Shown here piece by piece: positions 1 to 45,057 of a DNA stretch of 45,057 bases. Under the pieces are notes generated by a model. It was not told where the DNA came from, did no database searches, and worked only from the letters and a program-made list of their open reading frames with translations. The position numbers were made by a program, and so were the translations under genes. Position 1 is the stretch's first letter. The number at the start of each line of letters is the position of its first letter. The stretch is from the NCBI GenBank assembly GCA_019247695.1, contig JAFBAP010000154.1, forward strand, positions 1 through 45,057, in the 5' to 3' direction. Origin of the DNA: Verrucomicrobiota bacterium. GTDB lineage: Bacteria > Verrucomicrobiota > Verrucomicrobiia > Chthoniobacterales > JAFAMB01.

Positions 1-504
1 ACGACAGAGTTCACACGGCGAACACGGCGAGCCACGGCGACCACGGCGGGAAGAGGGGGAAAGAGTTCGGCGTTCGGGGCTCGGAGTTCGGAGGCGTCGT
101 AGAACCGGGTCCGATCTTCCCCGAAGGTCGCGCTCACCCGGCGGAAAGACAGAATCATCCGCAGAACACGCAGAAGAACGCAGAAAAGAGAAAACATCCA
201 CAGATTACACAGATTGACACAGATTAAGGGGATCTGGCGACAACTCAAAGGTTGACACTCGCACCCGCTCCCCATGCTGCCGCTCCGAACTCCGAACTCC
301 GAACTCCGAACTCCGAACTCCGAACTCCGAACTCCGAACTCCGAACTCCGAACCCTTTCCTCTTCCCGCCGTGTTCGCCGTGTGAACTCTTACGTGGTGG
401 CCGCCGTGTCCGCCGTGTGAACTCTGTCGTCGTGCCCGCTTTCTCCCGCTGCGGCCGCCGTGCGACCGAAAGCCTTGCAAGCCGTGGGATTAAGTCGATA
501 ATCG
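1..504. repeat. Mosaic intergenic repeat region upstream of the E1 alpha gene
   Basis: I see no credible gene here. The stretch is built from short repeat modules. Bases 7-49 are a 9-10 bp periodic tract (CACGGCGAA-like) identical over 43 bp to 18927-18969. Bases 63-90 are four in-phase heptamers (GAGTTCG type). Bases 139-186 and 195-227 are modules that recur at 18964-19012 and 18852-18886. Bases 284-353 are ten perfect TCCGAAC heptamers. About 357-475 is the inverted counterpart of the 9-bp tract. Predicted ORFs here translate only repeats. The promoter of the dehydrogenase operon must lie in or next to this mosaic, but no clear promoter is visible. Confidence 0.85.
284..353. repeat. Tandem heptamer array (TCCGAAC)x10
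   Basis: Ten uninterrupted copies of the 7-bp unit TCCGAAC span 70 bp. On the other strand the unit reads GAGTTCG. That matches the register of heptamer tracts elsewhere in the window (63-90, 11689-11716, 11849-11866, 29409-29513, 33851-33913). There are no spacers between units, so it is not a CRISPR array. Exact repetition suggests recent slippage expansion. Confidence 0.95.
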
Positions 505-510
505 GTGCTT

Positions 511-1548
511 ATGTTGCATACCCTCAAGGAGCCGACGAGGGAAGTTGTTACTCCTGCATTTAAAGAGCAGTACATTAAGGCTTTCAACTGGATGATCCTG
601 GCGCGAACCGTGGAGGAAAAGCTGGCCAATCTATGGCGCGCGGGCAAGGTTGCCGGCGGGGTGTATACCGGCAAGGGCCAGGAGGCGGTCAGCGTCGCGA
701 TCGGCATGGCACTGAAGCCGGGCGACTTGTTTGGGCCGGCCATACGTGACCAGGCCGGGCGGCTGGCCTTTGGAGAGCCTTTGCTTGATGCGGTTCGCAC
801 TTACCTCGGGTCACGGCTGGGGCCGATGCGCGGCCGGGACGGAAACGTTCACCGGGGCAGGCTGCGCGAGGGTACCTTCGCCATGATCAGCCACCTCGGC
901 TCACTCGTATCGGTGGTGGCCGGGGCTTTGCTGGCGCGGCGCATGCGGGGCGAACAGAACGTGGTCGGGGCGACTTCGCTCGGCGACGGGGCGACTTCGA
1001 CCGGTGCATTCCACGAAGGCCTGAATCTTGCCGCGGTTGAAAAGCTGCCCCTGGTTGTGGTGGTGACGAACAATCAGTACGCGTACTCTACTCCCAACGG
1101 CCGTCAGTTTGCCTGTCATGATTTGGTCGATCGTGCGATCGGGTACGGCGTCGAGGGTTACGCCATGGATGGGACCGACGTTAAGGAATGCCTGGAGATG
1201 GTTCACCACGCGGTCGGCCGGGCCCGCGAGGGCAACGGGCCGCAGTTGATCGTGGCGAATTGCCTCCGTTTGTCCGGGCACGCGGAGCACGACGACGCCA
1301 GCTACGTTGACCCGCACCTGTTTGCCAGCCCGCTTGGCCGGGACTGTATCGACGTGGCCAGAGACTATTTGCTCGAGCAGGGTTGGGCCGACGCCGAAAC
1401 CGTTCGCCAATGGCGTGAACACGCCAAGGCTCAGGTCGAAGAGGTGGCTCTGAAAGCCCAGCGCGAATCCGGCCCCGATCCGGCCGACGAGGATTGGTGC
1501 GCCTACGCGACGAGGGGCTTTGCGAGATTGGAAGCGTCTGTTTCGTGA
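511..1548 (+). CDS. 2-oxoacid dehydrogenase E1 component, alpha subunit
   Basis: This is the thiamine-diphosphate subunit of a pyruvate, branched-chain 2-oxoacid or acetoin dehydrogenase complex. It decarboxylates the substrate together with the beta subunit encoded next. The ThDP/Mg signature is visible as GDGATSTGAFHEG at residues 158-170 followed by NN at 187-188, and the N-terminal GQEAVSV stretch is typical of the family. With 345 residues it has normal length. ATG 511 was chosen; an in-frame GTG at 505 adds two residues, and neither has a clear Shine-Dalgarno sequence. The stop is one base before the ATG of the beta subunit, so the genes are probably translationally coupled. Substrate cannot be assigned from sequence alone; the GHAEHDDASY segment resembles branched-chain or acetoin-type alpha subunits. 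Confidence 0.93.
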   Translation: MLHTLKEPTREVVTPAFKEQYIKAFNWMILARTVEEKLANLWRAGKVAGGVYTGKGQEAVSVAIGMALKPGDLFGPAIRDQAGRLAFGEPLLDAVRTYLGSRLGPMRGRDGNVHRGRLREGTFAMISHLGSLVSVVAGALLARRMRGEQNVVGATSLGDGATSTGAFHEGLNLAAVEKLPLVVVVTNNQYAYSTPNGRQFACHDLVDRAIGYGVEGYAMDGTDVKECLEMVHHAVGRAREGNGPQLIVANCLRLSGHAEHDDASYVDPHLFASPLGRDCIDVARDYLLEQGWADAETVRQWREHAKAQVEEVALKAQRESGPDPADEDWCAYATRGFARLEASVS

Positions 1549-1549
1549 A

Positions 1550-2515
1550 ATGAGCGTCACGTACCTGGAAGCGATTCGTGAGGCGCAGGCGGCTGCGTTG
1601 CGGAACGATCCTCGCGTTTATATCTACGGTCAGGATATCGGGCACCACGGCGGGGCCTTTAAGGCAACCAAAGACCTGGCCCGGCTCTTCCCGGGAAGGG
1701 TGCTCGATTCGCCGATCAGCGAAGATGCGATGGTAGGAAGTGCCGTCGGCGCCGCGATCGAGGGTATGCGCCCGGTCATCGAGATGCAGTTCGCAGATTT
1801 TTCTTCCGTCGGGTTCAACCAGATCGTAAATCAAGCCGCCACGCTCTATTGGCGAACGGGGGTTCCCTGCCCGATTACGATCCGGCTTCCGTCCGGAGGC
1901 AACCCCGGCAGCGGGCCATTTCACAGCCAGACGCTGGAGGCCATCTATTCACATTTTCCCGGGCTGGTGGTGATGACGCCCGCGACGGTCGAGGACGCTT
2001 ATTCAATGCTCCTCGAAGCGATCCGATTGGATGATCCGGTCATTTATTGCGAGCATAAGTTCCTGTATAACCGTCTGAAAGCGGATTCTCTCCCCGAGGA
2101 CAGCCTGCCGACGGGCCAGGCGCGCATTGCCCGGAGCGGGCGCGATGTGACGGTGGTGGCGTACAGCGCCATGGTGCACGAAGCGCTGGCTGCAGCGAAC
2201 AAACTGGTTCAGGAGAACATCGAGGCCGAGGTCATCGATTTGCGTGCCGTGAAGCCCTTGGACGCCGATACGGTCCTGGCTTCCCTGGCAACCACCGGCC
2301 GCTTGCTCTGCGTGGCGGAAGCGTGGCCCTGGGGCGGGGTTAACGCGGAAGTCATCGCCCGCGTGGTGGCCGAAGGTTTCGAGTTCCTGGATGCACCGCC
2401 CATGCGGATCAACAGCCTCGATACACCCGTGCCGTATAACCCGAAACTTTGGGCGGCCCACAAACCCTCGGCTGAGCTGATCGCCCAAAAGATCCGGGAA
2501 CTGCTCGCCTGGTAA
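1550..2515 (+). CDS. 2-oxoacid dehydrogenase E1 component, beta subunit
   Basis: This is the partner of the upstream alpha subunit in the E1 heterotetramer. The 321-residue protein begins MSVTYLEAIREAQ and shows the pyrimidine-binding transketolase-like half (VYIYGQDIG, then DSPISEDAMVGSAVGAAI). The C-terminal transketolase domain follows (VTVVAYSAMVHEAL, EVIDLRAVKPLD). The segment CEHKFLYNR is characteristic of beta subunits. ATG 1550 is preferred over a TTG at 1520 because family members begin at this point and the longer form would overlap the alpha gene. The E2 gene starts 13 bases after its stop. I infer a three-gene E1a-E1b-E2 operon. Confidence 0.93.
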   Translation: MSVTYLEAIREAQAAALRNDPRVYIYGQDIGHHGGAFKATKDLARLFPGRVLDSPISEDAMVGSAVGAAIEGMRPVIEMQFADFSSVGFNQIVNQAATLYWRTGVPCPITIRLPSGGNPGSGPFHSQTLEAIYSHFPGLVVMTPATVEDAYSMLLEAIRLDDPVIYCEHKFLYNRLKADSLPEDSLPTGQARIARSGRDVTVVAYSAMVHEALAAANKLVQENIEAEVIDLRAVKPLDADTVLASLATTGRLLCVAEAWPWGGVNAEVIARVVAEGFEFLDAPPMRINSLDTPVPYNPKLWAAHKPSAELIAQKIRELLAW

Positions 2516-2528
2516 TCATTTTCCTCCT

Positions 2529-3707
2529 ATGTCGCAAGTCCCCATCGTCATGCCTCAGCTCGGCGAATCGATCGCCGAAGCCACGATCATCCGGATTCAC
2601 GTGTCTGCAGGCGAACCGGTCGAAGCCGAACAGGAAATCATGGAGGTGGAGACCAACAAAGCGGTGATGGCGATCACGGCGCCGTGCACCGGCACCATTG
2701 CGGAGATTGAAGCGGACGCCGGAGAGACGTACGCGGTCGGGACGGTGCTCGGGCACATCACCAGCGATTCTCCTCTGGAGGAGGTTTTCGAAACGCCTCT
2801 GGCCCCGAGCACGGCTCAGTTGTTCCGCATGGAACCGCCGACAAGCGCCCAGGCAGCGGCTGGAGCGGCCGTCAAACCTGTCCCAGCCTTACCGAAAAGC
2901 GGCAGCTTCGTTGCCCCACGGGTACGCGCGCGCCTGGACGAGGGGGCGTTGCACGCGTCGGAACTCGACGTGGTTGCCGGCACGGGACGCGCCGGGCGAG
3001 TCACCATCCGGGATTTTGAAAAGTACCTGGAGAGTTTTGACGGCCTTCCGAGCCGGAAGTGTTCGTCGCTTCGTCTCGGGGTCGCCGATTCCATGCGCCG
3101 AAGCTGGTCCCGCCCCCTGGCCACGGTCGGCACGCCTCTGAATCTGGAACCAATCCTTGCGCACCGGCGGCAAGGCGGCGCGAGTGCTGCCGGGGTCGCA
3201 CTTTACCTGGTCCGGGCGCTCGGGATGGCCCTCGGTGAAAACCCCGGGTTTGCAGGCCGCATTTTAGCTGATCGCCTGGTGCTTCCCGAGTCCATCGACA
3301 TCGGCGTGGCCGTGGAGGTGGAGGATGGCGTCATGGTGCCGGTCCTCCGCAAAGTGGACGCGACGGGTCTGGGACAGCTCGCCGAAAGCTACCGCGACCT
3401 GCTCAGCGCCGCCAAGGTCCGGCGGCTTCCTCCCGAAGCGCAAGGGCCCGCGGTGGCGTCAGTCACCAATTTCGGACCGCTTGGGATCACCTGGGGAACC
3501 CCGATTCCACTACCGTATGAAACACTCATCATCGGCCTCGGACGCGGGGAAATCCGTCCGTTCTGGGATCAGACGAAGCAGGCCTTCATCCCCCGACGGG
3601 AGGCAGAACTCACGGTCACGTTCGATCATCGCGTACTGGATGGCGGAGCGGCCGGTCGTCTCGTGGGACGACTCCTTGGATTGTTGGGCAAACCCGAACA
3701 GCTTTGA
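2529..3707 (+). CDS. Dihydrolipoamide acyltransferase (E2) of a 2-oxoacid dehydrogenase complex
   Basis: This is the core enzyme that transfers the acyl group from its lipoyl arm to CoA. Domain order is clear. A single lipoyl domain covers about residues 1-80, with the lipoylation lysine at K44 in ETNKAVM. A linker follows, then a peripheral-subunit-binding domain at about 122-160 (APRVRARLDEG to VTIRDFEKYL). The catalytic domain runs from about 175 to the end. The active-site motif DHRVLDGG places the catalytic histidine at H367. At 392 residues it is somewhat short because it has one lipoyl domain. No E3 gene follows; the only E3 in the window is at 35033. Confidence 0.93.
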   Translation: MSQVPIVMPQLGESIAEATIIRIHVSAGEPVEAEQEIMEVETNKAVMAITAPCTGTIAEIEADAGETYAVGTVLGHITSDSPLEEVFETPLAPSTAQLFRMEPPTSAQAAAGAAVKPVPALPKSGSFVAPRVRARLDEGALHASELDVVAGTGRAGRVTIRDFEKYLESFDGLPSRKCSSLRLGVADSMRRSWSRPLATVGTPLNLEPILAHRRQGGASAAGVALYLVRALGMALGENPGFAGRILADRLVLPESIDIGVAVEVEDGVMVPVLRKVDATGLGQLAESYRDLLSAAKVRRLPPEAQGPAVASVTNFGPLGITWGTPIPLPYETLIIGLGRGEIRPFWDQTKQAFIPRREAELTVTFDHRVLDGGAAGRLVGRLLGLLGKPEQL

Positions 3708-3805
3708 ACCGATCTTTAACCGTTTCCGCACCGCGCTAAGATCAGCCGGGTAGAGGCCGCTCCACCCGGAATGGCAACGCGAGGCTCAAACCGACATGGA
3801 CTGGT

Positions 3806-4111
3806 ATGCCGATCCTGGTGCTCGTAACCGTTTCTGCCTACACCGATCGGGCTAAAAAGCTGGTGCGTTCAGCTGCCCTCCTGTTTGAAATACCTCCGGA
3901 CGAGTCTGCCGATTCCCCCCACGCCACGGCCAAAGCGGCTCAATTGGCCGTTCGAAGCGCCACCGATCGACTGAATGAGATGTGGAACCTGGAACAAACG
4001 GCAACCGGACTCATCATCAGACACCTGATCGTCCCGTCCAAGCCGCCCTGGGCACAATTTCGCCCCGCAGACTGGCATTTACCCGGCGGGGTCGAAGTCT
4101 GGGTCAAGTGA
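3806..4111 (+). CDS. Small hypothetical protein
   Basis: This is an open frame of 101 codons with no family I recognise. The predicted product starts with a short hydrophobic stretch (PILVLVTVSAY), then an alanine-rich region that could be helical, and ends in a tryptophan-containing tail. No convincing Shine-Dalgarno sequence precedes the ATG. It follows the E2 gene by 98 bases on the same strand, and its stop codon lies three bases before the inverted-repeat element at 4115. It may be a real small protein or chance coding in high-GC DNA. Confidence 0.35.
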   Translation: MPILVLVTVSAYTDRAKKLVRSAALLFEIPPDESADSPHATAKAAQLAVRSATDRLNEMWNLEQTATGLIIRHLIVPSKPPWAQFRPADWHLPGGVEVWVK

Positions 4112-4114
4112 GGA

Positions 4115-4385
4115 ATGCCACAAATGCCACAAGCGGAAAAATACCCCAATTCAGCGGATACCCTGATTTGCAGCTTTCTCTGCCTTTTCAGCTGGCGGCG
4201 CTGGGTCCCTGCCATGAATCACGGAAACAGAAGAATGCCCCGACTTAGTTCCTCATCCGTGCGGCCTCAGGAACTAACGTTGCACTCGGGTTCTCCTCAC
4301 TTACGGCATTTCACTCGACATCCGGCACCCGGCCCTCGCCGCTTCTGCATTTGAGGGGTTTTTCCGATTGTGGCATTTGTGGCAT
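4115..4385. repeat. MITE-like element with 27-bp terminal inverted repeats
   Basis: Bases 4115-4141 and 4359-4385 are inverted copies of each other with one mismatch in 27 positions. Each end contains two copies of the 9-bp unit TGGCATTTG (or its complement). The interior has no transposase frame. Near its right end, about 4305-4337, it carries degenerate matches to the core end and C-rich heptamers of the elements at 29409-29726 and 33833-34166 (GGCATTT, ACTCGAC, GGCACCCGG). I read it as a diverged member of the same dispersed family. It sits directly between the stop codon at 4111 and a tRNA-Glu gene. Confidence 0.75.
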
Positions 4386-4395
4386 TTCCGTGAAG

Positions 4396-4468
<73 letters not shown>

Positions 4469-4633
4469 ATTCTTAATGAACACCTTAAACACCTTGAACA
4501 ACCCGTGGTGACCTTGCCGTTGTCTCCCCTGTATTTAGGCGAGACCGGCAAAACTGCAAAGACATTCGGTATCGGTTGCCGATCATGATAACTTCGGGTG
4601 ACTCCGCCGCTCAGGTGCGGTAACGTCAGCCGC

Positions 4634-5065
4634 ATGGAAATCGACTGGAACACCGTTTCGGCGGTCGCCACCGTGGTCGCGGCGATTGGTTCGTTTGTGG
4701 CTGCAAGCATCGCCGTTTTCACCGCGTCATCTGCGAGGAGACAAGCGGAGAGCACGCAAAAGCTGATAATGGAACAGAGCAGGGTTTTGTTAGAAGCCGC
4801 CAAGGCGAATGCCCTCGCTACCCGATTGCGCTACTATGAGGAGCAACGCAGCCGGGCGATGCGGACGGTCCAGGGCTCGAGTTTGAAGCAGTTGACGGAT
4901 GAACAGGAACATCTCGTGTACCAGCTCGATGAGGTTCTCAACCAGCTGGGGGTAGGGATAAACCGCGAGTCAGCCCATTCACCCCATAATGAACTGGCGA
5001 AACGGGTTCGCGCCGACCGGCAACCGGCTGACGCTGAGGCAGCAGCTTCCGGGACCCGCGAGTAG
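4634..5065 (+). CDS. Small membrane-anchored hypothetical protein
   Basis: This is a 143-residue protein of unknown function. A single hydrophobic segment at about residues 8-32 (VSAVATVVAAIGSFVAASIAV) would anchor it in the inner membrane. A likely coiled coil follows (about 36-100), rich in Ala, Gln, Glu and Arg. The N-terminal layout resembles many uncharacterised one-helix membrane proteins. ATG 4634 was chosen because the residues before it in the longer frame (from 4598) are not membrane-like and the membrane segment then starts close to the N-terminus. The last 40 residues are low-complexity. It is convergent with the secreted protein gene ending at 5164. Confidence 0.5.
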   Translation: MEIDWNTVSAVATVVAAIGSFVAASIAVFTASSARRQAESTQKLIMEQSRVLLEAAKANALATRLRYYEEQRSRAMRTVQGSSLKQLTDEQEHLVYQLDEVLNQLGVGINRESAHSPHNELAKRVRADRQPADAEAAASGTRE

Positions 5066-5163
5066 CGGCCGGCCGGCCTCTCGGGCGGGACGCAAGGGGC
5101 TTGCATTGGCCGGTACCGGCGGCTCTGAGCGCAGCGGCGTGCAACGAAGGCGCGCAGCGGCGG

Positions 5164-5799
5164 TCATTGTGACGCGCGTGCGTTCTTCGCGTTGGCCTTG
5201 CGCTTGTCGAGTTCGCGCAGCGGAATCGTGCGACGGATATTCGCCTGAGTCATAAGGCCTACCTGTCCCCACTCGAAGCCGTTGATCATTCCGGCCAGGC
5301 GCGGCTCCAGTCTTCGCATGCGCGCCCCGAGGTAATGGTAATAGAGCCTGAGGTATTGCCGCCTGTCTTCAAAGGTGGCGGCGCGACCCGCGTAGTACTG
5401 GAGTGAGATCGCGTAAGGATCCCGCTCGGCCAGGGTACGAATTTCCCGGAAGCGAATTGCATCCTTAATCTTTTGCCCGGCGCTCGACTCGGTGGTCGGG
5501 GGAATGGTGCCTTGCGGTACAGGCCCGCCGGGCAGCAAATCGAACGGGTTCGGTGCCGGCGTGCGGCGCGGCTGGGGCAGGGCGTTGGTTTCGGGCAGCA
5601 AGTCCGGGGCAGTGCTCTCCGGAGGGGTAGGCAGGGGCGTCATCAACGGCTCCGGGAGAGCGGGCGCTTCGGCCGCGGGAGTGGTGGTGCCGGTCGCCTC
5701 CGGCACCGGCGTTGGCTCCTGCGCATGGCTGACGCCGAGGACGCCTGAGAGAGCGACACCAAACAGACTTCCGAGCCAAAACCTAGCCGCCTTTGCCAT
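5164..5799 (-). CDS. Secreted proline-rich hypothetical protein
   Basis: This is a 211-residue exported protein of unknown function. Residues 1-26 form a clear signal peptide (MAKAARFWLGSLFGVALSG, cleavage probably after SHA). Residues 28-105 are a Pro/Thr/Ala/Glu-rich linker with many PEP, PTP and PLP triplets. The rest, about 106-211, is a charged, probably helical domain (KIKDAIRFREIRTLAERD, RQYLRLYYHYLGARMRRLE). The layout suggests a periplasmic or cell-wall-spanning protein. I recognise no named domain. The start is fixed by the signal peptide. It stands alone, convergent with the gene ending at 5065. Confidence 0.7.
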   Translation of the reverse strand: MAKAARFWLGSLFGVALSGVLGVSHAQEPTPVPEATGTTTPAAEAPALPEPLMTPLPTPPESTAPDLLPETNALPQPRRTPAPNPFDLLPGGPVPQGTIPPTTESSAGQKIKDAIRFREIRTLAERDPYAISLQYYAGRAATFEDRRQYLRLYYHYLGARMRRLEPRLAGMINGFEWGQVGLMTQANIRRTIPLRELDKRKANAKNARASQ

Positions 5800-6371
5800 C
5801 AGTCGGGCAGCTTAGCGAAGCCGCGGCCGAAAGAAAGCATGGACCGAAAAATTTGACGCTAAATCGTCCGGGACCATCGACGAGAGCGCTCGCGCCCTAT
5901 GCGGTTCGGAGGGCGTAAGGGGTTGTTCTTTGCCTTACCCTCCACTTCCTGCCCGCGGCACCCCTGCCTTTATTTTCCCCTACCCCCGCCAACGTGCAGC
6001 ATCTTGGGTAGGTGGGTAGGTGTTAGGTCCCGCAGGATTAACCGTTCGTAGTTGGCAACCCCCTGAATTGGACGTGAAACAAACAGTTAGGATTTTCAGC
6101 GCCTTCTACCTTGATACCCTTCTCAGGAGAGGCAAGCGTACAAAGCCGAGCCCCTGAATGCGCCGGGCGTCGTGCCCTCAGCAGGAGTCGGACCCGCGCT
6201 GCCGTCAGAGCTCATCTTCGCCGTAGGATTATATTACCGCACGGCGCCGCCCGAGGGTGCCGCGGTCCTCGGGGCGGGGCCGATGCCGGCGGTTCAAATG
6301 TGGCCGGCCAAATTTTATTGCTTGGGCCTTTTGCGGGCTTTGGTTAATCTCTCAGTCCCCCTTGTAAACCG
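5800..6371. other. 572-bp intergenic stretch without a gene
   Basis: No convincing coding frame on either strand. The only structure I can point to is an imperfect hairpin at 5909-5942 (GAGGG-CG-TAAGG against CCTTACCCTC, two-base bulge, 12-nt loop). It lies about 110 bases upstream of the secreted protein gene on the minus strand. A short G-rich direct repeat (GGGTAGGT units near 6006-6021) is also present. The 5' regions of two divergent genes must lie here. Confidence 0.6.
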
Positions 6372-6755
6372 ATGACCCCTTTTACCGTGCCCGAACGGAT
6401 CCAGCTCAAACGCATCAAGGGCTGGCGCCTGCCCCCCAATTGCGTTGTGGTCAGCCGGCCAAGCCCTTTCGGCAACCCTTTCACCCTTGAAGACGTCATC
6501 CTGGAGCGCGGGGGCGAGCTCAACCCCCGGGTGGCGCGGGCCGAGGCGGTCCGGCGCCTCAAGGTTTGGCTTGGGCTGGAATCAGACCCCAGCGGGCGGT
6601 TCGCCGGCCTCTATCCTGACCGTCGAGCCGCGGTGCTGCGACGCTTGCCGGAACTTCGGGGCAGGCGTTTGGCCTGTTGGTGCCCGCTCGTCTACCCGGA
6701 TGGCTCCCGTTGCCCGTGCCACGCGGACGTTCTACTCGAGCTCGCCAACCGGTAA
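6372..6755 (+). CDS. DUF4326 domain-containing protein
   Basis: This is a 127-residue protein matching, from memory, the DUF4326 family of unknown function. Supporting features are the N-terminal VSRPSPFGNPF motif (residues about 27-37) and the C-terminal block RRLACWCPLVYPDG...CPCHADVLLELAN. In the latter the clustered Cys and His residues (CWC, CPCH) look like a metal-binding or catalytic site. Members occur scattered in bacteria and phages, and I do not assign a reaction. No strong ribosome-binding site precedes the ATG. It is isolated between an intergenic gap and a hairpin at 6797. Confidence 0.8.
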   Translation: MTPFTVPERIQLKRIKGWRLPPNCVVVSRPSPFGNPFTLEDVILERGGELNPRVARAEAVRRLKVWLGLESDPSGRFAGLYPDRRAAVLRRLPELRGRRLACWCPLVYPDGSRCPCHADVLLELANR

Positions 6756-6796
6756 CAGCCCTCAGGCGTGATCCCAGGACCATTCACGCCGGTGTG

Positions 6797-6817
6797 CACC
6801 CCGGTTGAGCCGGGGTG
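6797..6817. terminator. Perfect 8-bp hairpin between convergent genes
   Basis: CACCCCGG and CCGGGGTG pair perfectly around a TTGAG loop. The hairpin lies 41 bases after the DUF4326 stop and 72 bases beyond the tRNA-Pro(GGG) 3' end. No run of T follows on either strand, so intrinsic termination is only a possibility. Confidence 0.35.
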
Positions 6818-6888
6818 GGTGTTTGCCCCGGAAGGGCACCTGACCTTAGCGCGGCACTACCCTCGCAACTTCCTCAACCTCAGGGAAA

Positions 6889-6962
6889 TCGGGCCGGCGG
6901 GATTTGAACCCACGACCTCTTGAACCCCATTCAAGCGCACTACCAAGCTGTGCTACGGCCCG
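6889..6962 (-). tRNA. tRNA-Pro (anticodon GGG)
   Basis: The minus strand folds into a 74-nt cloverleaf. Acceptor CGGGCCG pairs with CGGCCCG. The anticodon arm is CTTGA-ATGGGGT-TCAAG, giving anticodon GGG, and the T arm is GTGGG-TTCAAAT-CCCGC. It reads CCC and CCU. The loop has the A32-U38 combination known for this isoacceptor. It has G36-G37, the recognition pair of TrmD, whose gene lies at 8820. CCA is not encoded (discriminator A followed by TTT). Confidence 0.95.
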
Positions 6963-7015
6963 GAGGAAATGAGGCGGAAAAGGTGGGCTGAAGGTAAGGT
7001 TTTTGCAAGCGCAAA

Positions 7016-7978
7016 CTAATCCCGCGCCTCGAGCAAGCGGCGGGCGCAACCTTCATCGGTAACCAGCCCATTGATCCAGCCCCCGCGCACGGCCCCTGAA
7101 ACGGCGCGGACCTTGCGAATCCCCGCGGCGAAGGCAATGACCGGCCGGCTGGGCGGAGACCGCAGGGGAACGCTGGTCACCCTCGCATGCGTGCCGGCCT
7201 TGACGATCTGGCCCTGGAGATTAAAAGCCCAGCCCATGATTTCACCAACGGCGCCGGCCTGCTGGAGTTCGATCACCTCCTCCTTGGTGACGAATCCATC
7301 CCTTTGGACCGGGCATCCCGGGCCGATCTCCCCGACCCCGACGAAGGCGACGTCCGCCTGAGCGGAAAGGTTCTCGACGACGCGATAGAGCCGATGATGG
7401 CACCATTGTTTCCTCTCCTCCGGCGAATCGGCGAACATAGGGGCCGGCAGCAGAAAATATTTGCTTCCGGTCTTTTCGGCCGCGCGGAGGGTGACATCGT
7501 ACCGGTTGCTCGAACCGTCCTTGGCGAACGCACCCACAAGCGAGACAAGACGATGCTGAGGCCGCGGGATCTCGGAAAGCTCCTCAACCACGGCCTTGAG
7601 CGTACGTCCCGTGCTCAGGGCGATAACCTTCGGTTCTCTCGCCGAGAAGTACGTTTCCATGACCTGGGATCCCGTTACGGCGAGTTTGCGTAACAGGTGC
7701 TCCGTGCCGTCACCGTTCGTGGGTACGATTTCACAGAGGCTCAGGTTGAATCGACGGCAGAGCTGATCCGCCAGTTCGACGCAATCCGCAATGCGGTGGT
7801 GCACCCGCACTTTGACGATTCCTTTTGCCAGCGCCATGGCGACCAGCCGCTGCGCTGCCGGACGAGATATCTTGAGCTTGCGGGCGATCGTCTCCTGCGT
7901 ATTTCCGGCAACGTAGTAGAGCCACGCGGCGCGGGCCGCGAGATCAATCTTTTCGTCCTGTCTTGAAGACGCCGACAT
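7016..7978 (-). CDS. SorC/DeoR-family transcriptional regulator with sugar-binding domain
   Basis: This is a 320-residue DNA-binding regulator. The N-terminal helix-turn-helix is at about residues 12-58 (AARAAWLYYVAGNTQETIAR, then ISRPAAQRLVAMALAKGIV). The SorC-type effector domain follows: ALSTGRTLKAVVEEL is the phosphosugar-binding region, and FVGVGEIG and VTDEGCARRLLEA are typical near the end. Such proteins respond to a phosphorylated sugar and control a neighbouring catabolic operon. No sugar transport or catabolism genes are visible nearby, so the target is unknown. The gene ends 53 bases before the 5' end of tRNA-Pro(GGG) on the same strand. Confidence 0.88.
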   Translation of the reverse strand: MSASSRQDEKIDLAARAAWLYYVAGNTQETIARKLKISRPAAQRLVAMALAKGIVKVRVHHRIADCVELADQLCRRFNLSLCEIVPTNGDGTEHLLRKLAVTGSQVMETYFSAREPKVIALSTGRTLKAVVEELSEIPRPQHRLVSLVGAFAKDGSSNRYDVTLRAAEKTGSKYFLLPAPMFADSPEERKQWCHHRLYRVVENLSAQADVAFVGVGEIGPGCPVQRDGFVTKEEVIELQQAGAVGEIMGWAFNLQGQIVKAGTHARVTSVPLRSPPSRPVIAFAAGIRKVRAVSGAVRGGWINGLVTDEGCARRLLEARD

Positions 7979-8092
7979 GCAGTTCTGGGTTTATTAAGGC
8001 GGAAAAACGGCCGCAGGCGCAAGCCATCTCGTATCCAACCGCTTCGGCCAGGCAGGAATCACCGCGCCAGCCGTCGTTCCCGGGGTTTTCAT

Positions 8093-8614
8093 TCATGCGT
8101 ACCGGATTCGGGTGGACATCTCGCCCAGTTCCAGGAGACGGCGCTTGATTTCCTCAGAAACAAGTTGCCCGTCATCAAAATCCGCACCGGTGGCAAAGAC
8201 AAAGCGGGGGATGACCAGGCACCGGAAATCAAGCATGAGGCTGTTGGCAAACGCCATGACGGACATGTAACTGGTGTAACCCCCGGCCGCACAGGCGAAA
8301 CCGACGATTTTGCTTTCCCACGCCTGGCCGGTGAGCTCGAGCAAATTCTTGACCGTAGCGCTCAGGTCGTAGTTGTAAATCGGCGCAGCCACCACGATCA
8401 CCCGGGCCGCCGCCACGATCTGATTGCACCGGATCACCTCGGGATGCCCGTAAGCCGCGTCGCCGTCGCACAGCGGCAGGTCAAACTCACGCAGATCCAG
8501 AATTTCCGCTTCAAGCGCATTCGTCTCGTAATAGTCCAGCAGGTACGAAGCAAGCATCCGGCTGCGGCTCTGCGGCTTGCGCGATCCCGCTACAACGAGG
8601 TATTCAGAAGCCAT
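8093..8614 (-). CDS. NADPH-dependent FMN reductase-like flavoprotein
   Basis: This 173-residue flavodoxin-fold protein is predicted to bind FMN and use NAD(P)H. The N-terminal phosphate-binding loop VVAGSRKPQSRSRMLA (about residues 6-21) and the motif APIYNYDLSATVKNLLELTG (about 94-113) are characteristic of the NADPH-dependent FMN reductase family. The start at 8614 puts MASEYLVVAGS at the N-terminus, as in relatives. A longer reading from 8692 adds 26 residues that do not look like this fold. It is divergent from tRNA-Pro(UGG)/trmD with a 119-bp gap. Substrate (free flavin, quinone, azo compound or metal) cannot be told from sequence. Confidence 0.85.
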   Translation of the reverse strand: MASEYLVVAGSRKPQSRSRMLASYLLDYYETNALEAEILDLREFDLPLCDGDAAYGHPEVIRCNQIVAAARVIVVAAPIYNYDLSATVKNLLELTGQAWESKIVGFACAAGGYTSYMSVMAFANSLMLDFRCLVIPRFVFATGADFDDGQLVSEEIKRRLLELGEMSTRIRYA

Positions 8615-8684
8615 GCGCACACTTAAGGGCGAACTTGTTTGCAAGCGCAAGTATTTGCGGCCGGTCGCCCGGTGATAAAAATTG

Positions 8685-8713
8685 TTCGTCAAAGGCGGGG
8701 CGTGCGTTATGGT
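8685..8713 (+). promoter_or_regulatory. Candidate sigma70-like promoter for tRNA-Pro(UGG)-trmD
   Basis: TTCGTC (8685-8690) and TATGGT (8708-8713) are separated by 17 bases and lie 20 bases before the mature tRNA 5' end. Each hexamer matches the consensus only partly. It is the best candidate I could find in the gap. Confidence 0.3.
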
Positions 8714-8733
8714 AGCGCCCTTCGCATCAGTTT

Positions 8734-8810
<77 letters not shown>

Positions 8811-8819
8811 CTCGTAACC

Positions 8820-9506
8820 ATGCTGCGGATCGACGTCCTTACCCTGTTTCCCGGGCTCATCGAAGGGGCTTTTCGGGAAAGCATGCTGGGGAAAGCCCAG
8901 GAGAACCGGCTGATTCAGATTCAATGCCATAATCTGCGGCGCTGGGCGCCCGGGCGGCACCGCGTCACCGATGAGCCGCCGTACGGCGGCGGCCCCGGCA
9001 TGGTTATGAAAATCGAGCCGATTTCCGGCGCGATTGATGAACTGCGAACGGAGGAAACGTACACCATCCTCATGGGCCCGGCCGGTCGCAGGTTCGACCA
9101 GGAGCACGCCAGGCGCCTCACGAATAAAGCCCACCTGATTCTCGTCTGCGGACATTACGAGGGAGTGGATCACCGCGTGGCTGAACACCTGGTCGACGAG
9201 GAGCTTTCAATCGGGGACTATATCCTGACGAACGGTGCGATTGCCGCTGCCGTCGTCGTCGATGCGGTTTGCCGGCTGGTGCCCGGCGTTCTCGGCAGCG
9301 GAGAGTCGGCCGGTGAGGAATCATTCTCACACGATCTCCTGGAATACCCGCAGTACACGCGTCCGGCAGAGTTTGCCGGCTGGCGCGTGCCGGACATCTT
9401 GCTATCGGGAAATCATGAGGGAATCCGGCAATGGCGAAGGGAACAGGCGCTGAAAATGACCCGGGAGCGGCGGCCTGACCTTTTGGGCGACAGCGAAAAG
9501 ATGTAA
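8820..9506 (+). CDS. trmD: tRNA (guanine37-N1)-methyltransferase TrmD
   Basis: TrmD uses S-adenosylmethionine to form m1G37 in tRNAs with G36-G37 (Pro, Leu and Arg isoacceptors), preventing +1 frameshifting at proline codons. The 228-residue protein begins MLRIDVLTLFPG, the usual TrmD start. It contains PYGGGPGMVMK (about 59-69) and, in the trefoil-knot SAM site, the segments LVCGHYEGVDHRV (about 111-123) and LSIGDYILTNGAIAA (about 130-144). The start codon lies nine bases after the 3' end of tRNA-Pro(UGG) with no Shine-Dalgarno sequence in that gap. The usual rimM-trmD-rplS context is absent here. A penicillin-binding protein gene follows after 38 bases. Confidence 0.97.
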   Translation: MLRIDVLTLFPGLIEGAFRESMLGKAQENRLIQIQCHNLRRWAPGRHRVTDEPPYGGGPGMVMKIEPISGAIDELRTEETYTILMGPAGRRFDQEHARRLTNKAHLILVCGHYEGVDHRVAEHLVDEELSIGDYILTNGAIAAAVVVDAVCRLVPGVLGSGESAGEESFSHDLLEYPQYTRPAEFAGWRVPDILLSGNHEGIRQWRREQALKMTRERRPDLLGDSEKM

Positions 9507-9544
9507 AGTCAAGGGAAAGGGTGTCCTGACGCTGAAGGGGAACC

Positions 9545-11686
9545 GTGATCAAATTATTTTCCAAAAGAGAGCCGCGCAACCACCGCAAGCTTCTTTTCTT
9601 TTTTGTCTTGGGAACGGCCGGAGTGATCGCGGCGGCCCTGGTATTCGCTTTCTATTTCTGCTGGTCCCTCCGCTTTGATTTGAAGCAGGTCGGCGAGATC
9701 CCGGAGCGCTCCTGGATCTACGACATGGACGGCAAGCTGTACACACGATTGTACGGCGAGAACCGGATCCTGGTCGAGCCGGGCAAAGTTTCGCCCTGGT
9801 TCAAAAAAGCGTTGCTTGCGCGGGAAGACACCCGCTTTTACAAACATCATGGCGTCGATTTTGTCGGCATCGCTCGTGCCATGGTCCGCGACGTGACGCA
9901 CGCCTCGATCCGCGAAGGCGGGAGTACCATCACCCAGCAACTGGCGCGCAACAGTTTTCCGCTAGGGGGCCGGAACCTGAACCGCAAGATTCTGGAGGCC
10001 TTTGTGGCCTGGCGGATTGAACGCGCGTATTCCAAGGATCAAATTCTCGGGTTTTACCTCAACCGCATTTACTTCGGGTCCGGCGATTACGGCCTCGAAA
10101 CGGCGTCGCAGGCATATTTTGGGAAGGGCGCGGCCAACCTGACGCTGCCTGAAGCGGCCCTGCTGGCGGGGCTGATACGGAGCCCGAACCGGTACTCGCC
10201 CCTGCGCAATCCCAAAGGGGCTGTCGAGCAGCGGAACGAGGTGCTGGACCGCATGGCGGAGCTCAAGGTCGTTTCCGCCGCTGAGGCTGACCAAGCCAGG
10301 CACGCCGCCCTCAAGCTGGCGACCCGGCGCTCCCCTGCCCCGCAGCAGAACTATGCGATGGATGCGCTTTACCGCGAGTTGCAGGGGTTGGTCAGCCAGG
10401 ACGCCATCGATGGCGGCGGGCTCCGCATCTACACCACGCTCGACCCGGCGCTGCAGTCGATCGCGGACGAGGCCGTCGACGTTTCCCTTAAGCAGGTCGA
10501 AGGCAAATCCGGGTACGGCCGTCCGACCAAGGCCCAGTACGATGCCAAACCCCACAGTGACGAAGACGCGACGACCTACCTGCAGGGAGCCGCGGTGGTC
10601 CTGGATAACCGGTCCGGCGCGGTCCGCGCCCTGGTCGGGGGGCGCGATTACCACGAAAGCAAGTATAATCGTGCGTTGCAGGCCAACCGGCAGGTCGGCT
10701 CCACGTTTAAGCCGTTCGTGTACGCCGCAGCCTATGCCCGCGGGATGATGCCGGGTTCAAGCATCAATGATGGGCCGATCGTCAAAGGCGAGATTGCAGA
10801 GGCGCCAACCTGGAATCCGGCTAACTCCGACCGGAATTTCGGCGGGATGCGGCCGGCCCGGGACGGGCTGATCTTCTCGCGAAACACGATGACCGTCCGC
10901 GTGGGGGAACTCGCTACGCTGGATCGAGTACGCGCACTCGGGTTGGCGGCCGGGTTTGCCAAAGATATCCCGCGGTTTCCATCGGCTTACCTGGGCGCCT
11001 TCGAATCCGACCTGAAAGACATCACGGCCGCGTACAGCGCCCTGGCGGCGGGCGGAGTCCGGCGCGAGCCCTACCTGGTCGAACGCATTGACGACGCCGA
11101 TGGCCATATCCTGTACCAGGCACACCCGGACCAGAAGCAGGTGTTATCGCCCGCGGTCGCCTGGATGATCTCGGAAACGTTGCGCGGCGTCATCGAACGC
11201 GGAACGGCGGCACCGGCCAAGGGCATGGGGCTGGATCGCTACGCCGCCGGTAAAACCGGTACGACCGACGATTACAAGGATGCCTGGTTTCTCGGGTACA
11301 CCAACTCGCTCACCTGTGGCGTCTGGGTCGGCTTCGACCAGCCTCAAACGATCCAGGCGCGCGGCTACGGGGCCACGCTTGCACTGCCCATCTGGGTCAG
11401 GATCATGGAAAAGGCAGGACGCCAAAAGTATCCGGACGGCGAATTCGTCTGTCCGGAACCGCTGGTGCACACCAGGCTTTGTTCGATCTCAAACCAGATT
11501 GCCACGCCCGCTTGCGATGCAGCCGGAACCGCCTACGATATCATGCTTCCGCAATCGATGTGTCCGCAGCAGTCCTGCCCGGCTCACCGGGGCGAACCGG
11601 TGCCGCTGCAGACCGAGGACCGGCCGGAAGACGATAATTTGGCGAGGCGGGTATTCCGAACTTTCCGGCACTTATTCGGCGGCTAA
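9545..11686 (+). CDS. Bifunctional penicillin-binding protein, class A (PBP1-type)
   Basis: This inner-membrane enzyme polymerises lipid II and crosslinks peptidoglycan. It starts with a GTG at 9545. The membrane anchor is at about residues 16-40. The glycosyltransferase-51 domain has the catalytic glutamate E94 in REDTRFYKHHG and GGSTITQQLARN at 125-136. The transpeptidase domain has STFK (S386-K389), SRN (S445-N447) and KTGT from K570. The tail beyond about residue 640 is cysteine-rich (five or more Cys) and could be disulphide-linked in the periplasm. With 713 residues it has normal size for PBP1A. Three bases after the stop a heptamer repeat tract begins. Confidence 0.94.
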   Translation: MIKLFSKREPRNHRKLLFFFVLGTAGVIAAALVFAFYFCWSLRFDLKQVGEIPERSWIYDMDGKLYTRLYGENRILVEPGKVSPWFKKALLAREDTRFYKHHGVDFVGIARAMVRDVTHASIREGGSTITQQLARNSFPLGGRNLNRKILEAFVAWRIERAYSKDQILGFYLNRIYFGSGDYGLETASQAYFGKGAANLTLPEAALLAGLIRSPNRYSPLRNPKGAVEQRNEVLDRMAELKVVSAAEADQARHAALKLATRRSPAPQQNYAMDALYRELQGLVSQDAIDGGGLRIYTTLDPALQSIADEAVDVSLKQVEGKSGYGRPTKAQYDAKPHSDEDATTYLQGAAVVLDNRSGAVRALVGGRDYHESKYNRALQANRQVGSTFKPFVYAAAYARGMMPGSSINDGPIVKGEIAEAPTWNPANSDRNFGGMRPARDGLIFSRNTMTVRVGELATLDRVRALGLAAGFAKDIPRFPSAYLGAFESDLKDITAAYSALAAGGVRREPYLVERIDDADGHILYQAHPDQKQVLSPAVAWMISETLRGVIERGTAAPAKGMGLDRYAAGKTGTTDDYKDAWFLGYTNSLTCGVWVGFDQPQTIQARGYGATLALPIWVRIMEKAGRQKYPDGEFVCPEPLVHTRLCSISNQIATPACDAAGTAYDIMLPQSMCPQQSCPAHRGEPVPLQTEDRPEDDNLARRVFRTFRHLFGG

Positions 11687-11866
11687 CGAGATTCGGCGTT
11701 CGGCGCTCGGCGACGGAACTCACACGGCGGTCCACAGCGGCAAGAAGAGTTCAGAGTCCGGCACTCGGTTGGGAATGTCGAGTCCGGGGTCTCTGGATCC
11801 TTCTGCATGTTCTTCATACGGGCTGCACGCATCACATAGCGTCTCCGAACCCCGAACACCGAACTC
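11687..11866. repeat. Degenerate heptamer repeat tracts between convergent genes
   Basis: The space between the pbp stop and the speA stop is largely made of 7-bp periodic sequence. Units at 11689-11716 follow GCGTTCG, GCGCTCG, GCGACGG. A second stretch at about 11750-11780 contains GAGTTCA, GAGTCCG and GCACTCG. At 11849-11866 the complementary strand reads GAGTTCG, GTGTTCG, GGGTTCG. Two bases of the speA stop codon are part of the first unit of that last tract. No gene is seen. Confidence 0.75.
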
Positions 11867-13793
11867 AGAATTTATCCGAGCTGGTGCCAAACGTCAGGTA
11901 CGGGTAACCGTTCAGTGCGCGCTCATACGAACTTAACATCCGCATCGCCTCCGTCGGTTTCAGCCGGTCGGATTTGATTGCGGCATCCAGCTGTTTTTTG
12001 AGCCGGCGCACGAGCTCGTTATTTTCCCATTGTGTAAGCGAGAGCACATTGCCGATGGTGCTACCCTCGATCACTTCCTCGATGTACCAGCCGGACTCCT
12101 CGTGTTCGTCCAGGAACAGGTGCACTTCGTTCACCCGGCCAAACAGGTTGTGCAGGTCGCCCATGATGTCCTGATACGCGCCCAGGAGGAAAAATCCGAG
12201 GTAGTAAGGCTCGCCGGGCCGCACCCGATGAAGCGGCAGGGTTTCCTTTACGTCCTGCAGGTCGATAAACTTATCTACCTTGCCGTCCGAATCGCACGTG
12301 ATGTCGACCAGCGTGCCGTTGCGATCGGGCGGCTCATCGAGGCGATGAACGGGCATGATGGGAAACAGGTGGCCTAGCGCCCAGTGGTCCAGGAGCGATT
12401 GGAACACCGAAAAGTTGCAAAGGAACTGGTCGCCCAACGAGGTTTCGAGTTCTTTGATTTCATCCGGCACATAACGCATGCCGCGGCACAACTCGACGAT
12501 GGAGCGCGCGACCTGCCAGTAAATCGTCTCGATTTTGGCTTTGCTTTCGAGATCAAGCAAGCCGAGTTCAAACATTGATTGCGCCTGTTCTTTCACCTGC
12601 TGAGCGTCGTGGAGGTTCTCCATCCGGTTCTGCTTGGTGAGCGTCCGCTGGATCTCGATAATTTCCTGCAGCAGTTTCGGGTCCGACGACTTAATCTCGA
12701 GGGAAAGGTCAGCCGGTCCTTTTTCGATCGCGCCAAGCGCTTCGACCACCAGGACGGAATGGTGAGCGACGATCGCCCTTCCGCTTTCGCTCACGATCGT
12801 CGGGTGCGGGACCTTCTCGGAGTCGCATACGTCCATGATGTTGTAGACCACATCGCGCGCGTACTCCTGCAAGGTATAGTTTATGGAACTGACAAACGCC
12901 GTCCTGGAACCGTCGTAGTCCACCCCGAGTCCGCCGCCGACGTCCATGAACTCCATCGGGTGCCCCATCTGATGAAGTTTGGCGTAGAAGCGGGCCGCCT
13001 CACGCACCGCGCGCTTGATCACGCCGATGTCGGGCACTTGCGAACCCACATGAAAGTGTACCAGACGAAATGCCTCTGTCAGGCCTTGCGCCTTGAGGTA
13101 GGTGCTCGCCGCTACCAGATCCGCCGTGGACAGGCCGAACTTGGCGTTTTCGCCGCCGCTGGTAGCCCATCTTCCGGAGCTCTTGGCCTGCAACCGGACG
13201 CGCAACCCAAGCAGCGGCAGGACATTAAGCTCTTTGGAGATCTGCACGATCTGCTGGATCTCCTCGAGTTTCTCGACCACCATAATCACCTGTTTGCCCA
13301 GCTTGTTGCCGAGCAGCGCCGTCTGGATAAAGGCCGCGTCTTTGTAGCCGTTGCAGATGATCAGGCTATCCGGATCCTCATGGGCGGCCACCGCGGCGAT
13401 GAGTTCAGGTTTGCTGCCCGCTTCGAGGCCGAAATGGAATGGGCGGCCGGCGTCCAGAATCTCTTCCACGACCTCACGCAGCTGATTGACCTTGATCGGA
13501 AACACCCCTTTGTAGGTGTTGCGATAACCCGCTTCCGCAATCGCCGCGCCAAAGGCACGGTTGATCGTCTCAACGCGGTTACGGAGCAGATCCTGAAATC
13601 GGATCACGAGCGGGAAGGTCAATTTGCGATCCCGGGCTTCTTGAATCACCTCCATCAGATCGACCGCCAGGTTTTCGTTCTGGGTCGGCATGACCTGAAC
13701 GTTCCCGTGCCGATTGATCGTAAAATAGCCGTTGCCCCACCGATCAACGTTATACAGCGCAATGGCCGAAGGTATGTCCCAGATTTCAGACAT
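11865..13793 (-). CDS. speA: Biosynthetic arginine decarboxylase
   Basis: This PLP enzyme converts arginine to agmatine, the first step of the agmatine route to putrescine and spermidine. The 642-residue length fits the SpeA group. The fold-III barrel has the PLP lysine at K101 in GVFPIKVNQ. Other family segments are FGLEAGSKPEL, LVHFHVGSQ and MEFMDVGGGLGVDYDG. ATG 13793 was chosen because MSEIWDIPSAIALYNVDRWG is the family N-terminus; the longer frame to 14021 runs into the neighbouring gene's reading. It follows the bifunctional nuclease gene by 86 bases. Its stop codon overlaps a heptamer repeat. No other polyamine genes are in the window. Confidence 0.95.
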   Translation of the reverse strand: MSEIWDIPSAIALYNVDRWGNGYFTINRHGNVQVMPTQNENLAVDLMEVIQEARDRKLTFPLVIRFQDLLRNRVETINRAFGAAIAEAGYRNTYKGVFPIKVNQLREVVEEILDAGRPFHFGLEAGSKPELIAAVAAHEDPDSLIICNGYKDAAFIQTALLGNKLGKQVIMVVEKLEEIQQIVQISKELNVLPLLGLRVRLQAKSSGRWATSGGENAKFGLSTADLVAASTYLKAQGLTEAFRLVHFHVGSQVPDIGVIKRAVREAARFYAKLHQMGHPMEFMDVGGGLGVDYDGSRTAFVSSINYTLQEYARDVVYNIMDVCDSEKVPHPTIVSESGRAIVAHHSVLVVEALGAIEKGPADLSLEIKSSDPKLLQEIIEIQRTLTKQNRMENLHDAQQVKEQAQSMFELGLLDLESKAKIETIYWQVARSIVELCRGMRYVPDEIKELETSLGDQFLCNFSVFQSLLDHWALGHLFPIMPVHRLDEPPDRNGTLVDITCDSDGKVDKFIDLQDVKETLPLHRVRPGEPYYLGFFLLGAYQDIMGDLHNLFGRVNEVHLFLDEHEESGWYIEEVIEGSTIGNVLSLTQWENNELVRRLKKQLDAAIKSDRLKPTEAMRMLSSYERALNGYPYLTFGTSSDKF

Positions 13794-13879
13794 GATTGCG
13801 CCAACGTATTGGGCGCACCCTCCGATTGCAACGAACAGGTCCAAAAAATCTGGACCGGCCGTGCCCGATTCCGCAGGGG

Positions 13880-14353
13880 TTACTCTTCCTCTTCTTCTTC
13901 GCCCGTTTCGGTGCTTTCCTCTTCCATTTTCCGCAGCACCTCGGACATGTCCTCCACCTCGTCCCAGACCTCCCTGCTCACATAAAGCGGTGAGTTTTGC
14001 TGGGTCGCCATGGCGATGCAATCGCTGGGCCGGGCATCGATCTCGATGATCTTTTTCTGATGCAGCTCGTTTTCGGCGCTCAGAATCATCCGCGCGAAGT
14101 AAGTGCCGCGCTTCAGGTCATTGATGATGATCCGCTCGACCTGTGCGCCCAATGCGCGGAGGATGTTCGCCAGCAGGTCATGCGTCAACGGCCGCTCTTT
14201 TTGCGTTCCCCGCATGAACATCGTGATAGCCGCGCCGACGCTTTGATCGACGTAGATCACGAAAACCTTTTCCGGATTGCCGAGGAACACCGCGCACCCA
14301 CCGCTGGTCGGGATGACGGCTCGCACCTGCACCTCTACAACCGCTTTACTCAT
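13880..14353 (-). CDS. Bifunctional nuclease family protein (BFN/DUF151)
   Basis: This 157-residue protein has the bifunctional nuclease domain first described for plant BBD/BFN proteins and found in many bacteria. Supporting segments are the N-terminal VEVQVRAVIPTSGGCAVFLG (about 6-25), ERPLTHDLLANILRALGAQV (about 53-72) and EIDARPSDCIAMA (about 103-115), where the DARPSDAI-like motif is diagnostic. The C-terminus is an acidic tail ending in six glutamates. Whether bacterial members act as nucleases in the cell is not established. It is co-directional with, and upstream of, speA. Confidence 0.9.
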   Translation of the reverse strand: MSKAVVEVQVRAVIPTSGGCAVFLGNPEKVFVIYVDQSVGAAITMFMRGTQKERPLTHDLLANILRALGAQVERIIINDLKRGTYFARMILSAENELHQKKIIEIDARPSDCIAMATQQNSPLYVSREVWDEVEDMSEVLRKMEEESTETGEEEEEE

Positions 14354-14458
14354 GACAGCAGCCTAGCCACGGAAAGTCAGCAACGTCAACGGTTCGACCG
14401 TTTAAATCCGCCGCCCGCAAGCCCGGCCGCCGGAAACCGTTGCGAAAACGGTGGATGC

Positions 14459-14953
14459 TCATCTCAGGCGGCCCTCAAGCGCCTCAATCAAGCGCTCCTG
14501 GATGGCGGCGTAAAAATTGATCTGCAGCAACGCAAGGTCACGTCGCGAAAAGATGACGGGCGGCTCATACTGGAGCAACTCGGTGTCGGTGAATTCGTAG
14601 CGGGTTGCGAGAACCAACCGGGCCTGGTTCAACACGTTCAGCCAGGCATCGGCGTGCGCCAGGGGGAGCGACAGCGTGGCGAAACCACGTCGCTCCCGAA
14701 TCAGCGCCAGATCTTCCTCAACGACTCGCCGCGAGGAAAGGAACAGGTGTTCCAGGTCGGGACGAACCAGTTCCTCCCAGTCGGCGGCGAGGCCGGCTTC
14801 GGCGCTGCCGCCCGGGTCCGGGTACAACCGCGACTTTACCTTCGGATCGTCCTCGCCCTGGGTCGCGGCCGGAATCTGCTTCAGGAGTTCCGCTTCGATC
14901 GGTTCAACCTGGCTGAAATCGATTTTTTCGCCTTTCCCGCGGTTGATCCTCAT
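14459..14953 (-). CDS. DUF2017 family protein
   Basis: This is a 164-residue helical protein of unknown function. From memory it belongs to the DUF2017 group, which is typically encoded beside clpS. Visible features are the segment RRVVEEDLALI, the WLNVLNQARLVLATRYE helix (about 104-120) and the C-terminal RRDLALLQINFYAAIQERLI. Its ATG overlaps the clpS stop by four bases (ATGA), so it is translated together with clpS. That coupling suggests a role connected with the ClpS adaptor or N-degron pathway, but this is inference from position only. Confidence 0.78.
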   Translation of the reverse strand: MRINRGKGEKIDFSQVEPIEAELLKQIPAATQGEDDPKVKSRLYPDPGGSAEAGLAADWEELVRPDLEHLFLSSRRVVEEDLALIRERRGFATLSLPLAHADAWLNVLNQARLVLATRYEFTDTELLQYEPPVIFSRRDLALLQINFYAAIQERLIEALEGRLR

Positions 14954-15228
14954 TGCTCTGCCTTTTCCAACGTCGCCAGGAGCAGATAACTATGAAGGTG
15001 CTGCACGAACAACTCAGCCTTTTCCCGGGCGCCCGTCCAAAGAATAGACCGTCCCCGGTGATGCACCTCGAGCATGTGGCGCTCGGCCCGGTCCCGTGAA
15101 TACCCGAAGACGCGCTGGAAGACCATCGTGACGTAACTCATCAGGTTTACGGGGTCGTTATGGACGACCACATTCCAGGGTAAATCCAGCGCGATTTTCG
15201 CCTTTTTCTCGGCCAGCGTTTCAGCCAT
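14950..15228 (-). CDS. clpS: ATP-dependent Clp protease adaptor protein ClpS
   Basis: ClpS delivers N-degron substrates to the ClpA/ClpC unfoldase. The 92-residue product has the family core: WNVVVHNDPVNLMSYVTMVF (about 19-38), where the NDxxN element lines the N-degron pocket, followed by AERHMLEVHHRGRSIL (about 48-63) with the conserved HxxG-like region. The start MAETLAEKKAK at 15228 is preferred to an upstream codon at 15240. It overlaps the end of the upstream gene by eight bases and the downstream DUF2017 gene by four, so the three genes form a tightly packed unit. No clpA/clpC gene is in the window. Confidence 0.94.
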   Translation of the reverse strand: MAETLAEKKAKIALDLPWNVVVHNDPVNLMSYVTMVFQRVFGYSRDRAERHMLEVHHRGRSILWTGAREKAELFVQHLHSYLLLATLEKAEQ

Positions 15229-15784
15229 AACGCGGCGCACCTCCTTGGGCGCGGATCAGGTTATCACCGAGCGCAGCGTTTACTGCCGGGACGGCCAGGT
15301 TCATTGCCCGGTCAACCGAGGCGGCAGGGCAGCCGCCGCTGAATAACTCCTGCATCAAATAAGCCAGGAGCGCCGTTCGCAGCGGGACCGAGAAGCCTGC
15401 TGCCCGAAGCACAAAAAACGTGGCGAAATGTCCCGGAACCCTCCCGGCGCGTACCTCCGCGGCGAACCGCTCCTGAATGCGGTCACTTAGGGGCGGCTTT
15501 TGAAAGAGGAGCACGGACCCGGCATTGAGGCTGCGGGCGCGTTCGGCGGGTGAAAGCTGAGCATCCAGTGCCGCGGCCGTTCCGCACAATTCACGCAGCG
15601 CCTGCGCCTGGGCGGACTGGAAACCTGCGATCAGATGCGGCAACAGGACAGGCTGGAAGCGGAGGCGCACCCATTGCTGCCAGGATTCCGTTACCTCGGC
15701 GGGCGACCCCGGCGCCCAGGTGATTTGACCAACTGCACCCGCGTTCGGATTACAGCGATAAACGATCTCGATCAATTGCTGCAT
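15221..15784 (-). CDS. Helical hypothetical protein, weakly UreF-like
   Basis: This 187-residue, mostly alpha-helical protein is not confidently assigned. Its pattern LSPAERARSLNAGSVLL followed by GHFATFFVLRAAGFSVPLRT and ALLAYLMQ recalls the layout of urease accessory protein UreF (arginine-rich helix, G-H-x-A segment, then AYL). I judge this suggestive only. No urease structural or other accessory genes are present in the window. ATG 15784 was chosen over a TTG at 15802. The gene overlaps clpS by eight bases and is transcribed with it. A remote-homology profile search would settle the assignment. Confidence 0.55.
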   Translation of the reverse strand: MQQLIEIVYRCNPNAGAVGQITWAPGSPAEVTESWQQWVRLRFQPVLLPHLIAGFQSAQAQALRELCGTAAALDAQLSPAERARSLNAGSVLLFQKPPLSDRIQERFAAEVRAGRVPGHFATFFVLRAAGFSVPLRTALLAYLMQELFSGGCPAASVDRAMNLAVPAVNAALGDNLIRAQGGAPRYG

Positions 15785-15922
15785 GCACCCTGTAAGAACC
15801 AATACACTCGGATCTTACCACGCTTGCGGGTGAGCGCCACTTCCTCTGAGAAACCGGCACGGACTCCCCGCCCGCTCATCGCGCAGGGCCGGCAAAACGA
15901 TGCCCGACGGCAACGGCCTCGC

Positions 15923-16603
15923 CTACGTCCCGATGAACCAAAGAAGCGCTCCCGTCGCAGGCTGGACGGCGGATGCGGGATAAACCGGATCGCGCCGCAA
16001 GACAGCCTCGATGATGTGCGCCTTCTTGGGATCGTTAACCAGGAACGCAACTTTGCGCGCCGCATTGATCAACGGGTAGGTCGTCGTGATCCGGTAGGTA
16101 TTGAATTTCGGAACGAAATTGGCCACCACGCTTCGCTGCGTCTCCGTCAGAGCCTTGGTGTCGGGAAACAACGAAGCGGTATGCCCATCGTCGCCGAGCC
16201 CCAATAAAATCAGGTCGTGCCGGTACGTCTGTTCGCCAAAACGCATGGCCACCTGCTGCAGGATGTTTTCGTATTCCAGGGCGGCTTCTTCGGGCGGATG
16301 GTCTCCATGCATCCGCAGAACTTCACCCGGCGTGGTGACCAAGAGAAACGCTTCGGAAGCCATCCGAAAATTGCTCTGTGGATCGTCGGGCGGCACGCAG
16401 CGTTCGTCGCCGAAGGTGATAATCCATTTAGACCACTCGCAGTCGAGCAAAGCTAACGCGGCATAGACCGCCCGCGGGGTGTTTCCTCCGCTCAGGGCCA
16501 AACGGAAATGGCCGTACTCATCAACGGCTTGTCTCGCACAGTCCGCGATGAAATGGGCGGCATCGTCTGCAAAGGACGTGGTGCGAATGATTTCAGGCTT
16601 CAT
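15923..16603 (-). CDS. pgl: 6-phosphogluconolactonase
   Basis: This enzyme hydrolyses 6-phosphogluconolactone in the oxidative pentose phosphate pathway, in the cytosol. The 226-residue protein has the family motifs LALSGGNTPRAVY (about 35-47), ITFGDERCVPPDDPQSNFRM (about 61-80) and LILLGLGDDGHTASLFPDT (about 130-148). Its ATG overlaps the sixA stop by four bases, so the two are translationally coupled. No glucose-6-phosphate dehydrogenase gene lies in the window. Confidence 0.95.
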   Translation of the reverse strand: MKPEIIRTTSFADDAAHFIADCARQAVDEYGHFRLALSGGNTPRAVYAALALLDCEWSKWIITFGDERCVPPDDPQSNFRMASEAFLLVTTPGEVLRMHGDHPPEEAALEYENILQQVAMRFGEQTYRHDLILLGLGDDGHTASLFPDTKALTETQRSVVANFVPKFNTYRITTTYPLINAARKVAFLVNDPKKAHIIEAVLRRDPVYPASAVQPATGALLWFIGT

Positions 16604-17067
16604 AGCAAGTTCACTGGAACAAGGAAATCGAGGGTCGCAAGTTCAAGTTTTGCTTCTTCAAAACACAGGCGCAAAAGCGTCGCTTTCTTCACCCGCACCC
16701 GCTCCGGCTCGCACCCGAGCAGGTCGGCAACCGCCCGGCTGAGATCGGGTTCGTGGCCTACAATCAAGAGGCTGTCGCAAGACTGGTGCTCCCGCAAAAA
16801 AGCGCGCAACCGTCCCGGCGTCATCCCGGAAGCCAGATCGCGACTGGTTTTGACCTCCGTAGCGAGCGGTTTGGCCAGGAACTCCGCCGTTTGCACGGCC
16901 CTGACGAGCGGGCTGCTGAAGATCGGACCCACGTCAAGCTCCTGTTCCGCACAGAACCGTCCGATCTTCGCTGCCTGCCGTTCGCCTTTTGGGGTCAGGC
17001 GACGCTCCGCGTCCGTGGTCTTCGTGGGTTCCGCATCGGCGTGCCTCACAATGTAGAGCTGCTGCAT
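16600..17067 (-). CDS. sixA: Phosphohistidine phosphatase SixA
   Basis: This histidine-phosphatase-superfamily protein is 155 residues long. The catalytic RHG-type motif is RHADAEP, with H9 as the phosphorylated histidine. Further active-site elements are IFSSPLVRAVQTAEFL (about 54-69) and IVGHEPDLSRAV (about 101-112), which supplies the second histidine. In Escherichia coli SixA removes phosphate from phosphohistidine on phosphotransfer proteins; the substrate here is unknown. The gene lies 91 bases after holB and overlaps pgl by four bases. Confidence 0.92.
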   Translation of the reverse strand: MQQLYIVRHADAEPTKTTDAERRLTPKGERQAAKIGRFCAEQELDVGPIFSSPLVRAVQTAEFLAKPLATEVKTSRDLASGMTPGRLRAFLREHQSCDSLLIVGHEPDLSRAVADLLGCEPERVRVKKATLLRLCFEEAKLELATLDFLVPVNLL

Positions 17068-17158
17068 GGGTCTGGTTGATCAAGTCTGAGGGTCGGGACG
17101 AAAAGCGAGTCAAAGGGAGTCAGGGACCGCAGGTCCGCCGCGGGCAGGCAGCCGTTGG

Positions 17159-18154
17159 TCAGGAAACGCCGCTCTTAATCGGGTTCACCGCCGGAAGGGG
17201 CCCGAAAGCACGCAGAAATCCCGCCTCGATGGCCAGGGCTTCCTGCACGTTACGGCCGAGATGGTCCTGTAATTGCTCCAAACCGCGCATTCGCTCCAGC
17301 AGGTCCCCGGCGCACCAGCGTTCACTCATCCGCCGGGTGCACTCCTGGTATTCCGGCAGCGACGCACCGGTGCCGGTGAAAACGGCGCGCAGGGCGTCAC
17401 CGAATAGTTCGATGAGTCGAAAGAGCAACTTTGCGCGCGCGTTGACGTACCGGCTTTCGGTCAGCACCGACAGGCGCGCCTCTTCATTCTCCACCCAGCT
17501 GCCGTCCGTCGTTTTCTGGTACACCTCCAGCTGGCGCTTTAAATCTTCTTCATGCTCAGCTTCGATGCGCCCCCGCAACCGGTTCAGCGACTCCTCAAAG
17601 CTGCGGGCCAGCCTCAGGCTGCCGGCTACCGACAGCTCGGCCCCGGCACAATACCGCGCCACCCGGTCAAGGACGGCGGCGGCTTCCGGGTCGAGCTCCG
17701 GCGGCTTCAGGCGCCGCAAAGATACGTGCACACACCGTGACCGGATCGTTTCCAGGAGTGCGTCGGGCAGGGCCGTTGCCAGAATCAGCACGGAATTAGC
17801 CGGTGGTTCTTCCAACGTTTTCAGAAACGCGTTGGCCGCCTGCGGCATGAGGCGATCGGCATCGCTGATCAGCCCAAACTTCCACGGTACACGCGCCGCT
17901 TTCATCCGGAGCGCGTTCTCCAGCGACCGGATCTGGTCGACAAGGATGCGGCGCGACTTCGATTCCGGCTCGACCTGGTGGTAGTCCGGATGGTGAGGGT
18001 CGAACTTCTGCTGGTTGATCGCCTCAAAAAATCCCGCCGTCAGCTGCCGCTTGCCGCTGCCCTCCTCTCCCGAAAACAGAAAGGAATGCGGCAGGCGCTG
18101 ATGACGGTACGCGTTTACCAGGTATTCAAGCGCTTCGTGGGCAGAGAAAGCCAT
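17159..18154 (-). CDS. holB: DNA polymerase III subunit delta prime
   Basis: This is a clamp-loader subunit of the replicative polymerase. The 331-residue protein starts MAFSAHEALEYLVNAYRHQR, has a Walker A-like loop GEEGSGK at 29-35 and the SRC motif in IRSRCVHVSLRR. It also has the AAA+ sensor segment LISDADRLMPQAANAFLKTL (DAD in place of the usual DAE) followed by EEPP. No zinc-binding cysteines are apparent between the Walker elements. ATG 18154 was chosen because the longer frame to 18367 merely reads through tmk. It overlaps the 3' end of tmk by 29 bases, a common tmk-holB pairing. Confidence 0.93.
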   Translation of the reverse strand: MAFSAHEALEYLVNAYRHQRLPHSFLFSGEEGSGKRQLTAGFFEAINQQKFDPHHPDYHQVEPESKSRRILVDQIRSLENALRMKAARVPWKFGLISDADRLMPQAANAFLKTLEEPPANSVLILATALPDALLETIRSRCVHVSLRRLKPPELDPEAAAVLDRVARYCAGAELSVAGSLRLARSFEESLNRLRGRIEAEHEEDLKRQLEVYQKTTDGSWVENEEARLSVLTESRYVNARAKLLFRLIELFGDALRAVFTGTGASLPEYQECTRRMSERWCAGDLLERMRGLEQLQDHLGRNVQEALAIEAGFLRAFGPLPAVNPIKSGVS

Positions 18155-18773
18155 GGACAAGTTTCCAGATTTCCTCTTCGATTTCGTCCCGTTTACGGCT
18201 GCCGTCAATGACGCAGAACCGATGCGGCTCGGCCCGTGCCAGGCGGAGGTAACCTTCCCGAACTTTTTCGAAAAAGGACGGCGGCTGCGATTCCATGCGG
18301 TCTTTGGGTCCAACCGGCCGCACCCTTCGCAAAAGGCGCGCCTGCGATGCCGGCAGATCGAGATCAAGCAGAAACGTGAGGTCCGGCCGGAGCCCGTCCG
18401 CAGCGAACCGGTTCAGGGCGTCAATGAAGGCCGGATCGAGTCCCCGAGCCACGCCTTGGTAGACCACGGTCGAATCCGTAAACCGGTCCGAAAGGACGAT
18501 TGCGCCGCGCGTCAGCGCAGGTTTGACGACCTGCTGAACCAACTGGGCCCGGCTCGCCGCGAAAAGCAACAGTTCCGTGCGCGCATCCAGCTCATGCCCT
18601 TCTTCGGCGTGCAGCAATAAATTACGGATCCGGCAGCCTACGGCGGTCGATCCCGGTTCGCTGACTTCAACCGCCTCGCGGCCGGCGGCGCGTAAGCGGG
18701 CCGCCAACCGGGATGACTGAGTCGACTTGCCGCACCCTTCGCCACCCTCGAACGTGATCAATGCACCCGGCAT
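18126..18773 (-). CDS. tmk: Thymidylate kinase
   Basis: This enzyme phosphorylates dTMP to dTDP for DNA synthesis. The 215-residue protein has the P-loop GGEGCGKST (residues 10-18), the dTMP-binding segment SEPGSTAVGCRIRNLLL (about 38-54) and the DR(F/Y)xxS motif in LSDRFTDSTVVYQG (about 93-106). A lid-like region with arginines follows (RLLRRVRPVGPKDRME). It is the first gene of the minus-strand series running to speA. Its upstream region, shared with the divergent lpxD, is filled with repeats. Confidence 0.95.
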   Translation of the reverse strand: MPGALITFEGGEGCGKSTQSSRLAARLRAAGREAVEVSEPGSTAVGCRIRNLLLHAEEGHELDARTELLLFAASRAQLVQQVVKPALTRGAIVLSDRFTDSTVVYQGVARGLDPAFIDALNRFAADGLRPDLTFLLDLDLPASQARLLRRVRPVGPKDRMESQPPSFFEKVREGYLRLARAEPHRFCVIDGSRKRDEIEEEIWKLVHGFLCPRSA

Positions 18774-19272
18774 ATCGCGGTTATCGCGCTATGTGCCGCG
18801 AAAAACAAATCGCTCCCGGCACGAAACAGCGCTGGCCCGTAAAACAGGAACCATCCACAGATTACACAAATTGACACAGATTAGGGTCACACGGCGGCCG
18901 CAGCGGGTGTGGCGGGCACAACGTAAGAGTTCACACGGCGAACACGGCGAGCCACGGCGACCACGGCGGAAAGACAGAATCATCCGCAGAACACGCAGAG
19001 AACGCAGAAAAAAAGATTACCAGACCCGGCGCCTCTTCATTTGTGGCATTTTTCCGCTTGTGGCATTCTCTGCCGCCCCGGACTCCGAACTCTTTCCCCC
19101 TCTTCCCGCCGTGGTCGCCGTGGTCCGCCGTGGTCCGCCGTGTTCGCCGTGTGAACTCTTACGTCGTGCCCGCCTTTTCGCTGTGCCCGCCGTGTGACCC
19201 GACACCCGACACCCGACACTCCTCTTTTCCATTTGTGGCATTTTTCGGCTCGTGGCATTTGTGGCATTTCAT
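18774..19272. repeat. Mosaic repeat region between divergent tmk and lpxD
   Basis: I see no gene in this 499-bp space. It holds the CCACAGATTACAC module at 18852-18886 and the 9-bp periodic tract at 18927-18969, identical over 43 bp to 7-49. A module at 18964-19012 matches 139-186. A TTGTGGCATT unit pair lies at 19038-19068, and the inverted 9-bp tract at about 19105-19190. Three to four C-rich heptamers span about 19198-19221, and another TGGCATTTG array at 19231-19270 ends three bases before the lpxD ATG. Both promoters must lie within repetitive DNA. Confidence 0.85.
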
Positions 19273-20394
19273 ATGAGAACTCTGGGCGAGATTGCTCGAT
19301 TTGTGGATGGCGAGTTGCGCGGGGATCCTTCAGTACAGGTCACACGGGTGCTGCATCCGAGCCTCGTCGAAAGCGCGGAAGACCTTGCACTGGTCCTTTC
19401 CCCCAACGCCGTCTCCTTCCTGCACACGGGAAAAGTCCGGAACGCCGTGATCCCGGCCGAAGTCGGCGAATTGCAAGTGCCGACGGCCAATCAGATCATC
19501 GTGAGGCGTCCCCGCCTGGTTCTTGCGTTGCTGATGCAACTTTTTGAGCGGCCCGCGTTCGTTGAGCCTGGCGTTCACCCTTCCGCGGTGATCGACGGTT
19601 CCGCCCAACTCGGTTTGGACGTGTGCGTCGGGCCCCATTGCTGGGTCGGCCCCCGCAGCGTGGTGGGTGACGGCACCCGGCTTGTGGCGCACGTTTCGAT
19701 TGGGGCGGAAGTCCGGATCGGCCAGAACACCTTACTGCACGCCGGGGTTCGGGTCGGCGACCGTTGCTGCCTCGGCCACCGGGTGATCATTCAGCCGAAT
19801 GCGGTGATCGGCGGAGACGGGTTCGCGTTTGTCACGCCGGAGCGCGGCAGCGTCGAATCGGTGCGTGAAACGGGCGAGGTGCAAGCGTTCAACACCGACA
19901 TCGTCCGGATCAATTCGATCGGCCACGTGGTGATTGAAGATGACGTCGAGATCGGCGCCAATACCTGCATCGACCGGGGGACCCTGGGCGAGACGCGCAT
20001 CGGCAAAGGCACGAAACTCGATAACCTCGTGCAGGTCGGCCACAACGTCACCGTCGGCGAAAATTGCCTGATCGTTGCGCAGGTCGGTCTCGGTGGGAGT
20101 TCGAAAGTCGGTGACCGGGCGGTAGTGGGCGGCCAGGCCGGGCTGCCCGATCACCTCAGCGTCGGAAGCGACGCAGTGGTGCATGCTCAGGCCGGCATCA
20201 CGAACCACGTACCCGAGCGTTCCGTCGTGATCGGAGCGCCTGCCCAGCCCAAACGCGCCTTTCTCGAACGCGAGGTTCACCTTAAACGGCTCCCGGGAAT
20301 GTTCAAGATCGTCAAAGACCTCCAGCAACGGCTGGAACGGCTCGAAGCGCAACTCGCCGGCGACGAGCGACCCGAAGCCGATGAATCCGGTTAG
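19273..20394 (+). CDS. lpxD: UDP-3-O-acylglucosamine N-acyltransferase
   Basis: LpxD adds the second hydroxyacyl chain in lipid A synthesis, using acyl-ACP. The 373-residue protein has the N-terminal uridine-binding domain (LGEIARFVDGELRGDPSVQV). A long left-handed beta-helix of hexapeptide repeats follows (VCVGPHCWVGPRSVVGDGTR onward). The catalytic histidine is H257 in QVGHNVTVGE. The C-terminal helix (KIVKDLQQRLERLEAQL) is typical. ATG 19273 was chosen because MRTLGEIARF is the family start. The preceding bases are TGGCATTTG repeat and contain no Shine-Dalgarno sequence. Its presence implies an LPS-bearing outer membrane. Confidence 0.95.
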   Translation: MRTLGEIARFVDGELRGDPSVQVTRVLHPSLVESAEDLALVLSPNAVSFLHTGKVRNAVIPAEVGELQVPTANQIIVRRPRLVLALLMQLFERPAFVEPGVHPSAVIDGSAQLGLDVCVGPHCWVGPRSVVGDGTRLVAHVSIGAEVRIGQNTLLHAGVRVGDRCCLGHRVIIQPNAVIGGDGFAFVTPERGSVESVRETGEVQAFNTDIVRINSIGHVVIEDDVEIGANTCIDRGTLGETRIGKGTKLDNLVQVGHNVTVGENCLIVAQVGLGGSSKVGDRAVVGGQAGLPDHLSVGSDAVVHAQAGITNHVPERSVVIGAPAQPKRAFLEREVHLKRLPGMFKIVKDLQQRLERLEAQLAGDERPEADESG

Positions 20395-20445
20395 CAGGGT
20401 GCGAGATTGACACGGTGGACGGTCTGAATACCCTTGAGCGCCTGG

Positions 20446-20835
20446 ATGAAGACCGTCGTTACCAGCCCAGATGCTCCGGCCGCGTTGGGACCTTATTCCC
20501 AGGCTATCGCCGCGGGCTCCCTGCTTTTTTGCTCCGGGCAGGTCCCGATCGATCCCCGGACCGGCGAACTGGTGGCTGGTGATATCCGCGCCCAGACGCA
20601 GCGGGTCCTGCAAAACCTGGCCGCCGTCCTCGGAGCCCACGGTTTGGAACCGGGTGATATCGTTAAAACGACGGTTTTTATGACCGACCTCAGCCGGTTT
20701 GCCGAAATGAACACGGTTTATGGCGCGTTTTTCAAAGAAGCTTTCCCGGCGCGTTCCACCGTTCAGGTGGCTGCCCTGCCCAAAGGAGCGCAAGTGGAAA
20801 TCGAAGCCATCGCCCTTCAACGATCACGATCCTGA
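20446..20835 (+). CDS. ridA: RidA family enamine/imine deaminase
   Basis: RidA proteins hydrolyse reactive enamines and imines released by PLP enzymes such as threonine dehydratase. The 129-residue product has the family blocks SPDAPAALGPYSQAI (about 7-21), LFCSGQVPIDPRTGEL (about 27-42), VLQNLAAVLGAHGL and KTTVFMTDLSRFAEMN (about 75-90). The end block ARSTVQVAALPKGAQVEIEA contains the substrate-binding arginine. ATG 20446 is preferred over a TTG at 20434. It lies between lpxD and pyrE, three bases before the pyrE start, and is probably cotranscribed with both. Confidence 0.93.
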   Translation: MKTVVTSPDAPAALGPYSQAIAAGSLLFCSGQVPIDPRTGELVAGDIRAQTQRVLQNLAAVLGAHGLEPGDIVKTTVFMTDLSRFAEMNTVYGAFFKEAFPARSTVQVAALPKGAQVEIEAIALQRSRS

Positions 20836-20838
20836 CCT

Positions 20839-21405
20839 GTGCCGGAGTCTCTGTTAGATACCTTCACCCACACCGGAGCACTGCTTTCAGGGCACTTCGT
20901 CCTGAGCTCAGGACTGCACAGCCGCCGCTACTTTCAATGCGCGCTGGTGCTCCAGCACACGGATCTGGCGGCTCGAATTTGCGGTGAACTCGCGGCCAAA
21001 CTGGCCGATGTTGAAGCGGATGCCGTGATTTCTCCTGCTCTCGGCGGCATCATCGTCGGGCAGGAGGTCGGCCGGCATCTGGGTAAACGGCACATTTTTG
21101 CGGAGAAAGCAGACGGGAAACTCACCCTGCGGCGAGGTTTTCAAATCGTCCCGGGGGAACGTCTCGTCGTCGCAGAAGACGTCGTGACGCGGGGTGGAAA
21201 AGTTAAAGAAACGATCGAGATTGTTAAGGCGCACGGCGGCCGAGTGGTGGCCGTGGGCAGCATCGTGGATCGCAGCGGGAACGTGAAACCGGATTTTGGA
21301 TGTCGCTTTGAGAGCTTGATTCAACTTCAGGTTGAGACTTTTGAACCCGACCGCCTGCCGCCCGACCTGGCTGCCATTCCTGTAACTCGACCCGGGAGCA
21401 AGTGA
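20839..21405 (+). CDS. pyrE: Orotate phosphoribosyltransferase
   Basis: This enzyme forms orotidine monophosphate from orotate and PRPP in pyrimidine synthesis. The 188-residue protein begins with GTG three bases after the ridA stop. It shows LSSGLHSRRYFQCALVLQ (about 23-40), the DAVISPALGGIIVGQEVGR region, and the PRPP-binding motif VVAEDVVTRGGKVKET (about 110-125). The secA start follows 10 bases after the stop, so pyrE and secA are probably in one transcript. Confidence 0.95.
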   Translation: MPESLLDTFTHTGALLSGHFVLSSGLHSRRYFQCALVLQHTDLAARICGELAAKLADVEADAVISPALGGIIVGQEVGRHLGKRHIFAEKADGKLTLRRGFQIVPGERLVVAEDVVTRGGKVKETIEIVKAHGGRVVAVGSIVDRSGNVKPDFGCRFESLIQLQVETFEPDRLPPDLAAIPVTRPGSK

Positions 21406-21415
21406 AATTGGTGTT

Positions 21416-24400
21416 ATGGTAAGTTGGATTTTAAAGGCAGTGCTCGGTTCTAAGAATCAGCGCGAGCTCCGGCGCATTCGGCCGATTGTAGAAAAGATCA
21501 ATAAGCTGGACAAGGAGTTCGAATCCTGGTCCGACGAGCAGTTTCGCGAGAAGACGGCGCAGTGGAAAGCCGAATTGGGCAAAATTGACGACCCGGCGGC
21601 TTTGGCCCGTCGGCTCAACGAAATCCTGCCCGAGGCGTTTGCCGCCGTGAAAAACGTGGCTCGGCGCCTTTGGGGCAAGACGTGGCCGGTCTGCGACCAG
21701 CCGGTCACGTGGAATATGGTGCATTTTGATGTCCAGCTGATCGGGGGCATCGCTTTGCACGAAGGCAAGATTGCCGAAATGGCCACCGGTGAGGGTAAAA
21801 CCCTTGTCGCCACCTGCCCGCTGTACCTCAATGCGCTTACCGGACGCGGGGTTCACCTCATAACGGTTAACGATTACCTCGCCCGGCGCGACGCCGAGTG
21901 GATGGGTGAAATCTTCAAGGCGCTCGGGGCCACGGTCGGATGCATCCAGCACGACCAGGATCCCTCCGAGCGCAAGGCGCAGTACGACTGCGACATCACG
22001 TACGGGACCAACAGCGAGTTCGGGTTCGATTACCTCCGCGACAACGGCATGGCCACCACCAAGGACCAACAGGTGCAGCGGGGCCATTACTACGCAATTG
22101 TCGATGAAGTCGATTCCATCCTGATCGATGAAGCCCGTACCCCGTTGATCATCAGCGGGCCGGCCACGGTTTCATCCCACCAGTACGACCGGTTTAAACC
22201 GCTCGTGGAACAGCTGGTGAGACGCCAGACCATGCTTTGCAACCGCCTTATCAGTGAGGCGCGCGAAGCCCTCGACAAAAAGGATTTCGAAACCGGCGGC
22301 AGACTGCTGTTCAAGGTCAAACTTGGCCAGCCGCGCAACAAGGGCCTGCTTCGTAGCATGGAGGATCCTGAGAACCGGAAGGCGCTCGATAAGGCCGAGC
22401 TCTCCTTTTACCAGGATTCAAGGAAAGAAGATTTGGTGGCGCTCAAAGAGGAACTCTACTTCACCATCGACGAGAAACACCAGGAAGCGGATCTCTCCGA
22501 GCAGGGCCGCAGCTTTCTCAACCCGGATGACCCCCAGGCGTTCACCCTGCCTGACCTGATCCACGAGTTTACCGAGATCGACCTCGATCCCAACCTGGTC
22601 CCGGCGCAGAAGGATGAGCACAAACGGCAGCGCCAGCAGTATTGCGACGCCCAGGCGGAACGGATCCACAACATCTCGCAACTCCTGCGCGCGTACTGCC
22701 TGTTCGAAAAGGACGTCGATTACGTCGTCGAGGAAAATAAGGTCGTCATCGTCGACGAACATACCGGGCGCAAAATGCCGGGGCGCCGCTGGAGCGACGG
22801 GTTGCATCAGGCGGTGGAGGCCAAGGAAGGCGTGCAGATCGACCGCGAGACGCAGACGCTCGCGACCATCACGATCCAGAACTATTTCCGCCTGTATCAT
22901 AAGCTCGCAGGCATGACCGGTACCGCCGAGACCGAGGCGAACGAGTTTCACGACATTTATAAACTCGACGTGCTGGTGATCCCGACTAATCGGCCGGTAA
23001 TCCGGAAGGATAACAATGACCGGATCTATAAGACCCGGCGCGAAAAGTACAGCGCCGCCCTGGACGAGATCAAAGGCTGCCACGCGAAAGGCCAGCCCGT
23101 CCTGGTCGGTACCGCGAGCGTCGAAGCGTCCGAACTGCTTTCCCGGATGCTTAAACGCGAAAAAATCCCGCACAACGTGCTGAATGCGAAATACCACCGG
23201 CAGGAAGCCGAAATCGTGGCGCGAGCGGGCCAGCGCGGTACCGTGACGATTTCGACCAACATGGCGGGCCGCGGCACCGACATCAAACTGGGTGACGGCG
23301 TGGCCGAACTGGGCGGGTTGCATGTGCTCGGCACGGAGCGTCATGAGTCTCGCCGCGTTGACCGCCAGCTGCGGGGACGCTGCGCGCGTCAAGGCGACCC
23401 CGGTTCCTCGCGTTTTTACGTGAGCTTCGAGGATGACCTGATGCGCAATTTCGGTGCTTCGGAACGCATGACGTCCATGATGGAGCGTTTCGGGCTGAAA
23501 GACGGCGAGGAGCTGGAGCACCCCTGGCTCAATAAAAGCGTCGAAACGGCCCAGAAACGGGTTGAACAGCGCAATTACCTGATTCGGAAACGCACGCTCG
23601 ATTTCGACGACGTGATGAACAAGCAGCGCGAGGTCATCTATTCCCTGCGTAACGAAACGCTGGAAACGAGCGAGCCGCGCAAGCTGATTTTTGAAATCGT
23701 CGATGAAGTGATCCCCGACCGGGTGAAATCCTTTGTTGAGAATCCGGACGGCAGCGACCCCGATTACGATGGCCTGCTGCACTGGGCGAACACCACGTTT
23801 CCGCTCGGTCTGACTCGCGCCGCGACGGAACTGGACAAGAAGACGCCGGACGAAACCGCCCAATTCCTCGTCGAAAAGGTCAAGCAGTCTTACCTCCAAA
23901 AGGTGGGTCACGAGGAAGCGGACGCCGTGGTCGGGCTGGAGCGCTACATCATTCTTAACGCCATCGACCGCCTCTGGCAGGAGCACCTCTACGCGATGGA
24001 CGGGCTGCGCGAAGGTATTTACCTGCGCAGTTACGGTCAGAAGGATCCCTTGGTCGAGTACAAGGCGGAAGCGTACGACATGTTCAGCCAGTTGATGGCC
24101 AGCATCAAAGGCGAGGTCTTGAGTAATCTGTTCCGGAGCACGACCAACCTGATGGCGTTCGAGCATTTCCTGGCCACCTTGCCGATTAATGTGATCGCGC
24201 CGGCTGACACGCCGCAGCCGCCCGGACCTCCTCCTTCGGAGCCGGCGGCCGGCGCCGGCCTGCCGCGTCCCCCATCTCCGTCAGGTTCGCCTCGGCCCGC
24301 TGCAGCGCCGGCAAGACCCGTTTCGGGCCCGGTGCCCGGCCGGGAAAAGCCGGCCTCGGCCCATGACAAGCCCGAAAGCGATGCCAATGGCGAGTTTGAA

Positions 24401-24508
24401 CTGGTCTTTCCGACCAGCCGCCATGATCCGCACAAGGTGGGCCGCAACGACCCCTGCCCGTGCGGCAGCGGTAAAAAGTTCAAGAATTGCTGTGGCCGGC
24501 AGGCGTAA
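21416..24508 (+). CDS. secA: Preprotein translocase ATPase SecA
   Basis: This is the motor of the Sec pathway that drives unfolded preproteins through SecYEG. The 1030-residue length exceeds the 800-900 usual for proteobacteria and Firmicutes. Walker A is ATGEGKTLVA with K128, and the Walker B/DEAD-type element is DEVDSILIDEARTP. An insertion follows at about 255-355 (charged, helical), as in other PVC or Bacteroidetes SecA proteins. The helicase end MAGRGTDIKLG is present. The C-terminus has a Pro/Ala linker and a zinc-binding SEC-C motif with C1014, C1016, C1025 and C1026 (NDPCPCGSGKKFKNCCG), which in relatives binds SecB or ribosomes. A hairpin follows the stop. Confidence 0.97.
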   Translation: MVSWILKAVLGSKNQRELRRIRPIVEKINKLDKEFESWSDEQFREKTAQWKAELGKIDDPAALARRLNEILPEAFAAVKNVARRLWGKTWPVCDQPVTWNMVHFDVQLIGGIALHEGKIAEMATGEGKTLVATCPLYLNALTGRGVHLITVNDYLARRDAEWMGEIFKALGATVGCIQHDQDPSERKAQYDCDITYGTNSEFGFDYLRDNGMATTKDQQVQRGHYYAIVDEVDSILIDEARTPLIISGPATVSSHQYDRFKPLVEQLVRRQTMLCNRLISEAREALDKKDFETGGRLLFKVKLGQPRNKGLLRSMEDPENRKALDKAELSFYQDSRKEDLVALKEELYFTIDEKHQEADLSEQGRSFLNPDDPQAFTLPDLIHEFTEIDLDPNLVPAQKDEHKRQRQQYCDAQAERIHNISQLLRAYCLFEKDVDYVVEENKVVIVDEHTGRKMPGRRWSDGLHQAVEAKEGVQIDRETQTLATITIQNYFRLYHKLAGMTGTAETEANEFHDIYKLDVLVIPTNRPVIRKDNNDRIYKTRREKYSAALDEIKGCHAKGQPVLVGTASVEASELLSRMLKREKIPHNVLNAKYHRQEAEIVARAGQRGTVTISTNMAGRGTDIKLGDGVAELGGLHVLGTERHESRRVDRQLRGRCARQGDPGSSRFYVSFEDDLMRNFGASERMTSMMERFGLKDGEELEHPWLNKSVETAQKRVEQRNYLIRKRTLDFDDVMNKQREVIYSLRNETLETSEPRKLIFEIVDEVIPDRVKSFVENPDGSDPDYDGLLHWANTTFPLGLTRAATELDKKTPDETAQFLVEKVKQSYLQKVGHEEADAVVGLERYIILNAIDRLWQEHLYAMDGLREGIYLRSYGQKDPLVEYKAEAYDMFSQLMASIKGEVLSNLFRSTTNLMAFEHFLATLPINVIAPADTPQPPGPPPSEPAAGAGLPRPPSPSGSPRPAAAPARPVSGPVPGREKPASAHDKPESDANGEFELVFPTSRHDPHKVGRNDPCPCGSGKKFKNCCGRQA

Positions 24509-24533
24509 ACCTGCATTTTAAGGCTGGAAGGAC

Positions 24534-24562
24534 CTCGCAACAGGCAACTATCAGGTTGCGAG
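24534..24562 (+). terminator. Hairpin downstream of secA, possible terminator
   Basis: CTCGCAAC (24534-24541) and GTTGCGAG (24555-24562) pair perfectly around a 13-nt loop. The hairpin starts 25 bases after the secA stop and is followed by a short T-rich stretch (GTTTTGTG). It probably ends or attenuates the lpxD-ridA-pyrE-secA transcript. Confidence 0.45.
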
Positions 24563-24857
24563 AGGCGTTTTGTGCCTTTATATTGCGCAGGCAACCCGGG
24601 AGTTTGTGGGTCCGAAGCGTTGGAGAGTCCTGATTAGCGGGGCGTCGCGTCATTGGTTCCATGCTCCCTGATTGGACGAGGATCCCAGGCGTCGAGGCTA
24701 TCGCGGCTCCGGGCATTTCAGCTCACGTTGTAAACGCTGAGCCCTCGTGCGGTTGCGGTGAAGGTGTTGGGTTTGAGGGTAAGTTCGGCCCAACCTGTTC
24801 TTTCTCAGTGTGCATAGTGCATGCCCTTCACCTGATGAACTTCACAATGGTGAATCA
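24563..24857 (+). promoter_or_regulatory. Leader region of the RRM gene with a hairpin over the ribosome-binding site
   Basis: No gene is convincing here; a 66-codon frame at 24661 looks like chance. The last 30 bases can fold in two mutually exclusive ways. TTCAC (24841-24845) can pair with GTGAA (24850-24854). Alternatively TTCACC (24827-24832) can pair with GGTGAA (24849-24854). Both occupy the GGTGA sequence that would act as ribosome-binding site for the ATG at 24858. The leader may therefore control translation of the RNA-binding protein; this is inference. Confidence 0.4.
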
Positions 24858-25376
24858 ATGAAATCTCAATCTATGCAACAATCGGGACGACGGCACCGCC
24901 GTAGTCGCCGTCGACGTCCAACCAACGGAAGCAGTGCTCCTGGAGCCCCTGTGAAAACTCCTCCCACCCTGCTGCAACGTATCCTCGACTTTTTCCGTGG
25001 GAAGAAACCGCCAGCCCCGGTCGTGCCTGCCAAGGCCGTAGAAAAACCGGGTCCGAATGGGGCGCCGAAAGAGCGAATCAGCCGCAAGCCTGAACTGGTC
25101 GAAGTCACTTCTCCCCGCTTGTATGTTGGTAACCTTTCCTTCGATGCCACTGAAAGCGACCTCTTCGAACTTTTCAAAGGCGTTGGCCAGGTGCGTAACG
25201 CCGAGGTTGTGTGTCACAAGTACACGCAGCGGTCAAAAGGGTTCGCATTCGTCCAGATGACCACGATCGAGGAGGCTCGACGGGCCGTTGAAGAACTTCA
25301 CGATAAAGAATTCCTTGGACGCAAACTGGTGGTTAGCGGCGCCAAGACTCCGGACATGGAGCAGCGGGCCGCCTGA
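24858..25376 (+). CDS. RRM-domain RNA-binding protein
   Basis: This 172-residue protein has a single RNA recognition motif. RNP2 is LYVGNL at 88-93 and RNP1 is KGFAFVQM at 127-134, each with the aromatic residues that stack on RNA. The N-terminus is very basic (RRHRRSRRRR at 11-20), followed by a Pro/Ala-rich segment. The RRM ends with the GRKLVVSGAK strand. Bacterial single-RRM proteins of this kind (cyanobacterial Rbp and PVC relatives) are often cold-induced RNA chaperones. ATG 24858 was chosen because GGTGA lies just upstream. A strong intrinsic terminator follows at 25394. Confidence 0.9.
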   Translation: MKSQSMQQSGRRHRRSRRRRPTNGSSAPGAPVKTPPTLLQRILDFFRGKKPPAPVVPAKAVEKPGPNGAPKERISRKPELVEVTSPRLYVGNLSFDATESDLFELFKGVGQVRNAEVVCHKYTQRSKGFAFVQMTTIEEARRAVEELHDKEFLGRKLVVSGAKTPDMEQRAA

Positions 25377-25393
25377 CGCCGATCAAACGCTGT

Positions 25394-25428
25394 AAACCCG
25401 CACTCGAAAGGGTGCGGGTTTTCTTTTC
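25394..25428 (+). terminator. Intrinsic terminator after the RRM gene
   Basis: AACCCGCACTC pairs with GGGTGCGGGTT (one G-T pair) around a GAAA tetraloop and is followed directly by TTCTTTTC. This is a classic rho-independent terminator. It lies 19 bases after the RRM stop and ends only about a dozen bases before the miaA start. Confidence 0.88.
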
Positions 25429-25439
25429 TGCCCTCGACG

Positions 25440-26339
25440 ATGTCCACGACCCCGGTCGCCAACTCTGGTCTGCGCTACGTGATCTTGGGTGGTTCGACGG
25501 CTGCGGGCAAAACCGACCTGGCGGTACGAATCGCCGAAGGGCACGGCACGGAAATCGTCAGTGCGGACGCCTTTCAGGTGTACGACGGGCTCGACTTGTT
25601 GTCGGCAAAGCCGTCGCGGGAACAACGCAAACGGGTGCCCCATCATCTTGTCGGCTTCGTGCCGTTACCCCAGCCCTACGATGCGCATCAGTTCGGGCGG
25701 CACGCGCGGGAGGCGATCGCGCGAGCAAATAGCGCCGGCAAAATCCCGCTGGTGGTTGGCGGGACCGGTTTTTACCTGCACGCGTTAACCTCCCGCCTGC
25801 CTGAACTGCCTGCTCCCGACCCGGAACTGCGGTCCCGCCTTGAGGCCATGGCCCCAGAGCACCTGATAAAGGAGCTTCACACGCTCGATCCGCACGGTTT
25901 CAACCGGATCGATCTGCAAAATCCTCGTCGCGTTCTGCGTGCGGTTGAAGTCTGCCGGCAGACCGGAAAACCATTCTCCTCCTTTGCCATCGTCCCGGAG
26001 AGCGCGCCGCCGTCATTCGTCCTGGTCCGGTCGAGGGCTGAACTCCGGCAGCGCATTGACAAACGCGTCGAGGAGATGTTCGCGAAAGGCGTGGTCGATG
26101 AAGTGGCTTCCGCCGGACAAGCCGGCCCAACCGCCTCGCGGATGATCGGCCTTTATCTGATCTGCGATTTATTGGCCGGACGGATCTCGGTGACCGAGTG
26201 CGTCCGAGCCATCCAGCAGCAGACCCGCCAGTACGCCAGGCGACAGGAAACCTGGTTTCGCGGCAAGTCTTATGTGCCGGTCAGCGCCGAGGAGGCCGCC
26301 GATGTCGTCGGTCGTGCGTTGGATAATTGCCACGAATGA
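25440..26339 (+). CDS. miaA: tRNA dimethylallyltransferase
   Basis: MiaA transfers an isopentenyl group to A37 of tRNAs reading UNN codons. The 299-residue protein has the P-loop GGSTAAGKT (17-25). Other family blocks are IVSADAFQVYDGLD, where the usual SADSxQVY has Ala for Ser, VPHHLVGFVPLPQPYDAHQF, LVVGGTGFYLHAL, and NPRRVLRAVEVCRQTGKPFS. It ends with QTRQYARRQETWFR. The start follows the terminator of the RRM gene by about 12 bases, so a promoter must overlap that structure or some readthrough occurs. It is convergent with the pseudouridine synthase gene. Confidence 0.95.
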   Translation: MSTTPVANSGLRYVILGGSTAAGKTDLAVRIAEGHGTEIVSADAFQVYDGLDLLSAKPSREQRKRVPHHLVGFVPLPQPYDAHQFGRHAREAIARANSAGKIPLVVGGTGFYLHALTSRLPELPAPDPELRSRLEAMAPEHLIKELHTLDPHGFNRIDLQNPRRVLRAVEVCRQTGKPFSSFAIVPESAPPSFVLVRSRAELRQRIDKRVEEMFAKGVVDEVASAGQAGPTASRMIGLYLICDLLAGRISVTECVRAIQQQTRQYARRQETWFRGKSYVPVSAEEAADVVGRALDNCHE

Positions 26340-26390
26340 AAACAAAGGAAGCGGCCACACCCCCCGGCCCTTCACTAAACGGCAGTGCCT

Positions 26391-27146
26391 CTATGCCTTG
26401 GCTTCGGCCCCGTCGTCCGCGTTGTTTTCCTCGCGGGCTGGCGTCGGGCGCGAACGCGCCGGCGCCCGTAAGGCTGCAAGCTCTTCAGGACGCAGTTCTC
26501 GGAATTCGCCCGGCTTTAATCCCCGCGCCATCAGCGGGCCGATCCTGATCCGCTGCAATCTGCGGACCCGATAGCCCAGGGACGCCAGCACCCGGCGGAC
26601 TTGCCGTTTGATGCCCTGGGTGAGAACCACCCGAACCTGATCCGAACCGATTTTATGCAGTTCATCAAAGCGTGCACGGCCTTCGGCCAGGTAAACGCCC
26701 TGCCGCACTTTCGGCAAGTCGGCCATGTCAAACTCCCGGTCAAGCGTGACCAGGTATTCTTTTCGCAACTTGTAGCGCGGATGCGTCAGCTGGAGGGCAA
26801 GCTCACCGTCATTGGTCAGAAGCAGTAATCCCTCGGATTCCAGATCCAGCCGGCCGACATGCGCCAGTTTCGGGAGACCCGGCGGGAGTATATTGTAAAT
26901 GGTCTTTCGCTTCCTGTCGTCGGACCGGGTGGTCAGGTACCCTTTGGGTTTATTCAGCAGGACGTAAACAAACCCCTGCGCGCGCACGGTCCGCCCGTCG
27001 ACCCTGACCTGATCGGCCGGGGAAACTTGGGTCACCAGATCCGATGCGACCTTGCCATTTACCCTTACCCGTCCGGTCCGGATGAACGTTTCTGCGCCGC
27101 GCCGTGAAGCGACACCGGCCAAAGCGAGAAAACGGTTGAGCCGCAT
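26391..27146 (-). CDS. RluB/RsuA-type pseudouridine synthase
   Basis: This 251-residue enzyme isomerises a uridine in ribosomal RNA. An N-terminal S4 RNA-binding domain (MRLNRFLALAGVASRRGAET, residues 1-20 onward) is followed by the catalytic domain with the nucleophilic aspartate D101 in GRLDLESEGLLLLTNDG. QLTHPRYKLRKEYLVTLD and LTQGIKRQVRRVL are also typical of the RsuA/RluB/E/F family. The C-terminus is basic and low-complexity. Which rRNA site it modifies (16S or 23S) cannot be told. It is the last gene of the minus-strand run from the rhodanese gene. Confidence 0.93.
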   Translation of the reverse strand: MRLNRFLALAGVASRRGAETFIRTGRVRVNGKVASDLVTQVSPADQVRVDGRTVRAQGFVYVLLNKPKGYLTTRSDDRKRKTIYNILPPGLPKLAHVGRLDLESEGLLLLTNDGELALQLTHPRYKLRKEYLVTLDREFDMADLPKVRQGVYLAEGRARFDELHKIGSDQVRVVLTQGIKRQVRRVLASLGYRVRRLQRIRIGPLMARGLKPGEFRELRPEELAALRAPARSRPTPAREENNADDGAEAKA

Positions 27147-27208
27147 AAATGCAAAAGCGCTGGCGTCGACGAGGACGACAGCGCTCCACTAACGTCGCAC
27201 CAATTCTT

Positions 27209-27364
27209 CTAAGCGTCGGGCTTGGTCTTGGGCAGCCCGATGACCCGGTCACCCGGTTTGAACAATCCGCGTTTCTTCAACAGTTCGACCCGCTCAAAGC
27301 GCTTCAAAACGTTCCGCTTCGCCTGGATCGCACTGGCCCCTTTTAAACTCCGATGCTGTGACAT
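27209..27364 (-). CDS. Small basic protein (Verrucomicrobia/Chlamydiae type)
   Basis: This is a 51-codon gene with a good Shine-Dalgarno sequence (AGGAG, seven bases before the ATG). The product begins MSQHRSLKGASAIQAKRNVL, continues KRFERVELLKKRGLFKPGD and ends RVIGLPKTKPDA. It is strongly basic (about 14 Lys/Arg). From memory it matches the small basic protein family of Verrucomicrobia and Chlamydiae (TIGR04137), which is thought to be ribosome- or RNA-associated. It lies between sufT and the pseudouridine synthase gene on the same strand. It is a useful lineage marker. Confidence 0.85.
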   Translation of the reverse strand: MSQHRSLKGASAIQAKRNVLKRFERVELLKKRGLFKPGDRVIGLPKTKPDA

Positions 27365-27422
27365 GGGTTGCTCCTGGTTGAGCCGCAGAAACTACCGGCT
27401 AAACCTGCAAAAGCAAACGGTT

Positions 27423-27965
27423 TCAGATCAGCCCGAGCTTCATCCTGCCGACTTCGCTGATCATATTCTGGTTCCACGGCGGGTCCCAGACCAGCTCAAC
27501 ATCGGCTTCGTCCACACCCGGGATCGCAAGGATCTTGCTGCGCGCATCCTGGGCGATCGCCGGCCCCATGCCGCATCCGGGCGCCGTCAGGGTCATTTTC
27601 ACCTCAACGCTGGTGCCGGTTTCAGGCGTTTTCGTCACCTGACAATCGTAAACCAGGCCGAGGTCAACGATGTTCACCGGGATTTCGGGGTCGTAAACCG
27701 TCCGAAGCTGGTCCCAAACTTCCTTCTCATCCACGTCGCCACCGGCGCGCTGCTCCTGCCGGCTCGCCCGTCGCTCCAGGCCGAGAGAATCGGCATCCTC
27801 TTCCTTGATCCGGAACAACCCGTAGTCGCAGGCGATCGTGTAGCTGCCGCCAAGATCCTGGGTGATCACTACTTTGGTTCCCGCCGGTATGGTCGTTTTC
27901 AAGCCGGCTGGAATTTGGATCGCTTCGCAATCGCGCCTGAGTTCGATCTCGTTCGTTTCGATCAT
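27423..27965 (-). CDS. sufT: Iron-sulfur cluster assembly protein SufT
   Basis: This 180-residue protein carries a DUF59/MIP18-type domain that helps load Fe-S clusters onto target proteins. The C-terminal half has WDQLRTVYDPEIPVNIVDLG (about 84-103) and MTLTAPGCGMGPAIAQDARS (about 124-143), with the conserved cysteine of the TAPGCG loop. The N-terminal part (IQIPAGLKTTIPAGTKVVIT) is the extra domain typical of stand-alone SufT. Its ATG overlaps the stop of the scaffold gene by four bases, showing translational coupling. Together with the scaffold and rhodanese genes it forms an Fe-S unit. Confidence 0.93.
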   Translation of the reverse strand: MIETNEIELRRDCEAIQIPAGLKTTIPAGTKVVITQDLGGSYTIACDYGLFRIKEEDADSLGLERRASRQEQRAGGDVDEKEVWDQLRTVYDPEIPVNIVDLGLVYDCQVTKTPETGTSVEVKMTLTAPGCGMGPAIAQDARSKILAIPGVDEADVELVWDPPWNQNMISEVGRMKLGLI

Positions 27966-28444
27966 GATTTCTTGGTGATTACTACTTTCTTCGGCGTTCC
28001 ACTGGTAAACTGCTGAATCAGCGTCGGCGCGGACGTGGCCGGGCCGTCCTTGGTCCCCTCACCGGCTTCGGAGCCGAGCGCCGAACGCAGCGCGCCTTCC
28101 ACCAGCTGGGCACAATGAATCTTTACGGGAGGCAACGGTCCCAAAGGCGCGGCGAGTTCCTGGCCCGACATCGCCAAGGCTTCTTCCGGCGTTTTCCCGG
28201 CAATCAGCTCCGTTGCCAGGCTCGCCACCGCGATCGCGGTTTCGCACCCGAAGGTCTGGAAGGTCGCCCGGTCGATCACCCGTTTGCCACCTTCCTCCCT
28301 GAACTTCACCCACATGCGCAGCATGTCGCCGCAGTCCCCCCTACCGACGGTTCCAACCGCGTCAGCCCCTTCCAGTTCCCCTACGTTCTTCGGGTTCCGG
28401 ATGGCCTGTTCAACCTTTTGTGCAAAAGCGTCGGGAACACTCAT
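27962..28444 (-). CDS. IscU/SufU/NifU-N type Fe-S cluster scaffold protein
   Basis: This 160-residue scaffold is predicted to assemble Fe-S clusters. The three ligand cysteines are visible: C38 in GRGDCGD (with D40), C67 in FGCETAIA, and C111 in KIHCAQLVEGAL. After the last cysteine helix there is a 35-residue low-complexity tail not present in IscU (GEGTKDGPATSAPTLIQQF and a basic end). The start MSVPDAFAQKV at 28444 is preferred over 28516, which would overlap the rhodanese gene. It is 16 bases downstream of that gene and overlaps sufT. No cysteine desulfurase gene is visible nearby. Confidence 0.88.
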   Translation of the reverse strand: MSVPDAFAQKVEQAIRNPKNVGELEGADAVGTVGRGDCGDMLRMWVKFREEGGKRVIDRATFQTFGCETAIAVASLATELIAGKTPEEALAMSGQELAAPLGPLPPVKIHCAQLVEGALRSALGSEAGEGTKDGPATSAPTLIQQFTSGTPKKVVITKKS

Positions 28445-28460
28445 CACTCGTATGCGTTGT

Positions 28461-28976
28461 TCACTCCAAATCGTATCGCGGAAGTTCAGGGTCGATCTGA
28501 ACGCTCCATTGGTCAATGCCCCCCTGCAACGATTTCACCCGCGTGAAGCCGTGGCCGGCGAAGTATGCGGCAGCATCCAGGCTGCGAACCCCGTGGTGGC
28601 ATAAAAATACGAACTCACGATCTTTAGGCCAGGAAACCAGTATCTCCTGCATGAGTTCCTGGGTCAGAAAAACGGATTGCGGCAGGTGAACCGCGTCCCA
28701 TTCCTCCCGGCTCCGCACGTCAACGACGGGGATTTGTTCACCGGCTTCCAGCCTTGCCGCCAGCTCCGCCGGTGGGATCTGCATGGCCAGATCGGCCTGG
28801 TGCGCCTGAAGAATGGTTTCAATGGCTTCGTTTACCGGCAGGTCCTGGTTGCGGCGGCAAACTTCAGCCAGGGTTTCATCAGGCCGGAACCCGCAGCTGG
28901 AACAGCCGCCAATGTGGTAGGCCCGGAATAGCGCTCGCTGGGCGCCCGGATATTCCTGCAGAAGGTCCGCCATCAT
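28461..28976 (-). CDS. DUF1858-rhodanese fusion protein
   Basis: This is a predicted sulfur-handling protein of 171 residues. The N-terminal part resembles DUF1858, with a CxxC pair (C25, C28 in IGGCSSCGF). The C-terminal rhodanese domain runs from about 67 to 165, with VVDVRSREEWDAVHL and the active-site cysteine C126 in FVFLCHHGVRS. It could supply persulfide sulfur to the Fe-S scaffold encoded 16 bases downstream. The start at 28976 is uncertain: GTG 29009 adds eleven residues. The much longer open frame to 29774 reads through repeats and is not real. Confidence 0.85.
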   Translation of the reverse strand: MMADLLQEYPGAQRALFRAYHIGGCSSCGFRPDETLAEVCRRNQDLPVNEAIETILQAHQADLAMQIPPAELAARLEAGEQIPVVDVRSREEWDAVHLPQSVFLTQELMQEILVSWPKDREFVFLCHHGVRSLDAAAYFAGHGFTRVKSLQGGIDQWSVQIDPELPRYDLE

Positions 28977-29090
28977 GATTGCAGGGTCGATCGTGGAAGA
29001 AACGCTCACGACAGGAAGTTTGCACCGGTACCTGGGAAAAGCAAAAACCGCAGCCTTGAGGAGGTTCCCCGCCCGGCCGATTATCGGGGA

Positions 29091-29414
29091 ATGGAAAAGG
29101 TGTATTACCAATGCCGGCGCTGCGCCAATTGTTGCCGTTGGCCGGGGTTCGTCCGAGTAACCGATCGCGAGATCGCAGCCATCGCGCGGCACCTTGGGAT
29201 CGACGAAGACGCCTTTATCCAGCGTTACACCCGTCTGCGGCCCGATCGCGACGGCTTGGCCTTGATCGATAAACCAAACGGCGAATGCTTTTTCCTGGAC
29301 GGCAACGTTTGTACGCTGCAACCGGTCAAGCCCGGGCAGTGCCGCGAGTTTCCGAACGGATGGAACTTTCCAGGCTGGCGGGACGTCTGCGAGGCCATCC
29401 CCATTAGAGAGTAA
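29091..29414 (+). CDS. YkgJ-family cysteine-cluster protein
   Basis: This 107-residue protein has the YkgJ (Fe-S or zinc) cysteine cluster. The N-terminal set is CRRCANCC at 8-15, followed by conserved cysteines in GECFFLDGNVCTL, GQCREFP and DVCEAIP. The spacing fits the family, whose members bind a metal centre of unknown role. It is divergent from the rhodanese-scaffold-sufT unit with a 114-bp gap, so a connection with Fe-S metabolism is plausible. Its TAA stop codon lies inside the first heptamer (GAGTAAC) of the adjacent repeat array. Confidence 0.9.
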   Translation: MEKVYYQCRRCANCCRWPGFVRVTDREIAAIARHLGIDEDAFIQRYTRLRPDRDGLALIDKPNGECFFLDGNVCTLQPVKPGQCREFPNGWNFPGWRDVCEAIPIRE

Positions 29415-29726
29415 CGGGTAACGGGTAACGGGTAACGGGTAACGGGTAACGAATAGCGGGTGTCGAGTGTCGAGTGTCGAGTGTCGAGTGTCGAGTGGCG
29501 GGTGGCGGGTGGCGCATCGAAGGCCACAAGCCGAAGTTGTACCCGGTGGAGAGTGCCGCGCGTCAGCCCAGGAAGAACTGTTCACCGGCGGTGTGGAATC
29601 GACGCCATGAGCATGAGCCGTCGACGTCACCCCTCCGCGGCATTTACTCAACGCGACACCCGACACCCGACACCCGTCACCCGCCACTCTCCTCCATTTG
29701 TGGCATTTTTCCGCTTGTGGCATTTG
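29409..29726 (+). repeat. Composite repeat element, copy A (left of the glycan block)
   Basis: The element has four parts. First come fifteen in-phase heptamers at 29409-29513 (GAGTAAC, five GGGTAAC, GAATAGC, GGGTGTC, four GAGTGTC, GAGTGGC, two GGGTGGC). A core follows at about 29524-29655. C-rich heptamers at about 29652-29688 are the complement of GGGTGTC-type units. Last is the TTGTGGCATTTTTCCGC module at 29696-29726. The core recurs inverted at about 33910-34086. The left end includes the YkgJ stop codon, and the right end lies one base from the stop codon of the minus-strand GT2 gene. Confidence 0.88.
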
Positions 29727-29727
29727 C

Positions 29728-30486
29728 TCAGCGGTGGAACGGGTAATCGTGCATCGTGCGCCAGACCCGGCCACGCATCGAGACGATTTCCGCCAGCATG
29801 CCCAGGCTGTCGCGGATCACGCGAACCTTTGAATCGGGCGAGTTGGACCAGTGTACCGGCATTTCGCGGATGGAAAATCCCATCGCGCGAGCCAGCAGCA
29901 GGACCTCGACGTCGAACGAAAAACCGTCCGTTTGTTGCCGGCTGAAAATTTCACGCGCGGCGGTTTGCCGGAAGCCTTTGAAGCCGCACTGCGTGTCCTC
30001 CAGGTCCAGACCGGCCAGGACTTGAACGAGGCGGTTGAAGGTCTGCCCCATCCGTTCGCGTAACGGGCTTTGCCGGTGCAGGATGCGGCTCTGCGGATGC
30101 CGGCGGCTCCCCACAACCACGTCGATCCTTGGATTTTGCTCAAAAATGCGGAGCGCAGTTTCCAGGTCTGAGAGCGGGGTACTCAGGTCTGCGTCGGTGA
30201 AGAAAACGAGTGGCGCCCGGGCCTTCAGCATGCCGGTGCGGACCGCGTACCCTTTTCCCCGGTGCATCTCGTTTGCGATCACCCGGAGCTCCGGAATTCG
30301 TGTTTGCGCCGACTTTGCCACTTCCAAAGTCGCGTCCGGACTCGGTTCGATCACGAGCAAGACCTCGGTGGGAAAGGTCCACTTCGCGGCGTACTCGTGT
30401 ACAACCGACAAGGTCTTCGGCAAACGTAGGGCCTCTTTATACGCAGGGATGATGAGAGAAAGGTACGGCCGAAACTGTTTGGACAT
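29728..30486 (-). CDS. Family 2 glycosyltransferase (polyprenyl-phosphate glucosyltransferase-like)
   Basis: This 252-residue GT-A enzyme is predicted to transfer a sugar from a nucleotide sugar, most likely to polyprenyl phosphate. It starts SLIIPAYKEALRLPKTL (about 10-26). The metal-binding DxD is DAD at 98-100 in VFFTDADLSTP. DTQCGFKGFRQTAAREIF is typical of dolichyl-phosphate beta-glucosyltransferase relatives. No membrane segments are evident. It is divergent from the Agl23-like gene with only 47 bases between start codons. Such a lipid-linked sugar would be the donor for a GT-C enzyme like its neighbour. This link is inference. Confidence 0.9.
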   Translation of the reverse strand: MSKQFRPYLSLIIPAYKEALRLPKTLSVVHEYAAKWTFPTEVLLVIEPSPDATLEVAKSAQTRIPELRVIANEMHRGKGYAVRTGMLKARAPLVFFTDADLSTPLSDLETALRIFEQNPRIDVVVGSRRHPQSRILHRQSPLRERMGQTFNRLVQVLAGLDLEDTQCGFKGFRQTAAREIFSRQQTDGFSFDVEVLLLARAMGFSIREMPVHWSNSPDSKVRVIRDSLGMLAEIVSMRGRVWRTMHDYPFHR

Positions 30487-30533
30487 GGCGCAGAGTTCGC
30501 ATATATATCAGGTCCTTTTGGCGAAAGCTCGAA

Positions 30534-32117
30534 ATGGTGAGACGTAATTTTTTTCTTCCTCTTCTCATCCTGATCGTTGCAGCCGTTCTCCGTTTGATCT
30601 GCCTCGATCTAAAGCCTCCTCATTTCGATGAAGGCATCAACGGCTGGTGGAGCGACGAGATGGCGAAAAAGGGCTTTTACGCCTATGACCCGAGCAACTA
30701 CCATGGCCCGCTGCATTTTTATGTTTTGTTTGCCTTTCTGCGGGTGCTCGGACGCAACCTCTGGGCGTTGCGCCTCCCGGTGGCCATTATGGGCACCGCG
30801 ACGGTCGGATTGGTCTTGTCTTTCCGGCGTTACCTTGGCCCCGGGATAGCGTTCCTTGCCGGGTTGGCCCTTGCAATCTCGCCGGGATACGTGTTTTACA
30901 ACCGTTACTCCATTCACGAAACGTGGCTGGTGTTCTTTTTGATCCTGTTCTTCTGGTCGCTTTGCCGGCTGAATGCAGGTGCCGACAAGCTCGCCACCTG
31001 GACTCTGATACTAAGCGCGGCGGGCATGATCCTGACCAAAGAGACGTACGTCATTCACCTGTTCGCAACGCTTGTTGCAGGCGTTTTTGTGATCGTCACA
31101 GGACTCGCGAATCGAGGCGAATCAGCGCTGCCCCGATGGCGCCACCTTGACCGGACCGCCTTCCTCGGTTCCGCCCTGGTCGGGGTTTTTCTGATCGTCC
31201 TTTTCTATTCCGGCACTTTTCTCAATTTTGCGGGCCTGCGCGGGCTTTTTGAAACCTTCACGCCGTGGACCAAAACCGGGCTGGAAGCCGCCGGTCACGG
31301 CAAACCCCAGTACGATCTGTTTAGCCTGGTTCCTGGCGGCCTGGCCGCCATCGGACCGTTCGCGAGGCTGCAGGCGTTCCGGTTAAACTGGTATTGGATC
31401 AAGCTCCTTACCGTCTATGAATGGTTCGCGCTGGCCGGGGTGATTCTCAGCCTGCCTTACCTCTTTACCGGCCGGCGCGCGCTACGTTTTCTGGCTGTCT
31501 ATGCCTGGTTGACGCTGGTCGCCTACAGCCTGATTCCGTACAAGACCCCGTGGTGCATCATTTCCATCGCATGGCCCTTTTTCTTCCTGTGCGCGGCCGG
31601 CCTCGTCTGCCTTCGCCGTCTGGTCGGACTCATCCCTGTCGTGGTGGTTGCGACGGCGCTGCTCGGACACGACGCATGGTGCATGTTCCGGCTGAACTTC
31701 CGGCAGTACGATGACCCGCGCCAGATGTACGCGTACGTTCAGACCTATCGCGATTACCGCGCCTTCGTCGGACCGATCCTGCGCGAAATCACCCTGCACC
31801 CTCAGCTCAAGAACCAGTTGAAGGGTGAAATCCTGCTTTCCAGCTATTTTCCGATTCCCTGGGTCCTGGGTGACATCTCGCACATCGGCTACTACGATAA
31901 GGAAGAATCGTGGCCGAAGAACCTGGACGCGGATTTCATCGCCGCCCCCGATGAGGTCGCGCCCGAGGTGGAGGCCAGTCTCACCCAACCCTACCTTGAG
32001 ACCGCGTTTCGTCTCCGGGACGGGATGGGCATGTGCCGCGCCTTCTTTCAATATGAGCGGTTCAAGGACGTGTTTCCCGGGCGGCAACCTGACTTTGTTC
32101 CGGAACAGGCTCAATGA
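30534..32117 (+). CDS. Agl23/GT39-like membrane glycosyltransferase
   Basis: This is a polytopic membrane protein of 527 residues with roughly ten to eleven hydrophobic segments. The N-terminal first loop contains PPHFDEGINGWWSDEM, matching the acidic DE motif of GT-C (PMT/GT39) enzymes that use lipid-phosphate sugars. From memory it resembles the TIGR03663 family (Agl23, described as flippase-activity-associated). The last 130 residues are soluble and carry no motif I recognise. Its stop overlaps the next start by four bases (ATGA). With the divergent GT2 gene it probably forms a small protein- or glycan-glycosylation set. Confidence 0.85.
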   Translation: MVRRNFFLPLLILIVAAVLRLICLDLKPPHFDEGINGWWSDEMAKKGFYAYDPSNYHGPLHFYVLFAFLRVLGRNLWALRLPVAIMGTATVGLVLSFRRYLGPGIAFLAGLALAISPGYVFYNRYSIHETWLVFFLILFFWSLCRLNAGADKLATWTLILSAAGMILTKETYVIHLFATLVAGVFVIVTGLANRGESALPRWRHLDRTAFLGSALVGVFLIVLFYSGTFLNFAGLRGLFETFTPWTKTGLEAAGHGKPQYDLFSLVPGGLAAIGPFARLQAFRLNWYWIKLLTVYEWFALAGVILSLPYLFTGRRALRFLAVYAWLTLVAYSLIPYKTPWCIISIAWPFFFLCAAGLVCLRRLVGLIPVVVVATALLGHDAWCMFRLNFRQYDDPRQMYAYVQTYRDYRAFVGPILREITLHPQLKNQLKGEILLSSYFPIPWVLGDISHIGYYDKEESWPKNLDADFIAAPDEVAPEVEASLTQPYLETAFRLRDGMGMCRAFFQYERFKDVFPGRQPDFVPEQAQ

Positions 32118-33832
32118 GGTCCCTCGCTGCGGTTCTGAACTGGATCACGCTCGCCACGCTTCTCGGCCTCGCATTTGCGTTCACCCCCCTCCGCCTTACC
32201 ATGGCAACCTCGGCGGCCGCGCTGGCGGCTGCTCTCGTGGTCGTCATCGCTTCCTGCCTGCAGCGCCGCCGGCCGCAGATCCCTTGCCGGCAGCAACCGG
32301 ACATAGTTTGGCCGGCGATGATTCTCATTTTCGCCGCGTTCGCCCTGCGTGCATTCTTGGATAATGTCTTCGTCGCAGACGACTCCGTGTGCGTGCTTTC
32401 TCCTAACAACCTTGGGGACGCCTGCCTGCATCTCACGCAGATTAACTTTCTGGCGCGAGGACCCGCTTTCTGGCCGGCAAACCCGATTTTCGCTTTCGAC
32501 AAACTTCATTACCCGCTCGGCATAAACCTTTTTAATGCCGAACTGAAGCTGCTCGGAATTACTCCGCGGGCAGGTATCGTGCTGGTCGGCCTGCTCGGTT
32601 CGGTGCTGACCCTCTGCGCGCTCCTGAAGTTTAACGGCCCGTTCGGGGTCGCCGCTTTCTTATTCAACGGGGGCCTGATCGGCTTCACCATTTTTCACAC
32701 GCTCACCTGGAAAGATTATCAGGCCGAGGTGGCCTGGAAGGCGATTCCGCTGGCCATGTTTGTGACCCAGCGCGGCCTCTTGTACGCCATCCCGGTCGGC
32801 TTGCTCCTCCTGACCCATTGGCGTTCGCTCTTCTTCGAGCCGCAGCCCGGGAGCACGCTGCCGTTTTGGACGGAGTGCCTGCTCTACTGCAGCTTGCCGC
32901 TGTTTCATCTGCACACGTTCCTTTTCCTGTCGTGGTTTCTGCTTTGCTGGTTTCTCTTCGGTGATCCGCGCTGGAGACGGCACGTGTTTCGGCTGGTCCT
33001 GGTCTCCTTCCTCCCGTCCACCCTCCTCGTTTATTTCGTGACCGGATTTGAGAAGACAAATTCGCTGGGCTGGTGCCCGGGGTGGATGGCAAAGCCCGGC
33101 GAGCCTGCCTGGCAGTTCTGGCTGGTCAACTTCGGGTTGTTCCTGCCGCTTACCGCTGCGCTCCTGATTTATTTGATCAGGCCGACGCCACCCATCGACC
33201 GGCAGGAACGCAGGCTGTTGCGGCTGTTCGCGTTCCCGGCCGCCGGCGTCCTGCTGGCCTGCACTTTCATCAAGTTTGCGCCTTGGGAATGGGATAACAC
33301 GAAGCTGATTTTCTGGGCCTACATCGTGCTGATGTTTTGCCTCTGGCGCGCTTTTCTGGCCCACTGGCCGGTCTGGCTTCGGGTCCCGACCATCATCATC
33401 CTCTTTTTCTCCGGCTTTGTCAGCGTGGCCGGCGACGCCGTCAGCACCCCCCGGGGAGGTTACGAAATCGGGGTGGCACCGGAATGGAAGTCAGTGGAAG
33501 AAGCCTTGAAGCAAACCTCCCCGGAAGCCGTGTTCGCCGGTTACCCGACTTACAACCATCCCGTGCTCGTCACCGGTCACCGGATGGTCATGGGGTTCCC
33601 GGGACACCTCTGGAGCCATGGCCTCGACTATCGTTCGACGGAAATCGACCTGAATTCGTTCATGGCAGGCAGCCCGGAGTGGCGTCAGATCGCCCAACGG
33701 CTCCGTATCGATTACCTGTTCTGGGGCAATTTCGAGCAGCGGGAGTACCCCCAGTCCACACGCCCCTGGGAAAAAGAATGCCCGGTAATTGCTGAAGGCG
33801 ACTGGGGCAGGGTTTTTGCCGTCCGAAAGTAG
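32114..33832 (+). CDS. Polytopic membrane protein, GT-C-like architecture
   Basis: This 572-residue membrane protein has about ten hydrophobic segments and a soluble C-terminal domain (from about residue 455: GGYEIGVAPEWKSVEEALKQ). I do not recognise a named family. The first extracytoplasmic loop has FVADDSVCVLSPNNLGDACLH, where paired acidic residues are in the place expected for GT-C enzymes. Together with its overlap (ATGA) with the Agl23-like gene, this suggests a glycosyltransferase or polysaccharide-related role. The TAG stop is followed immediately by the inverted end of repeat element B. Confidence 0.75.
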   Translation: MRSLAAVLNWITLATLLGLAFAFTPLRLTMATSAAALAAALVVVIASCLQRRRPQIPCRQQPDIVWPAMILIFAAFALRAFLDNVFVADDSVCVLSPNNLGDACLHLTQINFLARGPAFWPANPIFAFDKLHYPLGINLFNAELKLLGITPRAGIVLVGLLGSVLTLCALLKFNGPFGVAAFLFNGGLIGFTIFHTLTWKDYQAEVAWKAIPLAMFVTQRGLLYAIPVGLLLLTHWRSLFFEPQPGSTLPFWTECLLYCSLPLFHLHTFLFLSWFLLCWFLFGDPRWRRHVFRLVLVSFLPSTLLVYFVTGFEKTNSLGWCPGWMAKPGEPAWQFWLVNFGLFLPLTAALLIYLIRPTPPIDRQERRLLRLFAFPAAGVLLACTFIKFAPWEWDNTKLIFWAYIVLMFCLWRAFLAHWPVWLRVPTIIILFFSGFVSVAGDAVSTPRGGYEIGVAPEWKSVEEALKQTSPEAVFAGYPTYNHPVLVTGHRMVMGFPGHLWSHGLDYRSTEIDLNSFMAGSPEWRQIAQRLRIDYLFWGNFEQREYPQSTRPWEKECPVIAEGDWGRVFAVRK

Positions 33833-34166
33833 AATGCCGCAAATGGATGAGGGTAACGGGTAACAAGTAACGGGTAACAAGTAACGGGTAACGGGTAGCG
33901 GGTGCCGGGTGCCGCGTCGAGTAAATGCCGCGGAGGGGTGACTTCGACGGCTCGTGCTCACGGCGTTGATTCCATACCGCCGGTGAGGGACGGGCGGGGG
34001 GGCGTCGAGGCCTCCAAGTCATTCCCGGCAATTCTTCCTGGGCTGACGCGCGGCACTCTCTACCGGGAACAACTTCGGCTTGTGGTCTTCCACCCGACAC
34101 CCGACGCCCGGCACCCGTTACCCGCCACCCTCTTCCATTTGTGGCATTCTCCGCCGCGGCATTCCC
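33833..34166 (-). repeat. Composite repeat element, copy B (right of the glycan block, inverted)
   Basis: The order matches copy A when read on the minus strand. The outer end is AATGCCACAAATGGAAGAG (about 34129-34147), followed by G-rich heptamers (34090-34131). The core lies at about 33910-34086 and has about 41 extra bases compared with copy A. Nine heptamers follow at 33851-33913 (GGGTAAC, AAGTAAC, GGGTAGC, GGGTGCC on the plus strand). The inner end is AATGCCGCAAATGGATGAG (33834-33852). The two ends are inverted copies of each other. It fills the space between two convergent genes and contains no credible ORF. Confidence 0.88.
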
Positions 34167-34174
34167 TTCGTCCG

Positions 34175-34960
34175 TCACGGCAGCAGGACCAACTGTTCCA
34201 GGCGCGCTTTCTGGTTCACAAAATACGGAATGCCGTAGCCGCGTTCGACGTGGCCGCGGCCGGTCAGGACAACCACTTTGGTCTGGGGCTCGCGCGCGTG
34301 GAAGTCCAGGATCACACTTGCCATGGTTTGATCCCAGAGACTCTGAGCCTTGAAAAACCGTCTCAATGAATTCGTGTCCATTCCGGGGTGCGCGCCCATC
34401 ATCCGGCTAAAATTACGAAAGGCCCCTTCATCGGTGGAAAACCCGCGTGGCACCTCCGCTGCTTCGGCGGGCGTCATTTGGATTCCCTGGCTGACCTTGT
34501 GCGCCAAAGCCGGCCGGGCATTCAAGGCAAGGTTGCGAATCCCGAACCGGCGCGTCTCGTCCAGAATCCGGCCGTACCACGGCGAGTAGACTGCCCAGGC
34601 GCGCTGGAAACCGGTCTGTTGAAACAGCTGGGCCCGGGTCAACCGTCCACGCTGCCACGCATCGAGAACAGGCTGCTGGGAGCGGTCGAACATCTCCCAA
34701 CCGACTACAAAAGGGACCCTGTTCCGGGCAAGGATCTCAATCAGGCGGCCCTCGAACCTGTGATCGCCCGGACGGTCATGGATTTCGCCGACGTAGATCG
34801 CCTCGGCACGACTCAAAGCCTGCCGGAACCCGGCGTCCTTGCCCGCCAGGGATGCAGGCGTCACGCCGGCCAGCACACGAGTGCCGGAGGCTTCCTGTGC
34901 GGATGCGCCGGGCAGGGGCAGCAAAATGACGGCTGAAAGCACAAGCGCGAGAAATCGCAT
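34175..34960 (-). CDS. ChaN-like exported protein (Tiki/ChaN haem-binding superfamily)
   Basis: This 261-residue exported protein has a signal peptide at residues 1-22 (MRFLALVLSAVILLPLPGAS). It ends in ASA-type cleavage rather than a lipobox. The ChaN/TraB/Tiki signature is YVGEIHDRPGDHRFE (about 44-58), followed by VVGWEMFDRSQQPVL. VVLTGRGHVERGYGIPYF near the C-terminus supplies the second conserved Gly-His segment. Members of this superfamily bind haem or act as metalloproteases. ATG 34960 gives the cleanest signal peptide; 34972 adds four residues. It is divergent from lpdA with a 72-bp gap. Confidence 0.85.
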   Translation of the reverse strand: MRFLALVLSAVILLPLPGASAQEASGTRVLAGVTPASLAGKDAGFRQALSRAEAIYVGEIHDRPGDHRFEGRLIEILARNRVPFVVGWEMFDRSQQPVLDAWQRGRLTRAQLFQQTGFQRAWAVYSPWYGRILDETRRFGIRNLALNARPALAHKVSQGIQMTPAEAAEVPRGFSTDEGAFRNFSRMMGAHPGMDTNSLRRFFKAQSLWDQTMASVILDFHAREPQTKVVVLTGRGHVERGYGIPYFVNQKARLEQLVLLP

Positions 34961-35032
34961 GCGGGGACCCATAGCGCGTTGCGGGCCGTGCGTCACGCTA
35001 GACTCGTGAACGGTTTCGGACGAAGATCCGGG

Positions 35033-36442
35033 ATGTCCTCGTTCGACCTTATCGTGCTGGGTGGCGGTCCAGCGGGTTACACCGGCGCTATCCGTGCGGC
35101 TCAACTGGGCCTTAACACGGCGATCATCGACAAGCGTGAGGTGCTGGGCGGCACGTGCCTGAACATCGGATGCATCCCGAGCAAAGCTCTGTTGATGTCA
35201 TCTGATCACGTCCTTTTTGCGAAACATCAGGCGGCTCATCATGGGATCACGTTCAACAACGTGAGCTTTGATCTGGCCAAGATGATGCAGCGCAAAAACG
35301 GCGTGGTGAAGCAACTGACGCAGGGACTCGAGTTCCTGATGAAAAAGAACAAGATCACACGCCTGCACGGCGTCGGTCAGGTTGTTGCCCCCGGAAAAGT
35401 GCTGCTTGGCAAAGCCGATGGGAAACAGGAGGAACTGACGGCCAAACACGTCGTCCTGGCGACCGGCAGCGTGCCTTCAGAACTTCCGAATTTGCCGGTC
35501 GATCGTGAGACCGTCGTCACCAGCGACGAGGCGCTCTCTTTCGCAGAAGTGCCGAACGAACTGGTGGTGGTCGGGGGCGGGGCAATCGGCCTGGAACTGG
35601 GGTCGGTTTGGAGCCGCCTGGGTTCGAAGGTCACGATCATCGAGTTTCTGCCGCGCATTGCGGCGTTTTTCGATCCGGACGTCACGCAGGCCTTGCAAAA
35701 GGCCCTGGAAGCGGAAGGGCTTGCCTTTTTTATCGACACAGCGGTAACCGGCATCGCCAAAAAGAGCGGGAAAGCCCTGGTGCAGGCCCGGAGCAAAGAC
35801 GGCAAGACCCACGAGTTCACGGCAGACAAGGTGTTGGTCTCGGTCGGCCGCAGGCCGTACTTGGAGGGCGCCGTCGTCAAGGATCTCGGGCTCAAGTTAA
35901 CGGACCGCGGCCAGGTGAAGGTGGACGAGCGCTACCGCACGAATGTGCCGGGCCTCTACGCGATCGGCGACATTATTGAAGGACCGATGCTGGCCCACAA
36001 GGGCGAGGAAGAAGGCATTGCGTGCGTCGAATTTATCGCGGGGAAGGCCGGGCACGTGAATTACGGGGTCATTCCGAACGTGGTCTACACCAGCCCGGAA
36101 GTGGCCGCGGTCGGCCTGACTGAGCAAACCGCGAAAGAGCGCAACGTAGCCGTACGGAGCGGCAAGTTTCCGTTCGCGGCGAACGGCCGTGCGTTGGCCA
36201 ACGACCTCTCCCAAGGCTTTGTGAAGGTTATCGCTGAGGCCAGGACGGACCGGCTTCTCGGTGCGCAGATCATCGGCGCGGGCGCCTCGGAAATGATTGC
36301 CGAGGTGGTCACGATCATGGAATTCGGCGGCAGCGCCGAAGACCTGGGTCGCACCGTACATGCTCACCCGACGATGAGTGAGGCGGTGAAAGAGGCGGCC
36401 TTGGCCGTTCACAACGAGGCGTTGTCGATTCCCCCACGTTAA
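35033..36442 (+). CDS. lpdA: Dihydrolipoamide dehydrogenase (E3)
   Basis: This flavoenzyme reoxidises lipoyl groups of 2-oxoacid dehydrogenase complexes and passes electrons to NAD+. The 469-residue protein has the FAD-binding GGGPAGYTG (10-18), the redox disulphide C42/C47 in GGTCLNIGCIPSK, the NAD-binding VVGGGAIGLELGS, the second FAD motif LYAIGDIIEG and the C-terminal catalytic HAHPTMSE. ATG 35033 is the family start; the open frame extends upstream to 34979. It is encoded about 31 kb from the E1/E2 genes and could also serve other complexes (2-oxoglutarate dehydrogenase, glycine cleavage). Confidence 0.95.
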   Translation: MSSFDLIVLGGGPAGYTGAIRAAQLGLNTAIIDKREVLGGTCLNIGCIPSKALLMSSDHVLFAKHQAAHHGITFNNVSFDLAKMMQRKNGVVKQLTQGLEFLMKKNKITRLHGVGQVVAPGKVLLGKADGKQEELTAKHVVLATGSVPSELPNLPVDRETVVTSDEALSFAEVPNELVVVGGGAIGLELGSVWSRLGSKVTIIEFLPRIAAFFDPDVTQALQKALEAEGLAFFIDTAVTGIAKKSGKALVQARSKDGKTHEFTADKVLVSVGRRPYLEGAVVKDLGLKLTDRGQVKVDERYRTNVPGLYAIGDIIEGPMLAHKGEEEGIACVEFIAGKAGHVNYGVIPNVVYTSPEVAAVGLTEQTAKERNVAVRSGKFPFAANGRALANDLSQGFVKVIAEARTDRLLGAQIIGAGASEMIAEVVTIMEFGGSAEDLGRTVHAHPTMSEAVKEAALAVHNEALSIPPR

Positions 36443-36462
36443 AGGAAGGAAGGACGGACCAC

Positions 36463-36487
36463 GGCAGCGCCGCGACCGGGCGCTGCC
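36463..36487 (+). terminator. GC-rich hairpin after lpdA
   Basis: GGCAGCGC and GCGCTGCC pair perfectly around a 9-nt loop, 20 bases after the lpdA stop. No T-run follows, so factor-independent termination is uncertain. Confidence 0.35.
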
Positions 36488-36551
36488 AAACCGGTCTGAT
36501 CTCCAAGGATCGCCCGGCTTCGACCTCAGGAGAGACCGGGTATGGCCAACC

Positions 36552-37088
36552 ATGCCCACTATCGCTGCGCAAGGAATCCTGCTTCGTCGATCCCGTTTTT
36601 CCGACACGACCCTGATCATCACCTGGCTCACCCGCCAGCAGGGAAAAGTAAAGACCATCGCCAAAGGCGCGCTTCGTCCGAAGAGCCCTTTCCTGGGTAA
36701 ACTCGACCTGTTTTTCCAGTGCGAATTACTCTGGGCCCAATCGCGCCGGGCGGAGTTGCACGTTTTGCGGGAGGTCAAGGTGCTGGAACCTTTTCCCCGA
36801 ATCCGGGCCACTTACCTGCAGACGTTGGCGGCATCCTATTTCGTCGAGTTGATCGACGAGGCAACCGAGCCGGAGCACCCGGTTCCCGACCTGTACGATC
36901 TGCTATTCCGCGCCCTAAACCACCTTAACCAACGTTTACCCGACGCCCGCGGCGTCCTGTTTTTCGAACATGAACTCTGCAAGTGCATGGGGGTAGAAGC
37001 CGAATCCGAAGAGGCGGCGGCTCGACGGTTGTACGAGGCGCTCGGCCGTTTGCCCAAGAGCCGGGCCGAGTTGCTCCAGCAGCTGTGA
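36552..37088 (+). CDS. recO: DNA repair protein RecO, short form
   Basis: RecO loads RecA onto SSB-coated single strands with RecR and anneals DNA. The N-terminal OB-fold region is clear: AQGILLRRSRFSDTTLIITW (about 6-25), then GKVKTIAKGALRPKSPFLGKL (about 30-50, the conserved KGxR block). The helical part follows (ELIDEATEPEHPVPDLYDLLF). At 178 residues it is about 60 shorter than E. coli RecO, and the usual C-terminal zinc-binding CxxC pairs are missing; only CKC remains. It may be a natural short form. On the downstream side lies a degenerate gene on the opposite strand. Confidence 0.85.
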   Translation: MPTIAAQGILLRRSRFSDTTLIITWLTRQQGKVKTIAKGALRPKSPFLGKLDLFFQCELLWAQSRRAELHVLREVKVLEPFPRIRATYLQTLAASYFVELIDEATEPEHPVPDLYDLLFRALNHLNQRLPDARGVLFFEHELCKCMGVEAESEEAAARRLYEALGRLPKSRAELLQQL

Positions 37089-37094
37089 GGACGC

Positions 37095-37386
37095 TTAAGA
37101 GACTTCGTGGGGATAGCGATGCACGGTGTCGAAGATGAAGTCGACCGCATCTGTTTGCGGGCCTGGGTATGCGTGGCGAACCTATCAGGGGGGTGGCACC
37201 AACTGGTGTGGATTGGGTGGCGGGCCGGCGTAAGCACCCGCGTAATCAATCGGATGGCCAAATAGAAGTACTTCGTAAAGGAACGACTTATAGTCATGCA
37301 AAAGCGGGTACTGCGCACCGGCATAGACCTTCACCCGGTCTTCGATTCCAAGGCGTTCTACCGCCTTCAGGCACTCAGCGCGTCCG
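37095..37386 (-). pseudogene. Nucleoside hydrolase remnant
   Basis: Three reading-frame pieces on the minus strand together resemble the N-terminal third of an inosine-uridine nucleoside hydrolase. The first (about 37194-37380) encodes KAVERLGIEDRVKVYAGAQY, then PLLHDY and LFGHPIDYAGAY. The frame changes at a run of six C (plus strand G at 37188-37193) to PPDRFATHTQ, and again to QTDAVDFIFDTVHRYPHEVS, ending in TAA at 37095. The usual continuation (glycine-proline-leucine-threonine-asparagine block) is missing. The start, the DxDPGxDD motif and the C-terminal two thirds are absent. It is wedged between recO and the GNAT gene. Family assignment is from memory of the motif layout. Confidence 0.65.
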
Positions 37387-37947
37387 TCACAAGTCCCGCA
37401 CCATGTGAACGTAGTCCTGCCTTGCGATTCGCTTCGTGTAATCCGCGCGAAACCCGAACCGCTCGTACAGGCGCCTCGTATCCGGGCTGTCCACCTCCAC
37501 CAGAAGAGCAATGCGGGGGTGGCCGAGACAGCGGGCACGATCGCAGGCCGCTTCGACTAACCTGCCCCCGTAACCCTTACGCTGGTGACCCGGACTCACG
37601 CTCAGGGTATCAAGGTAAAACTCCGACTTTTCCGGTTCAGTCGGGATCTGATAATCACTCCGGCCGGACCTCCTGGCGGCCGCGCGTTCAAGCGGCGCAT
37701 CCAGCTTATGCGCGTCGGCGCCGTCATAGAATATTACCAACCCAGCCACCTCCCGGTCTTCTTCCAGCACAAGGGTATTTTCATAACTGACGCGGTTCTG
37801 CTCCTGCCCGAAAAAATCGCGCAGAACGGAAGCAGCTTCTTCCGTATCGTCGGTTCCGGTCAAAACAAGGGCGATGGCACCGATCGCCTGGAGGATTAGC
37901 GGGACAACCTTTGGCGCGTCACCGGGAATCGCGGGCCTGATGGTCAT
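37387..37947 (-). CDS. GNAT family N-acetyltransferase
   Basis: This 186-residue protein has the GNAT fold. The acetyl-CoA binding motif A is LDTLSVSPGHQRKGYGGRLV (about 112-131), including the Q/R-x-x-G-x-G/A signature. Motif B is RRLYERFGF (about 158-166). The N-terminus begins MTIRPAIPGDAPKVVPLI, a usual GNAT start, which sets ATG 37947. The family acetylates amines ranging from antibiotics to protein N-termini; the substrate cannot be told here. Its stop codon directly abuts the nucleoside hydrolase remnant. Confidence 0.9.
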   Translation of the reverse strand: MTIRPAIPGDAPKVVPLILQAIGAIALVLTGTDDTEEAASVLRDFFGQEQNRVSYENTLVLEEDREVAGLVIFYDGADAHKLDAPLERAAARRSGRSDYQIPTEPEKSEFYLDTLSVSPGHQRKGYGGRLVEAACDRARCLGHPRIALLVEVDSPDTRRLYERFGFRADYTKRIARQDYVHMVRDL

Positions 37948-38938
37948 GCGACCAGTGTAAGGTGAGCAACTCGTCGAACCAATCCCAAAGCGATGCAACT
38001 CGGAAGTTCTTCAGACAGGAAGAGGAGGTATAGCCGGGGCAGCCGGCAAAAGGACGAAAGCAACGCCCTGGGCCCAGCGCAGCCATCGCTCTCCGGACCG
38101 ATCGTTTGAGGTCGACCCGACGATCTATGTGCATTTACTTGAATTCCTACCATCCTCCTACTCGGAGTCTATATCCGCTGCTGACCTGCCTAACTCCGCG
38201 ATGGCGCGCTGGGCCACCGGGCGGTCTACGGGTCTGGCAAGCCTCTTGATGTTTAGCGCGTCGGCTTGCTTGACAACATTCCAGACATCACCGCCAAACT
38301 TCCGATCAGTCTTTACCGCCGACGGGTCGAGCACAATCTGCCCCCCTCTCCCGTACAGAACGCGTACTTCAATACCTCTGCCGGATCAGGTGGACGCAAC
38401 TCCTTGCGGTCCCCGCTCAAGAGCGTCCGGTGCCCGGGTTGTTCCTGGCCTTCGGCGGCCATTTTCGATACCGGTTGCAGCAAAAGGTTCGAGAGGGCCA
38501 GCAGGCGCGTCCGGTAGGCGGAACGCAGTAACGGACACAAGGTCGCCAGCGCGCGACCCACGCCGGAAAGGCACTCGGAATCCATTTCCGACTCGTTTCC
38601 CAGCGTCGCCGGACGTAAGGCACCTCGCCGGGCGACCTCCGCGCCGGCCGACTGCTGCATCCTGGCCGCCAGCGCGCTTCCGGCGAACTGCCGAGCGCTT
38701 CGGGGCGCCCGGGATCCGCGTCATCAGGCCGGCCGCTGCGCCGGCGCGGGGCGTGACCGTCGGGTTGGACGCAGCGGGTGCGAACTGCCTCCAAGCCCCG
38801 GGGTTCGGTAAAACGATGAGAAAACGATGGAAGACATCATGCGGTTTGTGGTTGTATTCAGACTCGGCTCGTACAGACGGGAGTGACGAATGGCATGAAT
38901 GGTGAACTGGAACCCTGCAGTGACGAGCGCCTCGCGGT
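37948..38938. other. Gene-poor stretch around the frameshifted ORF
   Basis: Outside the frameshifted ORF at 38158-38660 I see no convincing coding sequence. Long overlapping open frames on both strands in 38386-38950 look like GC-rich chance ORFs: arginine- and proline-rich, with no ribosome-binding sites. The last 280 bases must contain the promoter of the efflux operon, but no clear hexamers or operator stand out. Confidence 0.5.
38158..38660 (-). pseudogene. Frameshifted ORF of unknown family
   Basis: Two minus-strand frames join at a run of six G (plus strand C at 38341-38346). The upstream frame ends with PDPAEVLKYAFCTGEGG, and the downstream frame continues QIVLDPSAVKTDRKFGGDVW, then NVVKQADALNIKRLARPVDR and on to a TAG at 38158. 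Adding one G to the run would fuse them into a 167-residue protein. The downstream piece has a clean protein-like composition (heptad-like helices, no internal stops), which argues for a genuine gene broken here. I do not recognise the family. It could be a real pseudogene, an assembly error or a frameshift-regulated gene. N-terminal limits are uncertain. Confidence 0.5.
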
Positions 38939-39979
38939 GTGAGAAGGGTCATATTTGCAGTATTGCTGCTCTTCGTCGTGGCAGGCTGGTGGGCGGCCGT
39001 GCTGCGGCGCCCTCGTCAAGGCGTCCAGTATTACCATTGCCCGATGCATCCCGACTACGTTGCAACCAAACCGGGTACTTGCCCGATTTGCGGGATGGAA
39101 CTGGTCTCTGTTGGCGAAACACCGCCGCTGGCGGCGCGTCATGAGGAACGGGTACCCGTCCCGATCGAGCCCGACCAGCAACGCGTCCTCGGCCTCTCGG
39201 TTGACGACGCCAAACCCGTGTCGCTGGAGAGGACCATTCACGCCGCCGGCCGCGTCTCGCTGGCGGCTCCCGTTCGCATGCCGGCCCCTGAGACCGGGAC
39301 CGTTGAAGAGGTTTATCGAAATCCCGGAGCGATCGGCTCATTGCGGGTCAGAGCGGCGGAACCGATTCTGTCGCTGGCGGGGGATTCTTCGAACCGCTTC
39401 ATCATCCGGGCGCCCGGCCCTCTGGTGCTCCTTTCCGTTCCGCAGCCGGGGGTTCATCTGGAGAAAGGGAAGGATGCCTGCGTGTACGTCGATCTCTCAA
39501 CGATGTATGTCTTCGCTGAGATCAGGAGCGGCGACCTGCCGTTTGTCAGGGCCGGGCTGGAGGCCATAGCCACTCTTCCGGCGTCCCCGGGTAAGCTGTG
39601 GCGAGGCAGCATCATGGAAGGTTCGGAGCAATTTGATGAGCGAATGCAGACGCTCAAGGTGAAGTTGGAATTCCAGAATGATCAGCCGGAAGTGTGGCAG
39701 GGAATGTTCGCCGACATCGAAATAGAGAGCCGGACCGCCCGCGTGTTGGCGATACCGGAAAGCGCGGTGATCACGGACGGTGAAGGCGCGGTGGTATTTG
39801 TCGAGCGTCCGGACGGCGTGTTTGAACCGAGAAAGATCGCAACCGGGCTGAGGGCGCAATCCCTGGTCGAGGTTACGCGAGGGCTGTCGAAGGGGGATCG
39901 CGTCGTAACGGCCGCAACGTTTCTGCTTGATTCTGAATCCCGGTTGCGGGCCCTCTCGCCAACGGGTTACGGACGCTGA
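38939..39979 (+). CDS. CusB-type RND efflux periplasmic adaptor with heavy-metal-binding domain
   Basis: This is a membrane-fusion protein that links an inner-membrane RND pump to an outer-membrane channel. The 346-residue protein starts with GTG. A hydrophobic anchor covers residues 4-20. A heavy-metal-binding domain follows at about 31-56, with HCPMHPDY and CPICGMEL (C34, H37, C48, C51 and nearby Met). The beta-barrel and barrel-sandwich segments come after it (GMFADIEIE, ALSPTG at the end). The coiled-coil hairpin is very short or absent, as in CusB-like adaptors with reduced hairpins. It overlaps the pump gene by one base (TGATG). An outer-membrane factor gene is not visible. Confidence 0.88.
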   Translation: MRRVIFAVLLLFVVAGWWAAVLRRPRQGVQYYHCPMHPDYVATKPGTCPICGMELVSVGETPPLAARHEERVPVPIEPDQQRVLGLSVDDAKPVSLERTIHAAGRVSLAAPVRMPAPETGTVEEVYRNPGAIGSLRVRAAEPILSLAGDSSNRFIIRAPGPLVLLSVPQPGVHLEKGKDACVYVDLSTMYVFAEIRSGDLPFVRAGLEAIATLPASPGKLWRGSIMEGSEQFDERMQTLKVKLEFQNDQPEVWQGMFADIEIESRTARVLAIPESAVITDGEGAVVFVERPDGVFEPRKIATGLRAQSLVEVTRGLSKGDRVVTAATFLLDSESRLRALSPTGYGR

Positions 39980-42900
39980 TGCCAGTCTGGTTGATCCGGT
40001 GGTCCGCAGCGCATCCGATCCTGGTGATCGGCCTTGCTGCCGCGTTGGCACTCCTGGGACTTTGGACGGCGCCGCGTCAGCAACTGGATGCGATCCCGGA
40101 TGCATCCGATACGCAGGTCATCCTGGCGGTCCGATGGGAACAACCACCCGACCTCGTCGAGGCCCAAGTAACCTACCCGCTCACCACGGCTCTGCTCGGA
40201 ACGCCCAAGGTCACGTCCGTACGTGGTTTTACGGATGCAGGACTTGCGTTGATCTATGTGCTTTTCGAAGACGGTACCGATCTTTACTGGGCCAGAAGCA
40301 GGGTAGCCGAAATGCTTTCGAGGACCACGTCCGTTTTGCCCGCCGGTGCGCACGTGGAAATGGGGCCCGATGCGACCGGCGTCGGGTGGGTATTTCAATA
40401 CGCACTCGTGGACAACACGGGAAAACAGTCCCTCGCCGAGCTGCGGGCGGTGCAGGATTGGACCCTGCGGTACGCGCTCCAGGCGACGCCGGGCGTGGCG
40501 GAAGTGGCCACGGTAGGAGGTTTCGAGAAGGAATACCAGGTCACGGTCCAACCCGGCGCGCTCGAGCAGTACCATCTGACCTTCAAGGCGGTCGTCGACG
40601 CGGTCCGCAATTCCACCATGGAAACCGGCGGCCAGCAGATCGAGCTTTCGGGCCGCAATTTTACCGTGCGCGGCCGCGGTTTGGCGCATACGGTGAACGA
40701 CCTCGAGAACGCGGTCGTGTATGGGCAGAACGCGACGACCGATCTGACGGCGGGTATGGTGCCGGTACGATTGGGCGACATCGCGCAGATCGAACTAGTG
40801 CCGCGCAGCCGCCAAGGGCTCTGCGACCTGGATGGGAAAGGCGAGGTCGTCGGCGGCGTGGTGGTGATGCGGCAGGGCCAGAACGCCTTGGAAGTGATTC
40901 ACAGGGTAAAGGAGCGGCTGCAGGCGCTGGCGCCATCGTTGCCTCCGGGGGTCCGGATCGTGACGACTTATGACCGCTCCGAGCTGATCCGGCGGTCCAT
41001 CAAAACGCTCGAACGGGAACTGCTGCTTGCCGCGTGCGCGGTCAGCCTGGTGATCTGCATCTCGCTGCGGGACGCCATCCCGGCACTGGTGGCCGTGATG
41101 GTAATCCCGGCGACCCTGCTCATTTCGCTGCTGCCGATGCTCTGGTTCGGCCTGAACCTGAACATCATGTCTATCGGCGGCATCATCCTCTCCATCGGAG
41201 TTCTGGTGGACGGGGCGATCATTCAGGTAGAGAACGTTCACCGGAAACTTCAGACGGCGGGCGGCGGGCGAATCAAGGTCCTCCGTGCCCTCGAAGAGGT
41301 CACGCCGGCGATCTTTCTGTCGTTGCTGTCGATAACCGTGACGTTCTTCCCGATCTTTGCGCTTACCGGCCAGGAGGGACGGCTGTTTCAACCTCTTGCC
41401 GCGGCCAAAACGACGGTGATGGTGACGGCGGCGCTCATGACGCTCACGCTCGCGCCGGCGTTGCGCGTGCTCTTCTTTCACGGCAGCACCCGTCCGTCTC
41501 TCACGAAGGCCGGCCCGTCGTCACCGGCGGCGTTTCGGCCGAAGCTGTACGAACGCACGGTACGGCTGGCGTTGCGGTTTCCGGCCATTACCATCGCGGG
41601 TGCTGCTCTTTTGTTCGTCGCGACCGTCCCCGTTTATTTCCAACTGGGACGCGAGTTTATGCCGCCGTTGAATGAGGAAACGGTTTTGTACATGCCGACC
41701 ATGCTTCCAGGCGTTTCGGCAACGCAGGCGCTCCAGGTACTGCAGCGGCAGGACGCGGTGCTGGCCTCTTTCCCGGAAGTGGTCCGGGTGTACGGCAAGG
41801 CCGGCCGCGCACAAACCGCCACCGACCCGGCGCCGCTGAGTATGATCGAGACCACGCTGGTTCTGAAGCCGCCAGAGCAGTGGCGTGAACGGCGCCGGTG
41901 GTATTCCGGATGGTCGCCGGAGTGGCTCAAAAGGTTGCTGTTCCGCAGGCTCGCGAGTGATCGGATCACGTACGACCAATTGGTTTCGGAGATGAACCGG
42001 GCGGTTACCCTGCCGGGAGTCATCAACTCGTGGACGATGCCGATTCGTGGACGCATCGACATGTTGACCAGCGGTGCGCGTACCCCGCTGGCCGTAAAGG
42101 TCTCGGGACCAGACCTGAAAACAGCCCAACAGATTGGTGAGCAGGTCGAGGCATGCCTGCAGCGCGTCGCGGGCACGCGTTCGGCGTTGGCCGAGAGGCC
42201 GGCAGAAGGTTACTTCATCGACATTCAGATCGACCGGGAACGGCTGGCGAACCGGCGGTTGCAAGTCGCCGATGTACAGGAAGTTGTCGCGGGTGCAATT
42301 GGCGGTGAACCGGCTGCGGAAATCTTCGAAGGCGGAGGTCGCTACCCGGTGACGGTGCGCTACCCGAAGCGTTTTCGGGACAACCTCGACGCGATCGGCC
42401 GGATCACGGTCGTCACCGAGGACGGGGAACGTGTCCCGCTGGAGGAGGTCGCTACGATCCGGCCGGTCCGCGACACGGGCACCATAAGGACGGAGGGCGG
42501 GATGCTCGCTGCCTATGTCTTCGTCGATTGTGACGCGGATGACATCGGGCACTATGTGGGCCGTGCGCAACAGGCGATTTCGCAGACGGTGAAGGTCCCG
42601 CCCGGCTATTTGCTCCAGTGGAGCGGCGAGTACGAGAACATGATGCGCGCCAGACAACGGCTCCAGGTCGTCGTTCCGGTGACCTTGCTTCTGCTGCTGG
42701 TGCTCCTGTACCTCAATACACAGTCCTGGATCAAGACGAGCATCGTTTTGCTGGCCGTGCCATTCTCGTTGGTCGGCGCCGTCTGGCTGCTTTATGCGCT
42801 CGGCTACAACCTTTCCGTGGCGACCTGGGTAGGAATGATCGCCCTGGTGGGACTGGACGCCGAGACCGGGGTGTTTATGCTCCTCTTTCTTGACCTCGCC

Positions 42901-43218
42901 TATGCGGAAGCCCGCCGGCAAGGTTCGCTGAGCCAGCCGCAGGGTTTGGCGGATGCCGTGGTGGACGGCGCAGCCAGGCGCCTGCGTCCGAAGCTAATGA
43001 CTGTGGCGGCCGCCTTCATGGGCCTGTTACCGGCGATGCTTTCGACCGGTACCGGATCTGACGTCACCAAGCGGATTGTTGCCCCGATGATCGGCGGGCT
43101 CGCAGCGTCGTTCATTCTTGAACTGCTGGTTTACCCGCCGATCTATTTTCTCTGGCGCCGGCGGACGGATGGGCCTCACGCCACGGCGCAACGGGAAAAG
43201 AGCCCCATTGCGATGTAG
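39979..43218 (+). CDS. cusA: Heavy-metal RND efflux pump, CusA-type (Cu(I)/Ag(I))
   Basis: This is an inner-membrane proton-driven exporter of 1079 residues. Typical HME-RND segments include DAIPDASDTQVI near the N-terminus, VTYPLTTALLGTPKV, GPDATGVGWVF, SIGVLVDGAIIQVENVH and ALVGLDAETGVFML. The three methionines that bind Cu(I)/Ag(I) in E. coli CusA (573, 623, 672) have counterparts at M572 (LYMPT), M622 (PLSMIETT) and M695 (GRIDMLTSG). This supports monovalent copper/silver rather than zinc or cobalt as substrate. An insertion of roughly 20 residues lies before the third methionine. It is translated after the adaptor and convergent with a copper enzyme gene. Confidence 0.93.
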   Translation: MPVWLIRWSAAHPILVIGLAAALALLGLWTAPRQQLDAIPDASDTQVILAVRWEQPPDLVEAQVTYPLTTALLGTPKVTSVRGFTDAGLALIYVLFEDGTDLYWARSRVAEMLSRTTSVLPAGAHVEMGPDATGVGWVFQYALVDNTGKQSLAELRAVQDWTLRYALQATPGVAEVATVGGFEKEYQVTVQPGALEQYHLTFKAVVDAVRNSTMETGGQQIELSGRNFTVRGRGLAHTVNDLENAVVYGQNATTDLTAGMVPVRLGDIAQIELVPRSRQGLCDLDGKGEVVGGVVVMRQGQNALEVIHRVKERLQALAPSLPPGVRIVTTYDRSELIRRSIKTLERELLLAACAVSLVICISLRDAIPALVAVMVIPATLLISLLPMLWFGLNLNIMSIGGIILSIGVLVDGAIIQVENVHRKLQTAGGGRIKVLRALEEVTPAIFLSLLSITVTFFPIFALTGQEGRLFQPLAAAKTTVMVTAALMTLTLAPALRVLFFHGSTRPSLTKAGPSSPAAFRPKLYERTVRLALRFPAITIAGAALLFVATVPVYFQLGREFMPPLNEETVLYMPTMLPGVSATQALQVLQRQDAVLASFPEVVRVYGKAGRAQTATDPAPLSMIETTLVLKPPEQWRERRRWYSGWSPEWLKRLLFRRLASDRITYDQLVSEMNRAVTLPGVINSWTMPIRGRIDMLTSGARTPLAVKVSGPDLKTAQQIGEQVEACLQRVAGTRSALAERPAEGYFIDIQIDRERLANRRLQVADVQEVVAGAIGGEPAAEIFEGGGRYPVTVRYPKRFRDNLDAIGRITVVTEDGERVPLEEVATIRPVRDTGTIRTEGGMLAAYVFVDCDADDIGHYVGRAQQAISQTVKVPPGYLLQWSGEYENMMRARQRLQVVVPVTLLLLLVLLYLNTQSWIKTSIVLLAVPFSLVGAVWLLYALGYNLSVATWVGMIALVGLDAETGVFMLLFLDLAYAEARRQGSLSQPQGLADAVVDGAARRLRPKLMTVAAAFMGLLPAMLSTGTGSDVTKRIVAPMIGGLAASFILELLVYPPIYFLWRRRTDGPHATAQREKSPIAM

Positions 43219-43252
43219 CGGGAGCCGTTACCATCGCGGCGCAAGGTAGTCG

Positions 43253-45057
43253 TCATTGCAGCTGCATGATCGGGGCGACCGACGGCACACCCGTGGCGTT
43301 GACGATGAACAGCATGTACTCGCCGGGCGGCGCCAGTTTCGCGTCCGCAGGGGCCGTGATGGTCAAGCCGCCCGCGGCGGGTTGAAACGTCACGGGCACG
43401 TAGCGGGTGTTTTGATCGAAAAAGTGCGTCACCGCGCCTGTTCGGATCAGCACGGCCTGGGTGATGCTCGCGGTATCCGGCGTCGCGACGAAGAAGTTCG
43501 TCCCGTACCCGATCTGCGCAGGGGCCTGGGTGATCGTCGGCCGCGCACCCTTGAAAAGGTACGGTGGCGAGTAGAATTCGGCGTTCTTCTCATCAGGGAC
43601 GTTGCCGAAGTCCGAGCCCATGCCCGACACCAACACCCGGGCATCCGGCAGCAGGAGGGCAGTGCCGTGGTATTCCCGGGGCGTGTGCATTGACGCCATG
43701 GTGGTCCAGGTCTGCGTCTGGGGCGACCACAATTCCGCCGCGTAAACTGCGTTGGCGATGTTGCCGCCGTTCTTGTCCGTTTCCCCGCCTACCACCAACA
43801 CCGTGTCATCCGGTAACGTGACCACGTTACAAAAGCTGCGTGGATAAGCCATTGACGGCGTCTGCTGCCACGCAGGTGTCGGCTGGGTCATGTCGAGTAC
43901 GTAGGTGGTGTTTGCGGATGGACCCGTAAATTGGCTGTCAGCGGCGCTACCCGTCTTCATAATTTTGCCGGGCAGGTACATCGAAGCACTCCCCCCGTCC
44001 GCAACGTTCGGGTCCACCACGGACCAGGTTTGCGTGGTTAGGTCGAGGATGTCGGTGACGGTAGCGTATTCGCTATTCCCCACGTGGACGAGCCGCCCAT
44101 CCGGGAGTTGATAGATAAACGGGTAGGTCTCGAAGGGATTGTTCGCGCTGGTCAGCTGCGTCCAGGTGTTGGTCGACGGGTTATAAATCTCCGGAATGCC
44201 GGCATTGGAATGTTCGGTCGTCTGCCAGCCGGCGGTCACAAGGATCCGGCCGTCTGACAGGGTGGTGGCGGTAGGATACCAGCGCTTGTACGCCATGTCC
44301 GGCACGGCGCTCCAGCTATTCTGGCTCGGGTCGAAAATCTCGGCGCTCGCAATGCCGATCGAGTGACTCTCGCCGTAGCCGCCAACGACCAGCACTCGGC
44401 CGTCGGCCAGAAGGGCGTGCCCGGAGCAGAACAGGTCGGCCGAAGTGGGGACACCCGTGAAAGTGTTATTCACGTAATCCCAGACCGTCGGCGAGGAACC
44501 GTCTTCGTAAAAGAGCACCTTGCTGTTCTTCAGGAGGATCAGGTCGACGGCAACGGTGGGCAGGTTAACCACCGAGGACCAACTGCCGACCACGGCGGGG
44601 TTTCCTGAATTATCCACCGTAACGGTGACCGATGAAGAGGTAGTCGTCAGGCCGGCGGTATTGCGGGCACGGGCGGCCAGGGTATGGGTGCCACCGGCAA
44701 CGGTCGTCGTGTCCCACGTCAGCGAATACGGCGCCGCGCTGACTTCGGCGCCCAGTGGAGAACCGTCGAGCAGGAACTGGACACCGGCTACACCGTGGGT
44801 GTCGGAGGCGACGGCCCAAAGCGTTGACCGCCCGGTGACGGTAGCGCCCGGCGCCGGTGCAGTCATTGAGACGGTCGGAGGCGTTGGAGGGGTACCACCC
44901 CCGCCGTTGCCGGGCAGCACTTCGCAGATGGTAAGGTTGTAACGGTCCGTTGTGGGTACCGTGTCATTGATGCTCACGCTGGTGCCGCTGGCCGCCGTCG
45001 CCGCGTTTTGCCGTTGCACCCAGTAGGTGTCCCCCGTCGGCGAGAGGTATTGGTGCA
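43253..45057 (-). CDS. Galactose-oxidase-like copper radical oxidase, 5' end outside the window
   Basis: This partial protein has about 600 residues visible; the frame is open to the window edge, so start and signal peptide are not seen. An Ig-like domain comes first (about 44856-44600: VSMTAPAPGATVTGRS onward). Kelch-repeat blades follow (GHALLADGRVLVVGGYG, ATTLSDGRILVTAGW), then a C-terminal DUF1929-type domain. All cofactor residues of galactose oxidase have counterparts: the crosslinking Cys in LFCSGH, Tyr in KRWYPTAT, Tyr-His in PREYHGTALLLPD and His in AVTHFFDQN. It should hold copper and a Tyr-Cys radical and oxidise primary alcohols or aldehydes outside the cell, producing hydrogen peroxide. 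Substrate is unknown; GlxA-like glyoxal or glycan oxidation is possible. Confidence 0.9.
   Translation of the reverse strand, partial: HQYLSPTGDTYWVQRQNAATAASGTSVSINDTVPTTDRYNLTICEVLPGNGGGGTPPTPPTVSMTAPAPGATVTGRSTLWAVASDTHGVAGVQFLLDGSPLGAEVSAAPYSLTWDTTTVAGGTHTLAARARNTAGLTTTSSSVTVTVDNSGNPAVVGSWSSVVNLPTVAVDLILLKNSKVLFYEDGSSPTVWDYVNNTFTGVPTSADLFCSGHALLADGRVLVVGGYGESHSIGIASAEIFDPSQNSWSAVPDMAYKRWYPTATTLSDGRILVTAGWQTTEHSNAGIPEIYNPSTNTWTQLTSANNPFETYPFIYQLPDGRLVHVGNSEYATVTDILDLTTQTWSVVDPNVADGGSASMYLPGKIMKTGSAADSQFTGPSANTTYVLDMTQPTPAWQQTPSMAYPRSFCNVVTLPDDTVLVVGGETDKNGGNIANAVYAAELWSPQTQTWTTMASMHTPREYHGTALLLPDARVLVSGMGSDFGNVPDEKNAEFYSPPYLFKGARPTITQAPAQIGYGTNFFVATPDTASITQAVLIRTGAVTHFFDQNTRYVPVTFQPAAGGLTITAPADAKLAPPGEYMLFIVNATGVPSVAPIMQLQ

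Follow-up and report, generated by a model that had tools for sequence, protein, structure and literature searches.

The heptamer array at 29409-29513 forms one arm of a palindromic, non-coding element, here called W, that is dispersed in the genome of a soil verrucomicrobial bacterium, and a chance origin of the array is excluded. The genome (G000) is a draft metagenome assembly of 5.19 Mb in 191 contigs, and the window, that is, the whole 45,057-nucleotide stretch that was analysed, contains two of about a dozen W copies. On the evidence set out below, we consider it probable that the array is a W arm that inherited its order of units, that its blocks have changed in length by slippage, and that the intergenic gaps holding such arms are old palindromic sites whose interiors have been replaced or inserted into.

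Tiling of the array returned exactly the 15 heptamers without phase slip that a sequence-only reading of this DNA had described: GAGTAAC, five GGGTAAC, GAATAGC, GGGTGTC, four GAGTGTC, GAGTGGC and two GGGTGGC, with the consensus GRRTRNC and 7 bp to each unit. TRF also detects the array, divided over several rows. That reading had overlooked the inverted partner array, the repeated core between both arrays and a second complete W element in the window at 33833-34148 (Table 1). The 140 bp between the arrays at 29409 and 29655 match, reversed, the DNA between the arrays at 33851 and 34091, and by blastn this core matches the L069/L160 copy at 88% and the copy at 33915 at 70%. The W copy at 29409 is of the short form, lies in minus orientation and has lost its left outer shell. 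Four more period-7 stretches of the GGGTAAC-type unit family occur in the window, at 19197, 29654, 33851 and 34091, and the GGAGTTC array at 283 belongs to the same genome-wide phenomenon, outside the W elements. In addition, nested degenerate repeats of 9-10 bp (CACACGGCG, CGCAGAACACGCAG and CACAGATTACACAGATT) were seen at 18848-19269 and 142-439 of the window and at many other loci, where they form further palindrome layers round a core of about 140 bp with dozens of matches in the genome sample.

Table 1. Coordinates of the W elements, their neighbouring genes and the second heptamer family in the window
Feature	Position	Strand	Remark
Ten-unit GGAGTTC array (+ strand CTCCGAA)	283..353	-	other heptamer family
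CxxCxxCC-domain protein gene	29091..29414	+	own gene calls
Left heptamer arm, 15 units (GAGTAAC ... GGGTGGC)	29409..29513	+	3' arm of minus-strand W copy
Core, short subfamily of about 138 bp	29514..29653	-	blastn to other copies
Inverted heptamer arm on the right, minus-strand units GAGTGGC GGGTGAC GGGTGTC x3	29655..29689	-	
Outer shell AATGCCACAAGCGGAAAAATGCCACAAATGGAGGAGAGTG	29685..29726	-	left counterpart absent; shell at same site in G001
Family 2 glycosyltransferase gene	29728..30486	-	convergent neighbour
Left outer shell AATGCCGCAAATGGATGA, second W copy	33833..33850	+	directly 3' of stop codon
Left heptamer arm of 9 units, second W copy, from GGGTAAC/AAGTAAC to GGGTGCC	33851..33913	+	
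Core, second W copy, long 176-bp subfamily	33915..34090	+	
Right heptamer arm, second W copy	34091..34130	-	
Right outer shell, second W copy	34126..34148	-	

The element has the layout AATGCCACAAATGGAAGAGAGTGGC-(GGGTAAC)n-[GAATRSC]-(GGGTGTC-type)n-core, followed by the same arms inverted. Its outer shell carries AATGCCACAAATGG, and each arm runs from GAGTGGC through a GGGTAAC block and, often, a GAAT-type unit to a block of GGGTGTC, GGGTGCC or GGGTGGC. The core occurs in a long form of 176 bp and a short form about 38 bp shorter. Searching the whole genome with the core gave 13 matches, 8 near-complete and 5 partial; because two of the five partial matches come from one copy, we count about 12 copies, which are roughly 150-370 bp long and lie at different, unlinked intergenic sites. 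The core matches are flanked by heptamer arms and, in most copies, also by the shell, and most copies carry AATGCCACAAATGGAAGAGAGTGGC-like terminal inverted repeats. The same core search found no match in G001, a species of the same genus, or in genomes G003, G007, G009 and G010.

The order of the units in the arms links the window array to the other copies. From the outside towards the core, TA-type units come before TG-type ones in all 14 W arms that have both (p=1e-4), and inner units are TG-type in 34 of the 41 runs of the genome sample (p=2.5e-5). The rare GAAT-type unit makes up 7 of 146 W-arm units but only 1 of 482 other units (p=2e-4), and the lone case outside W is a right arm of W type in which an element of the GGAGTTC family has taken the place of the interior. 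Units like the GAATAGC of the window array, namely GAATGGC, GAATGCC, GAATAGC and GAATGTA, occur in a further six W arms at a distance of nought to two units from the core; in the window array GAATAGC lies further out because the inner block there has grown to eight units. Since W copies at unlinked loci have this order in common, the change along the array was inherited from a founder arm. The changing unit thus reflects common descent of the arm, an account that does not extend to the choice of period 7 itself, whereas block lengths such as the four GAGTGTC units are probably local and fit slippage. The sequence-only reading had proposed a heptamer family comparable to known repeats elsewhere and had argued that a fixed period combined with a changing unit suggests selection or a mechanism that copies seven-base blocks. 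A genome-wide family does exist; a need for selection or special seven-base copying at this array is not supported, given that TA-type units stand outside TG-type ones in every informative W arm and that the GAAT-type unit is shared.

The extent of the phenomenon was assessed in a 1.07-Mb sample and by pattern searches over the whole genome. About one-third of the sample came from GGGTAAC-bearing contigs, which biases array density somewhat upward, and the remaining two-thirds or so was picked by contig number; genes were called in-house. In this sample 141 period-7 segments scored at least 14, against none in a first-order Markov control, and the remaining periods between 4 and 12 summed to 32 segments (Markov sequence, zero); periods other than 7 stayed near zero, except for its multiples and a weak 9/19 family. 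The possibility raised earlier, that period-7 tracts are no more common than in shuffled intergenic DNA, does not hold, as 102 intergenic arrays stand against none in 20 dinucleotide-preserving shuffles. Only 2 of the 141 arrays overlap a called gene by more than 20 bp. Over the 5.19-Mb genome, GGGTAACGGGTAAC occurs 366 times, and the reversed control gave no occurrence. The units fall into two families, GGGTAAC/GGGTGTC/GAGTAAC and GGAGTTC/GGCGTTC/GGGGTTC. Contig ends often lie inside heptamer arrays (L059, L061, L071, L075, L085, L088 and L089), and because the assembly breaks within them, both the number and the length of the arrays are underestimated.

The arrays obey a common rule of orientation, running from the edge of the gap towards its centre regardless of the strands of the neighbouring genes. 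Doublets of the GGGTAAC family point inward in 68 cases and outward in 7 (p=1e-13), and among neighbouring arrays within 600 bp there were 14 '+-' arrangements and no '-+'. The GGGTAAC family occurs at both sides of 14 gaps (3.0 expected) and the GGAGTTC family at both sides of 8 (0.95 expected). More generally, the left and right halves of 54 gaps are complementary at an arm score of at least 16, as opposed to none in shuffles, and GC skew flips sign near mid-gap whether the gap is codirectional, convergent or divergent. The motifs are also nested in a preferred order: the shell lies outside GGGTAAC in 21 of 24 cases, GGGTAAC outside GGAGTTC in 14 of 16 and outside CACGGCG in 19 of 21, CACGGCG outside CGCAGA in 22 of 28, and CGCAGA outside CACAGATTA in 21 of 25. 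The nesting, or part of it, may reflect how a composite element is built internally and not the age of the insertions. Correction of one arm by the other is weakly supported at best and was rejected as the main force, for the arms of one gap are only slightly closer to each other than to arms of different gaps (similarity 24.1 versus 20.6, and 44.3 versus 33.6).

Comparison with G001 (3.8 Mb), in which the flanking coding DNA is about 85% identical, shows that the outer layers are common to the sister species and the inner ones mostly not. From outside inward, the counts in G000 and G001 are 223 and 181 for the shell, 366 and 51 for GGGTAAC, 114 and 4 for GGGTGTC, 782 and 0 for GGAGTTC, and 13 and 0 for the W core. 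The G001 counterpart of the window locus lacks the left array and has the shell alone, with about three units surviving as a degenerate trace on the right side, in about 120 bp instead of 290; a comparison of the same locus in relatives had been suggested by the sequence-only reading, and at orthologous loci unit number indeed varies between them. Where copy L157 lies, as well as at L113/L026 and L124/L027, both species keep the shell round unrelated interiors, and at the L186/L082 site a shell palindrome in G001 corresponds to a GGAGTTC palindrome in G000. Among 25 differing orthologous gaps, most interiors have no detectable similarity. At another point of comparison between L082 (7395-7746) and L186 (10477), the orthologous gap measures 351 bp versus 0 bp and carries extra shell motifs, and part of an apparent short coding region at the L082/L186 site is absent from G001. 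The motif GGAGTTCGGAGTTC, found 782 times in G000 and not at all in G001, nevertheless occurs 11 and 7 times in G007 and G009, which belong to a different genus. In a genome of another genus (g3, L178), GGAGTTC palindromes show a mirrored unit change, with AGGAGTC outside AGGAGTT on both arms. Period 7, with other units, is also preferred in genomes sampled from the same family and at loci of Acidobacteriota; at L047, L140 and L150, which are loci of Acidobacteriota and family relatives, the units are TGGTCAA/CATTGAC, AATAGCA/TTTGCTA and GTGATAG/AATCACC, with inverted pairs among the arrays.

The same locus illustrates how the repeats meet the genes beside them. The stop codon TAA (29412-29414) of the CxxCxxCC-domain gene sits within the first heptamer, as GAG-TAA-C, in G000, and the orthologous gene takes its stop from the shell motif in G001. 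Genes can therefore take a stop codon from a repeat element. Of the 47 arrays nearest a gene 3' end, 19 overlap the called stop, and the repeat may often supply it.

These observations suggest the following history. The W copies inherited their order of units from a founder arm. Unit number would then shift by 7-bp slippage inside blocks of equal units, and phase would be kept because such slippage moves in 7-bp steps within blocks. The intergenic gaps of the genus may be long-lived palindrome sites with old outer layers, whose interiors are replaced or inserted into through copying of whole palindromes and recombination between shared arms; central insertion or ectopic exchange would bring in the new interior, and the arms would lengthen afterwards. 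We infer that W has no dedicated host function. Any such function would be secondary; the long stem may incidentally serve as a bidirectional terminator or stabiliser of mRNA 3' ends.

Several other explanations deserve consideration. A plain local microsatellite, in which a chance seed slipped on site and point mutations changed the units, would account for the blocks of identical units and for length differences between copies and species that resemble slippage; however, it is very unlikely, as the unit order, including the rare GAAT-type unit, recurs elsewhere beside the same core, and an inverted partner and a common orientation rule are unexpected from independent local events. Selection of GGGTAAC arrays for a G-quadruplex controlling transcription, replication or mRNA stability, as considered for GGGNATC repeats, draws on the four G-tracts present as a sequence motif in 44 of 78 GGGTAAC-family arrays, on the five consecutive GGGTAAC units of the window array and on the position of these arrays, since a 3' end is the closest gene boundary for 47 of 63 and lies within 30 bp for 38; Rehm 2015 (PMC4692102) showed that similar heptamers form quadruplexes in vitro. 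Yet GGG is missing from 7 of the 15 heptamers at 29409-29513, and the GGAGTTC family, nearly as numerous and following the same inward rule, has the motif in only 1 of 63 arrays. We regard this explanation as decidedly improbable, and as the general reason for the arrays it is rejected because the GGAGTTC family does not fit. Selection for a bidirectional terminator or mRNA 3'-end stabiliser, with arms kept complementary for an RNA stem, seems improbable as well, if a little less so. GGGTAAC arrays lie between convergent genes in 23 of 63 cases and between divergent genes in 5 of 63, 19 arrays overlap a called stop codon, and the second window copy (33830-34180) folds far better than shuffles (z -5.5). 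The copy at 29409, however, folds only slightly better than shuffles (z -1.8), GGAGTTC arrays show no comparable gene preference, the core is almost without covariation, and avoidance of promoters by any inserted DNA would yield an equal bias. A terminator role is accordingly possible for stable copies and weak for the copy at 29409.

Movement of a MITE- or REP-like element, with AATGCCACAAATGG as the terminal inverted repeat on which a transposase acts and the heptamers just subterminal, is a reading to which we give some weight while judging it unlikely. Terminal inverted repeats, a core that is uniform and the spread of the copies over different intergenic sites are all as such an element would have them. 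Against it, the shell is found at orthologous G001 sites with a different interior and is therefore not just carried along by the core; a search that covered Y1 transposases found none that matched, and inspection of the W-copy flanks by eye showed no clear target-site duplication. Nor did the W ends, read by eye, carry a consistent GTAG or CGTC tag. Mobilisation of the REP/RAYT kind was rejected: two Y1 transposase genes (PF01797) are present, and the surrounding 2-3 kb contain no heptamer or shell motif, only isolated CACGGCG.

Two further candidates were set aside. An origin by reverse transcriptase, through telomerase-like tandem synthesis, seems unlikely, as the sole reverse transcriptase match of the genome (G000 C164:16892-17523) is split and interrupted by an in-frame TAG, with no repeats beside it. 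A structured RNA was rejected, and an RNA role of the core is not supported: Rfam gave no match at the array and only three tRNAs in the window, and compensatory pairing is almost absent, the consensus fold of eight W cores showing two-sided change in 2 of 49 pairs.

Heptamer repeats are over-represented in many bacteria. W can be delimited as an element; it is present about a dozen times, conserves its order of units and can be compared with a close relative, so that copying, slippage and replacement can be distinguished. We also put forward, as a rather doubtful extension of the preferred history of inherited arms and old palindromic gaps, that intergenic DNA of this genus grows from inside, with palindromes as stable landing sites and new layers entering at the centre, at the tip of a hairpin or cruciform. 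If this were true, the order of nesting and the loss of sharing from shell to core would amount to a stratigraphy in which outer heptamers represent older rounds. If the nested-layer reading is correct, it would also offer one explanation for the inward orientation of heptamers in Xanthomonas and Nostoc.

Literature searches returned nothing on the unit sequences and nothing relevant on heptamers in Verrucomicrobia. Among dispersed elements, W resembles REP/BIME and MITE sequences in being non-coding, palindromic and intergenic, and differs in that its stem arms are heptamer arrays of variable length; a REP is a palindrome of 20-40 bp with a GTAG or CGTC tag, whereas W is roughly 150-370 bp with heptamer arms. 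The sequence-only reading had likened the array to the STRRs of filamentous cyanobacteria as a comparable but different family, a likeness that stands: both have heptamers with degenerate units, and in the tRNA-Leu intron the P6b stem consists of complementary heptamer arms with gains and losses of 7 nt (Kaasalainen 2015, PMC4476775). In the available text of that source, the STRR units are TDNGATT and NNTGAGT and P6b lies inside an intron with no W-like core, while the host here belongs to the Verrucomicrobiota. For a protein encoded in the neighbourhood, the nearest named relatives come from MAGs of Verrucomicrobiota and the Chthoniobacter group. The TAACTGA heptamers of Beggiatoaceae, Cyanobacteria and Bacteroidetes (MacGregor 2015, PMC4679880) are also intergenic direct repeats, sometimes with mixed units and with 7-nt indels between strains. 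In the Beggiatoaceae genome most of them sit immediately 5' of start codons, and 169 direct sets were counted but a single indirect repeat; the GGGTAAC arrays, by contrast, have another unit, are found mainly at the 3' ends of genes and frequently form inverted pairs.

The closest known heptamers are those of Rehm 2015 (PMC4692102), GGGAATC in Xanthomonas and GGGGA(C/T)T in Nostoc. According to the accessible parts of that report, they occupy many intergenic sites, with their G strand directed away from the closest ORF, whichever strand that ORF is on; they form 70 and 75 convergent inverted pairs in two Xanthomonas genomes and few in Nostoc, are scarce between divergent genes, and vary in unit number at the same sites among related genomes. 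In those parts no function was found for GGGAATC-type heptamers and the orientation rule was reported without explanation. The arrays described here share with them the G-rich intergenic units of 7 bp, the inward rule, the presence of convergent pairs, the scarcity between divergent genes and a unit number that varies between relatives at corresponding sites. They differ in phylum and in their units (GGGTAAC, GGGTGTC, GGAGTTC and variants rather than GGGNATC or GGGGA(C/T)T), in having a second family that lacks G-tracts and follows the same orientation rule, and in the combination of a core-and-shell element, a unit order kept between copies and nested layers. A repeated core, an inherited unit order and nested layers are not described in the available portions of PMC4692102, PMC4679880 and PMC4476775. 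As measured against these portions, the W arrays belong to the known kind of G-rich intergenic heptamers, to which they add the core, the order of units and the layers as new features.
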